Part shown: piece by piece, positions 1 through 64,000 of the stretch
How the letters are laid out: every line of letters starts with the position of its first letter
Position numbering within the stretch: position 1 is the first letter of the stretch
NCBI RefSeq assembly: GCF_026241335.1
Contig: NZ_JAPHAV010000001.1
Location: 62,001 to 126,000, forward strand
DNA length: 64,000 nucleotides
Source of the DNA: Ochrobactrum chromiisoli
GTDB taxonomy: Bacteria; Pseudomonadota; Alphaproteobacteria; Rhizobiales; Rhizobiaceae
Direction of reading: 5' to 3'
The notes under the pieces: generated by a model
What the model was told of the DNA's origin: nothing
The model's input: the letters and a program-made list of their open reading frames with translations, nothing else
Database searches by the model: none
Program-made: the position numbers and the translations under genes

Positions 1-902
1 GAGGCCAGATCCTTGGCGGAAGGCGCATAACGCTCCATGAAGCGCTCGCCTTCGGAATTAACGAGATAGCCGCCTTCGCCGCGTGCGCCTTCCGTAATCA
101 GGCAGCCCGCGCCGTAAATGCCGGTTGGGTGGAACTGAACGAATTCCATGTCCTGGAGCGGAAGCCCCGCACGCGCCGCCATGCCGCCGCCGTCGCCGGT
201 GCAGGTATGCGCCGAAGTCGCCGAGAAATAGGAACGACCATAACCACCCGTCGCCAGAACCACCATTTTGGCAGAAAAGCGATGGATCGTCCCATCATCA
301 AGGTTCCACGCAACAACGCCGGTGCAAACACCATCAGTCATGATGAGATCAAGCGCGAAATATTCAATGAAGAACTGCGCGTTGTTTTTCAGCGACTGGC
401 CGTAAAGCGTATGCAGGATCGCATGACCGGTACGGTCAGCGGCCGCACACGTGCGCTGTACTGGTGGACCATCACCAAAATTCTGCATGTGGCCGCCGAA
501 TGGGCGCTGATAGATTTTGCCTTCTTCGGTACGCGAGAACGGAACGCCGTAATGTTCCAGCTCATAAACCGCAGCCGGTGCTTCACGCGCCAGATATTCC
601 ATAGCGTCCGTATCGCCCAGCCAGTCCGACCCCTTGACGGTGTCGTACATATGCCACTGCCAGCTATCCGGCCCCATATTTTTCAGCGAAGCGGCAATGC
701 CGCCCTGCGCTGCAACCGTGTGCGAACGCGTTGGGAACACTTTGGTGATACAGGCGGTCTTAAAACCCTGTTCGGCCATACCGAGCGTTGCACGCAGGCC
801 AGCACCGCCAGCGCCAACGACAACAACGTCGAATTTGTGATCGATGAACGTATAGTTCTTTTCGCCCGCAGCATTGGCTGCATTGTTTTGTGCACTAGCC
901 AT
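1..902 (-). CDS. sdhA: Succinate dehydrogenase flavoprotein subunit (N-terminal part; cut by window edge)
   Basis: Catalytic FAD subunit of succinate dehydrogenase (complex II), oxidising succinate to fumarate at the inner face of the cytoplasmic membrane. About 300 N-terminal residues are present; the rest lies beyond the left edge. Read on the minus strand, the ATG at 902 starts a short polar leader, then the dinucleotide-binding segment [13 protein letters not shown] (about residues 26-38) and the motif [11 protein letters not shown], whose His61 corresponds to the covalent FAD-attachment histidine of the family. It lies 7 bases downstream of sdhD, in the order sdhC-sdhD-sdhA. Identity is secure; only completeness is limited. 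Confidence 0.96.
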
Positions 903-909
903 CGGGCTA

Positions 910-1293
910 TCAACCTCCGAAGCTCAGCTTGAGGATCGCATAAACGCAAGCCACGCCCACAACCACCGTGAAAAAGGTGTTGAGCATGACGAGCAGGACC
1001 TTCATGCCTTCGCCGTGAATGTAATCTTCAATAATAACCTGCATGCCAAGACGCATGTGATAGACGCCGGTCAGCACGAACAGCGCCATCACCAGAGCGG
1101 TGAACGGATGCGCCAAAGCGGCCTTTACTTCGGCATAGCTTGCGCCGTGAAGCGAAATAACCAGACCGATGAAAAACAGAACGAGCGGCACGAGTGCGAC
1201 AGCACTCATGCGCTGAAACCAGAAATGGCCGGTGCCTTCCTTGGCCGAGCCAAGTCCACGAACCTTGCCGAGAGGCGTACGCATATCGTTCAT
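910..1293 (-). CDS. sdhD: Succinate dehydrogenase membrane anchor subunit D
   Basis: Small hydrophobic anchor of complex II, helping hold heme b and ubiquinone. The 127-residue protein has three hydrophobic helices (about residues 30-50, 60-80 and 95-120) and the family segment [20 protein letters not shown], with the helix-2 histidine seen in alphaproteobacterial SdhD. I chose the ATG at 1293 because AAAGGAG sits about 8 bases upstream; the reading frame is open 15 codons further but without such a site. It is 13 bases after sdhC and 7 before sdhA, so translation is likely coupled. Confidence 0.93.
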
Positions 1294-1306
1294 GTCAGAA
1301 CTCCTT

Positions 1307-1705
1307 TCAGCGCACTGCAAAAGCAACAACCCAGACAAGGATCGTTGCAGGCAGCGAGAAGGCCAGCGTCAGCCATGCAATCTTGCTGGCTGTGTGCTTT
1401 TCAAGACCGGCACCCATGTCCCAGATGAAATGGCGCACACCGCCGGCCAGATGGTGCAGAAGCGCCCAGGTGTAGCCAAACAGAACCAGATAGCCAAACC
1501 ACGAACTGTAGATTGCGCTTACGGTGTTGAAGGCATCTTCACCGATTGCAGCCGCAATCAGCCATGCAGCGAGGAGAAGGGTTCCGAAATAAAGGGCGCC
1601 GCCCGTGATACGATGGATGATGGACATCGTCATCGTGATCTTTGGTCGATAAATCGACAAATGCGGCGACAAAGGACGCTGACGCGTTGCGGTCGGTTGT
1701 GTCAT
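1307..1705 (-). CDS. sdhC: Succinate dehydrogenase cytochrome b556 subunit
   Basis: Membrane subunit of complex II carrying one heme b ligand. 132 residues: a short N-terminal tail with the family signature RPLSPHLSIYRP, then SIIHRITGGALY and three hydrophobic helices, with LLHHLAGGVRHFIWD (about residue 95-109) containing the conserved heme-binding histidine region. Start chosen at the ATG at 1705, preceded by GAGAG; an upstream in-frame ATG at 1765 would add 20 residues unlike the family. First gene of the sdhCDA unit, transcribed leftwards. Confidence 0.95.
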   Translation of the reverse strand: MTQPTATRQRPLSPHLSIYRPKITMTMSIIHRITGGALYFGTLLLAAWLIAAAIGEDAFNTVSAIYSSWFGYLVLFGYTWALLHHLAGGVRHFIWDMGAGLEKHTASKIAWLTLAFSLPATILVWVVAFAVR

Positions 1706-1898
1706 GGCTCTCGTGGGCTTCCCTGACGTTTCTACCCGCCTTATCCCGCCAAACACGTTTGGCATGACAAAGCGAATGGCCGGTTCATGCAGAACCGAGT
1801 TCGATGTCGTTCACAGCACAGGAAACAGAATCTTCAATCCTGCGCCGGCACGACCCAGAAAATGTGGCTGGATCGTGTCACACGACCCTATGAGGCGC

Positions 1899-1927
1899 TT
1901 TCTACTGCGCTTTCACCACCACGTCAA
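1899..1927 (-). promoter_or_regulatory. Probable sdhCDA promoter
   Basis: On the minus strand TTGACG (1922-1927) and TAGAAA (1899-1904) are separated by exactly 17 bases, a sigma70-type arrangement about 195 bases upstream of sdhC. Just downstream, at 1873-1885, lies the perfect palindrome TCGTGTCACACGA, which could be an operator. The 355-base gap 1706-2060 holds no other recognisable feature. Prediction from sequence only. Confidence 0.45.
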
Positions 1928-2060
1928 AGACGCTTTTTCACGAAAAGACTAACAATTGGTCGCACCTCAACGACACATTCGCGTGATTCCTGAATTCAAA
2001 CGATTGAAGTCGATGTTTCACAAAAACATGTGTAATTTCATCTACTTTTGCGGACGCAGC

Positions 2061-2519
2061 TTAGTTGCCAAAGCGAATCACATAGCTGGACCAGTCGGCA
2101 GCGGCGGCAATCTGCTCATATAACTTGCGGCCATCTTCAGGAACACGCGGCGCATTGAGCATAAGCTTCGACCAGCTGCGCTCTTCCGCCTTGTCGGCAA
2201 GCAGATCAATAAACGCTTTGGCGATACCCTTACCGCGATGATCATGATGCACATAAATATGGTCAACCTGGCCGGCGCGCAGGCCGGAAATAGGTTCAGG
2301 AAGATCATAAAAAATCACAAAGCCAACCAGATTGCCATCCACGCGTGCGCCGAGAATTTCTGTGGCACGATCCTGCAAAAGCTGCTCGGCGTAAAACTCA
2401 TCCGGGCGACGTGGTGCCCCGCGCTTCAACGCTTGTGCATAACTCGCAAGCAGAGGCGCAAACTCATGCGCGTCCCGCAGATGAAGCAGCCCGATATCGA
2501 CGGAATGATCATTGGTCAT
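2061..2519 (-). CDS. GNAT family N-acetyltransferase
   Basis: A 152-residue acetyltransferase of the GNAT fold; its substrate cannot be told from sequence. The acetyl-CoA pyrophosphate-binding loop is clear: VDHIYVHHDHRGKGIAKAFI contains the R-x-x-G-x-A pattern (HRGKGIA) at about residues 96-102. The ATG at 2519 is preferred because GAGAGAG precedes it closely; the frame also has an ATG 7 codons earlier. It lies alone between the sdh promoter region and the diguanylate cyclase gene, so context gives no functional clue. Confidence 0.85.
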   Translation of the reverse strand: MTNDHSVDIGLLHLRDAHEFAPLLASYAQALKRGAPRRPDEFYAEQLLQDRATEILGARVDGNLVGFVIFYDLPEPISGLRAGQVDHIYVHHDHRGKGIAKAFIDLLADKAEERSWSKLMLNAPRVPEDGRKLYEQIAAAADWSSYVIRFGN

Positions 2520-2623
2520 AAGAACTCTCTCTCGAAACACAGCCCAGCATCACGGAGCTCAACGATTGTAGACGCCAGCCCGACCAAAGGTAAAGCACGG
2601 CGCGCACAAAATCAGATGAGCCA

Positions 2624-2660
2624 GAGCATTTCCTGTTTGATTGAAGCATTGGAAGTGCTC
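2624..2660. repeat. Palindromic intergenic repeat overlapping a stop codon
   Basis: GAGCATTTCC (2624-2633) and GGAAGTGCTC (2651-2660) form an inverted repeat of ten pairs with one G-U. Its right edge overlaps the TGA stop (2659-2661, minus) of the diguanylate cyclase gene. The GAGCATTT edge is shared with the hairpin at 50001-50040, and elements of this type recur elsewhere in the window. It may act as a weak terminator. Confidence 0.5.
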
Positions 2661-3906
2661 AACGACCTTTGGCAGCACCACGAAGCTCGACCACATTATC
2701 GTCAAGCATCATCGGAAGTGCCGTGCGAACGCAATTGCGGCCATTCTTCTTGGCTTCATAGAGCGCGCCATCAGCCCGCTTAAAGACATCGGCAAAGACA
2801 TCGTCGAACTCCATTTCCGTCACGCCAAAACTCACCGCGAAACCCACATCGCCCGAAGGACCGGAAAGCGTTATATCGGCACAGGCCAGCCGCACGCGTT
2901 CAGCAAAACGCCATGCCGACTGGATGGTATGGCCGGGCAACAGAACAGCGAATTCCTCGCCGCCCATCCGTGCGGCAATGCCATCCTTCGCCGCCGCCGC
3001 ACGACGCAATTCATCAGCAAAAGCTGCAATCACCCTGTCGCCCAAAGCGTGTCCATGGGTATCGTTGATCGACTTGAAGTAATCAATATCGCAGATAATG
3101 AGCGAAAGTGCCTGTCGCATGCGCTTGGATTTTTCGATCGCCGCTTCGGCGCGGAACTCAAAACCGCGCCGGTTGAGAAGTCCGGAAAGCTGATCCGTCT
3201 CCGAACGCAGCGTCACATCGGAAATCAGCTCCCCCATCAGACTGAGCAGAAGCAGCAAACCACCGGCAACCGAAAGCCCGGCACCGATCGACTGAACCAG
3301 CAGCGCATAATTGGTATGCATATAATCATCAGGCGAAGCACCAACACCGCCGACCATAGTGGCGAGAACCGGTTTAATCAGAAAATGAAGGGCGCTCACC
3401 ATAAAGAGCGCCGCCATCATGCCATCCAATGCCCCCCACGACCTGCCAAAGGGCTTGCTGCGGGAATGAACGCTCGTGCGGCTGCGCAAAACGATCCACG
3501 CAGCCAGCACGAGGATCAGAAAATACGGCAACTGATAAAGAATACGGCCAAGCATCTGACTGCGGGCGATATCGTAAATCGCAAAGATCATGACCAGCGA
3601 ACCGGCAAAGAGAAGCCCCAGCCGCACCCACGGCACAGGAAGACCATACATGCGGGCAAGACCGACAACCAGACAGGAAAGCGTTATGAAATACATGCCA
3701 AAACTGAGCATGTAAGCGAATTTCTGGCTGGGGAGGAAGGAGATGAGGATCTCAGTGAGAAAGTACAGCATCGCAAAAACAAAGCCGAGCCCAAACACGG
3801 GGGCGGCAGCGTTATCACGGGCATAGGCAGCGATACCGAAAAAGGTGAGAGCAAACAGACCCGAAACCGTCGTATTTATAAGCAGTATGAACTCAGCACC
3901 ATCCAT
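2659..3906 (-). CDS. Membrane-bound diguanylate cyclase (GGDEF domain)
   Basis: Predicted to make cyclic di-GMP from two GTP. The 415-residue protein has roughly six hydrophobic helices over residues 5-225, with no recognised sensor domain, followed by a GGDEF domain (about 232-400). The active-site motif is GGEEF (315-319) and the metal-binding segment DIDYFKSINDTHGHALGD (273-290) is intact, so the domain should be catalytic. The RxxD inhibitory site expected just upstream of GGEEF is not seen. I chose the ATG at 3906, with AGGG about 10 bases upstream; the frame is open 19 codons further. Monocistronic by spacing. Confidence 0.9.
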   Translation of the reverse strand: MDGAEFILLINTTVSGLFALTFFGIAAYARDNAAAPVFGLGFVFAMLYFLTEILISFLPSQKFAYMLSFGMYFITLSCLVVGLARMYGLPVPWVRLGLLFAGSLVMIFAIYDIARSQMLGRILYQLPYFLILVLAAWIVLRSRTSVHSRSKPFGRSWGALDGMMAALFMVSALHFLIKPVLATMVGGVGASPDDYMHTNYALLVQSIGAGLSVAGGLLLLLSLMGELISDVTLRSETDQLSGLLNRRGFEFRAEAAIEKSKRMRQALSLIICDIDYFKSINDTHGHALGDRVIAAFADELRRAAAAKDGIAARMGGEEFAVLLPGHTIQSAWRFAERVRLACADITLSGPSGDVGFAVSFGVTEMEFDDVFADVFKRADGALYEAKKNGRNCVRTALPMMLDDNVVELRGAAKGR

Positions 3907-4040
3907 CCGTCCATCCCTGCATATATCTGGTGGCGCGAGAAGACCATACCCCGCACCATTCATTGAATGCCATATTAGACCAAAACCGCTAAAAAAGCAT
4001 CTAATTTAGAAATGCAAATAATACGTTGTTTACGAAACAA

Positions 4041-4070
4041 AAAAACCGCCGGATCACTCCGGCGGTTTTC
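4041..4070 (-). terminator. Intrinsic terminator after leuC
   Basis: Perfect stem CCGCCGGA / TCCGGCGG with loop TCAC, flanked by A-run and T-run (AAAAACCGCC...GGCGGTTTT), 20 bases beyond the leuC stop. Symmetric, so it could also work on the other strand. Confidence 0.85.
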
Positions 4071-4090
4071 TCAATCATCTTTTACGACCA

Positions 4091-5500
4091 TCAGTTCCAG
4101 TCGCGAATGTCCACGAAATGACCGGCAATCGCTGCAGCGGCTGCCATGGCGGGCGAAACGAGATGCGTGCGACCCTTGAAGCCCTGACGGCCTTCAAAGT
4201 TACGGTTTGACGTCGAAGCGCAACGCTCACCCGGCTTCAGACGGTCATCATTCATGGCAAGGCACATCGAACAGCCCGGCTCGCGCCAGTCAAAACCCGC
4301 TTCGATAAAAATCTTGTCGAGACCTTCGGCTTCCGCCTGCTCCTTCACAAGGCCCGAACCCGGAACGATCATGGCGTTCACGCTTGCCGCAACCTTCTTG
4401 CCTTCGACCATACGGGCTGCATCGCGCAAATCCTCAATACGTCCGTTCGTGCAAGATCCGATGAAAACGCGGTCAATGGCGATGTCCGTCATCTTGGTGC
4501 CGGGCTTCAGGCCCATATAGTCAAGCGCACGCCACTTGGATGCACGCTTGGTTTCGTCCTTGATCTCGTCCGGGTTGGGAACGATACCGGTGACGAAGAC
4601 CACATCTTCCGGCGATGAGCCCCAGGATACAACCGGCGAAATCTTGGCAGCATCAAGCTCGACGATCTTGTCGAAATGCGCCCCTTCATCCGAATTGAGC
4701 GTCTTCCAATACCGGATCGCCTGCTCAAGCTCTTCGCCCTTGGGCGCACGCGGCTTGTCTTTGATATATTCAAATGTGGTTTCATCCGGCGCAATAAGAC
4801 CGGCGCGCGCACCACCTTCAATCGACATGTTGCAGACGGTCATACGACCTTCCATCGACAGCGAGCGAATGGCGCTGCCTGCATATTCGATCACGTAGCC
4901 GGTGCCACCTGCGGTGCCGATTTCGCCGATGATGGCAAGCGTGATGTCCTTGGCAGTAACGCCCGGAGCCAGTTCACCCTCAACACGCACCAGCATGTTC
5001 TTGGCTTTTTTCTGGATCAGCGTCTGCGTTGCCAGAACATGTTCGACTTCCGATGTGCCGATACCATGCGCCAGCGAACCAAATGCACCATGCGTCGATG
5101 TATGGCTGTCACCGCACACAATCGTCATGCCCGGCAGCGTAAAGCCCTGCTCTGGACCAACGATATGCACCACGCCCTGACGACGATCACGCTCGGAATA
5201 ATATTCAACGCCAAAATCAGCGGCATTCTTGGCAAGAGCCTCAACCTGAATGCGGCTTTCTTCATTCTTGATGCCGTTGATACGATCTGGCGATGTTGGA
5301 ACATTATGATCGACAACAGCCAGTGTACGCTCTGGATGGCGCACCTTGCGGCCCGTCATGCGCAGGCCTTCGAAAGCCTGTGGGCTTGTCACTTCATGCA
5401 CAAGATGGCGATCAATATAAAGGAGGCAGGTACCATCGTCCTGCTGATCCACCACATGGTCGTCCCAGATCTTGTCATAAAGTGTACGCGGCGCGCTCAT
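4091..5500 (-). CDS. leuC: 3-isopropylmalate dehydratase large subunit
   Basis: Large subunit of isopropylmalate isomerase, the aconitase-fold [4Fe-4S] enzyme of leucine synthesis that converts 2- to 3-isopropylmalate with LeuD. The 469 residues are the usual family length. Conserved blocks include [20 protein letters not shown] (about 131-150) and the cluster-ligand segments [14 protein letters not shown] and [11 protein letters not shown], giving the expected three cysteines. No leuD or leuB is nearby, so the pathway is scattered as in related genomes. A strong terminator follows. Confidence 0.97.
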
Positions 5501-5660
5501 TGCGAGAGTTCCTTTGAATAGTTCTTAATTGGCTGTCATATGCACCCGCCACCGCATTTCGTCAAGAAACACAAACCGCAACAGGGTGTCGCAGTAACAA
5601 TCTTGCGCAATGTAGGCGAAATTGTGCAATATGTTACGCAGCCTTTTGGCTTTTGCAAAT

Positions 5661-5690
5661 AAAAAAGGCGACCCAAAGGCCGCCCTTTTC
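5661..5690 (-). terminator. Intrinsic terminator after rplS
   Basis: On the minus strand GGCGGCC-TTTG-GGTCGCC followed by a run of six T. It begins about 20 bases past the rplS stop and has an imperfect but strong stem (one G-U). Confidence 0.7.
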
Positions 5691-5709
5691 AGATTCTTGC
5701 ACAACTGGC

Positions 5710-6144
5710 TTATTCAGCAGCAGTCTTTGCAGCTTCTGCCTTGGCAGCAGCGATCTTGTCGGCTTCGCGTTCTGCCTTGGAGCGGTTGTCTTTCTTTTCA
5801 GCAATACGTGCAGCCTTACCGGTGAGGCCACGGAGGTAGTAAAGCTTCGCGCGACGGACCTTACCGCGGCGAACAACTTCAACACCTTCTACGATTGGCG
5901 AATAAACCGGGAATACGCGCTCAACGCCTTCGCCGTAAGAAATCTTACGAACGGTGAAGTTTTCGTTGATGCCAGCGCCGGAACGGGCAATGCAAACGCC
6001 TTCATAGGCCTGCACACGGGTACGTGTACCTTCGGTAACGCGCACCTGAACGCGAACGCTGTCACCTGGCTGGAAATCTGGAAGCTTGCGCTTTTCTTCG
6101 ATCTTGGCTGCCTGTTCGGCTTCAAGCTGACGAATGATATTCAT
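5710..6144 (-). CDS. rplS: 50S ribosomal protein L19
   Basis: Ribosomal protein L19, at the interface of the 30S and 50S subunits. 144 residues: the core matches the family ([20 protein letters not shown], residues 25-44; [16 protein letters not shown], about 91-106). A lysine/alanine-rich C-terminal extension (about 115-144) is longer than in E. coli L19 and usual in alphaproteobacteria. Start at the ATG at 6144 with GGAAGAG just upstream. It follows rimM-trmD as in many bacteria, but here a DUF4260 gene and a 200-base spacer intervene, so it probably has its own promoter. Confidence 0.96.
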
Positions 6145-6344
6145 CGTCTCTTCCTTCTGAATTCTTCTCAAACAGCCAGAGCGCTCTGCACTCACCACCA
6201 AGCATCTTTGGCCCTGTGGTTATGCCCGAAAAATCAGGCAGGAGCGGTACACCATTTATTGGTTTAAAGATGTCGGGCTTTTGCCCAACTGGCGCGGCAA
6301 TACACCATTGCTGTCAATGAATCAATATCAGCGCAACGAAATCG

Positions 6345-6698
6345 CTATTTTCCGCCAATACGGCCAAGATGCGTATCCTGAAAACCGGTTCCGTATTTAA
6401 GGCCGAAGCCAAGCGCACGATCCACGCCAATATGAACAGCCCAGATAAGCGCAATCAAAAGGCAAACTGGCCAGCTCATAACCCAGCCAAGCACGGCCAC
6501 AAGCACAACGCCAATCCAGCTATGCGCGATATTATAGACGACAGCGCCCGTGCGTGGTCCTTTAAGATAAGCAAAGAACGATAGATCCGGTGCAAGGACG
6601 AGAATCGCAAACAGCCACCAGTTTGCGCCCATCACCCAATATGCGCCAAGCGCCAACAGCGCCAGAGAAAGGCTTTCAAGCCGCTGGATCAGGTTCAT
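6345..6698 (-). CDS. DUF4260 family small membrane protein
   Basis: A 117-residue integral membrane protein of the DUF4260 family, function unknown. It shows three to four hydrophobic helices and the family-like motif [13 protein letters not shown], ending [19 protein letters not shown]. The start ATG at 6698 overlaps the trmD stop by four bases (ATGA), so it is translationally coupled to the tRNA methyltransferase gene. This coupling is the only hint to a role, and may only reflect operon economy. Confidence 0.8.
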
Positions 6699-7423
6699 GA
6701 GCGCTTGCCCTTGCGATAGGCTTCCCAAAGATCAGGACGCCGTTCTTCTGTAATGCGTTCAGCCTCAGCATGGCGCCATTTATCAATCGCACCATGATTG
6801 CCGGAGGTGAGAATTTCAGGGATCGAGCGATCCTCCCAAATCTGCGGGCGGGTATAATGCGGATGTTCCAGAAGCCCGGTTTCAAAGCTTTCCGTCTCGC
6901 CCGATTCCCGGTTGCCCATCACGCCAGGCAAAAGCCGCACAATCGCATCCAGCAAAACGATGGCCGCAGTCTCGCCACCCGACAGAATATAATCGCCGAT
7001 CGAAATCTCTTCGAGCGCGCGTCCTTCGATCACCCGCTCATCGACACCTTCAAAACGGCCACACAGAATAATCGCGCCCGGACCGTCAGCCAGTTCACGC
7101 ACGCGCTTTTGTGTGAGCGGCGCACCGCGCGGACTCATCAGCAGCATCGGGCGATCATCAGCAACCGAATCGAGCGCGCGCGCCACCACGTCCGGTTTCA
7201 TCACCATGCCCGCACCACCACCCGATGGCGTGTCATCCACCATGCGGTGCTTGCCTTCAGCAAAATCGCGAATCTGCACTGTATCAAGCAACCACGTGCT
7301 TTCAGAAAGCGCCTTGCCAGCAAGCGAAATGCCAAGCGGCCCCGGAAACATTTCAGGATAAAGCGTCAGCACCGAAGCATGAAATCCCGGTCGCGCTTTA
7401 TCCGTATCAGAAAGCGCGCTCAT
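6695..7423 (-). CDS. trmD: tRNA (guanine37-N1)-methyltransferase
   Basis: Makes m1G37 in tRNAs reading CNN codons, using S-adenosylmethionine, to prevent frameshifting. The 242-residue protein has the SPOUT trefoil-knot core: [11 protein letters not shown] and [19 protein letters not shown] (about residues 122-165) are characteristic TrmD blocks. Its start overlaps the rimM stop by four bases and its stop overlaps the DUF4260 start by four bases, giving a coupled rimM-trmD-DUF4260 unit. Confidence 0.96.
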
Positions 7424-8007
7424 GATTTCTTTGGTCGCTTCTGGTCGTTTTGCTGCTTGGTATATTCGCGAAGCGCTGCCTCATCATCCTCGGCAATCAG
7501 TCCCGCAGCATAAGGCTCGACCGTTATAGTCCCCTTGTCAAAATCGATTTCCGGCACCGCTGCTTCCGTAAACGGGATCAGCATTGGACGTTTGCCTTTG
7601 AGACTGAGCTCAATCAGATCGCCGCCACCAAAATCGAAAAGGGCACTCACAACCCCATAGGATTGACCGTTCGCATCAACGGCTTCAAGCCCGATCAAAT
7701 CCGTCTGGAAAAACTCATCTTCATCAAGTTCATCATCGTGCAATTGTGAGCGGTCGATGAAAAGCTCGGTGCCGTTGAGCGCTTCGGCAGCATTGCGATC
7801 ATTGACGCCCTTGAAGCGAACAACAACCACTGTCTTTGCCGCACGGGCTTCCAGCACCTCATAGGCCTTGCCCTGCGCATCATAGAGATGGCCGTAATCA
7901 GCAATAGCCAGCGGATCATCGGTAAATGTCTTGACCCGGACTTCGCCACGTATGCCATGCGCGGCTCCGATGACGGCAAGCTGGATTGGGTTCTCGGGAC
8001 GAGGCAT
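7420..8007 (-). CDS. rimM: Ribosome maturation factor RimM
   Basis: Assists late 30S assembly around S19 and the 16S rRNA head. 195 residues: N-terminal RimM barrel ([18 protein letters not shown], about 15-32) and a PRC-barrel-like C-domain ([45 protein letters not shown]). I chose the ATG at 8007, with ACGGAA upstream; an in-frame ATG 8 codons earlier is less likely. The usual partner rpsP is not seen upstream; instead xerC diverges, so the two share the 149-base region 8008-8156. Confidence 0.94.
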
Positions 8008-8156
8008 GAATATTTCCGTGATTAGATACAATTGCTAATCGCATACCCAATTTCTCGCAAGAACGCCAAGGAAAAGAGCGAAAAGCAATATTTACTGCCC
8101 GGCAACCTATCGCTGTCACACTGCACCGACAACAACGCCAAGAGCGAATCCCGATC

Positions 8157-9104
8157 ATGACCAGCAAAGCCGAATTCCTTATCCCAGCCCGCGCCGACCT
8201 TGCGGCGGCACGCGAGGAATGGCTGAAATCACTCAAAGACATGCGCCGTCTTTCGGAAAACACCCTTGAAGCCTATGAGCGCGACACACGCCAGTTTCTG
8301 CAATTCATGACCGGGCATCTGGGCGAGCCGCCGTCGATCAAAGACATCGGCAATCTGCGTATCGCGGATTTGCGCTCCTATCTTGCCAATCGCCGCAACA
8401 ATGGTGCAGGCGCGCGCACGCTTGGCCGCGGTCTCGCAGGCGTTCGCTCGCTGTTGCGGCATCTGGAACGGCGCGGCCTGATCAATGCAGCCGGTGCAGG
8501 TGCCATACGCGCACCGCGCCAGCCAAAGTCGCTGCCAAAGCCACTCACCGCAGAAGATGCGCGCCGCGTTGTTGCTGCCGATGGCCAGATGGCGGAAGAG
8601 CCGTGGATTGCAGCGCGCAATGCTGCCGTTCTCACACTGCTCTATGGGTGCGGCCTGCGCATTTCAGAAGCTTTAAGCCTTGCAGGTGATGCGCTAAACG
8701 ACCCATCCGTGCTTTCGATCACCATCACCGGTAAAGGCGGCAAGTCCCGCATGGTGCCACTGTTGCCAGCGGTGCATCGCGCCGTGGCGCAATACAGAGC
8801 GCTTTGCCCGTTTGATCTTTCGCCCGACAAAGCTTTGTTCCGCGGTGCCAAGGGCGGACAGCTTCATGCCGCCATTATTCAACGCGAGATGCAGAAACTG
8901 CGTGCCGGCCTCGGCCTTCCCGATACCGCAACCCCGCATGCCCTGCGCCATTCCTTTGCCACGCATCTGCTTGGCCGTGGCGGCGATCTGCGCACCATTC
9001 AGGAGCTGCTCGGTCATGCGAGCCTTTCAACAACACAGGTCTATACCGGCGTCGATACCGCGCGCCTTCTCGAAGTGTATGACAACGCGCATCCCCGCGC
9101 CTGA
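8157..9104 (+). CDS. xerC: Tyrosine recombinase XerC
   Basis: Site-specific recombinase that, with XerD, resolves chromosome dimers at dif during division. 315 residues with an N-terminal SAM-like domain (about 15-105) and a catalytic domain (130-310). Catalytic residues are visible in YGCGLRISEALSL (Arg), TGKGGKSRMVPL (Lys), HALRHSFATHLL (His, Arg), GHASLSTTQVYTG (His, nucleophile Tyr). I call it XerC rather than XerD because the second copy at 42661 is the better XerD match by its neighbourhood and sequence. It diverges from rimM. Confidence 0.85.
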   Translation: MTSKAEFLIPARADLAAAREEWLKSLKDMRRLSENTLEAYERDTRQFLQFMTGHLGEPPSIKDIGNLRIADLRSYLANRRNNGAGARTLGRGLAGVRSLLRHLERRGLINAAGAGAIRAPRQPKSLPKPLTAEDARRVVAADGQMAEEPWIAARNAAVLTLLYGCGLRISEALSLAGDALNDPSVLSITITGKGGKSRMVPLLPAVHRAVAQYRALCPFDLSPDKALFRGAKGGQLHAAIIQREMQKLRAGLGLPDTATPHALRHSFATHLLGRGGDLRTIQELLGHASLSTTQVYTGVDTARLLEVYDNAHPRA

Positions 9105-9170
9105 CTACGCTGTTTCGGAACAATCAGCGCAACCGGCGGCACCGCCTGCCCCACCGGCACAAAACTGACA

Positions 9171-9198
9171 AAAAAGGCCTGCGCGAGCAGGCCTTTCT
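9171..9198. terminator. Bidirectional terminator between xerC and lpd
   Basis: Perfect ten-pair stem AAAGGCCTGC / GCAGGCCTTT (9173-9182 and 9187-9196) with loop GCGA, flanked by A and T tracts; it lies between convergent genes and can serve both. Confidence 0.85.
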
Positions 9199-9220
9199 TC
9201 ATATCGGTTTGAACCAATAA

Positions 9221-10627
9221 TTACATATGGATTGGTTTGGCAAAGGTTGCCAGCGCCGATTCACGAACGGCTTCCGACATGGTTGGATGCGCGTGGCAGG
9301 TGCGTGCGAGATCTTCGGACGAACCACCAAACTCCATCAGAACAGCCAGCTCGTGGATCATTTCGCCGGCATTATAGCCGAGGATATGGGCGCCAAGAAC
9401 GCGATCCGTTGCCTTGTCGGCGAGGATCTTCACAAAGCCATCCGTGTGCTGCATGGCGCGTGCGCGACCATTGGCCGTGAACGGGAATTTGCCGATCTTG
9501 TATTCGATACCTGCGGCTTTCAGCTCTTCCTCGGTCTTGCCAACGGAGGCGACTTCCGGCTGCGTATAAACAACGCTTGGAATAACGTCGAAGTTTACAT
9601 GTCCCGCCTGACCGGCGATGATTTCCGCAACGGCAATGCCTTCGTCTTCGGCCTTATGTGCGAGCATTGGGCCCTGAACCACGTCACCGATGGCATAAAT
9701 GCCCTCGACATTGGTGCGCCAATGATCATCGATTGCCACACGACCGCGATCATCGACATTGACGCCTGCTTCAGCAAGACCAAGACCATCGGTATAAGGA
9801 CGGCGGCCCGTCGAAATCAGAACGGCATCGGCTTCGAGTGTTTCCGCATCGCCGCCCTTGACTGGTTCAAAGGTCACTTTTGCGCCCTTACCAGCCTTTT
9901 CAACGCCCGTCACCTTTGCGCCAAGCTTGAAAACAATGCCCTGCTTTTCAAGAAGACGCTGGAACTGCTTGGACACTTCGCCGTCCATCGCGCCCAGAAC
10001 CTTGTCGAGATATTCGACAACCGTCACTTTCGCACCAAGACGGGACCAGACGGAACCAAGCTCCAGACCGATCACGCCGCCGCCAACGACAACCAGATGA
10101 CCCGGAACCTTGTCGAGCGCGATTGCCCCCGTTGAAGACAGGATGACCTTCTCATCGATGTCCACCTTGACACCGGGAATGCCAGCAACGTCCGAACCAG
10201 TTGCGATAATGATGTTCTTGGCTTCGATTTCCTGAACGCTGCCATCTTCGGCCGTCACGGAAACCTTGCCCTTGGCAACGATCTTGCCAGTGCCGATGAA
10301 TGGCGTGATCTTGTTCTTTTTGAACAGGAATTCGACGCCCGACGTATTCGACTTCACCGTCGCATCCTTGTGCGCCATCATCTTTTCAAGATTGAGCTTC
10401 GGCGTACCGACTTCAACACCCAGCGTATCAAAAGAATGTCCGGCTTCCGCAAACACTTCCGATGCGTGCAACAACGCCTTGGAAGGAATGCAGCCAACGT
10501 TGAGACACGTGCCGCCAAAGGTCTTGCGCTTTTCGATCACCGCCACCGAAAGGCCAAGCTGTGCGGCCTTGATTGCAGCAACATAACCGCCGGGGCCGGT
10601 ACCGATGACAACCACATCGTATGACAT
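9221..10627 (-). CDS. lpd: Dihydrolipoyl dehydrogenase (E3), 2-oxoglutarate dehydrogenase-associated
   Basis: FAD enzyme that reoxidises dihydrolipoamide with NAD+, here most likely the E3 of the 2-oxoglutarate dehydrogenase complex because sucA and sucB are in the same gene run. 468 residues, family length. The N-terminal GTGPGGYVAAIKAAQLG binds FAD; the redox disulfide is Cys41/Cys46 in GGTCLNVGCIPSK; the NAD-binding GGGVIGLELGSVWSRLG is near residue 182; the C-terminal catalytic base is in CHAHPTMSE. Three unrelated genes separate it from sucB. Confidence 0.95.
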   Translation of the reverse strand: MSYDVVVIGTGPGGYVAAIKAAQLGLSVAVIEKRKTFGGTCLNVGCIPSKALLHASEVFAEAGHSFDTLGVEVGTPKLNLEKMMAHKDATVKSNTSGVEFLFKKNKITPFIGTGKIVAKGKVSVTAEDGSVQEIEAKNIIIATGSDVAGIPGVKVDIDEKVILSSTGAIALDKVPGHLVVVGGGVIGLELGSVWSRLGAKVTVVEYLDKVLGAMDGEVSKQFQRLLEKQGIVFKLGAKVTGVEKAGKGAKVTFEPVKGGDAETLEADAVLISTGRRPYTDGLGLAEAGVNVDDRGRVAIDDHWRTNVEGIYAIGDVVQGPMLAHKAEDEGIAVAEIIAGQAGHVNFDVIPSVVYTQPEVASVGKTEEELKAAGIEYKIGKFPFTANGRARAMQHTDGFVKILADKATDRVLGAHILGYNAGEMIHELAVLMEFGGSSEDLARTCHAHPTMSEAVRESALATFAKPIHM

Positions 10628-10700
10628 TAAACTATCCTTCTTCAGTCTGATCCAGAATGGCCGTTACGGCCCTTAAACTGTTACAAAACCGGAAATCCGG

Positions 10701-11240
10701 TCATTCTTCAGGGGTGCAGGCCTTGAAACGAAACGTCTCGAACTGAAGCGGCTTTTCAGGCTTCGCTGCACCAAAATCATATCCGTCGAGCGCTGTTGCC
10801 AGATCGGGAAACAGAATGGCCTGCGCTGCCGGCTCATCGGCCTTGGGCAACACATCGGCTTCCGCACCTTCTTTCAGCGCATAGATAACACTCTGCCAGA
10901 GACTGCAATCATCAAGGTCTTCAGGGTCAGTGCCACCGTTCTTGCAGTTATAGGTAATGAGCGCATACGGACGTGCAACGCCCTCTTCCGGCCAGATCAC
11001 CAGACCGGAAAGCTTGAACTCCGGCTTGTCATCGGCGGTAATCGTGAATTCATTGGTGGGGGCCGGATTCATCTTGAGCGCGTTCGACTGCCCCTCATGA
11101 AACGTGAGCGTGTAAGCATCACCCCGGTCACGATACACTGCACGGTTCTGCGTGCAAGCGGCCTGAACAGCACTTGAGAAAACCGTAACGGCGAGCGCAG
11201 ATGCTGCCACCACTTTGAAGAGCTTCTTAACATCAGGCAT
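10701..11240 (-). CDS. Secreted protein of unknown function
   Basis: I do not recognise the family. The 179-residue product has a clear Sec signal peptide: basic start MPDVKKLFK, hydrophobic core VVAASALAVTVFSSA, and likely cleavage after AVQA before Ala-Cys (about residue 28). The mature part has four cysteines (CTQN, YNCKNG, DDCS, KACTPEE), suggesting two disulfides in the periplasm. Start at the ATG at 11240, preceded by GAGGAG. It sits between a LysE-type exporter and lpd on the same strand, inside the suc-lpd run, but nothing ties it to the TCA cycle. Confidence 0.75.
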   Translation of the reverse strand: MPDVKKLFKVVAASALAVTVFSSAVQAACTQNRAVYRDRGDAYTLTFHEGQSNALKMNPAPTNEFTITADDKPEFKLSGLVIWPEEGVARPYALITYNCKNGGTDPEDLDDCSLWQSVIYALKEGAEADVLPKADEPAAQAILFPDLATALDGYDFGAAKPEKPLQFETFRFKACTPEE

Positions 11241-11270
11241 CTGTCGGTTCTCCTCGTTCATCCGGCAGCT

Positions 11271-11909
11271 TTAATGCGCCTTTTCAGCAGCAAGTTTCAG
11301 ACCAAGCGCAATGAAAACAACGCCACTCGTTCTGTCGATCCACTTTGAAGCACGCGAAAAAACCGCGCGCATCTTCGGCGTTGTCATAAAGAGGCTGACA
11401 CCGATAAACCACGAAATCAATGCTGTGGCCATCACAACGCCGTAGCCAAGCTTGACTTCTGTCGGTGTATGAAGACTGACGACGGTCGAGAAAATCGACA
11501 GAAAGAAAAACACCGCCTTGGGGTTAAGCGCATTGGCGGCAAAACCAAGGCTGAAAGCCTTGAGCGCGCTCTGCTTGCGTTGCTTGTCCTGCTCTCGCAT
11601 GTCGATATCGATCTTCGTCGTACCAGCGCGCAGTGCCTTGATGCCGATATAGACCAGATAGGCCACACCGCACCATTTCACGATATTAAACAGATAGATC
11701 GACTTGGAAATAATCAGCCCGAGACCAAGCACCGTATAGGTGACATGCATCATTAAGGCCGCACCAATGCCGAAACTGGTGATGATGGCCTCACGACGTC
11801 CATGCATCAGCGACTGGCGGATAACCATAGCCAAATCAGCGCCCGGCGAAACGATAGCAAAGGCAAAAATCGCCATCAGGGATGCAAGTTCAAACAGATA
11901 GGGATGCAT
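11271..11909 (-). CDS. LysE/RhtB family amino-acid exporter
   Basis: 212-residue membrane protein with about six hydrophobic helices and the LysE-superfamily features near the N-terminus (FAIVSPGADLAMVIRQSL, about residues 17-34) and the GIGAALMMHVTYTVLGLG helix; NALNPKAVFFFLSIF (about 125-139) is the conserved NPK segment. It probably exports an amino acid or derivative; the substrate cannot be assigned. AAGGAAAAGCG precedes the ATG. Located downstream of the MAPEG gene and upstream of a secreted protein gene, all on the minus strand. Confidence 0.88.
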   Translation of the reverse strand: MHPYLFELASLMAIFAFAIVSPGADLAMVIRQSLMHGRREAIITSFGIGAALMMHVTYTVLGLGLIISKSIYLFNIVKWCGVAYLVYIGIKALRAGTTKIDIDMREQDKQRKQSALKAFSLGFAANALNPKAVFFFLSIFSTVVSLHTPTEVKLGYGVVMATALISWFIGVSLFMTTPKMRAVFSRASKWIDRTSGVVFIALGLKLAAEKAH

Positions 11910-11950
11910 CGCTTTTCCTTCGCCGCCGCATCAAGAGATGCAGGCAACCA

Positions 11951-12364
11951 TCAAAAAACCAGATTGAAAAACATGCACGCAAGCCCGGCCAGCGAACCGA
12001 TCCAGACAAGCGAGCGGATATAGGGAATGCCCGCAAGATAAAGCGGCACATAGATAATGCGGCAGATAAACCAGATCCATGCACCATAAAGCCCGAAACC
12101 TGCCGCCTCCCCTTTGAACACAAGTGCAAGAGCGAGCGCAACAAATGCAGGATAGGTCTCGCGGAAATTGGCAGACGCACGGTCCGCACGACCGGCCAGA
12201 TGACCGGAGGGCTTGCGCCCTTCATCGCGCGGACCTGCATTCCATTGGGAGCCGAGTTCCCTCGTCGCCGTAAAGCCCTGCAAGAGGATGTGAACCACCA
12301 GCAGAACCACACTCCAGCCAATCAGCGGAAGAAAAGGCGACGATGAAAACATGCCCGGCTCCAT
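11951..12364 (-). CDS. MAPEG family membrane protein
   Basis: 137-residue membrane protein of the MAPEG superfamily (membrane-associated proteins in eicosanoid and glutathione metabolism); bacterial members are mostly uncharacterised. Four hydrophobic helices are visible (about 10-30, 72-88, 92-112, 118-137), with the family-like stretch RASANFRETYPAFVALALAL. The ATG at 12364 is preferred to the GTG one codon earlier because GGAGA is then 5 bases away. Only 12 bases separate it from the sucB stop, so it is probably co-transcribed with sucAB. Confidence 0.82.
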   Translation of the reverse strand: MEPGMFSSSPFLPLIGWSVVLLVVHILLQGFTATRELGSQWNAGPRDEGRKPSGHLAGRADRASANFRETYPAFVALALALVFKGEAAGFGLYGAWIWFICRIIYVPLYLAGIPYIRSLVWIGSLAGLACMFFNLVF

Positions 12365-12376
12365 CACTGTCTCCGA

Positions 12377-13600
12377 TTAAAGATCAAGAACCAGACGCTC
12401 CGGATCTTCCAGGCTTTCCTTGACGCGAACAAGGAAGGTCACGGCTTCCTTGCCGTCAACGATGCGGTGATCGTAGGAGAGTGCAAGATACATCATCGGA
12501 CGGATGACGATCTGGCCGCCAACAACAACCGGACGTTCCTGGATCTTGTGCATGCCAAGAATACCCGACTGCGGCGAATTGAGGATCGGCGAAGACATCA
12601 GCGAGCCGTAAACACCACCATTGGTGATGGTGAATGTGCCGCCCTGCATGTCGGCCATCGACAAAGAACCGTCGCGTGCCGCTTTCGCAAGACGACCCAG
12701 TTCCTTTTCAACGCCTGCGATCGAAAGCTGATCAGCGTCGCGGATAACAGGAACAACAAGACCCTTGTCGGTGCCGACGGCCATGCCGACATGCGCAAAG
12801 TTCTTGTAGATGATATCGGTGCCGTCGATCTCGGCATTAACAGCCGGAATTTCTTTGAGCGCATGCGTCACAGCCTTCGTGAAGAAGCCCATGAAGCCGA
12901 GCTTCACGCCATGCTTCTTCTCAAAAATATCCTTATAGCGCGAACGCAGTTCCATCACTGCCGACATATCGACTTCGTTGTAAGTCGTCAGCATCGCAGC
13001 GGTATTCTGCGCATCCTTGAGGCGCTTGGCAATGGTCTGGCGCAGACGGGTCATCTTCACGCGTTCTTCGCGTGGTGCATCATCAGCCGACGAAGCCGGA
13101 CGCGCTGCAACAGGAGCGGCTGCCGCAGGAGCAGTCGAAACACCCTTGGCGATCGCGTCAAGAACATCGCCCTTGAGAACCTGACCGCGCTTGCCCGAAC
13201 CTTCAACCTGATCAGCCGAAAGGCCTTTTTCAGTGAGGAGCTTTGAAGCGGCGGGGGCTGGCTGCATTGCCGGGCCCGACGATGCCGACGCAACAGGGGC
13301 CGCAACCGGAGCAGCAGCTGCAGCTGGCTTGGCTTCTTCCTTCTTCGGAGCAGGTGCAGCACCCGCACCGGAAATCTGGCCGAGCAGTGCGTTCACTTCA
13401 ACCGTGTCGCCTTCCTGTGCCACGATTTCGGCCAGTACGCCCGCAGCCGCAGCTGGAACTTCCACTGTTACCTTGTCGGTTTCCAGTTCCACCAGAGGTT
13501 CATCGACAGCAACAGCATCGCCGACTTTCTTGAACCACTTTCCGATGGTTGCCTCAGTAACGGACTCCCCAAGCGTGGGAACGCGAATTTCGGTAGCCAT
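12377..13600 (-). CDS. sucB: Dihydrolipoyllysine-residue succinyltransferase (E2 of 2-oxoglutarate dehydrogenase)
   Basis: Core E2 subunit that transfers succinyl groups from lipoate to CoA. 407 residues: N-terminal lipoyl domain with Lys43 in [12 protein letters not shown] as the lipoylation site; an alanine/proline-rich linker (80-115); an E3/E1-binding domain (about 115-152, [18 protein letters not shown]); a second linker; and the catalytic domain (180-407) ending with the active-site [13 protein letters not shown]. It lies 92 bases downstream of sucA and just before the MAPEG gene. Confidence 0.97.
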
Positions 13601-13692
13601 GGTTTCTTCTTCCGTTGATCTTCAATCGTTAGATTTGACTTCAATTCAAGCGGAAGCAGCTTTTTTCAAACTGCTTCCGGCCGAAAGTTAAA

Positions 13693-16600
13693 TTAATTGC
13701 CGAGTGCATCCTCAAGGAATGCGGCCAGCTGTTCAAGATGCTTCGACATCAGGCCCGTTGCAGGCGATGCCGCTGCCGGACGACCGGTATAGCGAACGCG
13801 CTGATGCTTGGCATCGATATGCGCTAAAACCCATTCCAGATACGGATCGATGAACGACCACGCACCCATGTTCTTCGGCTCTTCCTGACACCAGACAATT
13901 TCTGCCTGACGGAAGCGCGACAGCTCATTGATGAGTGCCTTGGCCGGGAACGGATACAGCTGTTCGACGCGCAGAAGATAGACATCGTCAATGCCACGCT
14001 TTTCGCGCTCTTCGTAAAGATCATAATAGACCTTGCCCGAGCACAGAACGACGCGACGGATCTTTGCATCCTTCTGAAGCTTAATGCCTTCATCGCCCTT
14101 GTTGTACTGTGCATCATCCCAAAGCAGACGGTGGAATGACGAATCACCCGACAATTCGTTCAGGCTTGAAACAGCACGCTTGTGGCGCAGCAGCGACTTC
14201 GGCGTCATCATGATAAGCGGCTTGCGGAAGTCACGCTTCATCTGACGGCGCAGAATGTGGAAGTAGTTAGCCGGCGTGGTAACATTGGCAACCTGCATGT
14301 TATCCTCAGCGCAAAGCTGGAGATAACGCTCAAGACGCGCTGACGAATGCTCTGGACCCTGACCTTCATAGCCATGCGGCAGAAGGCAGACGAGACCCGA
14401 CATACGCAGCCACTTGCGTTCACCCGACGAGATGAACTGGTCGAAGACAACCTGCGCACCATTTGCGAAATCGCCGAACTGGGCTTCCCAGAGCACCAGC
14501 GCACGTGGATCGGACAGCGAATAACCATATTCGTAACCGAGCACGGCTTCTTCCGAAAGCATCGAGTTGATGGCTTCGTAGATCGCCTGACCCTTCTGAA
14601 CATTGTTCAGCGGAATGTAGCGGTTCTGGTTTTCCTGATCGTAAAGAACCGTATGACGCTGCGAGAAGGTACCGCGTTCAACATCCTGACCCGACAGACG
14701 GATCGGATGGCCCTCCGAAACAAGCGAACCGAAAGCAAGCGATTCAGCCGTTGCCCAATCAATGCCTTCGCCCGTCTCAACCATCTTGGCACGGTTATCA
14801 AGGAAGCGCTGGATGGTGCGGTGGACATGAAAGTCCTTTGGCACTTCAACAAGCTTCTTGCCGATTTCTTTCAGCGTCTTGATTGGAACACCGGTCTTGC
14901 CACGACGCTGCTCATCGGCATTGTCAGCCGTGCGCAGACCACTCCAGGCACCATCGAACCAATCAGCCTTGTTCGGCTTGTAGCTCTGGCCAGCTTCGAA
15001 TTCCTGCTCAAGCTTTTCGCGCCAGTCAGCCTTCATCTTGTCGACGTCAGCCTGTACCAGCAAACCTTCAGCAATCAGCTTTTCACTGTAAAGCTGAACA
15101 GTTGTCTTGTGCGCGCGGATTTCCTTATACATCAACGGCTGCGTGAAGGATGGTTCGTCACCTTCATTGTGACCAAAGCGGCGGTAACAGAACATGTCAA
15201 TGACCACCGGCTTGTGGAAGATCATGCGGAATTCCATCGCAACCTTGGCTGCAAAAACAACCGCTTCCGGATCATCGCCATTGACGTGGAAAATCGGTGC
15301 TTCAATCATCTTGGCCACATCCGACGGATAAGGCGAAGAGCGCGAGAAGCCCGGATTGGTGGTGAAGCCAATCTGGTTGTTGATGATGAAATGCAGCGTA
15401 CCGCCGACACGGTGACCGCGCAGACCTGAAAGACCAAGGCACTCAGCAACCACACCCTGACCGGCAAAAGCAGCATCGCCATGCAGAAGCAGCGGCAGAA
15501 CCTTGGCGCGTTCCGTCAATGGCACCATGTCATCGCGGGTGCGGCCAACAAGCAGATCCTGCTTGGCGCGTGCCTTGCCCATGACAACTGGATTGACGAT
15601 TTCGAGATGCGACGGGTTTGCAGTCAGCGAAAGGTGAACCTTGTTGCCATCAAACTCGCGGTCCGAGGAAGCACCAAGATGGTACTTCACGTCACCCGAA
15701 CCTTCCACATCGTCAGGCGCATAAGAGCCGCCCTTGAACTCGTGGAAGATTGCGCGGTGCGGCTTGCCCATAACCTGAGACAGCACGTTCAGACGACCAC
15801 GGTGCGCCATGCCAAGCACGACTTCCTTGAGGCCCATCTGCCCGCCACGCTTGACGATCTGTTCGAGCGCCGGGATCAGCGATTCACCGCCATCAAGACC
15901 GAAACGCTTGGTGCCCTTATACTTCACATCGATGAACTGCTCAAAGCCTTCAGCTTCGATCAGCTTCGACAGAATGGCCTTCTTGCCTTCAGCGGTGAAG
16001 GCATAGCCTTTATCCGGGCCTTCGATGCGTTCCTGAATCCAAGCCTTTTCAACCGGATCAGAGATGTGCATGAATTCGACGCCGATATTGCCGCAATAGG
16101 TGCGCTTGAGGATTTCAAGCATCTGCGGCACGGTCGCATATTCAAGACCCAGAACATTGTCGATGAAAATCTTGCGATCATAATCGGCAGGTGTGAAGCC
16201 ATAGGTTGCCGGATCAAGTTCGCTAAAGTCGTTTGGCTTTTCAGCAAGACCAAGCGGATCAAGATTGGCATGGAGGTGGCCGCGCATACGATAGGCGCGG
16301 ATCATCATGATGGCGCGAACGCTATCACGTGCAGCCTGTGCAATCTCTTCGGCGGTCAATGCTGCAGCGGCACTCTTGGCGTCAGCCTTGGCCTTGTCCT
16401 TCAGCTTGTCGGTCACATGCTTTTCGACACTGGCCCAGTTGCCGTCAAGCGCCGAGATCAGCTCGCCATTGGCCGGAATGGGCCAGTTCTTGCGCGTCCA
16501 GCTTGCGCCCTGCGCGTTTTTACGCACATCGTCGGCATCATCTTTCAGCTGTGCGAAGAACTCACGCCACTCGGGATCAACCGATGTGGGATCATCCTCG

Positions 16601-16695
16601 TACTTGGCATACAGCTCCTCAATATAGTCGGCATTGCCGCCATAGAGGAATGAGGTAAGGGCGAAAACGTCGTTGGCTTGTTCTTGCCTTGCCAT
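13693..16695 (-). CDS. sucA: 2-oxoglutarate dehydrogenase E1 component
   Basis: Thiamin-diphosphate E1 of the 2-oxoglutarate dehydrogenase complex, decarboxylating 2-oxoglutarate and succinylating the E2 lipoate. 1000 residues, the alphaproteobacterial length. N-terminal SFLYGGNADYIEELYAKYEDD is the E1o tail; GMAHRGRLNVLSQVMGKP and the thiamin-binding region beginning GDDPEAV, followed by FCYRRFGHNEGDEPSF, are diagnostic. It follows sucD after a 256-base spacer containing a hairpin, and precedes sucB. Confidence 0.98.
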   Translation of the reverse strand: MARQEQANDVFALTSFLYGGNADYIEELYAKYEDDPTSVDPEWREFFAQLKDDADDVRKNAQGASWTRKNWPIPANGELISALDGNWASVEKHVTDKLKDKAKADAKSAAAALTAEEIAQAARDSVRAIMMIRAYRMRGHLHANLDPLGLAEKPNDFSELDPATYGFTPADYDRKIFIDNVLGLEYATVPQMLEILKRTYCGNIGVEFMHISDPVEKAWIQERIEGPDKGYAFTAEGKKAILSKLIEAEGFEQFIDVKYKGTKRFGLDGGESLIPALEQIVKRGGQMGLKEVVLGMAHRGRLNVLSQVMGKPHRAIFHEFKGGSYAPDDVEGSGDVKYHLGASSDREFDGNKVHLSLTANPSHLEIVNPVVMGKARAKQDLLVGRTRDDMVPLTERAKVLPLLLHGDAAFAGQGVVAECLGLSGLRGHRVGGTLHFIINNQIGFTTNPGFSRSSPYPSDVAKMIEAPIFHVNGDDPEAVVFAAKVAMEFRMIFHKPVVIDMFCYRRFGHNEGDEPSFTQPLMYKEIRAHKTTVQLYSEKLIAEGLLVQADVDKMKADWREKLEQEFEAGQSYKPNKADWFDGAWSGLRTADNADEQRRGKTGVPIKTLKEIGKKLVEVPKDFHVHRTIQRFLDNRAKMVETGEGIDWATAESLAFGSLVSEGHPIRLSGQDVERGTFSQRHTVLYDQENQNRYIPLNNVQKGQAIYEAINSMLSEEAVLGYEYGYSLSDPRALVLWEAQFGDFANGAQVVFDQFISSGERKWLRMSGLVCLLPHGYEGQGPEHSSARLERYLQLCAEDNMQVANVTTPANYFHILRRQMKRDFRKPLIMMTPKSLLRHKRAVSSLNELSGDSSFHRLLWDDAQYNKGDEGIKLQKDAKIRRVVLCSGKVYYDLYEEREKRGIDDVYLLRVEQLYPFPAKALINELSRFRQAEIVWCQEEPKNMGAWSFIDPYLEWVLAHIDAKHQRVRYTGRPAAASPATGLMSKHLEQLAAFLEDALGN

Positions 16696-16898
16696 AACCT
16701 AATCCGGAGCCTCCGCTCCGTCTCCTTGTAGTAGCTCATCATGCGCGGGCCGGAAGCTTTTGACCTTCATCCCTCACGCCGCCGGGGAGGAACCACAACA
16801 GACCCCGGCATAACTCGATCACAAACTTGATTCATGCGGAAGAATGATGGCCAAAGCCTGACATTCTCTTAACCGGCCGCCCCGGTATCTGTATGAAA

Positions 16899-16926
16899 CC
16901 CGGCAGCAGCTTTCGCCACTGCCGGG
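16899..16926 (-). terminator. Hairpin between sucD and sucA (possible attenuator)
   Basis: Perfect stem CCCGGCAG / CTGCCGGG with a 12-base loop that can itself pair (AGC/GC), about 25 bases past the sucD stop on the minus strand, followed by only three T. It looks like a partial terminator or an mRNA-stabilising element within the sucCD-sucAB run. Confidence 0.45.
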
Positions 16927-16951
16927 GCATTTCAATCGACAATGCGCAATC

Positions 16952-17854
16952 TTAGCCCTTAAGGACTTCAACCAGCGTCTTGCCCAGCTGTGCTGGCGAA
17001 GGAGACACGCGAATGCCAGCCGATTCCATGGCTGCAATCTTGTCTTCTGCGCCGCCCTTGCCACCGGAGATCACAGCACCCGCATGGCCCATGGTGCGTC
17101 CGGCAGGAGCGGTACGGCCAGCGATAAAGCCAACCATTGGCTTGCTTCGACCGCGCTTGGCTTCGTCCTTCAGGAACTGCGCAGCTTCTTCTTCAGCCGA
17201 ACCGCCGATTTCACCGATCATGACAATCGACTTGGTTTCGTCGTCGGCCAGGAACATTTCCAGCACGTCGATGAACTCGGTGCCCTTGACCGGGTCGCCG
17301 CCGATACCAACAGCCGTGGTCTGGCCGAGACCTTCGTTCGAAGTCTGAAACACTGCTTCATAGGTAAGTGTGCCGGAGCGGGAAACAACACCCACAGAAC
17401 CCTTCTTGAAGATATTGCCCGGCATAATGCCGATCTTGCATTCTTCTGGGGTCAGGATGCCCGGGCAGTTTGGTCCGAGCAGGCGCGACTTTGAGCGTTC
17501 CAGACGCTCCTTGACGCGAACCATGTCCATGACCGGAATGCCTTCGGTGATGCAGACGATGAACGGAACTTCAGCGTCAATCGCTTCGATGATTGCGTCC
17601 GCCGCACCTGCTGGCGGAACGTAGATCACCGATGCGTCTGCACCTGTGCGTTCCTTGGCTTCTGCAACAGTTGCGAAGATCGGAAGCTTTTCGCCTTTCG
17701 AACCTTCCCAGGTTTCGCCACCCTTTTTCGGGTGAATACCGCCGACCATCTGCGTGCCGTAATAAGCAAGCGCCTGTTCGGTGTGGAAAGTACCGGTCTT
17801 GCCGGTCAGGCCCTGTACGAGAACCTTGGTGTCCTTGTTAACGAGAATGGACAT
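16952..17854 (-). CDS. sucD: Succinyl-CoA synthetase alpha subunit
   Basis: CoA-binding alpha subunit of succinate-CoA ligase, conserving succinyl-CoA energy as ATP/GTP. 300 residues. CoA-binding Rossmann part ([19 protein letters not shown], residues 12-30), [18 protein letters not shown] (about 120), and the phosphohistidine region [20 protein letters not shown], whose His (about 254) is phosphorylated. Three bases separate it from sucC, so the pair is coupled. Confidence 0.98.
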
Positions 17855-17857
17855 GCC

Positions 17858-19054
17858 TTAATTCCCCTTCACTGCAGCGACGATTTTCTGCGCCGCATCG
17901 TCGAGATCGTCAGCTGAAATAACATTCAGGCCGCTCTCGTTGATGATCTTCTTGCCAAGCTCGACATTGGTGCCTTCAAGACGGACAACCAGAGGAACCT
18001 TGAGGCCGACTTCCTTGACGGCAGCAATCACGCCTTCAGCGATCACGTCGCACTTCATGATGCCACCGAAGATGTTGACCAGAATGCCCTGAACAGCCGG
18101 ATCAGCGGTGATGATCTTGAACGCAGCCGTGACCTTTTCCTTGGAAGCGCCGCCGCCAACGTCGAGGAAGTTAGCCGGTTCAGCACCATAGAGCTTGATG
18201 ATATCCATGGTTGCCATGGCAAGGCCTGCACCATTGACCATGCAGCCGATATTGCCATCAAGAGCAACGTAAGCGAGATCGTGCTTGGAAGCTTCGATTT
18301 CCTTTTCGTCTTCTTCCGACAGATCGCGCAGTTCCTGAATGTCAGGATGACGGAACAGTGCATTGCCGTCGAACGATACCTTGGCATCGAGAACGCGCAC
18401 GCGACCATTGGTCATGACGATCAGCGGGTTGATTTCCAGAAGGCTCATGTCCTTCTCGGTGAAGGCCTTGTAGAGGATCGGGAACAGCTTGAGGCCGTCT
18501 TCACGGGCTTCGCCTTTAAGCTCTAACGCATCGGCGAGCTTGTTGGCGTCTGCATCGGTCACGCCCTTGGCAGGATCGATGGCAACCGTGATGATCTTTT
18601 CAGGGGTTTCTTCCGCAACAGCTTCGATATCCATGCCGCCTTCGGTCGAAACGACGAAAGCAGGACGGCCAACGGTGCGGTCGATGAGGATCGAGAGATA
18701 AAGCTCGCGCTCAATATCTGCACCATCTTCGATGTAAAGACGGTTGACCTGCTTGCCAGCTTCGCCGGTCTGCTTGGTGACGAGCGTGTTGCCGAGCATT
18801 TCCTTTGCATTGGCAACCACTTCCTCGACAGACTTTGCGAGGCGCACGCCGCCCTTGGCATCAGGGCCGAGTTCCTTGAACTTGCCCTTGCCGCGTCCAC
18901 CAGCATGGATCTGGCTCTTGACGACATAAAGCGGGCCGGGAAGCGTCTTTGCCCATTCTTCCGCCTGTTCGACGGAATAAACAGCCACACCATTGGCGAT
19001 CGGTGCGCCGTAAGTGTGGAGCAGGCGCTTGGCCTGGTATTCGTGAATATTCAT
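17858..19054 (-). CDS. sucC: Succinyl-CoA synthetase beta subunit (ADP-forming)
   Basis: Nucleotide-binding beta subunit of succinate-CoA ligase. 398 residues: ATP-grasp domain ([18 protein letters not shown], then [19 protein letters not shown] around 46-64) and a C-terminal ligase domain ([51 protein letters not shown]). AGAGGACAACCAG precedes the ATG. The upstream mdh gene is separated by 104 bases with a terminator-like hairpin. Confidence 0.98.
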
Positions 19055-19112
19055 CTGGTTGTCCTCTGCGGATTCCCGACCCTTTCAACAGAGCCGGTAC
19101 GGATTGACAGCC

Positions 19113-19149
19113 GGAAAAGGCCGGGCGCGCCCAAGAGCAACCCGGCCTT
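19113..19149 (-). terminator. Terminator-like hairpin between mdh and sucC
   Basis: Stem AAGGCCGGG (19117-19125) / CCCGGCCTT (19141-19149), loop 15 bases, followed on the minus strand by TTTT. It lies 10 bases past the mdh stop, so some transcripts probably end here while others continue into sucCD. Confidence 0.55.
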
Positions 19150-19158
19150 GTCTGGAAC

Positions 19159-20516
<1,358 letters not shown>

Positions 20517-21680
20517 TCAGCCTTGAGCTCTTTCTGAAAAACTGTCGAGATATTCTGCGCTCTGCATTTCAAAAAGGCGCGAGGCTGTACGGTCAAACTC
20601 AAAGGCTTCCACGCCCTGCTTAGCCTCATAGAGCTTTTCAGGCTGCGCTTCGGCAGAGATGAAAAGCCGCGCATGATGATCATAAAGCACGTCGATGAGC
20701 AAAATAAAGCGCTTGGCTTCATTGCGGCGCGAATAGTCAAGCATCGGCACATCATCAATAAACAATGTCGAATAGCGCGTGACGATAGCGATATAATCAT
20801 TGGCTGCAAGCGGCTGCGCGCACAGTTCATCAAAGCTGAAGCGTGCTGCCCCCGGCACTGCACGGCGCACGGAAATATCGCGCCCCTTGATGTGGATCAC
20901 ATCCGGCTTTTCTTGCCGACCAGCCTTCAGCGCTGTCCACGCAGCCTCCATCCGTTTGCTCGTCTCGGAATTAAGCGGTGTCAGATAAACCGGCTGACGG
21001 TCGAGCTTTTCCAGCCGGTAATCGGTGCGCGAATCGAGATTGATCACATCGACATGCTGCTTGAGAATATCGACAAAGGGCAGGAACAGCTGACGGTTCA
21101 GCCCATCGCGATAAAGATTGTCGGGTGCCACGTTGGACGTCGCAATCAGCACCACGCCGCGCGCAAACAAAGCGCTGAACAGGCGCGACAAGATCATCGC
21201 ATCCGCAATATCGGTCACAGTAAATTCGTCAAAGCAAAGCACCCAAGCCTGTTGCGCCAAAGCTTCTGCAACCGGCGGAATCGAGTCTTCCTGCTTGGTT
21301 TCGCCACGCTTCAAGGCCTGACGATGCGCATTGATACGCTCATGGACATCGGCCATGAAATCATTGAAATGCGCGCGGCGTTTGCGTTCGACCGGCAAAA
21401 GCTGGAAGAACATATCCATCAGCATGGTCTTGCCACGCCCAACCTCGCCATGGACATAAAGGCCTTTGACGGTGGCAATCTCTTTGCGCTTGCCAAACAG
21501 CCAGCCCAGCGCACTCGATTTGCGCGACAGGCGTTTGCTGCAAACTTCCTCGATCAGCCGGTCATAGCGTGCAGTCAGTTCAAGCTGCGCGGGATCGGCC
21601 TCGACTTCCCCCGCTTTGACCAGCGCGTCATAATGCTCGCGAACCGAGGGGAACGCCTTCAGATTACCGTCGAAAGACAT
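20517..21680 (-). CDS. zapE: AFG1-like cell division ATPase ZapE
   Basis: AFG1/ZapE-family P-loop ATPase; the E. coli homologue acts on the Z ring and the mitochondrial one in protein quality control. 387 residues. Walker A in YVHGEVGRGKTMLMDMFF (about 73-90), HFNDFMADVHERI, Walker B in VLCFDEFTVTDIADAMIL, sensor segment IATSNVAPDNLYRDGLNR, and the C-terminal FIDDVPMLDYSRRNEAKRF. The ATG at 21680, after GGTGGGAC, is favoured over a GTG 6 codons upstream. Located upstream of mdh on the same strand, as in related genomes. Confidence 0.93.
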   Translation of the reverse strand: MSFDGNLKAFPSVREHYDALVKAGEVEADPAQLELTARYDRLIEEVCSKRLSRKSSALGWLFGKRKEIATVKGLYVHGEVGRGKTMLMDMFFQLLPVERKRRAHFNDFMADVHERINAHRQALKRGETKQEDSIPPVAEALAQQAWVLCFDEFTVTDIADAMILSRLFSALFARGVVLIATSNVAPDNLYRDGLNRQLFLPFVDILKQHVDVINLDSRTDYRLEKLDRQPVYLTPLNSETSKRMEAAWTALKAGRQEKPDVIHIKGRDISVRRAVPGAARFSFDELCAQPLAANDYIAIVTRYSTLFIDDVPMLDYSRRNEAKRFILLIDVLYDHHARLFISAEAQPEKLYEAKQGVEAFEFDRTASRLFEMQSAEYLDSFSERAQG

Positions 21681-21761
21681 GATTGTCTGTCCCACCACTC
21701 AATTGCAGAAAAGGCGGAGCGTCTTGCGACTGCTCCGCCTGTCTTTAACGCAGTTGCTTTA

Positions 21762-22298
21762 TCAGCGCGACAGCGAAACGGCCTGACCGCTTGTGGTCTG
21801 GCCGTCAAATCGGCTCGGACCGGAAGAATAAAGCGTTGCGACCGTGCCGCCATTCGCATCATAGAGCGAAAGCTGCTTGCCATTGACCGCCCATGAAGCG
21901 AGGCTTCCAAGTTCACCGGGGCAGCGCAATGGGCCAGCGCGGAAACCCTGACCATATTTGGTCTGCGGGGTTGCGATCTTGCAGTTCTGACCGGCAAGGG
22001 AAGCATTCCACACGCCAGCAACCTTGCCCGGCGTCAGATCAGGTGCCGATTCGGGCGGCAGACTTGCAACCTGCGTGCCTGCGGCAGGCATTGAAGTGTC
22101 AGTCGTCGGCGCCGTCGGAAACGATGTCGGCGCGTTCAAATTGCCGGACTGCACAGAACTGACGGGAGCAGAGCGCAGCGGTGCTGGTGGCGGCGGCGAT
22201 GCATTATTGTCAAAACCTCCGACCCGGGAGCTTTGGCAACCGGCCAGAATAGCGCCCGCCGCAGCAATGCTGAGCAAACTTGCTTTTGAAATTCCCAT
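21762..22298 (-). CDS. omp19: Outer membrane lipoprotein Omp19
   Basis: Outer-membrane lipoprotein. The 178-residue sequence closely follows Brucella Omp19 as I remember it, with many substitutions in the proline-rich N-terminal third. The signal peptide ends in a lipobox ILAGC with lipid-carrying Cys21; then a flexible proline/serine-rich linker (about 25-85) and a compact C-domain with VAGVWNASLAGQNCKIATPQ and RAGPLRCPGELGSLASWAVN. The C-domain belongs to the bacterial alkaline-proteinase-inhibitor fold, and Brucella Omp19 is reported to inhibit proteases. Start at the ATG at 22298 with GGAG 6 bases upstream. Useful taxonomic marker for the Brucella group. Confidence 0.9.
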   Translation of the reverse strand: MGISKASLLSIAAAGAILAGCQSSRVGGFDNNASPPPPAPLRSAPVSSVQSGNLNAPTSFPTAPTTDTSMPAAGTQVASLPPESAPDLTPGKVAGVWNASLAGQNCKIATPQTKYGQGFRAGPLRCPGELGSLASWAVNGKQLSLYDANGGTVATLYSSGPSRFDGQTTSGQAVSLSR

Positions 22299-22645
22299 CT
22301 GGTTCTCCAATTCCTGGTCTTGGTGGGGCCAACAAGTGGGGGAGTGCCCCTTGCAGGATCGAGTTTGAAAGCTCGACCTAAAACATTATTGCACCGATAA
22401 AATGGCGATATGGTTAAAAAATCAACTGTAGTCTTGTGCGAATTTCGTCAAAACAGGATCAGGAAGGCTTGAAAGTGCTTAGAAATTTTCAAAATGGCGC
22501 AGGAAGGACACAGTTTTTGCGCAAATAGCGATCCACAAGTTCAGCAATCAGACAGAGCTGAAGCCAATCGTGCACCGGTACTGGCAATTTGTGGGCTTTT
22601 CCGCCATATAGAGCCTTTCTAAACGAACGGGACCACGAACCAGCA
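22299..22645. other. 347-base divergent intergenic region between omp19 and dapF
   Basis: No open frame here looks real. It must hold promoters for both genes, but no strong -35/-10 pair stands out. An imperfect inverted repeat TCGAG / CTCGA spans 22359-22376, in the probable 5' leader of omp19. Confidence 0.4.
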
Positions 22646-23533
22646 ATGAGCAAGGCCATCTTCGCCAAGATGAACGGATTGGGCAACAAGATCATTGTTG
22701 CTGATATGCGCGGACGCAGCGATCATATTGCTGCGACTGCTGCTATCCGTTTGGCCGCAGATGAGGCAACCGCGTTTGATCAAATCATGGCCATTCATGA
22801 TCCCAAAACGCCCGGCACCGATCATTATATCGAGATCATCAATTGCGATGGCACGCAGGCGCAGGCTTGCGGCAATGGTACGCGCTGCGTTGTGCAATGG
22901 CTTTCCAAAGAAAGCGGCAAGCAGGATTATACGTTCCAGACACTGGCTGGCATCCTGACCGCCAATGAGCACGAAGATGGGCTGATTACCGTCGATATGG
23001 GCAAGCCGCATTTCGGCTGGAAGGAAATCCCCCTCGCCCATGCAGTTGAAGACACAAGCGCCATCGACCTGTCTGCTGGCCCTGCTGATGCGCCTGTTCT
23101 GCAAGCGCCGTCGATCGCATCCATGGGCAATCCGCACGCGATCTTCTGGGTTGAAAACGATGTCTGGTCCTATGCACTGGATAAATATGGTCCCGGACTG
23201 GAACATGCCCCGGTCTTCCCGCAACGCGCCAATATTTCCATCGCCCAAATCACATCGCGCGACAGCATGAACCTGCGCACATGGGAACGTGGCGCGGGCC
23301 TCACCCTTGCCTGTGGTTCTGCCGCCTGCGCTGCTGCCGTCTCAGGCGCACGCACGGGACGCACCGAACGCAATGTCACCGTGAATGTCCCCGGCGGCCC
23401 ACTCAAAATCGAATGGCGCGACGATGATCACGTCATGATGACCGGGCCTGCCGAGTGGGAGTTTGATGGCACATTTGATCCTGTAACCGGCGAATGGGAC
23501 TACGCCCCCAATCAAGACCGGGGAGCTGCCTGA
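22646..23533 (+). CDS. dapF: Diaminopimelate epimerase
   Basis: Cofactor-independent epimerase converting LL- to meso-diaminopimelate for lysine and peptidoglycan. 295 residues. The two catalytic cysteines are in [16 protein letters not shown] (first) and [14 protein letters not shown] (second); the N-terminal [19 protein letters not shown] is typical. The ATG at 22646 matches the family N-terminus; an upstream in-frame ATG at 22589 would add 19 residues. Its stop overlaps the mtaB start by one base (TGATG), so the two are coupled. Confidence 0.96.
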
Positions 23534-24816
23534 TGGCCGTGGAAGTCATAACCTTTGGATGCCGCCTCAACACCTATGAATCCGAGGTGATGAAGCGCGA
23601 AGCGGATAATGCCGGTCTTGGTGAACTCAAAGACGGCGCGATCATCTTCAACACCTGTGCGGTCACGGCAGAAGCCGTCCGTCAGGCGCGTCAGGCCATT
23701 CGCAAAGCCCGGCGCGACAACCCGGAGGCTCGCATCATTGTGACGGGCTGTGCCGCGCAAACGGAATCGGCAAAATTTGAGGCCATGGACGAAGTCGACC
23801 TCATTCTGGGTAATGAGGAAAAGCTAAAGGCCAATTCCTATCGCATGCTGCCCGATTTCGGCGTGAACCAGTTCGAAAAAGTGCGCGTCAACGACATTAT
23901 GGAAGTGCGCGAAACCGCAAGCCATATGGTCGATGCCATTGAAGGCCGCGCGCGCGCTTTCGTGCAGGTGCAGAATGGCTGCGATCATCGCTGCACCTTC
24001 TGCATCATTCCTTATGGGCGCGGCAATTCGCGTTCGGTGCCAATGGGCGGCGTGGTCGATCAGGTCAAACGCCTTGTCGATAACGGCTATCGGGAAGTCG
24101 TTCTAACGGGCGTGGACATGACCTCTTACGGTCCCGATCTGCCGGGTAGCCTGCGTCTTGGAAAACTGGTCAAAACCGTTCTCAATCAAGTGCCGGATTT
24201 GCAGCGCCTGCGTCTCTCATCCATCGATTCCATTGAGGCCGATGAAGACCTGATGGAAGCAATCGCCAATGAAAAGCGCCTGATGCCGCATCTGCATCTG
24301 TCGCTTCAGGCAGGCGACGACATGATTTTAAAGCGCATGAAGCGCCGTCATTTACGCGATGATTCCATCCGCTTCTGCGAAGATGTACGCGCACTTCGCC
24401 CCGACATCGTGTTCGGTGCCGACATCATTGCCGGTTTCCCGACCGAAACAGAAGAGATGTTCGCAAACTCGATGAAAATCGTTGAGGAATGTGGCCTGAC
24501 ACATCTGCACGTCTTCCCCTATAGCGCACGCGAAGGCACACCGGCTGCACGCATGCCACAGGTCAGACGCGAAATCGTGAAAGATCGCGCCGCACGTTTG
24601 CGTGCCGTTGGTGACCGCGCATATCAAAAACACTTAGCTTCTCTCAATGGCACTGTGCAGCGCCTGTTGATCGAGAAGGAAGGCATTGCCCGCACGGAAG
24701 GCTTTACGCTTGCCGCTGTGGATCAGGGCAATGCTGGCGAAATTATCGAACGAATTGTGACGGGGCATGACGGTGAAAAACTCCTCACCCGTCAGACAGA
24801 GCCGCAAGCGGCTTAA
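23533..24816 (+). CDS. mtaB: tRNA t6A37 methylthiotransferase MtaB
   Basis: Radical-SAM enzyme adding a methylthio group to N6-threonylcarbamoyladenosine at tRNA position 37. 427 residues: N-terminal UPF0004 domain with three cysteine motifs (FGCRLNTYESE, NTCAVTAEA, VTGCAAQTE), then the radical SAM motif CDHRCTFC (about residues 150-157) and the barrel up to about 370, then a short C-terminal domain. CRLN rather than CQMN, and the general pattern, point to MtaB rather than MiaB. Start overlaps the dapF stop (TGATG). Confidence 0.9.
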   Translation: MAVEVITFGCRLNTYESEVMKREADNAGLGELKDGAIIFNTCAVTAEAVRQARQAIRKARRDNPEARIIVTGCAAQTESAKFEAMDEVDLILGNEEKLKANSYRMLPDFGVNQFEKVRVNDIMEVRETASHMVDAIEGRARAFVQVQNGCDHRCTFCIIPYGRGNSRSVPMGGVVDQVKRLVDNGYREVVLTGVDMTSYGPDLPGSLRLGKLVKTVLNQVPDLQRLRLSSIDSIEADEDLMEAIANEKRLMPHLHLSLQAGDDMILKRMKRRHLRDDSIRFCEDVRALRPDIVFGADIIAGFPTETEEMFANSMKIVEECGLTHLHVFPYSAREGTPAARMPQVRREIVKDRAARLRAVGDRAYQKHLASLNGTVQRLLIEKEGIARTEGFTLAAVDQGNAGEIIERIVTGHDGEKLLTRQTEPQAA

Positions 24817-24837
24817 AGCTTAAGGGCATCAAAATTC

Positions 24838-26244
24838 ATGGCAATGGGTTTCATCAAGAAAATGTTCTCCTTCGGCAAGAAGGAGGTCGAGGAAAAACCG
24901 GTCGAAGAACTGGCTCCCGATTCTTTGGAAGCACAGCTTCCTGAAACCACCGAGTTAGCCGCAACCGAAGTGGTCGTTTCCGAACAGGACACACCAGTTG
25001 TTATTGCTGATCCTGAGCCGGTTGAGGAAGAGAAGGCAGAACCGGAACATCCGGTTGCCGAGATTGAAATTCCGATTGAACAGCCTCCAGTGATGGAGCC
25101 AATCGTCGTTGAAGCCCCTGTTGCAGAGCCGAACATTGAGCCAGAGCCGGAACCTGTTGCTGAACCTGAACAGGTTGAAGTGCCGGCAATCCCCGAGACA
25201 GCGACTGTTGAGGATGGGGTTGAACCCGCCGTTCAGCCGGAACCGGTAAAGCCCAAAAAGGTCAAGGTCGCAAAGGCCGTTGAAGAGCATCAGGAAGAAG
25301 TGCCGGTTGAGGCAGCGCCTGAACCAAGGCTTTCCTGGTTCGAGCGCCTGCGCCGCGGGTTGTTGCGCTCATCGAATTCATTAAGCGATTCCATCGGCAG
25401 CATTTTCACCAAGCGCAAGCTCGATGAAGATACGTTGCAGGATCTTGAAGACGTACTCATTCAGGCCGATCTCGGTCTTGAAACCGCGATGCGCGTCACC
25501 GACGCGCTGTCATCCGGCCGTTATGGCAAGGACGTGACTGGCGAAGAAGTCCGAAACATCATGGGCGCAGAAATCGAGAAGGTTCTCGGTCCCGTTGCTA
25601 AACCGCTGGAACTCGATCTTTCGCATAAGCCGCATGTCATTCTGGTTGTCGGCGTCAATGGAACCGGCAAGACCACGACCATCGGCAAGCTGGCGGCAAA
25701 ACTCACCGCTGGCGGCCTCAAAGTCATGCTTGCGGCAGGCGACACATTCCGCGCCGCAGCCATCGAACAGCTTCATATCTGGGGTGAGCGCACCGGCTCT
25801 CCGGTTGTTTCGAGCAAGCTTGGCGCCGATGCGGCAGGCCTTGCCTATGATGCATGGAAGCAGGCGAAAGAGGCGGGCAGCGATGTGCTCATCATCGACA
25901 CCGCAGGCCGTTTGCAGAACAAGGCCGAGCTGATGGACGAACTCGCCAAGATCGTCCGTGTGCTTGGCAAGCATGACCCGGAAGCCCCGCACACCGTCCT
26001 TCAGACGCTGGATGCCACCACCGGGCAGAACGCGCTCAATCAGGTCGAGATTTTCAAAAATATCGCTGGCGTCAACGGCCTTGTCATGACCAAGCTGGAC
26101 GGCACGGCACGCGGTGGCATTCTGGTGGCAATCTCTGCCAAACATAAGCTCCCAATCTATTTCATCGGCGTCGGCGAAGGTGTCGACGATCTTGAACCAT
26201 TTGCGGCCAAGGATTTTGCCCGCGCCATCGCAGGAGTTGCCTGA
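24838..26244 (+). CDS. ftsY: Signal recognition particle receptor FtsY
   Basis: SRP receptor GTPase that docks ribosome-SRP complexes at the membrane. 468 residues: a membrane-proximal N-terminus ([13 protein letters not shown]), a long acidic Glu/Pro/Val-rich A-domain (about 15-155, with repeated EPEPV-like tracts), and the NG domain (165-468). G motifs are [47 protein letters not shown] and [11 protein letters not shown] second ATG two codons in is an alternative start. The last base of its stop is the first base of yciB. Confidence 0.97.
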
Positions 26245-26900
26245 TGGAGCATCCCGTTTTCGAACGCGATCCCTCGCAAAAAACCGAAGCCGAACGCAAG
26301 GAAGTGCCGCCGCTGCTCAAGCTTGCGCTGGAACTCGGGCCGCTTCTGGTTTTCTTTTTCGCCAATGCGCGTGGTGAAAGCCTGATTGAGCATTTTCCGG
26401 TGCTCGCTCAGATTGGCGAGCCGATCTTTCTGGCAACTGCCCTCTTCATGGTTGCGACCGTCATAGCCCTTGCCATTTCATGGTCGATGACACGCACCTT
26501 GCCGATGATGCCACTCATTTCCGGTATCGTGGTGCTGGTTTTTGGTGCGCTCACACTCTGGCTGCACAACGACACCTTCATCAAAATGAAGCCCACAATC
26601 GTCAACACGCTGTTTGGCGCGATCCTGCTTGGCGGACTGCTGTTCGGCAAATCCCTGCTCGGTTATGTGTTTGATTCGGCCTTCCGGCTTGATGCCGAAG
26701 GCTGGCGGAAACTGACCTTCCGCTGGGGCCTGTTCTTCATCTTCCTCGCAGTGGTGAATGAAGTGGTGTGGCGGAATTTTTCGACCGATGCCTGGGTCTC
26801 TTTCAAGGTCTGGGGCATTATGCCGATCACCATTGTCTTCACGCTTTCACAAATGCCGCTTATCCAGAAGCACACATTGCCTGAAGCTAAAAAAGATTAG
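26244..26900 (+). CDS. yciB: Inner membrane septation-type protein YciB
   Basis: YciB/IspA family multi-pass membrane protein implicated in cell-envelope and septum integrity. 218 residues with about five to six hydrophobic helices; typical blocks are [19 protein letters not shown] (about 26-44), [40 protein letters not shown] and [20 protein letters not shown]. It overlaps ftsY by one base (TGATG). Its TAG stop is immediately followed by, and arguably supplied by, the edge of a palindromic repeat. Confidence 0.94.
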
Positions 26901-26985
26901 AGCATGTCTCCCAAAAGTGGGAACCGGTTTTGGGACAAAGACATGCGTAAAAACAAAGAATTAGAGCGAGCGCAACACGCTCTAA
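26898..26985. repeat. Palindromic intergenic repeat (RIME-like), two hairpins
   Basis: First hairpin: GCATGTC (26902-26908) pairs with GACATGC (26940-26946), enclosing CCCAAAA/TTTTGGG around the core GTGGGAACCGG. Second hairpin: TTAGAGCG (26961-26968) with CGCTCTAA (26978-26985). The core GTGG(G/A)AACCGGTTT recurs at 41586 and 48681, placing it in a dispersed repeat family like the intergenic mosaic elements of rhizobia and brucellae. Its TAGAGC edge forms the yciB stop codon. Confidence 0.8.
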
Positions 26986-27003
26986 GATATATGGGAGGAC
27001 GCC

Positions 27004-27774
27004 ATGTTACGCCTGGACATTGAACAATTCATCTGCCGCAGCGATAATTATGGTGTTCTCATTCATGATCCCGAAAGCGACCTGACAGCTGCAATCGATG
27101 CGCCGGATGCGGCAGCCATTGAAGCGGCACTAAAACGCCGTGGCTGGACACTCGACTTCATCTTCACGACGCATCATCACCTTGATCATGTTGAAGGCAA
27201 TGCGGCGTTGAAAGCCAAATTCGGCGTCAGCATCATCGGCCCGGAAGCAGAAGCCAGCAAAATCCCGACGCTCGACCGCAAGATGAAAGACGGCGACGAA
27301 TTCACCTTCGGACTTTTCAAGGTGAAAGTGATCTCCACCCCCGGCCATACGGCTGGCGAGATTTCCTTCTATCTGCCGGAAGCGAAAGTCGTGTTCACGG
27401 GCGACACGCTTTTTGCATTGGGCTGCGGTCGTCTGTTCGAAGGAACACCGGCAACCATGTTCCAGTCTCTGCAAAAACTTGTGAGGCTTCCGGGTGACAC
27501 GGTCGTTTATTGCGGTCATGAATACACGCAGAGCAATGCGCGTTTCGCCCTGACGATTGATCCTGACAATTCGGCCTTGAAAGAACGGGCGGCAGAGATT
27601 GCGCGGTTGCGTGCGGCTGATAAAATGACCCTGCCCACAAGCATTGCGCTTGAAATGGCCACCAATCCGTTTCTGCGCTGGCACGATAGTGGCATTCGCG
27701 CACGCCTTGATATGCGCGAAGCAAGTGATGAAGCCATTTTCGCAGAAATCCGTAAGCGCAAAGACCATTTCTAG
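27004..27774 (+). CDS. gloB: Hydroxyacylglutathione hydrolase (glyoxalase II)
   Basis: Hydrolyses S-D-lactoylglutathione to lactate and glutathione in methylglyoxal detoxification. 256 residues of the metallo-beta-lactamase fold: metal ligands in THHHLDHVEGN (about 56-66), TPGHTAGEISFY, GDTLFALGCGRLFEG and YCGHEYT; the C-terminal helical domain binds glutathione. GGGAGGA lies about 6 bases before the ATG. The 3' gene for a small secreted protein follows after 9 bases. Confidence 0.95.
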   Translation: MLRLDIEQFICRSDNYGVLIHDPESDLTAAIDAPDAAAIEAALKRRGWTLDFIFTTHHHLDHVEGNAALKAKFGVSIIGPEAEASKIPTLDRKMKDGDEFTFGLFKVKVISTPGHTAGEISFYLPEAKVVFTGDTLFALGCGRLFEGTPATMFQSLQKLVRLPGDTVVYCGHEYTQSNARFALTIDPDNSALKERAAEIARLRAADKMTLPTSIALEMATNPFLRWHDSGIRARLDMREASDEAIFAEIRKRKDHF

Positions 27775-27783
27775 GATACGATC

Positions 27784-28278
27784 ATGACGACCTTTTCCCG
27801 CATCAAGAAGTTCAACGCAGCCGCAGTCTTTGGCCTTTCGCTTATCGTCCTTCCGCAATCATTGAACGTCACTTATGCCGAAGATATTATTGCGATTGCC
27901 ACGCCGCCGAAGACACCAGAAGAAATCAACAATTTCAAGCTGAGCGAAGACCTGCTCACGCGCATGGAAAAAATCCATAACAAGCTTGAGGAAATGCAGC
28001 TTTCGCCCACGGCAGAAGAAGGTCAGGATGCACGTCCGACCATGGATTCCATGGTAAAAAGCATTGAATCGCGGCCACAGGTTGTTGCTGTTATGAAGGC
28101 TGAAAATATCGAACCACGCGATTATCTTCTTGCCTATTTCGCCATGATGAACGGACTTGCGGCGGCGGATGCCGAAGAAGAAGAACAGCTCGTCGATGAA
28201 GTGAAGCAGATTAATCCCGAACACCTCGCCTTTGCCAAGCAATATGGTGAACGCATTCGCGAACTGATCGGCGAGTAA
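27784..28278 (+). CDS. Small secreted protein of unknown function
   Basis: 164 residues, family not recognised. A signal peptide is likely: basic MTTFSRIKKFNA, hydrophobic AAVFGLSLIVLPQSL, cleavage probably after VTYA (about residue 32). The mature part is acidic and largely helical by composition, with DAEEEEQLVDEVKQ near residue 128-141. It has no cysteines. It lies 9 bases after gloB and ahead of a terminator, so it is probably co-transcribed with gloB. Confidence 0.72.
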   Translation: MTTFSRIKKFNAAAVFGLSLIVLPQSLNVTYAEDIIAIATPPKTPEEINNFKLSEDLLTRMEKIHNKLEEMQLSPTAEEGQDARPTMDSMVKSIESRPQVVAVMKAENIEPRDYLLAYFAMMNGLAAADAEEEEQLVDEVKQINPEHLAFAKQYGERIRELIGE

Positions 28279-28285
28279 ATATAAA

Positions 28286-28315
28286 AAAAACGGCGAAGTT
28301 TTCTTCGCCGGTTTT
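28286..28315. terminator. Terminator between converging transcripts
   Basis: Perfect stem CGGCGAAG (28291-28298) / CTTCGCCG (28303-28310), loop TTTT, with an A8 tract before and GTTTT after. It can serve the plus-strand gloB unit and the minus-strand P-type ATPase gene. Confidence 0.8.
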
Positions 28316-28319
28316 GGTT

Positions 28320-30818
28320 TTACGAAGGTTGTCTTAACAAACGCAGCGCGTTGATTGTCACGAGAACTGTTGCACCCGTATCGGCCAGAATAGCAGGCCA
28401 GAGGCCGGTAATCCCAAGCACCGTGGTCACGAGGAACACCGCTTTCAGCCCAAGCGCGATTGTGATGTTCTGATGGATATTGCGCATGGTCCGCTTCGAC
28501 AGATCAACCATCGCAGCCACATCACCCACCCGGCCATGCAGCACCGCTGCATCAGCTGTTTCAAGCGCCACATCGGTGCCGCCGCCCATGGCAATGCCAA
28601 CATCGGCAGCAGCCAGTGCTGGCGCATCATTGATGCCGTCGCCAACCTTGGCAACAATCTGACCGTCATTGCGAAACGCGCCAACAATCCGTTGCTTGTC
28701 TTCCGGCAGGAGCTCGGCGTGAACTTCAATACCGAGATCCTTACCAATGGCTTCTGCGGTACGGCGATTATCACCCGTCAGCATGACGGTGCGAATGCCT
28801 GCATTTTTCAGCACCTTCAGCCCTGCAATGGCATCCGCACGCGGCTCATCACGCATGGCGATAGCGCCTGCAATTTTGCCGTCTGCAACCAAAACAGAAA
28901 CCGTTTTGCCTTCATCATTGCAGGCGGCAATCCGAGCTGCAAGATCGTCCGGAATGGGAGAGATTTCATTGGCAGCCTTGCGCGAACCAAGGAACAGCTC
29001 AATCCCATCAGCTTTACCTGACACACCCTTGCCGCCATGTGCCTTGCCAGTCGCAACGGAGGAGAGCTTCAGACCGCGCGCATCTGATGCGCTGACAATT
29101 GCAAGCGCCAGCGGATGGCTGGAACCTGCATCAAGCGAAGCAGAGAGACGCAAAACTTCTTCTTCCGAAAGTGCTCCCGGCAGAACATCCGTTACCTTCG
29201 GCTTACCTTCGGTGAGCGTTCCGGTTTTATCAAAACAGGCGGTCGTGATCTTTCCGATGGTTTCAAGGACAGCACCACCTTTCAAAAGCAACCCGCGCCG
29301 CGCACCCGCCGAAAGCGAAGCCGCAATGGCCGCAGGCGTCGAAATAACCAGCGCACAGGGGCAGCCGATCAGTAGAATGGCCAGACCCTTGTAAATCCAC
29401 TCCCCCCATTCAGCGCCCGCAACAAGCGGCGGCAGAATGGCAACCAGTGCAGCCACAACAACCACGCCCGGCGTGTAATAGGTCGAAAAGCGATTGATGA
29501 AACGCTCGGTCGGCGCTTTGGCTTCCTGTGCTTCCTCAACCAGCCGCACAACGCGTGCGATGGTGTTGTCCTCAGCCGCAGCCGTCACCTTCACCCGCAG
29601 CAAGCCATCGCCATTGATCGTGCCTGCAAAGACGTTTTCGCCCACGCCCTTGCCAACCGGCGTGCTTTCGCCCGTCACCGGTGCTTCATCAATGGCACTT
29701 TCACCCGAAATGATCTCACCATCAGCTGGCATACGATCACCGGGGCGCACCACAATCACATCGCCCACATTGAGCGCCGCCGCAGGCACTTCACTGGTTA
29801 CGCCATTGCTTTCAACAAACGCGGTCTTGGGCACCAGCGCGGTCAGCGACTGGATGCTGTCACGCGCTTTGCCAGCAGCAACCCCTTCGAGCAATTCGCC
29901 GACCAGAAACAGAAAAACAACCGCTGCTGCTTCTTCTGTCGCGCCGATAATGACAGCGCCAATGGCTGCAATCGTCATTAGCATTTCGATGGAAAACGGT
30001 GTGCCATTGATGGCTGCCGAATAAGCGCGTTTTGCAATCGGTATAAGACCGATCAGCATGGCAGCCGTGAACGCCCACAGTGCAACCGGTGGATAAAAAT
30101 AGCCGACAACATAAGCCACCACCAGACCACCACCGCAGGCGAGCATCATCTTGCCCTTTGCGGTTTGCCACCAGCGCTTTTGCTTTTCTGGCGCGGCAGG
30201 CTGGAGCTTGCGCGTGGCGGTTGATTGCGCACTGGCCTTATAGCCAAGTGCCGTCACCTTTGCGGCAATCGCATCAACACTGGCCGAGCCATCATGATTG
30301 ACGATCATGGTGCCATTGGTCACCGAAACAGACACATCCTGCACACCACCGACGCGACGCACAGCCGTATCGATCTTGGCCGCGCAAGAGGCACAATCCA
30401 TCCCCTCCACACGAAAACGCAGACTGTCAGCACCCGCAACAATCTGCTTTGCTTCAGCTTCGTCATGAACGTGATCATGGTGATTGTGGTCATGCTTATG
30501 ATCATGGCCGCCGCAGCCTGCATGATCGTGATCGTGATCGTGATCGTGATCGTGATCGTGATCGTGATGCTCGTGTTTGTGAGGCGCTTTTTTGTCAACC
30601 AATTGTTCGATGCCATAGCCAAGGCTGCGCACTTTTTTGGCAACGCTTTCCAAATCGCTGCTGCCATCATGACGCACCGTCATCATGCCTGTCGTCACCG
30701 ACACGGAAACATCTTCCACACCCGAAACACGACGCACAGCCGTATCGATTTTCGTCGCGCAGGAAGCACAATCCATACCTTCCACGCGAAACCGGTTCTG
30801 TTTTAAAATCTCATTCAT
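28320..30818 (-). CDS. zntA: Zinc/cadmium/lead-type P1B ATPase with two HMA domains and a His-rich linker
   Basis: ATP-driven efflux pump for soft divalent metals. 832 residues: HMA domain 1 (Cys17/Cys20 in GMDCASC), a His/Asp linker (80-118) made of repeated HD, HMA domain 2 (Cys142/Cys145), then eight predicted membrane helices with the metal motif CPCALVIST, the phosphorylation site CFDKTGTLTEG, the HP pair in SSHPLALAI, and GDGINDAPALAAADVG. CPCALVIST, rather than CPCALGLAT, favours Zn/Cd/Pb over Cu. Start at the ATG at 30818; the frame runs 14 codons further upstream. It is divergent from a MerR-family regulator with a shared operator, so it should be metal-induced. Confidence 0.9.
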   Translation of the reverse strand: MNEILKQNRFRVEGMDCASCATKIDTAVRRVSGVEDVSVSVTTGMMTVRHDGSSDLESVAKKVRSLGYGIEQLVDKKAPHKHEHHDHDHDHDHDHDHDHAGCGGHDHKHDHNHHDHVHDEAEAKQIVAGADSLRFRVEGMDCASCAAKIDTAVRRVGGVQDVSVSVTNGTMIVNHDGSASVDAIAAKVTALGYKASAQSTATRKLQPAAPEKQKRWWQTAKGKMMLACGGGLVVAYVVGYFYPPVALWAFTAAMLIGLIPIAKRAYSAAINGTPFSIEMLMTIAAIGAVIIGATEEAAAVVFLFLVGELLEGVAAGKARDSIQSLTALVPKTAFVESNGVTSEVPAAALNVGDVIVVRPGDRMPADGEIISGESAIDEAPVTGESTPVGKGVGENVFAGTINGDGLLRVKVTAAAEDNTIARVVRLVEEAQEAKAPTERFINRFSTYYTPGVVVVAALVAILPPLVAGAEWGEWIYKGLAILLIGCPCALVISTPAAIAASLSAGARRGLLLKGGAVLETIGKITTACFDKTGTLTEGKPKVTDVLPGALSEEEVLRLSASLDAGSSHPLALAIVSASDARGLKLSSVATGKAHGGKGVSGKADGIELFLGSRKAANEISPIPDDLAARIAACNDEGKTVSVLVADGKIAGAIAMRDEPRADAIAGLKVLKNAGIRTVMLTGDNRRTAEAIGKDLGIEVHAELLPEDKQRIVGAFRNDGQIVAKVGDGINDAPALAAADVGIAMGGGTDVALETADAAVLHGRVGDVAAMVDLSKRTMRNIHQNITIALGLKAVFLVTTVLGITGLWPAILADTGATVLVTINALRLLRQPS
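30525..30566. repeat. Seven tandem copies of ATCGTG inside the ATPase gene
   Basis: Perfect hexanucleotide array, seven units in a row, encoding the His-Asp run of the metal-binding linker. Because the unit is six bases, copy-number change keeps the frame and only lengthens or shortens the linker. Confidence 0.95.
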
Positions 30819-30860
30819 AATCTGCCCCTGTCGAGACCACTCTTGAATTGTCTGAAACAA

Positions 30861-30891
30861 GGTCTACATCCTCTAGTGACTAGAGGAGCAA
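30861..30891 (-). promoter_or_regulatory. MerR-type operator/promoter of the metal ATPase gene
   Basis: On the minus strand TTGCTC (30886-30891) and TAGACC (30861-30866) are separated by 19 bases, the over-long spacer typical of MerR-family promoters. The spacer region holds the perfect palindrome CCTCTAGTGACTAGAGG (30870-30886). It lies between the ATPase gene and the divergent regulator gene. Confidence 0.8.
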
Positions 30892-30899
30892 GAGCAAAA

Positions 30900-31325
30900 A
30901 TGATCACCAACGTTCCGATCGGCGAAGCATCCAAAGCCAGCGGTGTGAAAGTGCCGACAATCCGTTATTACGAGCAAATCGGACTTCTTCCGGTGCCCCC
31001 GCGCACGCAAGGCAATCGTCGCCTTTATGACAATGCTGACATTCAGCGGCTGTTATTTATCCGCCATGCGCGCGATCTGGGCTTTGAGGTCGATGCAATC
31101 CGCACGCTTCTCGACCTTCAGGACAATCCCGACCAGTCGTGCGCTGCCGCTGATTCGATTGCGCGCACACGCCTGATCGATGTCGAAAATCGCATCGCAA
31201 AACTGATGTCTTTGAAAACAGAACTGTTACGGATGCTGGATTGCACGGCACATGGCCGCATCGACCAGTGCCGGGTTATCGAAATTCTCGGCAATCACGA
31301 GGGATGCCTTCACCCCAGCCACTGA
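30900..31325 (+). CDS. zntR: MerR-family metal-responsive regulator (ZntR/CadR/PbrR type)
   Basis: Activates the divergent metal ATPase gene by untwisting its 19-base-spacer promoter. 141 residues: N-terminal winged helix (IGEASKASGVKVPTIRYYEQ, residues 7-26), then FIRHARDLGFEVDAIRTLLDL and a dimer coiled coil. Metal-site cysteines fit the Zn/Cd/Pb subgroup: Cys79 (QSCAAAD), Cys114 (LDC) and Cys123 (DQC), with a C-terminal EGCLHPSH. I chose the ATG at 30900, which gives the family N-terminus; the frame is open 19 codons upstream through the operator. Exact metal cannot be settled from sequence. Confidence 0.88.
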   Translation: MITNVPIGEASKASGVKVPTIRYYEQIGLLPVPPRTQGNRRLYDNADIQRLLFIRHARDLGFEVDAIRTLLDLQDNPDQSCAAADSIARTRLIDVENRIAKLMSLKTELLRMLDCTAHGRIDQCRVIEILGNHEGCLHPSH

Positions 31326-31333
31326 CACTATTT

Positions 31334-31368
31334 TGCCAGAAGTGGGATTTTCTGGATATGCTCTAACC
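31334..31368. repeat. Short palindromic repeat at the end of the DMT exporter gene
   Basis: CCAGAA (31336-31341) and TTCTGG (31350-31355) enclose GTGGGATT, a truncated version of the GTGGGAACC repeat core. On the minus strand its edge GGTTAGAGCAT supplies the TAG stop of the exporter gene, as at the yciB end. It lies between converging genes. Confidence 0.6.
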
Positions 31369-32256
31369 TGATTGCGTGGAAGCCGCTTCTTTGCGCCGCG
31401 ATAGAATCATGTCTTTTGCAGCAAGTGCTGCACCTGCCGTGATCAACAGGCAGGCGGCGAGGATGCGCATGGATGGTTGCGCCATACCGGCTGAAATAAG
31501 CACAAGCGTCGAAAGAAGCGGCGCAGCGTAACTTGCCGCGCCCAGCACCTGAATATTGCCGCGCTTCACTCCAAAATCCCAGGCATAGAAGGCCGCCCCT
31601 ACTGGCAAAAGGCCAAGCGCCATAACACTGAGCCACTGCGTTGCGGTTTCCGGCCACACTGTCTGCTCAAGTGCCAGATGACAAATCAGCGATAAAACAG
31701 CCGTCGCCACACAGAACCCAGTCACAGCATCGGTTGGCACACTCGAAAAACGGCGGGAAAGCAGCGAGTAGCTGGACCATGTCAAAGCGCAAAGCGCAGC
31801 CATTGCATAACCAAAACTATAGCGGGCTTCAAAGCCGATACCGTCCCCTTTGCTTACAATGAGCGCCGTCCCGCCAAGCCCAAGAAGCGCGCCAACGATA
31901 TGATACCAGCGCAGCCGTTCGCCCGGCATCAGGGCAGATCCGACCACAATCAGCAGGGGCCAGAGATAGGCAATCAGGCTGGCATCGACCGCTGGCGCAT
32001 TTCGGAGTGCTGTAAAATAAAAAAAGTGGTAACCAAACAGACCAATCACGCCGACAAGCCAGACGATTGGCGGCTGACGCAGATGTTTGATGGCCCCCGG
32101 CCGCCACAGCCATGAAATGAGACCGATGGATGCGCCAATCGAAAACGTCATGGCTGAGAGTTGGAAAGGCGGAACCTGACCGGAACCCGCAGTAAAAAGC
32201 GCCAACAGCGCCCACATCGCGATAGCCGAAAAACCGATCAGCGTTGCCAGCTTCAT
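31363..32256 (-). CDS. DMT (EamA) family exporter, YddG-like
   Basis: 297-residue membrane protein of the drug/metabolite transporter superfamily, with ten hydrophobic helices forming two EamA repeats (about 5-135 and 150-285). The segment FFYFTALRNAPAVDASLIAYLWPLL (split over about 75-100) is close to YddG-type aromatic amino-acid exporters, so an amino-acid export role is plausible but unproven. GGGGGA precedes the ATG. It faces the metal regulator gene with a short repeat in between and is unlikely to share its regulation. Confidence 0.82.
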   Translation of the reverse strand: MKLATLIGFSAIAMWALLALFTAGSGQVPPFQLSAMTFSIGASIGLISWLWRPGAIKHLRQPPIVWLVGVIGLFGYHFFYFTALRNAPAVDASLIAYLWPLLIVVGSALMPGERLRWYHIVGALLGLGGTALIVSKGDGIGFEARYSFGYAMAALCALTWSSYSLLSRRFSSVPTDAVTGFCVATAVLSLICHLALEQTVWPETATQWLSVMALGLLPVGAAFYAWDFGVKRGNIQVLGAASYAAPLLSTLVLISAGMAQPSMRILAACLLITAGAALAAKDMILSRRKEAASTQSG

Positions 32257-32313
32257 AATGAATCCCCCATTTGCGGGATCACATGCGCGTCTTACGCCGT
32301 CTTTTGCGTCCCG

Positions 32314-33141
32314 TTACCTTATCTTTTCAAATCGCGTAGCTTCGATCTTCAGCGTCCCCAGCTGTGTGCCGATGCGTGCCACGACGGGCGCATAAATACC
32401 GGAATGGCCCAAGGAAGCAAAAGAAATCGTTATCTTGCTGCGATTGGCAAGATAATCGATAGCCTTCTTACCCTTCTGATAGCCGGAAATCGGCACGAAC
32501 TTTGCCGAGCAGATCACCGATTCGCCGGTAAAGCCCTTTGTGGTGAAGGATTCCGTGCCATTGAAACTCAATTTTAAATCGGCGCGCGTCTGCCCGTCAA
32601 AAACCTGAAGCGTACGATTGCACACAGCTTTGGGATCGTTGGTTGGAATCATGAGCGCGCTCAATGGATCACTGACATTCACCAGATCATTCGGTCCGCT
32701 CTCCACCCAGGGATCGCGCTTTTTGACCGGCGGCACATTTTCAGAAGCGATCACTTTGCCATCGGCAAAACGGATCATGGTGCTCTTATTTTTCCGCCCA
32801 TGCTTGTAGGCGAGATCAAAAGCCGATGGCATGACCTTGCCCTGAGAGGAACTGCCACCGACATAGACCGTACCGTCGGTATCATCGAAAATCCGTGCAA
32901 TGCCCGACGTTTTGAATCGTCCATTCACACCATAATTGGCACCCTTGACGATGGTTTCTATCGCTGAACGCGCAATAGAAAGACCAAACATCGAGATTTC
33001 ATATTCGGTGCGATAGAGATCCTCAGCCCGGGCGCTGCTCATCGCAGATAGGCTCGCAATCGACAGCACAGTAAAAAAAGCGATTCCCCGCTCCCAAGCC
33101 TGCTTCTTCACCGTTTGTTCGAAATGCACCTGCTCGATCAT
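32314..33141 (-). CDS. Secreted DUF3108-family protein
   Basis: 275 residues. A long signal peptide is likely (charged residues 1-18, hydrophobic IAFFTVLSIASLSAM, cleavage after SARA, about residue 39). The mature part matches the DUF3108 pattern of Proteobacteria: a beta-rich periplasmic domain beginning YRTEYEISMFGLSIARSAI and ending ARIGTQLGTLKIEATRFEKI. Function unknown. AAAGGA precedes the ATG. The gene stands alone between the exporter and the rpmB promoter region. Confidence 0.75.
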   Translation of the reverse strand: MIEQVHFEQTVKKQAWERGIAFFTVLSIASLSAMSSARAEDLYRTEYEISMFGLSIARSAIETIVKGANYGVNGRFKTSGIARIFDDTDGTVYVGGSSSQGKVMPSAFDLAYKHGRKNKSTMIRFADGKVIASENVPPVKKRDPWVESGPNDLVNVSDPLSALMIPTNDPKAVCNRTLQVFDGQTRADLKLSFNGTESFTTKGFTGESVICSAKFVPISGYQKGKKAIDYLANRSKITISFASLGHSGIYAPVVARIGTQLGTLKIEATRFEKIR

Positions 33142-33419
33142 GCAGATTTTCCTTTCGATTTATCAGCCCTGATAGCATTCACCCACATGAATGCTATATG
33201 GCAAATCCGAAACACATCTGCGAACCGATTCTGCTTTTCTGCCAGATGCGATTTTTATCTTTGAGCTTTCGCCTGTAGATCACTCCAAATCTGCTTTGGA
33301 TTTTCGATTCATACCCACTGTCGAACAAGAAAAGCTGGCAAAGTTATGATCAGGAGGCGCAAAGGATACTGCAAACGACCGTAAATGCGCACCTTTCAAG
33401 CTTCAAAGCGGAATCTGTC

Positions 33420-33448
33420 TTGACTGTTTTCTCTCCTGTCACTATAGA
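33420..33448 (+). promoter_or_regulatory. Probable rpmB promoter
   Basis: TTGACT (33420-33425) and TATAGA (33443-33448) with a 17-base spacer, the best sigma70-like site in the window. It predicts a 5' leader of about 120 bases before rpmB. The remainder of the 434-base gap 33142-33575 shows no gene. Confidence 0.6.
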
Positions 33449-33575
33449 AACGCGACTTTCCCAATAGGCCGCCTGTCCGAGATCGCGCGCCAGCAGCAGC
33501 AAACTGCTATGATTGCTTTGAATTCGGACATTCGGGTCGGGGCCTGAGAAACAAAAATTTGAAGGTGAGACCAAA

Positions 33576-33869
33576 ATGTCCCGCGCTTGTGAATTGACCG
33601 GCACTTCGGTCCAGTACGGCAACAATGTAAGCCACGCAAACAACAGAACGCGTCGTCGCTTCCTGCCAAATCTCTGCAACGTTACGCTGATGTCCGAAGC
33701 ACTCGGCCAGAGCTACCGTCTTCGCGTTTCCGCTTCTGCTCTGCGTTCGGTTGAGCATCGCGGCGGCCTCGACGCTTTCCTCGTCAAGTCTGACGACAAG
33801 GAACTCTCGCAGCGCGCGCGCCTGCTGAAGCGTCAGATCGTGAAGAAGCAGGCTGAAGTTGCTGCATAA
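33576..33869 (+). CDS. rpmB: 50S ribosomal protein L28
   Basis: Ribosomal protein L28. 97 residues, the alphaproteobacterial length. [20 protein letters not shown] (residues 2-21) and [11 protein letters not shown] are diagnostic; the zinc-ribbon cysteines of some L28 forms are absent apart from single Cys residues, as is usual for this group. GAAGGTGAG lies just upstream of the ATG. It is monocistronic, bounded by its own promoter and a strong terminator. Confidence 0.97.
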
Positions 33870-33893
33870 GCAATCAGCTTTTTAAGTTTTGAC

Positions 33894-33923
33894 AAAAAAG
33901 GCTGACAAACGTCAGCCTTTTTT
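33894..33923 (+). terminator. Intrinsic terminator after rpmB
   Basis: Perfect stem GGCTGAC / GTCAGCC, loop AAAC, with A6 before and T6 after; 25 bases past the rpmB stop. Confidence 0.9.
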
Positions 33924-33950
33924 GCTGGTTCCATCACCCAGGATAAAAAA

Positions 33951-34607
33951 ATGCCTATGACAGGTTCTTCCTTTGCCCGGTTGATTCCGGCCATTTTTTG
34001 CATGTGCGCAGCGGTTGCTGCCTCCAACATTCTTGTCCAATATCCGTTTGAGCATTTCGGCCTTGGCGAGCTGCTGACCTATGGCGCTTTCACCTATCCG
34101 GTGGCCTTTCTCGTCAATGACCTCACAAATCGCCGTTTTGGACCCGCAGCAGCGCGCAAGGTCGTCTATGCGGGGTTTGTGCTTGGTGTCGTCATGTCGA
34201 TCTGGCTTGCCACGCCACGCATTGCCATTGCTTCCGGTTCGGCATTTCTGATCGCACAATTAATGGACATCACTGTCTTCAACCGCCTGCGCCAGAAAAC
34301 ATGGTGGAAAGCACCTTTTGCCGCCGCCATGTTCGGCTCCGTTGTCGATACGGTGCTGTTCTTCTCCATCGCCTTTGCCGCGCAGTTTGCATGGATTGAC
34401 GCAATAACGGGCATGCCCGATTCGTCGCTTGCGGAGCCTGCCTCACTCCTTGGACTTGGCGTCCCGCTCTGGGCTTCACTGGCGTTCGGCGACTTCTTCG
34501 TGAAGGTTGTGATGGGAACGCTGATGTTGGTGCCCTATGGTGCCATTCTGGCGATTTTCGCGCCAGCGCTTTATGCCCCTGACAGGCTGAACACGACCAA
34601 GCGCTGA
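33951..34607 (+). CDS. yhhQ: YhhQ/VUT-family queuosine precursor transporter
   Basis: 218-residue membrane protein with about six helices, of the VUT family (formerly DUF165), whose characterised members import preQ0/preQ1 for queuosine. Diagnostic stretches are ASNILVQYPF, YGAFTYPVAFLVNDLTNRRFG (residues 43-63, in parts) and the later FGSVVDTVLFFSIAFA. AGGA lies 7 bases before the ATG. It follows the rpmB terminator, so it needs its own promoter. Assignment to preQ uptake is family knowledge, not shown here. Confidence 0.85.
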   Translation: MPMTGSSFARLIPAIFCMCAAVAASNILVQYPFEHFGLGELLTYGAFTYPVAFLVNDLTNRRFGPAAARKVVYAGFVLGVVMSIWLATPRIAIASGSAFLIAQLMDITVFNRLRQKTWWKAPFAAAMFGSVVDTVLFFSIAFAAQFAWIDAITGMPDSSLAEPASLLGLGVPLWASLAFGDFFVKVVMGTLMLVPYGAILAIFAPALYAPDRLNTTKR

Positions 34608-34654
34608 TCGGAAACATGCCGGTCGGCGTACTGCCTTCACGTTCCGTTTATCTG

Positions 34655-34673
34655 AATGAAAATCAATTTCATT
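34655..34673. promoter_or_regulatory. AT-rich palindrome, possible Fur-like box
   Basis: AATGAAAATCAATTTCATT is a near-perfect inverted repeat about 180 bases upstream of an SDR gene. It recalls the A/T-rich layout of Fur-family sites, but a regulator cannot be assigned. Confidence 0.3.
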
Positions 34674-34852
34674 GCAGTGTTTTCATATCTATATACAGCA
34701 CTCCGATAAGTCGGCACGAATGATATGCCGACTATCTTTTCTGAATTCGGCTCCTATATTGTTCTCAATAATCATAATCTGCATGGATTTATTTCCATCG
34801 CGGGCTTCGTGATTTTGGTGGATATATTTATATTTAGATAAGGGTAATTTAA

Positions 34853-35593
34853 ATGTCTATTAACAAAGAAAAACGTCCACTCGCCATCATCACCGGCGCA
34901 AGTTCCGGCATCGGCCTTGCCAGCGCAAAAATGTTTGCGGATCGCGGCCACCCCTTGCTCCTGCTGGCGCGCCGTCTTGATGCGATGGAAAAGCTCAACC
35001 TGCCCAACACACTCTGCAAGTCCGTTGACGTGACCGATCGAAAGGCACTTGTGGCGGCAGTTCAGGAGGCCGAAGCAAAATTTGGCCCCGCCGATGTCAT
35101 TGTCAACAATGCCGGTGTGATGCTGCTGGGCGATGCAACCAGGCAGAATCCCGATGAATGGGACCGCATGCTTGATGTGAACGTCAAGGGCCTGCTCAAC
35201 GGCATTCATGCAGTCTCAAGCGGAATGGTCAAGCGCAAGCACGGCACCATCATCAATATCAGCTCGGTGGCAGGTCGCAAGACCTTCGCCAATCATGTGG
35301 CCTATACGGCCACGAAATTCGCCGTACACGGGCTTTCTGAAAACTTGCGTGAAGAACTCTCTCCGCATGACGTGCGCGTCGTGACAATCGCACCCGGTGC
35401 CGTTGAGACCGAGCTTCTCAGCCACACCAGTGATACAGGCATCAAAGCCGGCTATCAGGACTGGAAGAAGAGCATGGGCACGCCCGTGCTTGCAGCAGAC
35501 GATGTCGCGCGCGCCATCGTCTATGCTTACGATCAGCCGCAGGGTGTCTGCATTCGCGAAATCGTTCTCGCAGCAACCCGCCAGCAGGCATAA
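34853..35593 (+). CDS. Short-chain dehydrogenase/reductase, YdfG-like
   Basis: 246-residue classical SDR. NADP-binding TGASSGIGLASAKMFADRG (residues 14-32), NNAGVMLLGD (about 86-95), catalytic Ser in NISSVAGRKTF and the YTATK motif (Tyr and Lys about 152-156). The basic LARRLDAME after strand 2 suggests NADPH preference. It is close to the YdfG group acting on 3-hydroxy acids such as serine or 3-hydroxypropionate, but the substrate is not certain. AAGGG lies about 10 bases before the ATG. A strong terminator follows. Confidence 0.88.
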   Translation: MSINKEKRPLAIITGASSGIGLASAKMFADRGHPLLLLARRLDAMEKLNLPNTLCKSVDVTDRKALVAAVQEAEAKFGPADVIVNNAGVMLLGDATRQNPDEWDRMLDVNVKGLLNGIHAVSSGMVKRKHGTIINISSVAGRKTFANHVAYTATKFAVHGLSENLREELSPHDVRVVTIAPGAVETELLSHTSDTGIKAGYQDWKKSMGTPVLAADDVARAIVYAYDQPQGVCIREIVLAATRQQA

Positions 35594-35600
35594 TGGCATA

Positions 35601-35627
35601 AAAAAGGGGCCGGTCCGGCCCCTTTTA
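35601..35627. terminator. Bidirectional terminator between SDR and cobT
   Basis: Eleven-pair stem AAAGGGGCCGG / CCGGCCCCTTT with minimal loop, flanked by A and T tracts, between converging genes. Confidence 0.85.
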
Positions 35628-35639
35628 TCGATCTGTATT

Positions 35640-37553
35640 TTATCGTTTTCCTGCGCGGCGGCGCCCCTGCCCTGCGCCACCTGCCCCTTGTTCTTCGAAC
35701 AAAGAGGCAAGCTGCTCGGTCATAGCACCGGCAAGCTCTTCCGCGTCCACAATCGTCACAGCACGCTGATAATAACGCGTCACATCATGGCCGATACCGA
35801 TGGCAATCAGTTCAACCGGCGAACGCGTTTCGATCTCTTCGATAACCGCACGCAAATGACGCTCCAGATAATTGCCCGGATTAACCGAAAGCGTTGAGTC
35901 ATCCACTGGTGCGCCGTCCGAAATCATCATCAGAATCTTGCGCTGTTCAGGACGTGCCAACAGGCGCTGATGTGCCCAGATCAGTGCTTCGCCGTCGATG
36001 TTTTCTTTCAGCAAGCCTTCGCGCATCATCAATCCGAGATTGTTGCGCGCACGACGCCACGGCGCATCTGCGCGCTTATAGATGATATGGCGCAGATCAT
36101 TAAGGCGGCCCGGATTGGACGGCTTGCCACGACCAAGCCAGGCTTCGCGCGATTGTCCGCCCTTCCATGCCTTGGTGGTGAAGCCGAGGATTTCGACCTT
36201 CACACCGCAACGCTCAAGCGTGCGCGCCAGAATATCCGCACAGGTCGCTGCAACCGTAATCGGGCGGCCGCGCATGGAGCCGGAATTATCAATCACCAGC
36301 GTCACGACCGTATCGCGGAAATCTGTATCGCGCTCCATCTTGTAGGAAAGCGGCTGCGTGGGGTCGATCACGATACGCACAAGACGCGCACTGTCGAGAT
36401 AGCCCTCTTCCAGATCAAAATCCCATGAGCGGTTCTGCTGCGCCATCAAGCGGCGCTGCAAACGATTGGCAAGCCTGCCGACCACACCCTGCAAATTAGA
36501 AAGCTGTTTATCGAGAAAGCCGCGCAAACGGCTCAGTTCCGCCTCATCGCAAAGATCGGTGGCTTCGACTTCCTCATCGAATTCACGCGTGAAAACCTTG
36601 TAATCGACATGCTCGGCAAAATTGGCGAAGGGCTGGTTCTGACGGCGCGTGTCACCGGGCGTTTCCGCGTCGACATCTTCGCTGTCATCCATATCGTCAG
36701 AGGAAGCGTCCGTGGCTTCCATCTCGCCCTGCTCGCCCTCTTCGCTGGAATTATCCGATTCATCACTTTCAGCGGAATCAGAACCTTCCTGGCTTTCGTC
36801 TCCGCCTTCCTCGTTTTCATCCGGATCCGGCGTCTGTTCGTTGTTATCGTCCTGCTCGTCGCTTTGCTCTTCCTGCGAAAGCTCCTCAGCCATATCCATC
36901 GAAGCGAGCATATCGCGCACAGTGCGCGCAAAGGCCTGCTGATCTTCAATATTTTCACCAAGGCGGGTAAGCGTGCTGCCGGCCTTCTGTTCGATCCATT
37001 CGCGCCACAGATCAAGCACAGGCCCCGCTTCGGCTGGTGCTTTGCGCCCGGTCAGCTTTTCACGCAGCAGAAGCGAAATCGCTTCCTCTAGCGGCGCATC
37101 ATCCTTGTTGGTGACAGAAGAGAAATTGGCGCGGGCATATTTATCCGCCAGCATCACCGAAAGATTTTCGGCAACCCCGGCCATCGCGCGCGCACCAATG
37201 GCTTCCACACGCGCCTGCTCAACCGCATCATAAATCGCACGCGCCTGTTTGCCTTCCGGCGCAAGGCTTGCGTGTATGCGCGCATTGTGGCGCGCCTGAC
37301 GCAGCGCCATGGAATCACCCAAACCCCGCGTAACGGCAAGATCATGCGCCGTCGGGCGCTTTGGCAGTTCAGGCAGACGGGCACGATTGCCAGTCAGCGC
37401 CGGACGGTCATTGCTGAAAGCCACTTCCAGCTCGTTCTCGCCGGAAATAGCGCGCATGGTCGCCGTCATCGCTCGCTTGAACGGTTCGGAATCCACCGGT
37501 CCGTTTTTACGCTCGCGCGAATTATCGCCTATTGCTGACTTCTGGCCCGACAT
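35640..37553 (-). CDS. cobT: Aerobic cobaltochelatase subunit CobT
   Basis: With CobS, the AAA+ chaperone pair that helps CobN insert cobalt into hydrogenobyrinic acid a,c-diamide in aerobic B12 synthesis. 637 residues: a helical N-terminal half, a very acidic Ser/Asp/Glu-rich stretch (about 220-305), and a C-terminal von Willebrand A-type domain with the metal-ion site [10 protein letters not shown] (about 421-430) and [18 protein letters not shown] precedes the ATG. cobS lies 64 bases upstream on the same strand. cobN is not in the window, which is normal for this group. Confidence 0.95.
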
Positions 37554-37617
37554 CTGCCTATCCTGACTTCACAACACAACACCGCCGCCCGGTCTGGGCG
37601 GCAGGCATTATCCAACC

Positions 37618-38625
<1,008 letters not shown>

Positions 38626-38797
38626 CTATCCCACCGCGACATTCAAATTCGATCAGGGAGCCTTGCGGTGAACCGGATGACGCCCTTCTGTTTCGTTGCG
38701 GGCATCCGTAATCGCATCCGCGCAAAAGCGCAGTAGATGAATGTCCGTCAGGGCATGGTCACGCCCTGATACTCGGCTTATAAAGCCCAGACAGGCT

Positions 38798-39424
38798 TTA
38801 GCAAAAACCTGCCGTCTTGAGCAATTGATAAGCCTGAATGACCTCACGAAATCTTTCTTCCGACCCGCGGTCACCACCATTTGCATCGGGATGGTGTTGC
38901 TTCACAAGTTCTTTATAGCGTGCCTTAATCATATCGCTAGTCGAATTTGCTTCAAGACCAAGTGTCGAAAGCGCTTTTATTTCCAAAGTACGCGGTTTGC
39001 GCGGTGCATTGCCCGCCGAGGCCGCTTTCGCACCCCGCACGAAGCCAAATGGATCGCGCATACGATTCTGATAGGCCGCAGACCCGGAACGACGCGTCGC
39101 CATATCAGGCGACGTGCGCGCAGACCCTGTCGAATTGGATGCGGTTGACCAGGTCGGACGATTGCCGATAATCGCATCCTTCTGGAACTTCGATATTTCC
39201 CCATCGGAAAGACCGGAGAAATAATTGAAATTCTTATTATATTCGCGGACGTGATCCACGCAGAAATGCAGATACTCACCCTCGCGCATACGCCCAACCG
39301 GCGCACGATGCGTACCAGGCTTATCGCAACCATCCCATTGGCAGCAGGGACCACTGGACTTCTTTTCCGCTTCCTTCTTGGGACGGATGCGGATGCTGTC
39401 GAAAAGTTTTGAGTGCGTTGTCAT
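38798..39424 (-). CDS. J-domain protein with N-terminal Cys-rich segment
   Basis: 208 residues with an unusual arrangement: the J domain is at the extreme C-terminus (about 150-208), with the Hsp70-activating HPD at 178-180 in KQHHPDANGG. The N-terminal part has Cys27, Cys28, Cys33 and Cys55 in GPCCQWDGCDKPGTHRAP and FCVDHVREYN, which may bind a metal. It should stimulate DnaK, for unknown clients. It lies 190 bases upstream of cobS on the same strand and is divergent from bolA, an order kept in related genomes as far as I recall. Confidence 0.85.
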   Translation of the reverse strand: MTTHSKLFDSIRIRPKKEAEKKSSGPCCQWDGCDKPGTHRAPVGRMREGEYLHFCVDHVREYNKNFNYFSGLSDGEISKFQKDAIIGNRPTWSTASNSTGSARTSPDMATRRSGSAAYQNRMRDPFGFVRGAKAASAGNAPRKPRTLEIKALSTLGLEANSTSDMIKARYKELVKQHHPDANGGDRGSEERFREVIQAYQLLKTAGFC

Positions 39425-39610
39425 CGAATCAGATTATGCGAATTAAGAGTGGCTAAACAAGAATTGACATTTCGTCCCGAATGGTTTTGGCCATGACTTC
39501 AGGGCAAAATCGAATACAGATTGCAATTCCTGTGCGGATTTGCCCCACCGATTGTCGCCGGGGCGACGTCTATATGAGGCACAGCGTCTATATGGGGAGA
39601 ACTGGCCCAA

Positions 39611-39925
39611 ATGTCCATTCACAATAGCAAACAATCTTCGATGGAAGCAAAACTGCGTGCAGCTTTTGCACCCGAAAGACTTGAAATCATCAATGAAAGC
39701 CATCTCCATGCCGGCCATCATCACGAAGATCGTGGCAATCATGAGGTCTATGACGGCACCGGCGAAACACATTTTCGCGTGCGCATCGTGTCCGAAGCTT
39801 TTGCAGGCTTAAGCCGTGTTGCACGCCACCGCGCGATCAATGAGCTTCTGAAGCAGGAGCTGGATACCGGCGTTCATGCGCTGGCATTGGAGCCATCCGC
39901 TCCCGGTGAAGCCACACGCCGCTGA
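39611..39925 (+). CDS. bolA: BolA family protein
   Basis: 104-residue BolA-type protein; family members partner monothiol glutaredoxins in iron-sulfur cluster handling or act in stress responses. Core features: KLRAAFAPERLEIINESHLH (about 14-33), then GETHFRVRIVSEAFAGLSRV and HRAINELLKQEL. The His-rich HLHAGHHHED could carry cluster ligands. GGGGAGA is about 11 bases before the ATG. Divergent from the J-domain protein gene. Confidence 0.92.
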   Translation: MSIHNSKQSSMEAKLRAAFAPERLEIINESHLHAGHHHEDRGNHEVYDGTGETHFRVRIVSEAFAGLSRVARHRAINELLKQELDTGVHALALEPSAPGEATRR

Positions 39926-39931
39926 TCGTCC

Positions 39932-40438
39932 TTATGCCTGAACCTTAAGCCATTTGCGCAAACGCCCCCGCGCATTGGCATAGGGTGAGGATGTATTGAA
40001 CTGGATCATCCGACCCAGCGTATAGTTCTCATACCATTGAACGCCATATAGTTCGGCGTCTGTATGCGCCGCGATGAGCGCGACCAGCGCATTTTTCGCA
40101 GCTTCAAAGCGCAAAAGCAGGTCTAAAAAAGCCAGCGTCTCATAGTCACGGTAAAATTTTGCGGCAAGAGCGCCAAGTTCATTCCATTTAAAGCCCGTTT
40201 CTGGAAAATCGACCGCAAGCCGCTGATTACGGCGCTCACACCATTTAAGCACCAGCTCGTTCCATCCGACCAGATAGGCAACAAGATCATGCACGCTCAT
40301 CAGCGTGCCCTTTGCATGGCCTTCCATGGTCTTTTGCATGGCCTGCTCGGGTTTTACACGCGCAAGATCAAGCTTGAGCCGGGCATAATTTGTTTCAATT
40401 GCCGCAAGCAGTTCCAGTTTATTTGAGGGCACAGCCAT
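39932..40438 (-). CDS. ClbS/DfsB family four-helix-bundle protein
   Basis: 168 residues matching the ClbS/DfsB (DUF1706) family: VPSNKLELLAAIETNYARLK at the N-terminus, HDLVAYLVGWNELVLKW (about 50-66), and a Trp/Tyr-rich C-terminal half (WYENYTLGRMIQFNTSSPY). ClbS itself protects against colibactin as a cyclopropane hydrolase, but most relatives have no known role. The ATG overlaps the aroB stop by one base (TGATG), so translation is coupled. Confidence 0.85.
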   Translation of the reverse strand: MAVPSNKLELLAAIETNYARLKLDLARVKPEQAMQKTMEGHAKGTLMSVHDLVAYLVGWNELVLKWCERRNQRLAVDFPETGFKWNELGALAAKFYRDYETLAFLDLLLRFEAAKNALVALIAAHTDAELYGVQWYENYTLGRMIQFNTSSPYANARGRLRKWLKVQA

Positions 40439-41568
40439 CAGGCGGAAAGACGCTCTTTCAGGAATTCCAACACCGCGGCAGGCGGTACGTCCTTGGCAAT
40501 GAAAGATTGGCCGACACCGCGCGTCAAAATGAAGGTGAGTGCACCGCGCGCCACTTTCTTGTCCTGCGCAATGAAATCCATCAGCTTTTCAGCATCCGGC
40601 AGACCGCCCGGCACGTCATTGAGCGTGGTCGGCAGGCCAACGGCCTTCAAATGCGCTTCGACACGTTCTGCATCCTCAACGCCGCAAAGGTTCATCTTGA
40701 CCGAAAAACGATGCGCAAGCGCCATACCGATGGCAACACCCTCGCCATGCACCAGACGGCTTGAATCGTAACCCGTTGCCGTTTCAAGCGCGTGACCAAA
40801 TGTATGACCAAGATTAAGCAGCGCACGATCGCCATTCTCACGCTCGTCACGTGCCACGACCGCAGCCTTTGAGCGGCAGGACTCAGCAATGGCTTGCGCG
40901 CGCGCAGCCCCCCCTGCAAAGACGTCCTGCCAGTTCTTTTCAAGCCAGGCAAAGAAATCCGGGCGGTCAATCAGGCCATATTTGGCCACTTCCGCATAGC
41001 CTGCACGAAATTCACGTGGGCTCAGTGTATCAAGCACCTGCGTGTCGGCCAGCACCAGCTGCGGCTGATAGAAAACGCCAACAAGGTTTTTGCCATATTG
41101 CGTGTTGATGCCGGTCTTGCCGCCAACAGACGAATCCACCTGCGCAAGCAACGAGGTCGGCATCTGAACAAAATTCATACCGCGCCGCACGATACCGGCT
41201 ACAAAGCCGGACAGATCGCCCACAACACCGCCACCAAAAGCCACGACCGCGTCACCACGCTCAAGCCTTGCGGCGAGCACAGCATTGGTCACGGTTTCCA
41301 GGGTCGAAAAGGATTTCGATTTTTCGCCGGGCGCCACGATAACAGGCGTGGATTCGATGCCCACACGTGCAAAACTTTCCGTCAAAGCTTCCAGATGTGC
41401 CTTGGCTACACTCTCATCGGTGACGATAGCCACACGAATGCCCGGCAGGCGCTTTGCAACTTCTTCACCCGCGCGTGCAATCAGACCTTTTCCGATCAGA
41501 ATGTCGTAAGATCGCTCCCCCAGCGAGACCGGAACTGTCACACTGTCGGCGTTTAAAGAGGCACTCAT
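40438..41568 (-). CDS. aroB: 3-dehydroquinate synthase
   Basis: Second step of the shikimate pathway, cyclising DAHP to 3-dehydroquinate with NAD+ and a metal. 376 residues. NAD site [16 protein letters not shown] (about 102-117), [20 protein letters not shown], and metal ligands in [12 protein letters not shown] (Glu) and [11 protein letters not shown] (His) with [11 protein letters not shown] (His). I chose the ATG at 41568, with GGGAG upstream; the frame extends 20 codons back into a repeat. Downstream of aroK, separated by a palindromic repeat. Confidence 0.96.
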
Positions 41569-41585
41569 GCAAATCGTCTCCCAAT

Positions 41586-41650
41586 GCATGTCGTGGAAAA
41601 GTGGAAACCGGTTTTCCGATAACAACATGCGTAAAACAACAAATTAGAGC
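41586..41650. repeat. Palindromic intergenic repeat (RIME-like) between aroK and aroB
   Basis: GCATGTCG...CAACATGC enclosing GGAAAA/TTTTCC around the core GTGGAAACCGG (41586-41630), followed by TTAGAGC (41644-41650). Same family as 26898 and 48681. It sits inside the aroK-aroB transcript and may affect mRNA processing. Confidence 0.8.
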
Positions 41651-41689
41651 AAGCGTGGCATGTATGATCAGGCCCGCCACGCCCTATCA

Positions 41690-42280
41690 TCAGGCCTGGC
41701 CCTTGCTCAGATGCGCGATCAGCGTATCGATCAACTCTCCCGCAATCACTTCCTTCTTATCGTCCCGCGTCATCACATGCAGATCAGCGAAAGCATAAAC
41801 AGGATAACGGACCTCCATCAGCCGCTGCATCACGCCGCGCGGATCGTCATTTTTCAAAAGCGGGCGGTTCTGACGGCGCGAAACACGGTCCATCAGCACG
41901 TCAAGCTCAGCATTCAGCCAGATGGAAACACCGGCATGCGCAATCGCCTCACGGGTTTCGGCATTCATATAAGCGCCGCCGCCGGTCGCCAGAATCATCG
42001 GGCCATCATCGAGAAGCCGCAGGATCACCCGGCGCTCCAGATCGCGAAACTCTGCTTCACCATAGGTTTCAAACAGTTCAGGGATGCTCATGCGCGAAAC
42101 GGTTTCTATTTCCGTATCCACATCGCGGAAAGGCAGACCGAGCATCGTTGCCACTTTACGACCGACTGTCGACTTGCCTGCACCCATCAGCCCAACAAGA
42201 ACAACCACTTTTGTGCCAAGAAGCCGGCGAACGGCATCTGCCTTGTCGTTAAGATTTGTCTGATTTGCTGTACTGCTCAT
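41690..42280 (-). CDS. aroK: Shikimate kinase
   Basis: Phosphorylates shikimate at O3. 196 residues. P-loop in [16 protein letters not shown] (about 30-45), shikimate-binding FRDVDTEIE with DVD (about 52-54) and the GGGAY glycine-rich motif ([10 protein letters not shown]), then the lid [10 protein letters not shown]. The ATG at 42280 is 3 bases from GAGG; an in-frame ATG 10 codons upstream is less likely. It precedes aroB. Confidence 0.96.
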
Positions 42281-42446
42281 TGACCTCGTCCATTTATATC
42301 GGTTCCACATGAAAAACCGTGCGGCGTCAATTGCTTTCGTCGTCTAAAATGAACCGAAGAGGGCTTTTTATGCATAGAAACAGCCCGTCGCTGCTTTCGT
42401 AACACCCCTCCTTGCTTTCGTATCAATAGCACAGCATAAACGCACC

Positions 42447-42659
42447 ATGCCCACGCTGACGCGCATTCTTCTGTTGCTCGCTGTCCTTGCTGCCATTGTC
42501 TATGGCGCAATGTTTTCCCTTGCCAATTTTGTAAAACCCACAACCCACGAAATAACGGTGGAGATTCCATCGTCGAAACTCAAACAGACCGTGGTGGCAC
42601 CACCTGCGCCTGCAACACCGGATGACCAGCAGGCAACAAGCGAAGCGGGACAGGAATAA
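42447..42659 (+). CDS. Small single-pass membrane protein upstream of xerD
   Basis: 70 residues, family not recognised. One N-terminal hydrophobic helix ([20 protein letters not shown], residues 4-23) and a short periplasmic tail rich in Pro/Ala/Thr. Its stop is one base before the xerD start, whose ribosome-binding sequence AGGA lies in its last codons, so coupled translation is likely. The placement supports a real gene despite its size. Confidence 0.62.
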
Positions 42660-42660
42660 G

Positions 42661-43584
42661 ATGCGTGCTTCACTGGCGATTGAAAATTTTCTTGAAATGA
42701 TGAGTGCGGAACGCGGCGCTGCAAGCAACACGCTTGAATCCTACCGCCGCGATCTGGAAGCTGCGGCTGATGCGATGAAGACGCGTGGCGTCAATCTGGC
42801 AGAAGCCAGAACTGACGATATCCGTAATGTTCTTGATGGCATGTCGAGCGAAGGCTTTGCCGCCACCTCTCAAGCGCGGCGTCTTTCAGCGCTCAGGCAA
42901 TTTTTTCGTTTTCTTTATGCCGAAGGCTTTCGGCAGGATGATCCAACCAGCATTATCGATGCCCCCAAAAAGCAAAAGCCGCTGCCAAAAATCATGAGCG
43001 TCGAGAATGTCGGGCGTCTTCTTGATCGCGCCGAACGTGAGGCGAAAGAAGCAACAGAGCCATCGGAACGCATCAAAGCCTTGCGCCTGCATGCACTGCT
43101 TGAAACGCTTTATGCAACAGGATTGCGTGTCTCCGAACTTGTCGGTCTTCCGGTGAGCGTTGCGCGCACCGATCACCGTTTTCTGATCGTGCGCGGCAAA
43201 GGGGCGAAAGATCGCATGGTACCCTTGTCGCAAAAGGCGCGTGAGGCTTTGCAGGCGTTTCTGGCACTGCGCGATTCCCTGCCCGGCTATGATGACAACC
43301 CGTGGCTCTTCCCAGCTTTCTCCGAAAGCGGCCATCTGGCGCGTCAGGTTTTTGGCCGGGAACTGAAAAATCTTGCTGCAAGAGCAGGGCTTTCAAGCGC
43401 CTCCGTCTCTCCGCATGTGCTGCGCCACGCCTTTGCCAGCCACCTTTTGCAAAACGGCGCAGACCTGAGAACCGTACAGCAATTGCTTGGACATGCAGAC
43501 ATTTCGACCACCCAGATTTACACCCATGTTCTGGAAGAAAGACTGCATAAGCTGGTAACTGAACATCATCCGCTTGCCGATTAA
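42661..43584 (+). CDS. xerD: Tyrosine recombinase XerD
   Basis: Partner of XerC in chromosome dimer resolution at dif. 307 residues: N-terminal core-binding domain ([22 protein letters not shown] in part, about 6-27) and a catalytic domain with [13 protein letters not shown] (Arg), [12 protein letters not shown] (Lys), [12 protein letters not shown] (His, Arg) and [14 protein letters not shown] (His, Tyr). The ATG at 42661 follows CAGGAATAAG. It is divergent from aroK and upstream of accA, a neighbourhood shared with related genomes. Confidence 0.9.
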
Positions 43585-43719
43585 ACGCTCTGCGGGTAAG
43601 AGGATTTCAGAAAAATTTGCAAGATGCGCGCGAAGTTAATATGTAAGACGCCGTAAAACAGCCGTTTTCTGGCATGTTTTATGCCCGATATCTCTGGAAA
43701 CGCACAATAGTCAGGCCCG

Positions 43720-44673
43720 ATGTATAACTATCTCGACTTTGAAAAACCCGTTGCCGACCTCGAAGGCCAGATCCTTGAGCTGAAAAAGCTCGCACAGGAA
43801 CAGGGCAGCGTCGAGATGAGCGACGAGATCAGCCGTCTTGAGAAACGCTCGGCCGATGCACTCAAGGATATTTATCGCAAGCTGACGCCATGGCAGAAGG
43901 CGCAGATCGCCCGCCATCCTGATCGTCCGCATTGCCTCGAATATATCAGCCAGCTGTTCACGGAATTCACGCCACTGGCCGGCGACCGTCAGTTTGCCAA
44001 TGACGAAGCCATTCAGGGCGGCTTTGCCCGCTTCAATGGCCTGCCCGTTGCCATTCTCGGTCAGGAAAAAGGCTCCGACACCAAGACCCGCCTCAAGCAT
44101 AATTTCGGCTCGGCGCGTCCGGAAGGCTATCGCAAAGCCGTTCGCATTATGGAAATGGCTGACCGTTTCCAGCTTCCCCTCATCACTTTTGTTGACACCG
44201 CCGGCGCCTATCCCGGCGTAAGTGCTGAAGAACGCGGACAGGCGGAAGCCATTGCACGCTCCACGGCTGAGTGCCTCAAGCTGCGCGTGCCCGTCATCTC
44301 GATCATCATCGGTGAAGGCGGTTCGGGCGGCGCCATTGCGATTGCTGTCGCAAACCGCGTCTATATGCTCGAACATTCAATCTATTCGGTGATTTCGCCT
44401 GAAGGGGCAGCTTCCATTCTCTGGCATGATTCCACTCGCGCCAAGGATGCAGCCTCGAATATGCGCATTACCGCGCAGGATTTGTTTGATCTTAAGATTA
44501 TCGACGGCATCATTCCTGAACCGCTCGGCGGCGCGCATCGCGGTAAAGATGCTGTTATTGCGGCGGCTGGGGACATCATCACCGCCTCATTGCGTTCGAT
44601 GAAGGATGTTGACGGCGAAACGCTCAAACAGGAGCGCCGTCAGAAATTCCTCGATATCGGCCGTAATATTTAA
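43720..44673 (+). CDS. accA: Acetyl-CoA carboxylase carboxyltransferase subunit alpha
   Basis: Alpha half of the carboxyltransferase that moves the carboxyl group from carboxybiotin to acetyl-CoA, the first step in fatty-acid synthesis. 317 residues. MYNYLDFEKPVADLEGQI at the start, LKHNFGSARPEGYRKAVRIM, FVDTAGAYPGVSAEERGQAE (about 156-175) and IIGEGGSGGAIAIAVANRV are diagnostic. A 135-base gap separates it from xerD. Confidence 0.98.
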   Translation: MYNYLDFEKPVADLEGQILELKKLAQEQGSVEMSDEISRLEKRSADALKDIYRKLTPWQKAQIARHPDRPHCLEYISQLFTEFTPLAGDRQFANDEAIQGGFARFNGLPVAILGQEKGSDTKTRLKHNFGSARPEGYRKAVRIMEMADRFQLPLITFVDTAGAYPGVSAEERGQAEAIARSTAECLKLRVPVISIIIGEGGSGGAIAIAVANRVYMLEHSIYSVISPEGAASILWHDSTRAKDAASNMRITAQDLFDLKIIDGIIPEPLGGAHRGKDAVIAAAGDIITASLRSMKDVDGETLKQERRQKFLDIGRNI

Positions 44674-44867
44674 TTTACCATAAAATTCAAAAACTTGCTC
44701 CGGCGCAGCCCAAACTGCGCCGGATTTGCATCATGCCGCTATTTCCGCCATATTGCGGACACGCTGTTTTTTAGGTATTTGAGCAAGGATTTATCAACGA
44801 TACCGAAAGGTTTTGTTGTTAATTTGCGAAGACTGAAAAGTCAGATTTCGAACAGGCTTGATGCGAT

Positions 44868-46064
44868 ATGAAGATCAGAACCGCACTTTTGGGAACTCTC
44901 ATGGCATCCGCTTTGCTGGCGGGCTGTCAGGGTTCGTCCGTTTCCGATCTCAGCCTGCGGGCTGAAAAGCCGCTTCCGCAAAAGATTATTGCCAAGATGC
45001 AGGCGAAGGGCATGACCCGCACATCGCCGGTTATGGTGCGCATTTTCAAGGAAGAAGGCGTGCTTGAAGTCTGGAAGCAGAAAAACAACGGCAAGTACGA
45101 CCAGATTGCATCTTACGAGATTTGCAAATGGTCCGGCAAGCTCGGTCCAAAGTTCATCGAAGGCGATCGTCAGGCGCCAGAAGGCTTCTACACCGTGCGC
45201 CCGGCTCAGATGAACCCGAATTCGCAATATCATCTCGCCTTCAATATCGGCTTCCCCAATGCCTATGACCGCGCCCATAACCGCACCGGTCAAAATCTGA
45301 TGGTGCATGGCGCGTGCTCGTCATCGGGCTGCTATTCAATGACCGATGACAGCATCAGCGAAATTTACGCTTTCGGCCGCGACGCCTTCAAGGGTGGGCA
45401 GCGGGATTTCCAGATACAGGCCTTTCCGTTCCGGATGACTGCCGCCAATATGGCGCGTTACAAGAACGATCCGAATTACGGCTTCTGGAAAATGCTCAAG
45501 CAGGGCTACGATTCTTTCGAAGCGACGAAGGTGCCGCCGAAGGTTGACGTTTGCGAAAAACGGTATGTCTTCAACGTACCGACACCAAACGGCCAGCCGC
45601 TTTCGGCAACCGACGCCTGCCCGCCTTCAGCAACAGCTGAATCGATGGCTTATACCTCGTCTTATGAAAAGACGTTCCAGTCCGCTTTCAGTGCAGCGCA
45701 GAAAAAGCCGGCACCATCCATTCAGGGCATCACGGAAGCGAAGCTTGTTTCGGCATGGAGTGCGGCACGTGCACGTGGCGAAAAAGTAACGCGGGAACCG
45801 CCTTCGCTTTCACCAAGCTCGGCAGAAACCCCGAACGCACCGGATATTGCGCCAGCGGCAACGCCGATCTCGGCTGTGCCAACCACGGCTATTGCGGCAA
45901 CGCCAGCAGTCGCCACCAACCCGGTTCAGGCGGCCAATGTGCCAGTGCCACAGCAAAACCCGGCCAATGTTTCGCCAATGACCACGGCAAGCACTGTTGC
46001 AGACACCGTTGCGGCTAAAGCGCCTGAAAAGAAAAAAGCCTGGTGGAAGCTCGGCGGAAACTAA
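44868..46064 (+). CDS. L,D-transpeptidase (YkuD) lipoprotein
   Basis: 398 residues. The signal peptide ends in a lipobox LLAGC with Cys20 for lipidation. The YkuD catalytic domain (about 52-215) has the active-site pattern HGACSSSGC, with His147 and nucleophile Cys155. The last 110 residues are Ala/Pro/Thr-rich and disordered-looking, ending KKKAWWKLGGN. L,D-transpeptidases make 3-3 peptidoglycan cross-links or attach outer-membrane proteins to peptidoglycan; in Brucella such enzymes anchor beta-barrel proteins. Which role applies here is not visible. tusA follows after 6 bases. Confidence 0.88.
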   Translation: MKIRTALLGTLMASALLAGCQGSSVSDLSLRAEKPLPQKIIAKMQAKGMTRTSPVMVRIFKEEGVLEVWKQKNNGKYDQIASYEICKWSGKLGPKFIEGDRQAPEGFYTVRPAQMNPNSQYHLAFNIGFPNAYDRAHNRTGQNLMVHGACSSSGCYSMTDDSISEIYAFGRDAFKGGQRDFQIQAFPFRMTAANMARYKNDPNYGFWKMLKQGYDSFEATKVPPKVDVCEKRYVFNVPTPNGQPLSATDACPPSATAESMAYTSSYEKTFQSAFSAAQKKPAPSIQGITEAKLVSAWSAARARGEKVTREPPSLSPSSAETPNAPDIAPAATPISAVPTTAIAATPAVATNPVQAANVPVPQQNPANVSPMTTASTVADTVAAKAPEKKKAWWKLGGN

Positions 46065-46070
46065 AGCGCA

Positions 46071-46301
46071 ATGCGTGAAGAGATAGCTGTCTATGACTTA
46101 AGGGGGCTTAAATGCCCTCTTCCTGTTTTAAAAACCCGCAATCGCCTGCAAAACATGGCCTCTGGTTCGCTTCTCTGGGTGGAAACAACCGACCCTTTGT
46201 CGGGCATTGATCTTCCGCATTTCTGCACGCAGGAAGGTCACGCTCTGATCAAACAAGAGCGTGACGAAAAACTTTACCGTTTTCTCATTCAGAGAAAATA
46301 A
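46071..46301 (+). CDS. tusA: TusA-family sulfur carrier protein
   Basis: 76-residue TusA/YeeD-type protein. The conserved sulfur-carrying motif is DLRGLKCPLPVLKTRNRL, with Cys15. In E. coli TusA relays sulfur for tRNA 2-thiouridine synthesis; alphaproteobacterial relatives may serve other sulfur transfers. It follows the L,D-transpeptidase gene closely, and its stop directly abuts the stop of the convergent CobW-type gene. Confidence 0.88.
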   Translation: MREEIAVYDLRGLKCPLPVLKTRNRLQNMASGSLLWVETTDPLSGIDLPHFCTQEGHALIKQERDEKLYRFLIQRK

Positions 46302-47456
46302 TCAGCGCGTTGAAAAGCCCGGAATAGCCAGTGGATTGTCCATCATTGCTGCCCGATCCGGGCGATCAATCCCCGCTTTGCCAAGAAATGCATCGAACAG
46401 TTCACGCACGTAACTCTCTGGCAAATCCTTGACGATCATCACCAAAAGCGTCTCATGCTCATCCTTCGGCCATTTTGGCAGACGAGCAGGCGGGTGGAAA
46501 ATCTTCTGCACACCATGGATGACCAGCGGACGATCCGGGTCTTCGGCAATCTGCACAATGCCTTTTACGCGCAACAGCTTTTCGCCATGGGTTGAGCGCA
46601 GCAGATCAAGAAACATCTCGAATGTCGAAAACGGAATTGGGGCCTTGTGCCGCAGCGAAAAGGAACGGATCGCATCATCGTGGTGGTGATGATGATGGTG
46701 GTCATGATCGCAATCAGGGCCGCACACATGGTCATGGCCATGATGATGGTGCGAATGGTGATGATCGTGATGATCATCATCTTCATAGGCTTCTGCATTG
46801 AGCCAGTGCTGCACATCTGCCGTCTTGGTTTCAGGATTATAAAGGCCGCATTCAAAGAGTGCAGCATAACCGGTGCGCGCATCAGAGGCTTCCAGAATGT
46901 CCGCACCCGGATTAAGCAGCTTCAATCTTGCCCTGAGTGCTGCAAGCCCGGCCTTTGCTTCGGGCATATCCGCCTTGGTAATGATAATGCGATCGGCCAT
47001 GGCAGCCTGCTTGACCGCTTCCTCATGATGATCAAGCGTCGCCATTCCATTGACGGCATCAACGGTTGCAAGCACACCGTCAAGGCGGAAAGCCTGCATC
47101 AAAACAGGATGCCCCATGATCGAATGCAGCACCGGAGCCGGATCGGCAAGGCCCGTTGTTTCGATGATCACGCGCTTCAATGCCTTGATACGACCTGTCT
47201 GAAGACGATCAATCAGATCGGCCAGCGTATCCACCAACTCACCACGCACCGTGCAGCACAGGCAACCATCGGCAAGCTCGATCACCCCTTCACTGGCTTC
47301 TTCAACCAGCAGATGATCAATGCTCACTTCACCAAACTCGTTGATAATGACGGCCGTATCGGTCAGCGCCGGGTCTTTGAGCAGACGATTGAGCAACGTT
47401 GTCTTGCCCGAGCCAAGAAAGCCGGTCAGTACGGAAACAGGGATTGGATGCGACAT
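46302..47456 (-). CDS. CobW/COG0523 family metal-chaperone GTPase, His-rich
   Basis: 384 residues. P-loop GFLGSGKTTLLN (12-23), the COG0523 metal motif GCLCC (Cys65, Cys67, Cys68), Walker B ETTGLADPAP, and TKAD for guanine binding. Between the GTPase and the C-terminal CobW_C domain there is a long His/Asp stretch (about 223-262) including HHDHHHSHHHHGHDH and CGPDCDHDHHHH, indicating metal storage or delivery. Members serve zinc allocation, nitrile hydratase or cobalamin pathways. It is not next to cobS/cobT, and I see no zinc-uptake genes, so the target is open. It starts 9 bases before the carboxypeptidase stop in the opposite reading sense of the operon order. Confidence 0.88.
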   Translation of the reverse strand: MSHPIPVSVLTGFLGSGKTTLLNRLLKDPALTDTAVIINEFGEVSIDHLLVEEASEGVIELADGCLCCTVRGELVDTLADLIDRLQTGRIKALKRVIIETTGLADPAPVLHSIMGHPVLMQAFRLDGVLATVDAVNGMATLDHHEEAVKQAAMADRIIITKADMPEAKAGLAALRARLKLLNPGADILEASDARTGYAALFECGLYNPETKTADVQHWLNAEAYEDDDHHDHHHSHHHHGHDHVCGPDCDHDHHHHHHHDDAIRSFSLRHKAPIPFSTFEMFLDLLRSTHGEKLLRVKGIVQIAEDPDRPLVIHGVQKIFHPPARLPKWPKDEHETLLVMIVKDLPESYVRELFDAFLGKAGIDRPDRAAMMDNPLAIPGFSTR

Positions 47457-47465
47457 GATACGATC

Positions 47466-48572
47466 TTAATTGATTGAGGCGGCGGCACGCTGTGGGCGTG
47501 GCATCGGTACAGGAACCTGCGAAATATCAAGCTGGCCTACGCGGGTAATCTTTGCAGGCGGCGCGGAAACAAGCCCAACCTGAACCGGAACAGGCTCACG
47601 GGTCATCGCATGGATATAAGGCGAATTGAGCTGCAAATGCCCCTCGACATCACGGCCATCCCAGCGATCAGCCATGGCCTGCTGGCTGCAGATCGTCTTA
47701 CGCATATCCACCGCCTGATTGACGGCACTGCTGGCTGGCGGCACCATCGATCCTAAGGTCGGCACACCGGCACCATTGCTGCGAAACGCATCCGTCATAA
47801 GCTGTGCAGCCTGCACAGCACGGGTTTCCTGACGGTCGGCCCCAAGCACAACGGCCAAAATAGTGCGTCCCTGACGTGTTGCGGAACTGGCAAGATTAAA
47901 CCCCGATGCACAGACAAAACCGGTTTTCATCCCATCAGCACCATCGAAGCGGCCGAGCAGAATGTTGTAATTGGCCTGTGGCTTCTTGCCGTCACCCGCA
48001 TCAATCGCTTCTGTATTGAAATAATGCGCATATTGCGGAAACTCACGGCGCAGTTGCACGCCAAGCACAGCAAGATCGTGTGCGGTCGAATAATTGTTCG
48101 GATCATGCAAGCCATTCGGATTGGCAAAATGCGACCCGGTCATGCCGATGCGCTGCGCTTCCGCATTCATGCGCTTGACGAAACCGGCTTCGCTTCCGCC
48201 CACGGCCTCCGCAACGGCCACGGCCACATCATTGGCCGACTTTACCAGCATGATCTTGAGCGCATTATCGAGCGTCAATACCGACCCCGGACGATAGCCC
48301 ATCTTGCTCGGCGGCTCTTTCGAAGCATTGACTGTCATTTTAACAGGCGATTCAAGCGTCAGCTGACCCGACTGAAGCGCGCGAAACGTGACATAAGCCG
48401 TCATCATCTTGGTCAGCGAAGCCGGATACCAGCGCTGGAAAGGATCCTGCGCAGAATAAACCTTGCCGGTCGCCACATCGACAGCAATCGATGGATTGGC
48501 CAGAGCAGCCGACAAAGTCAGGGCGGATAAAACCGCTGCTGCACCCAGGATTTTCAACGACTTCGCGATCAT
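47466..48572 (-). CDS. D-alanyl-D-alanine carboxypeptidase (penicillin-binding protein, S11 family)
   Basis: 368-residue low-molecular-mass PBP that trims peptidoglycan pentapeptides. Signal peptide ILGAAAVLSALTLSAALA (about 8-25). Catalytic motifs: SxxK at 52-55 (SLTK), SxN at 112-114 (SAN), KTG at 216-218 (GMKTGF). The C-terminal part (about 270-368) lacks a clear PBP5-type beta domain or amphipathic anchor and is variable. The ATG at 48572 is preferred to one 4 codons upstream. The CobW-type gene follows after 9 bases on the same strand. Confidence 0.92.
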   Translation of the reverse strand: MIAKSLKILGAAAVLSALTLSAALANPSIAVDVATGKVYSAQDPFQRWYPASLTKMMTAYVTFRALQSGQLTLESPVKMTVNASKEPPSKMGYRPGSVLTLDNALKIMLVKSANDVAVAVAEAVGGSEAGFVKRMNAEAQRIGMTGSHFANPNGLHDPNNYSTAHDLAVLGVQLRREFPQYAHYFNTEAIDAGDGKKPQANYNILLGRFDGADGMKTGFVCASGFNLASSATRQGRTILAVVLGADRQETRAVQAAQLMTDAFRSNGAGVPTLGSMVPPASSAVNQAVDMRKTICSQQAMADRWDGRDVEGHLQLNSPYIHAMTREPVPVQVGLVSAPPAKITRVGQLDISQVPVPMPRPQRAAASIN

Positions 48573-48680
48573 TTGTAGTTCCAATCAGCAAGGGCCTTAA
48601 AAGCCTGCGAATATATCAGTCAAAAAGCAAGATTTGCACTGCTCTTATCTATGCCATGTGGCAACCAAAAGGCAAATAGC

Positions 48681-48724
48681 GCATGCGCGGAAAAGTGGGA
48701 ACCGGTTTGCCGATAACGCATGCG
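48681..48724. repeat. Palindromic intergenic repeat (RIME-like), third copy
   Basis: GCGCATGCG at the left and CGCATGCG at the right enclose the shared core GTGGGAACCGGTTT. Same family as 26898 and 41586, here with a CATGCG edge instead of CATGTC. Confidence 0.75.
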
Positions 48725-48732
48725 TGAGGAAT

Positions 48733-48763
48733 AATCCCTGAAGCGCCAGGCGCTTTAGGGATT
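48733..48763. repeat. Long perfect hairpin next to the third repeat copy
   Basis: AATCCCTGAAGCGCC and GGCGCTTTAGGGATT pair over fifteen positions with one G-U and a single unpaired base at the centre. No T run follows, so a repeat-borne structure is more likely than a terminator. Confidence 0.6.
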
Positions 48764-48831
48764 GCCCGCTTTCACCGAAACGTCATATTCTCCCGACATC
48801 TGCTTATTGAGAATCTCAGGATATTTCCGAA

Positions 48832-49995
48832 ATGCCAGTGCTTAATCGTGTCGTCGAAACTGAAAGCCAGATCGCCGCATGGCGCCGCCATCTGCATCAG
48901 AACCCGGAACTGCTTTATGATGTTCACGAAACGGCGCGTTTTGTGGAAGAAAAGCTGAAATCTTTCGGCTGCGATCTGGTTGAAACCGGCATTGGACGCA
49001 GCGGCGTCGTTGCGGTCATCAAGGGCCGCCATGGCGATGGTCCGGCCATTGGCCTGCGCGCCGACATGGATGCGCTGCCGATCACCGAGACCAGCGGCGT
49101 TGAATGGGCATCCAAAAATCCGGGCAAAGCGCATTCCTGTGGCCATGATGGTCACACATCCATGCTGCTGGGCGCTGCACAATATCTGGCTGAAACCCGC
49201 AATTTCCGCGGCTCTGCTGTTGTGCTGTTCCAACCGGCTGAAGAGGGTGGCGCTGGCGCGCTGGCCATGGTTCAAGATGGCGTGATGGATCGCTTCGGCA
49301 TTTCGGAAGTCTATGGCGTGCACAATCTGCCGGGCCTTCCTGTTGGCCAGTTTTCGATGTGCAAAGGCCCAATCATGGCCGCAACAGACGAGTTCGACCT
49401 GTTCATCACCGGACGCGGCGGCCATGCAGCCCAGCCGCACCGCACGATTGATCCGATCCTTGCCGGGTCGCAACTGCACCTTGCCATTCAGGGCATTGTG
49501 GCGCGCAATATCGATCCGCTCGATTCTCTCGTGATCTCGGTCACGAAGTTTCATGCGGGCGAGGCCTATAACGTCATTCCTGAAACGGCCAAGCTTTCGG
49601 GCACCGTGCGAACCTTGAGCAAGGAAACCCGCGCCTATGCAGAGCGCCGCATTCGTGAAGCGGCAGCGGGCATTGCAGCTGTGACCGGTGCAGACATTAC
49701 GGTTCGCTACAAAAACAACTATCCTGTCACCTATAACCACGCCGAGCAGACCGATTTTGCGGCGCGCGTGGCAAAAAATGTGGCAGGCGAAGGCAAAGTG
49801 AAAACCGATGTCGCGCCGATGATGGCCGCAGAGGATTTTTCCTACATGCTGGAAGCACGCCCCGGCGCTTATATCTTCCTCGGCAATGGTGACACGCCCG
49901 GCCTGCATCACCCTGCCTATGACTTCAACGACGCAGCCATTCCTTATGGCGTGAGCTATTTTGTGTCGGTGATTGAAACCGCGCTTGCCGCCTGA
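48832..49995 (+). CDS. M20 family amidohydrolase (hippurate hydrolase-like)
   Basis: 387 residues of the M20D subfamily (hippurate hydrolase, N-acyl-amino-acid and indole-acetyl conjugate hydrolases). Metal ligands: GLRADMDALPI (Asp), SCGHDGHTSMLLGAAQYL (Cys, His), QPAEEGGAGA (Glu-Glu) and a late His in LHHPAYDFND. The dimerisation domain runs from about 185 to 300. The substrate cannot be assigned. A hairpin with T run follows at 50001. Confidence 0.9.
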   Translation: MPVLNRVVETESQIAAWRRHLHQNPELLYDVHETARFVEEKLKSFGCDLVETGIGRSGVVAVIKGRHGDGPAIGLRADMDALPITETSGVEWASKNPGKAHSCGHDGHTSMLLGAAQYLAETRNFRGSAVVLFQPAEEGGAGALAMVQDGVMDRFGISEVYGVHNLPGLPVGQFSMCKGPIMAATDEFDLFITGRGGHAAQPHRTIDPILAGSQLHLAIQGIVARNIDPLDSLVISVTKFHAGEAYNVIPETAKLSGTVRTLSKETRAYAERRIREAAAGIAAVTGADITVRYKNNYPVTYNHAEQTDFAARVAKNVAGEGKVKTDVAPMMAAEDFSYMLEARPGAYIFLGNGDTPGLHHPAYDFNDAAIPYGVSYFVSVIETALAA

Positions 49996-50000
49996 CGTCG

Positions 50001-50045
50001 AGAGCATTTGATGTTTTGAGTGAATCGCTGAAAATGCTCTTTTTA
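50001..50045 (+). terminator. Hairpin with T-run after the M20 gene
   Basis: AGAGCATTT (50001-50009) pairs with AAATGCTCT (50032-50040) across a 22-base loop and is followed by TTTTT. The AGAGCATTT edge resembles the repeat at 2624, so it is probably a repeat-derived terminator. Confidence 0.5.
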
Positions 50046-50131
50046 TTAAGAGAAAATGCGCCTCCCCCGCTTTTTGCGGGGTTGGCGAATGGCACGAAAA
50101 ACAGTATGTGTCGAAAAATGCTTAGCTTAGA

Positions 50132-50175
50132 GCGCATCCCGAAACAAGCGAAGCGGTTTTCGGATTAAGATGCGC
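50132..50175. repeat. Palindromic intergenic repeat upstream of tRNA-Arg
   Basis: GCGCATC (50132-50138) pairs with GATGCGC (50169-50175), enclosing CCGAAA/TTTTCGG and a core AGCGAAGCGG that replaces GTGGGAACCGG. Architecturally the same family as the other three copies, with a diverged core. Confidence 0.65.
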
Positions 50176-50207
50176 GTTGAATAATTATTTTGAGCATTCA
50201 GATTGCT

Positions 50208-50284
50208 GGTCCCGTAGCTCAGTAGGATAGAGCGCAAGATTCCTAATCTTGAGGCCACTGGTTCGAATCCAGTCGGGATCACCA
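50208..50284 (+). tRNA. tRNA-Arg, anticodon CCT
   Basis: 77 bases with the 3' CCA encoded. Acceptor GGTCCCG / CGGGATC (one G-U), anticodon stem CAAGA / TCTTG, loop TTCCTAA giving anticodon CCT at 50242-50244, and T arm CTGG TTCGAATC CCAG. It reads AGG codons. tRNA genes are frequent integration sites, and the next gene has foreign-looking composition. Confidence 0.93.
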
Positions 50285-50511
50285 TTTAAATGCCTGTTAT
50301 CTTTTTCAAATCAGCATGAACATAATTCACCCGCAAACAAGCTAATTAGCCCGCTCAAAAGCGATCCCAATAAAGCAAATGAGATAATTATTCAGTTACA
50401 AGACGGTAGATGAGATCGTTAACTTTCTAATTTCTTGACGGCACTACATGACTCTGCCAGCTTACCAATATATCGGGATTTAAATTTCGAGTTGCTTATG
50501 GGGGATAATGT

Positions 50512-51558
50512 ATGAGCACTTTCGAAGAAAGCATCAAAGTTATTGCTGAACGTGTAAAAACGCATTCGAGTACTATGGCGACAGAGGAGGCAGTTAAGAC
50601 AGCTGTTGTCTTACCTTTTCTTCGAGCTTTAGGTTACGATGTCTTTGATCCCAATGAAGTCATTCCCGAATTTACAGCCGATGCGGTTGGAAAAAAAGGC
50701 GAGAAGGTCGATTATGCAATCTACATGGATAATCAAATACGCATTCTGATAGAATGCAAGCCAATCAACGTTAACTTGGAAAAAAAGCACTTAGATCAGC
50801 TTTATCGGTATTTCAGCGTCACCAGCGCCAAATTTGCCATTTTGACCAATGGTCGCACATTCAATTTCTATACCGATCTGGATGCGTTAAATAAGCTTGA
50901 TACCCGTCCCTTTTTCGTTTTCGATCTCGCAGACTTTAACCCGGTAATCGCAGCGGAACTAAAAAAATTCGAAAAAGGCAGTTTCAACGAAGACAGTATT
51001 TTAGCCACTGCTGAACGTCTAAAGTACACTTCGGGTATAAAAAAGGCTATCAACAAGCTCATAGAAGATCCATCAGAGGATTTTGTTAGAATCGTTTCGA
51101 GTGATGTGTATGAAAAGCGCTTCACGGCCAGCGTAAAAGAAATGCTTACTGCGGTAACCAAGTCTGCCTTCCGCGACGTAATTATGGATGCGGTGAAGAA
51201 CCGCTTATCCAACGCACTTGCTGAAACACAGCAGGTTATTGAAGAGATCGAACAGCCCGAAGAAGAAGCCGAAATCGTAACAACCGAAGATGAAATCGAA
51301 GGTTTTATGATTGTCCGGGCCATATGCCGAGAAGTGGTTCCGGCGAAGCGGATTGTAATGCGCGATGCCAAGTCATATTGCGCCATTCTTCTGGACGATA
51401 ATAATCGTAAGCCGCTGGTACGCCTACATTTCAATCGCGCAACAAAGTACATCGGGATTTTTGACGGCGATACTGAAGACCGCGTAATCATCGAAACCCT
51501 TGATCAAATATATGAATATGCAGATCGTATAAAAATCGCAGCTCAAAAATACTCTTGA
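50512..51558 (+). CDS. Orphan HsdR-N-type (type I restriction R subunit N-terminal) predicted nuclease
   Basis: 348 residues. The N-terminal half resembles the HsdR_N nuclease domain (COG4748-type stand-alone proteins): conserved Glu26, VDYAI with Asp67, and ILIECKPI with Glu81 and Lys83, a full PD-(D/E)xK set. There is no helicase part and no hsdM/hsdS nearby. The middle is helical with an acidic stretch (EEIEQPEEEAEI, about 244-255), and a C-terminal domain (about 265-348) beginning GFMIVRAICREVVP is seen in similar stand-alone proteins. GGGGG lies 8 bases before the ATG. The gene is visibly AT-richer than its neighbours and uses TTA and AAA freely, suggesting transfer next to the tRNA. Confidence 0.75.
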   Translation: MSTFEESIKVIAERVKTHSSTMATEEAVKTAVVLPFLRALGYDVFDPNEVIPEFTADAVGKKGEKVDYAIYMDNQIRILIECKPINVNLEKKHLDQLYRYFSVTSAKFAILTNGRTFNFYTDLDALNKLDTRPFFVFDLADFNPVIAAELKKFEKGSFNEDSILATAERLKYTSGIKKAINKLIEDPSEDFVRIVSSDVYEKRFTASVKEMLTAVTKSAFRDVIMDAVKNRLSNALAETQQVIEEIEQPEEEAEIVTTEDEIEGFMIVRAICREVVPAKRIVMRDAKSYCAILLDDNNRKPLVRLHFNRATKYIGIFDGDTEDRVIIETLDQIYEYADRIKIAAQKYS

Positions 51559-51658
51559 TTACAATAAACTCATCTGCCAGCCGAGCTACTATAACATAGT
51601 TTATAGGCTCGACTGACAGTTTGAAAAATTCTTTTTAGCAAAGATCACCACCGTTTCC

Positions 51659-52423
51659 TCATCCTTCATAGGGCCAATTGGCTTGTGAAAACACACCGCC
51701 ATCAACCCATAAAGTTTGCCCGGTTACAAACTGCGCGGCATCGGATGCAAAAAACAGCGCTGGACCACAAATATCATCCGCAGTGCCCACCCGTCGCAGC
51801 GGCGTAATGCGGCTCCATGTGCCTGCATAATCCGGCTGCTCCTGTGCTGTGCGTTCGTTGAGAATAGCGCCGGGTGCCACGCAGTTCACCCGAATGCCGT
51901 GTGGGCCCAGTTCAACCGCGGAAACCTTGGTGAACTGCTCGATACCACCCTTGGAGGCCGTATAGGAAACCAGTTTCGGAAAAGCCAGTTTGTTGCAGCC
52001 AGAGCCGATATTAATGATCGATCCGCCCTTGCCCACATCGATCATCCGCTTGGCTGCGGCCTTGGTGTTGAGAAAACAGCCCTTCATATTGGTGCGGATA
52101 ACATCGTCCCAGCCCTCTTCGGAAAGCTCCAGCAAGGTGCTCCATACCTGAATACCGGCATTGTTGATCAGCACATCCGGCGCATCGCCATACCAGCTGC
52201 AAACCTCGTCAAAGAACTCTTCAACCTCCGCGCCAAGACCCACATCGCATTCAAGCCCAAGTGCCTGACCACCAGCCGCTTCAACCGCCTGCATCAATGT
52301 GTCTGCCGTATCAACATCACCCCGGTAGCTGAAAGCAACCGCATATCCCGCTCTGGCCAGAGCCAGCACGAGATGCCTTCCAATGCCGGTGCTTCCACCT
52401 GTGACGACTGCAAACCCACTCAT
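51659..52423 (-). CDS. SDR family oxidoreductase (glucose 1-dehydrogenase-like)
   Basis: 254-residue classical SDR. NAD(P)-binding TGGSTGIGRHLVLALARAG (residues 8-26), NNAGIQVW (about 87-94), catalytic Ser in NIGSGCNKLAF and YTASK; the end VTGQTLWVDGGVFSQANW is the usual FabG/glucose-dehydrogenase-like tail. It acts on a sugar or alcohol that sequence cannot name. It is on the same strand as the catabolic operon but is separated from it by the opposite-strand GFA gene, so it has its own promoter in the 103-base divergent region. Confidence 0.86.
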   Translation of the reverse strand: MSGFAVVTGGSTGIGRHLVLALARAGYAVAFSYRGDVDTADTLMQAVEAAGGQALGLECDVGLGAEVEEFFDEVCSWYGDAPDVLINNAGIQVWSTLLELSEEGWDDVIRTNMKGCFLNTKAAAKRMIDVGKGGSIINIGSGCNKLAFPKLVSYTASKGGIEQFTKVSAVELGPHGIRVNCVAPGAILNERTAQEQPDYAGTWSRITPLRRVGTADDICGPALFFASDAAQFVTGQTLWVDGGVFSQANWPYEG

Positions 52424-52526
52424 AAAATTCCCTCCCAAAGAATATCGAAAAGGAATTTAATCAAAGTTCGGCAATGGTAAAGCTGAGAAATTGGAAATAT
52501 CAATTTTCCCGAAAGAGGAGAGCAAG

Positions 52527-52967
52527 ATGAACCCCGATATTGAAACTGCCAATGGCGCCTGCCACTGCGGAACGGTTCGCTTTCGTGTGAAGCTTTCCGA
52601 TGGTCTTCACACGGCACGCCGCTGCACCTGCTCCTATTGCCGGATGCGCGGCGCTGTCGCCGTTTCTGCCGAACTCAATGGCGTTGAAATTCTGGAAGGC
52701 AAAGAGGCGCTGACGCTCTATACATTCAACACAGGAGCCGCGAAGCACTATTTCTGCTCGAAATGCGGGATCTACACCTTCCACCAGCGCCGTTCAAACC
52801 CACAGCAATATGGTGTCAACGTTGCCTGTCTCGAAGGCATTTCACCCTTCGACTTTGCCAGTATTCCGGTCAATGATGGCGTAAACCACCCATCTGACAA
52901 TCCGAAGCGCAAAGGGTCTGGCATTGCTGGCTATCTGCATTTTGAGCCAGTTGTGGATGAAGATTAA
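52527..52967 (+). CDS. GFA/CENP-V family zinc protein
   Basis: 146-residue protein of the glutathione-dependent formaldehyde-activating (Gfa) family. Zinc ligands: CHCG (about 12-15), CTCSYC (about 32-37) and CSKCG (about 72-76). Gfa was proposed to form S-hydroxymethylglutathione, but for many family members no activity is known. Start at the ATG at 52527 after AGAGGAGA; the frame opens 12 codons earlier. Divergent from the SDR gene; its stop overlaps that of the convergent GMC gene by three bases. An aldehyde-handling role would suit the neighbouring oxidoreductases. Confidence 0.82.
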   Translation: MNPDIETANGACHCGTVRFRVKLSDGLHTARRCTCSYCRMRGAVAVSAELNGVEILEGKEALTLYTFNTGAAKHYFCSKCGIYTFHQRRSNPQQYGVNVACLEGISPFDFASIPVNDGVNHPSDNPKRKGSGIAGYLHFEPVVDED

Positions 52968-54601
52968 ATCCTTGATCGCCGCTTCTGTTCATTTTTCTCC
53001 CATGAAAACACAAAAGGCGGCAGCGGGTCGAGACCGCGAATAATATCCGCACCCTTTTCGCCGACCATGATGGTCGGCGCATTGGTGTTGCACGACGGAA
53101 CACGTGGCATGATCGAACTGTCGCACACCCGCAGACCTTCAAGACCGCGTACTTTGAGCTCCAGATCGACAACAGCCATCGCATCTGTCCCCATCCTGCA
53201 GGTGCCGACCGGATGATGATCGGTCTTGGCATTGGCACAGGCATAATCGAACAGATCATCATCACTGACGACCTTTGGGCCCGGTAGACGCTCGGCCATG
53301 ACATAAGGTTTCAATGCATCCTGGCTCAGGATTTCGCGCGCGATCTTCAGGCCTTCCAGCGACATTTTGCGATCATGCGGATCGCTCCAGTAATTGGGGT
53401 CAATCAGGGGTGCTGCAGCCGGATCACTGGAAGCCAGCCGCACGGTGCCACGCGAGCGCGGATGCAGATAAGCGGAATTAAGCGTCACGCCTGCATTTTT
53501 GAGCTTCTCAACACCCGCCTCAATGCCCGAACCAAGCCCCAGATGAAACTGGATATCCGGTGAGCGGGCATCCGGGTCCGCATACCAGAAGCCGCCGGTT
53601 TCAAAGAGGCTCGATGCCACCGGGCCAGAGCGCAAAAAGATATATTGCAAGCCCGCGCCCAGCGTCCGGTGCAATTTCACCACGCCATCATAGGTGTGAT
53701 CGCCCGTACATTCGGCAATGACAAACAGATCAAGATGATCCTGCATGTTCTCACCCACACCCGGCAGATCATGTTTTACATTCACGCCCACTTTTTTAAG
53801 ATGATCGGCAGGGCCGATGCCCGATTGCAGCAGAAGTTTTGGTGAACCAATGGCACCGGAGGAGACAATCACCTCGCGGTTTGCGCGCAAAACCTCGCCG
53901 CTCATCAGCGTAACACCGGTGACTAGGGTGTTTTCCAGATTGACCGCGCGCACCGGCGCATTCATCCGCACGGTCAGATTTTTGCGATCCCTGATCGGTG
54001 TGAGATAAGCAAGGGATGCCGACGAGCGACGGCGATTGCGCTGGGTGAGCTGATAAAAACCGACGCCTGCCTGATCACGACCATTAAAATCCGCATTATA
54101 CGGAATGCCGAGTTCTTGACCCGCGCGGATATAGGCATCACAGATAGGCAGCGGCGCTGAAGGCATCGAAACGCCAAGCGGCCCGCCATAGGAATGAAAA
54201 TCATCGTTGAACCGCTGATTGTCTTCAGCGCGTTTGAAATAGGGCAACACATGGCGATAGTCCCAGCCGGTACAGCCGTCCTCATTCGCCCAGAGATCAT
54301 AGTCGACTGCATTGCCACGCGTGTAAATCTGCGCATTGATGCTGGATCCACCGCCGATGACTTTTGCCTGCGTATAGCGCAAAACACGATTTTTCAGATG
54401 TTTTTGCGGAACGGTCTCCCAGCCCCAACTGGCCACCCCCTTTGTCATCTTGGCAAAACCGGCAGGCATGTGAAACAGCGGATTCCAGTCGCTTCCACCG
54501 GCTTCCAGCAGCAGCACTTTTATCGCTGCCTCTTCACTCAATCGATTGGCGAGAACACAACCGGCAGGACCGCCACCAACGATGATATAGTCATACTTCA
54601 T
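52964..54601 (-). CDS. GMC family FAD-dependent alcohol oxidoreductase (choline dehydrogenase-like)
   Basis: 545 residues of the glucose-methanol-choline family. FAD site YIIVGGGPAGCVLANRLSE (residues 5-23) and LLEAGG; GMC signature 1 in GGGSSINAQIYTRGNAVDY; signature 2 in VSSGAIGSPKLLLQSGIGP; the catalytic His in KTDHHPVGTCRMG and the C-terminal NTNAPTIMVGEKGADII. It oxidises an alcohol to an aldehyde or ketone, passing electrons to oxygen or the respiratory chain. Last gene of the catabolic operon, 20 bases after the SDR. BetA itself is unlikely because no betB/betI neighbours are present. Confidence 0.9.
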   Translation of the reverse strand: MKYDYIIVGGGPAGCVLANRLSEEAAIKVLLLEAGGSDWNPLFHMPAGFAKMTKGVASWGWETVPQKHLKNRVLRYTQAKVIGGGSSINAQIYTRGNAVDYDLWANEDGCTGWDYRHVLPYFKRAEDNQRFNDDFHSYGGPLGVSMPSAPLPICDAYIRAGQELGIPYNADFNGRDQAGVGFYQLTQRNRRRSSASLAYLTPIRDRKNLTVRMNAPVRAVNLENTLVTGVTLMSGEVLRANREVIVSSGAIGSPKLLLQSGIGPADHLKKVGVNVKHDLPGVGENMQDHLDLFVIAECTGDHTYDGVVKLHRTLGAGLQYIFLRSGPVASSLFETGGFWYADPDARSPDIQFHLGLGSGIEAGVEKLKNAGVTLNSAYLHPRSRGTVRLASSDPAAAPLIDPNYWSDPHDRKMSLEGLKIAREILSQDALKPYVMAERLPGPKVVSDDDLFDYACANAKTDHHPVGTCRMGTDAMAVVDLELKVRGLEGLRVCDSSIMPRVPSCNTNAPTIMVGEKGADIIRGLDPLPPFVFSWEKNEQKRRSRI

Positions 54602-54621
54602 GCGTTTCTCCTCCCGAGAAA

Positions 54622-55386
54622 CTAAAGCTTCGCAATCGACAGGCCGCCATCGACATTGATCGCCGAGCCTGTCGCAAAAATGAAATCGCCACTGGCAAGT
54701 TGCGCCACAATCGCACCGACATCGCCTGCCTCTCCCCAGCGTTTCATCGGCACCAGACCGCCTTCGATCAGTCCGTCATAACGCTCGGCAACACGCGCTG
54801 TCATATCGGTGCGGATGATACCAGGACGCACCTCAAACACGCCGATCCGTGCTTCGGCAAGACGCAGCGCTAGCCCCTGCACGAAAGCTGTCAGTCCCGC
54901 TTTACTGATGCAGTAATCAAGCCTTTCGGGCGAAGTCATCACCGATGAAACCGAACTGATCGTCACGATACTGCGCGGAAAACGCACATCCGTCACCGCC
55001 AGCATGGATTTCACCACCGCTTGCGTAAAAAACACTGTGCCGCGCAGGTTCACGCTCATAATCGTGTCGAAATTCTCAAGCTTAAGCCCAAGAAAATCCC
55101 CGCGCTCGACTGAGCCCATGCCAGCATTGTTGACGAGACAATCAATGCCACCCAGCGCCTTCACTACGGCTGAAACCGTCGCTTCATGCGTTTCGACACA
55201 AGCCAGATCGCTTTCAAAGAAAACCACCCTTCCCCCAAGCCCGCGCAATTCATGGATGACCGCCTCGTCACGCTCTCGGTCGGTAATCGCCAGATCGAAC
55301 CCTTTGGCGGCCAAGGCGCGCGCGATGCCAAGCCCGATCCCGCGCCGCCCGCCAGTCACCAGTGCCACTGGTCTTTGACGGTTCAT
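54622..55386 (-). CDS. SDR family oxidoreductase (3-oxoacyl-ACP reductase-like)
   Basis: 254-residue classical SDR. TGGRRGIGLGIARALAAKG (residues 11-29), ITDRERDE with an Asp after strand 2 suggesting NAD(H), NNAGMGS (about 89-95), catalytic SSVSSVM and YCISK. The tail ATGSAINVDGGLSIAKL is typical. It overlaps the upstream GMC gene by four bases (ATGA), and could oxidise a hydroxyacyl or sugar intermediate within the operon. Confidence 0.87.
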   Translation of the reverse strand: MNRQRPVALVTGGRRGIGLGIARALAAKGFDLAITDRERDEAVIHELRGLGGRVVFFESDLACVETHEATVSAVVKALGGIDCLVNNAGMGSVERGDFLGLKLENFDTIMSVNLRGTVFFTQAVVKSMLAVTDVRFPRSIVTISSVSSVMTSPERLDYCISKAGLTAFVQGLALRLAEARIGVFEVRPGIIRTDMTARVAERYDGLIEGGLVPMKRWGEAGDVGAIVAQLASGDFIFATGSAINVDGGLSIAKL

Positions 55387-56876
55387 AGGAGCCTCTCCCG
55401 GTTCAGGTAATCAGCAACGCGCAGAGCCTGCGCGGCAATGGTCAGCGCAGGATTGACCGCCGCCGAAGTCGGCAGAAATGACGCATCGACCACGTAGAGA
55501 TTGGGATGGTCATAAGCACGGCAATAAGGATCAAGCGGCGCAGTTGCGGAATCATTGCCAATCCGCACCGTGCCGCATTGATGCGATGGTGTTCGCCTGT
55601 CGAACGCCCGCGACAGCACGATTGGAAACCCTGCCTGCTTGAGCGCAGATTTGAGCTTATCAACCAGCATCAGATGCGCCTTCCAGTTGGAACGCACCCA
55701 ATGCAGAACGATGCGATCACCATCCACGCTCAAGCGACTTTCCGGCGATGGCAGATCTTCGCTCATCGCGTAAAAATCAATCGTATGCCCGGCAATGCGG
55801 TTTAAAAGCCATTCCGGCACCTGGCGCATGTTGGATTTCAGGATCGCGCCCGACACCCGCCCCAGCAACTGCACATTGCCAAGCGGCGGCCCACCCGCCC
55901 CATCGCTTAGATAGTAATCGTTGAAGCCAAAGGTCTTCTGATAAACGCTGTCATTGCGATAATGCGGATCAAACCCAATCACCGCACTGGCATTGTGGTT
56001 CATGAAATTGCGACCGACCTGATCGGAACGGTTCGCCAGTCCCGAACGCAGCAAAAGCGCTGCCGACTGCACGGCTCCCGCTGAGAGAATGACCAGCTTT
56101 GGATGCAGGACCAGCGCCTCGCCATTCTTCACATAATGAACTTCTGTAATGGTTTTACCATCGGGCCCGGTTTCAAGCTTTATTACCCGCGCGGATGTTT
56201 CAAGCCGGACATTCGGATGTTTAAGCGCTAGTGCTAACGGACAAGTTTCCGCATCCATTTTGCCGTCATTGCTGTTGGGATGCGCATCCCACGGCGTTTT
56301 GGCCTTCGCCAGCCAGCGATCAATATCAACGCCCAATGGCAAGGAAGCCGGATGCAGCCCTGCTTTCTTCAGCCGTGCGCGCAGATCGGCAATCGGACGT
56401 TCATCCCGGATTGCCGGATAGGAATAGGGCTTTGAATGATAGGGTTCAGTGGGGTCATCACCCAATTCACCGCGCACCTGAAAAAGCTCTTCCGCCTTGC
56501 AATACCAGGGCTCAAGCGCGTCGTATGAAAATGGCCATGCGGGAGACACGCCTTCCAGATGCACCAGCTCCTCAAAGTCCTCGCGCCGATAGCGCACCAG
56601 CACTGCGCCATAGAATTTGGAATTGCCGCCGACATTGTAATAATTACCGGGATTAAACGGCGTACCATCCGTCTCATACCAGAACTCTTTCGGGCGAAAG
56701 AAACCACGCTGGAAAATAGCGCGCGGGTCGCGGTTTTCCGGCCTGTCCGGCAAATGCTCCCCTGCCTCAAGAATAAGGATGTCAGCACCTGATGCGCTCA
56801 GACCGGCGGCTATGCTAGCACCGCCGATACCCGATCCGATGATGACAATATCCGGCTGTCCTCCCAAAGCCGTCAC
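55383..56876 (-). CDS. GMC family FAD-dependent oxidoreductase (sugar/polyol dehydrogenase-like)
   Basis: About 497 residues. IVIIGSGIGGASIAAGLSA and LILEAGEHL bind FAD near the N-terminus; NYYNVGGNSKFYGAVLVRYR is the substrate-loop region; GTVRIGNDSATAPLD and SHQCGTVR hold the C-terminal His, and the end AAVNPALTIAAQALRVADYL is GMC_oxred_C. It belongs to a different GMC branch from the gene at 52964. No ATG fits the start: a GTG at 56876, two bases after the upstream stop, or a TTG at 56867 with AGGAG 8 bases before it, are the candidates. The open frame upstream to 57110 is the aldehyde dehydrogenase gene in another frame. Confidence 0.85.
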   Translation of the reverse strand: MTALGGQPDIVIIGSGIGGASIAAGLSASGADILILEAGEHLPDRPENRDPRAIFQRGFFRPKEFWYETDGTPFNPGNYYNVGGNSKFYGAVLVRYRREDFEELVHLEGVSPAWPFSYDALEPWYCKAEELFQVRGELGDDPTEPYHSKPYSYPAIRDERPIADLRARLKKAGLHPASLPLGVDIDRWLAKAKTPWDAHPNSNDGKMDAETCPLALALKHPNVRLETSARVIKLETGPDGKTITEVHYVKNGEALVLHPKLVILSAGAVQSAALLLRSGLANRSDQVGRNFMNHNASAVIGFDPHYRNDSVYQKTFGFNDYYLSDGAGGPPLGNVQLLGRVSGAILKSNMRQVPEWLLNRIAGHTIDFYAMSEDLPSPESRLSVDGDRIVLHWVRSNWKAHLMLVDKLKSALKQAGFPIVLSRAFDRRTPSHQCGTVRIGNDSATAPLDPYCRAYDHPNLYVVDASFLPTSAAVNPALTIAAQALRVADYLNRERLL

Positions 56877-56878
56877 TC

Positions 56879-58393
56879 CTATTTTCCTTGCGGCATCCAC
56901 CAGCCCGTCCGCGCACCGATATGCATGTTGAGCGTCTTGGTTTCGGTATAGTCCTCCACCGCATGACGGCCCAGTTCGCGGCCGAGACCCGACTGGCGAT
57001 AACCGCCAAAAGGCAATTCCGGCGTGCCATCCATGAAAGTGTTCATCCAGACCGTACCAGCCCGCACCTTGCGGCCAATGTTCATGCAGGTGTCGAAATC
57101 GCGGCTCCACACGCCAGCCGACAAGCCATAATCAACCGCATTGGCAATCGAAATTGCCTCATCCACCGTATCAAAAGACAGCACCGACAGAACCGGCCCG
57201 AATACTTCTTCACGCGCAACGGCCATGTCGGCTTTCACACCCGCAATGATGGTCGGTCCCATATATTGGCCAAGGCCGAGATCCAGCACATCCCCGCCAT
57301 GGGCAATGGCAGCACCCGCCTTTTTAGCCTGTTCGACATAGGCGCCAACCTTGCTCAGATGCTGTGGCGTGATAATCGCGCCCACCTGCGTGTTGACATC
57401 CAACGGATCACCGACGATAACTTTCTTCGACAGATCAGCGACCCGACCGACAATCTCATCGACAATTGAGCGATGCACGATCAGTCGCGAACCGGCATTG
57501 CAACACTCGCCCGCATTGAACCATGCGCCGAACACGGCCGCATCGATAAAGGCATCCATATCCGCATCCGGGAACAGGATTTGCGGATTCTTACCACCAA
57601 GCTCCAGCGATACTTTCTTGAGCGTCTGCGCCGCATTGGCCATGGTCAGCTTTCCAACACCTGTGGAGCCTGTGAACGACACCATATCCACTTCCGGATG
57701 CGTGCTCATATGCTGGCCGACATCAGCGCCCGTTCCGGTGATGATGTTGACGACACCGTCAGGGACGCCTGCTTCGGCCAGAATTTCGCCGAGTAACAAT
57801 GTTGATCCGGAAGTCAGCTCCGAAGGTTTTACGACTGCCGTGCAGCCCGCGGCCAATGCAAATGGCAGCTTCTGGCCCACGATCAGGAACGGGAAATTCC
57901 ACGGCGTAATGATCGACACAACACCAATCGCCTCGCGCAGCACGACACCCAACGTGCCATCACCCAAATTGTTGTAGCTTTCACCGTGCAGATCGCGCGC
58001 AAGCGCTGCCGCATAGCGCCAGATGTCAACGGAGCCGGCAATTTCGCCGCGCACCTGAGAGATGGGTTTGCCCGCTTCAATCGCATCGAGATAGGCGAGT
58101 TCTTCCGCCCGTGTTTCAATCAGATCAGCGGCTTTCAGCAAGATCAGCGAACGCTGCGATGCCGTTTTTGACGACCAGCGCCCGTCATCGAAAGCCTTAC
58201 GCGCGCTCGTAACCGCGCGTTCCACATCTGCCTTGTTGCCAGCCGGATAGCGGCTCACCGTGACGCCATGGCCGGGCGCTACACGTTCAAGTGTCTCGCC
58301 GCTTTGACTGCCAACCCATTTGCCATCGATCAGCATCGAGAATTCGCGAACTTCAAGCCCGTTCAGCGGCTGTGGTTTAACGACTACGCTCAT
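56879..58393 (-). CDS. NAD(P)-dependent aldehyde dehydrogenase
   Basis: 504-residue ALDH-superfamily enzyme oxidising an aldehyde to its acid. TPWNFPFLIVGQKLPFALAA (about 163-182), cofactor motif FTGSTGVGK (240-248), catalytic Glu264 in LELGGKNP and nucleophile Cys298 in NAGECCNAG. The close is typical of betaine-/aldehyde-type ALDHs (ELPFGGYRQSGLGRELG). The ATG at 58393 overlaps the enoyl-CoA hydratase stop by one base (TGATG) and has AAGGA 8 bases before it. Placed between the hydratase and a GMC oxidoreductase in the catabolic operon. Confidence 0.93.
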   Translation of the reverse strand: MSVVVKPQPLNGLEVREFSMLIDGKWVGSQSGETLERVAPGHGVTVSRYPAGNKADVERAVTSARKAFDDGRWSSKTASQRSLILLKAADLIETRAEELAYLDAIEAGKPISQVRGEIAGSVDIWRYAAALARDLHGESYNNLGDGTLGVVLREAIGVVSIITPWNFPFLIVGQKLPFALAAGCTAVVKPSELTSGSTLLLGEILAEAGVPDGVVNIITGTGADVGQHMSTHPEVDMVSFTGSTGVGKLTMANAAQTLKKVSLELGGKNPQILFPDADMDAFIDAAVFGAWFNAGECCNAGSRLIVHRSIVDEIVGRVADLSKKVIVGDPLDVNTQVGAIITPQHLSKVGAYVEQAKKAGAAIAHGGDVLDLGLGQYMGPTIIAGVKADMAVAREEVFGPVLSVLSFDTVDEAISIANAVDYGLSAGVWSRDFDTCMNIGRKVRAGTVWMNTFMDGTPELPFGGYRQSGLGRELGRHAVEDYTETKTLNMHIGARTGWWMPQGK

Positions 58394-59169
58394 CACCATT
58401 TTCCTTCAAAATTCGCTTCGCGCTTTTCGGTAAACGAGCGCACGCCTTCTTTCAGATCGTCGGTCTTGGCGACAAGAATGGACCCCAGCGCCTCGACTGC
58501 CGTGCCATTATCCTCACCATTGGCGACCGACAGCATCAGTTTGGAAATTTCCAGCGCAGCCGGTCCGCGTTTTGCCACCCGCGTCGCATAGTCTTGCGCG
58601 GCTTTTAACGCCTCGCCCGTCTCCACCACAGCATCGACCAACCCGTGCGACAGCGCTTCCTCGGCCGTGAACATTTCGCCCCCCAGCACCATACGGCGCA
58701 CAATCTGCGCACCAAAGCGGCGCACGAGGCGCTGCGTGCCCGACCAGCCGGGGATCATGCCGAGCGATGTTTCCGGCAGGCCGATTTTTGCCTGACGCTC
58801 AGCAATGCGGATATCGGCAGCACCCGCCAGTTCCAGACCGCCACCCAAAGCATGACCATTCATCGCTGCAATCAGCGGCACACGCAAAGTCGCAAGCCGC
58901 TCGAACACACGATGCCCATAGCGCACCCATGCATGACCGAATTCTTGCGGTTCCATGCCGCCCCAAGCTTTGATGTCGCCGCCTGCCGAAAAGGCCTTGC
59001 CTTCGCCAGTCAGGATCGCAACCCGCACGGAGCCATCGGCTTCCACCTGATCACAGGCCGCAGACAATTCCTGCAAAAGCTCAATATCAAACGCATTAAG
59101 CTTTTCGGGCCGCTTGATAAGCATGACTGCGATGTGGTTCTCGATTTTAATCTCAATCCGTTGAGCCAT
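58393..59169 (-). CDS. Enoyl-CoA hydratase/isomerase family protein
   Basis: 258-residue crotonase. Oxyanion-hole segments FSAGGDIKAWGG (60-71) and NGHALGGGLELAGAADI; both catalytic acids of classical enoyl-CoA hydratases are present, Glu113 (GLELAGAAD) and Glu133 (GLPETSLGMIPG), so a true hydration (or the reverse) is plausible. Starts directly after the CoA-transferase stop and overlaps the ALDH start by one base. Confidence 0.92.
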   Translation of the reverse strand: MAQRIEIKIENHIAVMLIKRPEKLNAFDIELLQELSAACDQVEADGSVRVAILTGEGKAFSAGGDIKAWGGMEPQEFGHAWVRYGHRVFERLATLRVPLIAAMNGHALGGGLELAGAADIRIAERQAKIGLPETSLGMIPGWSGTQRLVRRFGAQIVRRMVLGGEMFTAEEALSHGLVDAVVETGEALKAAQDYATRVAKRGPAALEISKLMLSVANGEDNGTAVEALGSILVAKTDDLKEGVRSFTEKREANFEGKW

Positions 59170-60771
59170 TTAAGCCTCCAGCTTTCGTGCAGGCTTTTGC
59201 GGCAATTCAAGCCCTATCGGCTCGTCACGAAACAGTGCCTCATCCATGCGTTTAAGCTGATCCGAAACAATCAGCGGAAACTCAGCCTGATCGAGAATAT
59301 GCGTCTGCAAATCCACACCCGGCGCGATCTCGGTGAGCACAATGCCTTCTGGCGTGAGCTTTAAAACCGCGCGCTCGGTGACATAGGTAATGTCCTGCCC
59401 CTGCTCGACACTGCGCGCACCGGAGAAAGTAACATGCTCAACCTCATTAACGAACTTTTTGAGCTTCCCTTCCTTCTCGATCACCAGCTTACCGTCAGCG
59501 ACCGACAATTTCGCCCCTGCATTGAACATGCCGGAGAAGACGATCTTCCTGGCCCTTGCAGTAATATCAACAAAACCGCCAGCACCAGCCGTCACATGCG
59601 GACGGAATGACAGCTTCGACACATTGACCGAGCCATCGCGTCCGATCTCAAGGAAGGACAGAAGTGAGGCATCAAACCCCGCGCCCTGAAAATAGGTGAA
59701 CTGATAAGGTGACGGCATATAAGCATCCGCATTGGACGCACAGCCAAAAGCAAAGTCGAGAAGCGGCACGCCGCCAACTGCACCCTGCTCAATCACCCAG
59801 GTAACGGCACCATGCAGCCCTTCTTCCAACAGAATGCGCGGTACATTGGCGGAAATGCCGAAGCCGAGATTGACCGCACTTCCGGCCTGTAACTCCTGTG
59901 CGACACGCCGCGCAATCGCCTTCTGAATATTGAACTCGGCCAAGCGGAACGTATCGAGCGGACGGAAAATTTCGCCTGAAATTGCCGGATCATAAAGTGT
60001 CTGTGTTGTCTGCTTCTGATCGGGATCAACCACGATATAATCAACCAGAATGCCCGGCACGCGCACATCATGCGGTTTCAGCGTGCCCTCCTTGGCGATA
60101 CGCTTCACCTGCGCAATGACGATGCCGCCATTGTTACGCGCAGCCAGCGCCTGATCCAGCCCACCAAGATATGCGCCCTCATGTTCATAGGTGAGATTGC
60201 CGCGTTCATCCGCAGTGGTGGCGCGGAGGATCGTCACATGCGGCACGATATTGGGAAAATACAGCCAGTCTTCGCCTTCAAAACTGACCTGCTTGACCAC
60301 CGGCTCTTCACGCGCCTTGTCGTTCATTGCTGATCCCTGACGTTTGGGATCAACGAAAGTATCAAGCCCCACTTTGGTCAGTACACCAGGGCGCTTGGCA
60401 GCTGCCTCACGATGCATGTCGAACAGAATGCCCGACGGAATATTATAGGCGGGAATCTCGTTATTGGTGATCATCTGCCAGATCAGCGGCGGTTCGGCGC
60501 TGGACGGTCCTGAGGGATAAGAACCGCCGATGATCTTTTTCAAAAGCCCCTTTTTGGCGATGTAATCAACGCCCTTGATGCCGCTCATATCGCCCGCAGC
60601 GATCGGGTGCAGTGTGGTGATATTTTGCGGGTGGCCGGTTTCATCAAACCGCTCGCCAATCGCTTTCAGCATCATATCGGGACAGCCGAGGCCACTGGAT
60701 GAAGAAACAGAAACGACAGCACTGTCGGGAATAAGCGATGCTGCTTCCGCAAATGAAATATGTTTGCTCAT
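59170..60771 (-). CDS. Fused-subunit acyl-CoA:carboxylate CoA-transferase (family I)
   Basis: 533 residues with alpha and beta CoA-transferase domains in one chain (about 1-260 and 280-500), as in propionate/acetate CoA-transferases of the YdiF/Pct type. The catalytic Glu328 lies in VIEQGAVGGVPL. It would activate the acid made by the aldehyde dehydrogenase by moving CoA from acetyl- or succinyl-CoA. The ATG at 60771 is preferred to a TTG at 60780 that overlaps the preceding stop. Five bases after the Gfo/Idh/MocA gene and contiguous with the hydratase gene. Confidence 0.9.
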   Translation of the reverse strand: MSKHISFAEAASLIPDSAVVSVSSSSGLGCPDMMLKAIGERFDETGHPQNITTLHPIAAGDMSGIKGVDYIAKKGLLKKIIGGSYPSGPSSAEPPLIWQMITNNEIPAYNIPSGILFDMHREAAAKRPGVLTKVGLDTFVDPKRQGSAMNDKAREEPVVKQVSFEGEDWLYFPNIVPHVTILRATTADERGNLTYEHEGAYLGGLDQALAARNNGGIVIAQVKRIAKEGTLKPHDVRVPGILVDYIVVDPDQKQTTQTLYDPAISGEIFRPLDTFRLAEFNIQKAIARRVAQELQAGSAVNLGFGISANVPRILLEEGLHGAVTWVIEQGAVGGVPLLDFAFGCASNADAYMPSPYQFTYFQGAGFDASLLSFLEIGRDGSVNVSKLSFRPHVTAGAGGFVDITARARKIVFSGMFNAGAKLSVADGKLVIEKEGKLKKFVNEVEHVTFSGARSVEQGQDITYVTERAVLKLTPEGIVLTEIAPGVDLQTHILDQAEFPLIVSDQLKRMDEALFRDEPIGLELPQKPARKLEA

Positions 60772-60776
60772 AATTT

Positions 60777-62812
<2,036 letters not shown>

Positions 62813-62832
62813 GCCAAACTCCTGTTCCCATC

Positions 62833-62861
62833 ATTTAATTGGAACGTTCCAAATTTGTCAA
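62833..62861 (-). promoter_or_regulatory. Promoter and LacI-type operator of the catabolic operon
   Basis: On the minus strand TTGACA (62856-62861) and TTAAAT (62833-62838) are spaced by 17 bases. The spacer contains the perfect 14-base palindrome TTGGAACGTTCCAA (62839-62852), with the central CG of LacI/GalR operators. Binding would block RNA polymerase and give autoregulation. Confidence 0.8.
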
Positions 62862-63026
62862 CGATTTTAAACCACACCTGATTGAGCGCGAAACAAAGCT
62901 GAAAATGCTGCGGAAAAATCAAAAAATGCGATCAATTTTCGACTTTCCCGTAAAATAGATGCCCATTTTTCGCATTTCACAAATTATCCGCCATTAAGAC
63001 ATAATCGCGCCTTATTTAATCCCGTC

Positions 63027-63055
63027 TTGATATTTGGAACGATCTAAATTATTCA
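63027..63055 (+). promoter_or_regulatory. Promoter and second LacI-type operator, for the DUF993 gene
   Basis: TTGATA (63027-63032) and TATTCA (63050-63055) with a 17-base spacer containing TTTGGAACGATCTAAA (63033-63048), a degenerate version of the operator at 62839. The two sites are about 195 bases apart centre to centre, compatible with looping. The rest of the 269-base gap shows no gene. Confidence 0.72.
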
Positions 63056-63081
63056 TGTCGTCGTGGAGTTGGAGGATTGAC

Positions 63082-64000
63082 ATGAGTGCATTATCGGAAA
63101 ACGTGCTATCCCTACCCTTTGCAGACGGAAGCGTAAAAGCCTATCACTTGCGTGGCACCCCGACACCGCGCCCCGCCTCTCCTCCGAAATTCAATCGCAT
63201 CGCTTATGCGGCAGCACATGTGGTTTCAGACCCGCTCAGAGACAGCACGCCATGGAATGCTCCGGCGATTGACTGGGATGCGACCATGGCTTTCCGCCAT
63301 CACCTCTGGAGCCTTGGCTTTCAGATCGCGGAAGCAATGGACACATCACAGCGCGGCATGGGCCTCAACTGGGCTGGTGCACAGGAACTCATCCGCCGCT
63401 CGCTCACAGAAAGCAAAACCGTGAGTGGCGCCGATCTGGCATCCGGCGCAGGCACCGATCATCTTGATCCGGCGGAGGCAAAAAGCCTTGATGATGTGAT
63501 TAAAGCCTATGAAACACAGGCTGAATTCATCGAAAAACATGGCGGTCGTTTCATTCTCATGGCCAGCCGCGCGCTCGCCCACATTGCCCGTTCACCCAAC
63601 GATTACATCAGGGTTTACAACCACATCCTCACAAACGCGCGCGAAAAAGTGGTCCTGCACTGGCTGGGCGATATGTTCGACCCACAGCTTAAAGGTTATT
63701 GGGGTTCGGACAGGTTTGAAGACGCACTTGATACAGTCATCGGCATTATAGAAACCAATAGCGACAAAGTAGAAGGCATCAAAATTTCACTGCTCGAAGA
63801 ACGCTATGAGATCGCGCTGCGCAACCGCCTGCCGGATGGCGTTCTGTGTTTTACGGGCGATGATTTCAATTACGCACCATTGATCGAAGGTGATGGCAAC
63901 AAGCACAGCCATGCGCTGCTTGGGATTTTTGATGCGGTTGCACCACAGGCTTCAAGCGCCCTTACCGCCCTTGCCAAGGGTAACAATGCAGGCTTCCGCG
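63082..64000 (+). CDS. DUF993 family protein, aldolase/dihydrodipicolinate synthase-like (cut by window edge)
   Basis: The first 306 residues are in the window; the gene continues to the right. The sequence matches my recollection of the DUF993 family, uncharacterised proteins related to class I TIM-barrel lyases. GRFILMASRALAHIARSPND and VEGIKISLLEERYE are notable: Lys234 in GIK sits where the Schiff-base lysine of DapA/NanA enzymes (GIKE/GIKD) lies. The usual catalytic Tyr position appears replaced (VVLHWLGDMF). GGAGG lies about 7 bases before the ATG. Divergent from the LacI operon and under a matching operator, so it likely supplies a carbon-carbon cleavage step. Confidence 0.75.
   Translation, partial: MSALSENVLSLPFADGSVKAYHLRGTPTPRPASPPKFNRIAYAAAHVVSDPLRDSTPWNAPAIDWDATMAFRHHLWSLGFQIAEAMDTSQRGMGLNWAGAQELIRRSLTESKTVSGADLASGAGTDHLDPAEAKSLDDVIKAYETQAEFIEKHGGRFILMASRALAHIARSPNDYIRVYNHILTNAREKVVLHWLGDMFDPQLKGYWGSDRFEDALDTVIGIIETNSDKVEGIKISLLEERYEIALRNRLPDGVLCFTGDDFNYAPLIEGDGNKHSHALLGIFDAVAPQASSALTALAKGNNAGFR

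What the first reader, a model, noticed from the sequence alone, without database searches (positions are those of the whole stretch)
51659..64000. Candidate undescribed catabolic system: LacI-controlled redox/CoA operon with a DUF993 lyase-like gene
Eight genes run head-to-tail with overlaps or gaps of at most 20 bases: LacI, Gfo/Idh/MocA, fused CoA-transferase, enoyl-CoA hydratase, ALDH, GMC, SDR, GMC. DUF993 diverges under a matching operator; a further SDR and a GFA protein flank it. The set reads as alcohol to aldehyde (GMC), acid (ALDH), acyl-CoA (CoA-transferase), hydration (crotonase), oxidation (SDR) and cleavage (DUF993). Gfo/Idh/MocA and LacI point to a sugar or polyol, while the CoA steps are more like acid or terpenoid breakdown; this mixture does not match any pathway I know. 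No transporter lies inside the window, but may lie beyond the right edge.
Basis: partly seen in the sequence, partly recalled or inferred. Interest (0 to 1): 0.72.

Follow-up and report, generated by a model that had tools for sequence, protein, structure and literature searches.

The report
Operon for breaking down 1,5-anhydro sugars
A conserved bacterial gene set, anchored by a relative of an already characterised enzyme, probably lets soil bacteria eat 1,5-anhydro sugars (very stable relatives of glucose) in air by a coenzyme-A route that has not been worked out.

Summary
The operon is real and conserved. Of 161 genomes of the family, 30 have that reductase, in 30 of 30 beside the CoA-transferase. 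Most rhizobial versions carry a sugar ABC transporter inside the operon; the window genome keeps it on another contig, and its binding protein is 95% identical to one crystallised with glucose (4r2b). GMC-2 looks like the reductase's partner: the two stand alone in three Bradyrhizobium records and one Paraburkholderia. DUF993 has the dihydrodipicolinate-synthase fold, an invariant lysine on strand 6, and often a class II glycerate kinase nearby.

My reading: 1,5-anhydroglucitol -> AF -> 1,5-anhydromannitol (GMC-2, reductase); C6 oxidation to an acid (GMC-1, ALDH); CoA activation; syn-dehydration by the crotonase; ring opening to 2-keto-3-deoxygluconate; cleavage by DUF993. Substrate class is well supported; the later chemistry is inferred, and a 2025 review gives another second step (C1 hydroxylation to mannose, enzyme unidentified). 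Novelty: a known first step in an undescribed pathway. The GFA protein and outer SDR are genus-specific neighbours.

The parts
61757..62812 (-). LacI-family regulator (orthologue of S. meliloti SMc04401 by position)
   Evidence: Pfam PF00356/PF13377; present in 79 of 79 decidable related loci, 1 of 80 undecidable
62839..62852 (.). operator 1, perfect palindrome TTGGAACGTTCCAA, upstream of LacI
   Evidence: only perfect copy in the genome; conserved
63033..63048 (.). operator 2, imperfect copy in front of DUF993
60777..61778 (-). 1,5-anhydro-D-fructose reductase orthologue (Gfo/Idh/MocA)
   Evidence: 2glx E 2.6e-164 and 4koa E 6.6e-159; 74% identity over 331 aligned residues; K94, D176, H180 identical in 70 of 70 aligned sequences, the window's included
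59170..60780 (-). fused (alpha-beta) CoA-transferase, YdiF-like
   Evidence: 2ahu YdiF E 6.5e-114; E331 in 81 of 81
58393..59169 (-). crotonase-family hydratase/dehydratase
   Evidence: best solved relative 3-hydroxypropionyl-CoA dehydratase 5zai; both catalytic Glu (E113, E133) in 81 of 81
56879..58399 (-). aldehyde dehydrogenase (annotated sorbosone dehydrogenase in a relative)
   Evidence: PF00171; C300/E266 in 78 of 78; annotation in L085
55383..56876 (-). GMC-2, FAD sugar dehydrogenase; proposed anhydrohexitol C2 dehydrogenase
   Evidence: relatives: FAD glucose dehydrogenase 6a2u, fructose dehydrogenase, weakly pyranose oxidase; start GTG; stand-alone pair with the reductase
54622..55386 (-). 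SDR, step unassigned; goes with DUF993
   Evidence: passes NF009386 cut-off (374 vs 250 bits); 4one/4da9; every decidable DUF993 locus has it (51 of 51)
52964..54601 (-). GMC-1, choline dehydrogenase/alcohol-oxidase type; proposed C6 alcohol dehydrogenase
   Evidence: S. meliloti SMc04390 called L-sorbose dehydrogenase in PMC12542648
63082..64000 (+). DUF993, DHDPS-fold protein, probably a lyase; continues about 260 bases past the window

Best explanation
An inducible operon for aerobic growth on 1,5-anhydrohexitols. (1) A glucose-type ABC transporter, encoded elsewhere in this genome, imports 1,5-anhydro-D-glucitol (AG) or 1,5-anhydro-D-fructose (AF). (2) GMC-2 oxidises AG at C2 to AF. (3) The Gfo/Idh/MocA enzyme reduces AF with NADPH to 1,5-anhydro-D-mannitol (AM), so steps 2 and 3 epimerise C2. 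(4) GMC-1 and ALDH oxidise C6 to the acid (2,6-anhydrohexonate). (5) The CoA-transferase makes its thioester, which acidifies the C5 hydrogen. (6) The crotonase removes water across C4-C5 (H5 and O4 are cis). (7) The cyclic enol ether opens as unsaturated uronates do, giving 2-keto-3-deoxygluconate (KDG); its CoA can be passed to the next acid. (8) DUF993 cleaves KDG, or a form of it first oxidised by the SDR, to pyruvate and glyceraldehyde/glycerate, which a class II glycerate 2-kinase feeds to glycolysis. LacI represses through two operators. Shown elsewhere: step 3 for the orthologue. Supported by comparison here: operon unity, regulation, transporter class, GMC-2/reductase pairing, DUF993 fold. 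Inferred: steps 2, 4-8. The confidence given is for the substrate class, the C2 module and the C6-acid/CoA direction; every step exactly as written I put at about 0.3.
For: Reductase identity and reported AF use by Rhizobiaceae through reduction to AM (PMC12441222, passages). Reductase in 30 of 161 family genomes (21 of 109 genera; E 1e-110 or better), CoA-transferase adjacent in 30 of 30, DUF993 within 4 kb in 28 of 30. Binding protein of the window genome 95% identical to 4r2b, crystallised with glucose. Stand-alone reductase + GMC-2 pair in Bradyrhizobium (64%/61%; same gene order in two more records) and Paraburkholderia L100 (62%/45%). Catalytic residues invariant. DHDPS fold and strand-6 lysine. 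Glycerate kinase within 16 kb of the reductase in 13 of 30 genomes, directly behind DUF993 in Microvirga, and behind ECH in the S. meliloti pSymA paralogue cluster. Stereochemistry: AM, not AG, gives exactly D-KDG, and H5/O4 are cis, which would explain why the reductase makes the manno isomer.
Against: PMC12441222, citing Kuhn 2006, gives AM -> mannose by C1 hydroxylation; that route uses none of the CoA genes. 10 of 79 decidable loci lack the reductase; six of these ten are long enough to show GMC-2, and five keep it (L027, L034, L037, L051, L055), while L041 has neither ALDH nor GMC-2. Paraburkholderia L099 has the reductase but no GMC-2 in the operon. 20 of 78 loci lack DUF993, and 21 of 51 DUF993 genomes lack the reductase, so DUF993 is not specific. 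The glycerate kinase is not linked in 17 of 30 genomes, the window's included. The SDR has no firm role. No precedent known to me for crotonase dehydration of an alpha-alkoxy acyl-CoA. The inducer I found reported for the transporter gene (SMc04396) is dextrin (PMC4960864). The relocated transporter has no operator. Strand 5 of the DUF993 model has no tyrosine.
Confidence: 0.5

Rival explanations
1. Published-style route: AF is reduced to AM, then an oxygenase encoded elsewhere (P450-like, unidentified) hydroxylates C1 to give mannose. The CoA genes serve another substrate that happens to share the operon.
For: PMC12441222 passages. A P450 gene is present in 30 of 30 reductase-positive genomes.
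Against: No oxygenase in the operon; the only P450 found in this genome (E 1e-10 or better) is about 282 kb away. The reductase is adjacent to the CoA-transferase in 30 of 30 genomes, which is hard to understand if the CoA genes were unrelated. P450 genes were not counted in reductase-less genomes, so their presence says little.
Confidence: 0.15
2. Same substrates and C6-acid/CoA start, but the SDR first oxidises the C4 hydroxyl to a beta-keto thioester and the crotonase-fold enzyme hydrolyses the C4-C5 bond (as BadI does, recalled), giving an ether-linked diacid; DUF993 acts later.
For: SDR is of the 3-ketoacyl reductase type by model name; crotonase-fold ring hydrolases exist (recalled).
Against: Both hydratase glutamates are kept (81 of 81) and the nearest solved relative is a dehydratase; 9 of 64 decidable loci lack the SDR while keeping the crotonase; the ether would remain to be cut.
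Confidence: 0.12
3. The true substrate is another glucopyranose-like compound (a glucoside aglycone, an osone or a different anhydro sugar); AF reduction is a side activity of a reductase for 2-keto sugars.
For: Paralogous clusters (S. meliloti pSymA L084, Sagittula L086) use the same GMC/ALDH/CoA-transferase/ECH/SDR/DUF993 kit without the reductase, L086 with another transporter; dextrin is the inducer reported in the paper I found; 10 of 79 loci lack the reductase.
Against: The binding protein is of the glucose-binding type, and S. morelense, the source of the characterised reductase, was isolated on AF as sole carbon source.
Confidence: 0.2

Closest known systems
1,5-Anhydro-D-fructose catabolism of Sinorhizobium morelense (Kuhn, Yu, Giffhorn 2006; paper not held, seen only through passages of PMC12441222)
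   Same: First enzyme: AF reductase giving AM; same bacterial group.
   Different: That route continues by C1 hydroxylation to mannose through an unidentified enzyme. The operon suggests C6 oxidation and CoA thioesters; none of its other genes is mentioned in the passages I read.
Anaerobic 1,5-AG/1,5-AM degradation by gut bacteria (PTS + glycyl-radical enzymes YbiW/PflD; PMC12441222 passages)
   Same: Same substrates.
   Different: Phosphorylation and an oxygen-sensitive radical ring opening; no gene of these kinds among the operon genes.
Unsaturated uronate -> KDG part of pectin/alginate degradation, and the non-phosphorylative Entner-Doudoroff pathway (recalled)
   Same: Elimination across C4-C5 next to a carboxyl, ring opening, KDG, DHDPS-superfamily aldolase, class II glycerate kinase.
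   Different: Here the leaving group would be water and a CoA thioester would supply the activation; no polysaccharide lyase is involved.
L-sorbose dehydrogenase / sorbosone dehydrogenase pair
   Same: GMC plus ALDH taking a sugar primary alcohol to the acid; annotations of SMc04390 and of the L085 ALDH.
   Different: No CoA steps in that pathway (recalled).

Membership tests
1,5-anhydro-D-fructose reductase | close orthology to the characterised enzyme | tested here: met
   2glx E 2.6e-164, 74% identity over 331 residues; next family (GFOR) E 5.7e-31
1,5-anhydro-D-fructose reductase | K-D-H catalytic triad | tested here: met
   K94, D176, H180 in 70 of 70 sequences; triad for the family in PMC5969746 (passages); AFR residue numbers recalled
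1,5-anhydro-D-fructose reductase | NADPH-dependent AF -> AM activity | not testable with these tools
   no assay possible
AF catabolism via C1 hydroxylation to mannose | a C1-hydroxylating oxygenase tied to the pathway | tested here: inconclusive
   no oxygenase in the operon; P450 in 30 of 30 genomes but about 282 kb away in the window genome
DHDPS (dihydrodipicolinate synthase) superfamily, for DUF993 | TIM-barrel DHDPS fold | tested here: met
DHDPS superfamily, for DUF993 | Schiff-base lysine on strand 6 | tested here: met
   Lys234 invariant in 14 of 14 rows and in 16 of 16 rows with two more distant ones (there numbered 226); lies in strand 230-236; that the DHDPS lysine is on strand 6 is recalled, and no residue-level superposition was made
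DHDPS superfamily, for DUF993 | catalytic tyrosine on strand 5 as in DHDPS and KDG aldolases (recalled) | tested here: inconclusive
   strand 190-195 reads VVLHWL without Tyr; no residue-level structural alignment was available; sequence-profile hhalign against 3 of the genome's 4 DHDPS proteins gave nothing
2-keto-3-deoxygluconate aldolase | activity on KDG | not testable with these tools
   YagE (2v8z) is among the fold matches; that it is a KDG aldolase is recalled; a fold shows no activity
enoyl-CoA hydratase/dehydratase (crotonase) | two catalytic glutamates | tested here: met
   E113 and E133 in 81 of 81
glucose-type CUT1 transporter | binding protein of the glucose-binding family | tested here: met
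   4r2b with bound glucose, 95% identity; ppGBP 47%
non-phosphorylative Entner-Doudoroff lower half | class II glycerate 2-kinase linked to the aldolase | tested here: inconclusive
   linked to the operon in 13 of 30 genomes, not in the window genome (own copy at C11:697751)

The most novel reading that the evidence does not exclude
Bacteria open the ring of a chemically inert cyclic sugar ether without oxygen or radicals: they oxidise C6 to an acid, make the CoA thioester, eliminate water across C4-C5 with a crotonase and let the enol ether collapse to KDG, recycling the CoA by transferase. A redox epimerase module (GMC-2 plus AF reductase) first sets C2 so that the product is the central intermediate D-KDG. 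DUF993 would be a new family of KDG-type aldolases.
Probability: 0.3. Interest if true: 0.85.

Novelty: new variant of a known kind. Interest (0 to 1): 0.66.

Why it matters
According to PMC12441222 (passages and abstract), 1,5-anhydroglucitol is one of the main polyols of the human body, is not significantly catabolised there, is found in virtually all foods analysed, and its phosphate causes the neutropenia of GSDIb and G6PC3 deficiency. [quoted passage not shown] This operon names candidate genes for those missing aerobic steps, gives DUF993 (no paper found) a testable function, and would be a new way to open a sugar ether ring.

Tried and rejected
DUF993 by name or PF06187 in papers: nothing. 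S. meliloti pSymA tags: only an irrelevant paper. 4KOA/4DNH/4R2B/Oant_3817: two irrelevant papers. One search was badly phrased (comma lost) and found nothing; one search replaced it. Inositol or levoglucosan dehydrogenase as identity of the GFO gene: rejected, those NCBIfam models score far below cut-off. P450 absence as a test of the mannose route: failed, all 30 genomes searched have one. Sequence-profile match of DUF993 to the genome's own DHDPS proteins: no signal against 3 of 4 (no ORF was picked from L091), so superfamily membership rests on structure. An operator at the relocated transporter: none. A gene replacing the reductase in reductase-less loci: upstream ORF lengths differ between the five loci listed, not pursued.

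Dropped or undecidable rows: one search left 1 (LacI, GFO, ALDH), 2 (DUF993), 7 (ABC, GMC-2), 16 (SDR) and 37 (GMC-1) of 80 loci undecided because loci end too early. One search used only hits covering over 85% of the gene at 60% identity or more, plus the window's own protein (GMC-1: 29 sequences). The hypergeometric value ignores phylogeny. The 161 genomes are a sample of the family.

S. meliloti gene numbers: SMc04390-92, SMc04396, SMc04401 seen in papers; SMc04400 = reductase is recalled; the rest are inferred by order. Kuhn 2006 was not held. Pyranose 2-oxidase acting on 1,5-AG, unsaturated-uronate ring opening, BadI, Tyr133 of DHDPS and the sugar configurations used are recalled.
Full report
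What was claimed and what is there. The window is bases 62001-126000 of contig 11 of a 4.65-Mb genome whose closest relatives by this operon are Brucella/Ochrobactrum species of the environmental type. All eight operon genes, the divergent DUF993 gene and the matching operators exist as described. Two starts need correction: GMC-2 most likely starts at GTG 56876 and DUF993 most likely at ATG 63082.

Identity of the Gfo/Idh/MocA protein. Its best solved relatives are 1,5-anhydro-D-fructose reductases, 2glx (E 2.6e-164) and 4koa (E 6.6e-159); the next family is glucose-fructose oxidoreductase at E 5.7e-31. Identity to 2glx is 74%. The K-D-H triad described for this enzyme family (PMC5969746, passages) is K94, D176, H180 here and is identical in 70 of 70 aligned sequences. 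PMC12441222 (passages) states that Rhizobiaceae metabolise AF aerobically, that a reductase converts it to 1,5-anhydromannitol, and that an unidentified P450-family-like enzyme then yields mannose.

Conservation. In the 80 best loci for the CoA-transferase, LacI is present in 79 of 79 decidable, the reductase in 69 of 79, the crotonase in 80 of 80, ALDH in 78 of 79, GMC-2 in 72 of 73, SDR in 55 of 64, DUF993 in 58 of 78, and a four-gene ABC transporter between ALDH and GMC-2 in 52 of 73 (tables). The transporter is absent from 17 of 17 loci of the Brucella/Ochrobactrum group (L004-L020) and from four others; in the window genome its orthologues (82-91% identity to L085) sit together on contig 22 without the operator. 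In 161 genomes sampled over the family the reductase occurs in 30 (21 of 109 genera); the CoA-transferase is next to it in 30 of 30 and DUF993 within 4 kb in 28 of 30. In the 80 loci DUF993 is not seen without the reductase (58 of 58) or, where decidable, without the SDR (51 of 51); in whole genomes it is, in 21 of 51. The pattern suggests a core (LacI, CoA-transferase, crotonase, ALDH, transporter, two GMC genes), then the reductase, then SDR plus DUF993.

Two comparisons sharpen the assignment. First, the reductase and GMC-2 stand alone as a pair on a Bradyrhizobium plasmid (64% and 61% identity to the window proteins; that GMC is only 25% identical to GMC-1, over part of it), in the same order with an MFS transporter nearby in two more Bradyrhizobium records opened (by annotation), and in Paraburkholderia L100 (62%, 45%). 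11 of the 33 plasmid records with the reductase are Bradyrhizobium, all at 63.8% identity, so they are not independent; 3 of the 11 were opened. A C2 oxidase plus a C2 reductase would make a redox epimerase. Against it, L099 has the reductase in an operon without GMC-2, and of six reductase-less loci long enough to show it, five keep GMC-2 (L027, L034, L037, L051, L055; not L041). Second, a class II glycerate 2-kinase is near the operon in 13 of 30 reductase genomes, directly behind DUF993 in Microvirga, downstream in L085 and L087, and behind the crotonase in the pSymA paralogue cluster. This points to glycerate as an end product.

Proposed chemistry. Oxidising C6 of 1,5-anhydromannitol to an acid and making the CoA ester puts an acidic hydrogen on C5 and a leaving hydroxyl on C4. 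Loss of water gives a cyclic enol ether of the same kind as the unsaturated uronates made by polysaccharide lyases, which open to keto acids (recalled). Opening here gives KDG. Bookkeeping of the hydroxyls shows that the manno isomer gives D-KDG while the gluco isomer would give its 5-epimer, and that H5 and O4 are cis, as crotonase syn-elimination needs (recalled). This would explain why the reductase makes the manno product. A DHDPS-fold lyase and a glycerate kinase then form a non-phosphorylative Entner-Doudoroff ending; genomes without DUF993 could use KDG kinase and KDPG aldolase (the window genome has two PF01081 members; KDG kinase not examined). None of these steps was tested. The SDR's step is open; because it goes with DUF993 it probably acts on KDG or its product.

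Regulation. The palindrome TTGGAACGTTCCAA occurs once perfectly in the genome, before LacI; at up to two mismatches the genome count (17) does not exceed the reversed-pattern control (18), so only the linked sites are convincing. 75 of 80 loci have two or more sites, nearly all upstream of LacI. A regulon for SMc04401 is listed in PMC4560400 (table passages).

Verdict. The substrate class, 1,5-anhydro sugars, is likely (about 0.7). The full route as written is a hypothesis (about 0.3). It is a partly known catabolism with an undescribed gene set and possibly new chemistry.

Noticed in passing
L084 (S. meliloti pSymA), L086 (Sagittula plasmid): Paralogous clusters reuse GMC, ALDH, CoA-transferase, crotonase, SDR and DUF993, with acyl-CoA dehydrogenase and a sugar isomerase-like TIM barrel (plus glycerate kinase in L084, MaoC in L086), and without the AF reductase: probably a related pathway for another sugar-like substrate.
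   Followed up: partly
window 50512-51558: Solitary protein with a type I restriction enzyme R-subunit N-terminal domain (HSDR_N) next to the operon's end.
   Followed up: no
L002:5488-7773 (right of the window): 761-aa protein with repeated units and a C-terminal region that looks like an autotransporter follows DUF993 (reading by eye).
   Followed up: no
L021-L080, between ALDH and SBP: 28 of 80 loci carry a second, divergent LacI-type regulator in front of the transporter (55% identity or more to that of L085).
   Followed up: no
L085:9534-10683: DUF993 matches in three separate pieces, in different frames or with stops between, in Rhizobium sp. ACO-34A while the other operon genes are annotated whole: a sequencing error or a decayed gene.
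   Followed up: no
L099:9720-10154: The plasmid record's only feature in this stretch is a short ORF labelled VIM-73 beta-lactamase by an automatic predictor.
   Followed up: no
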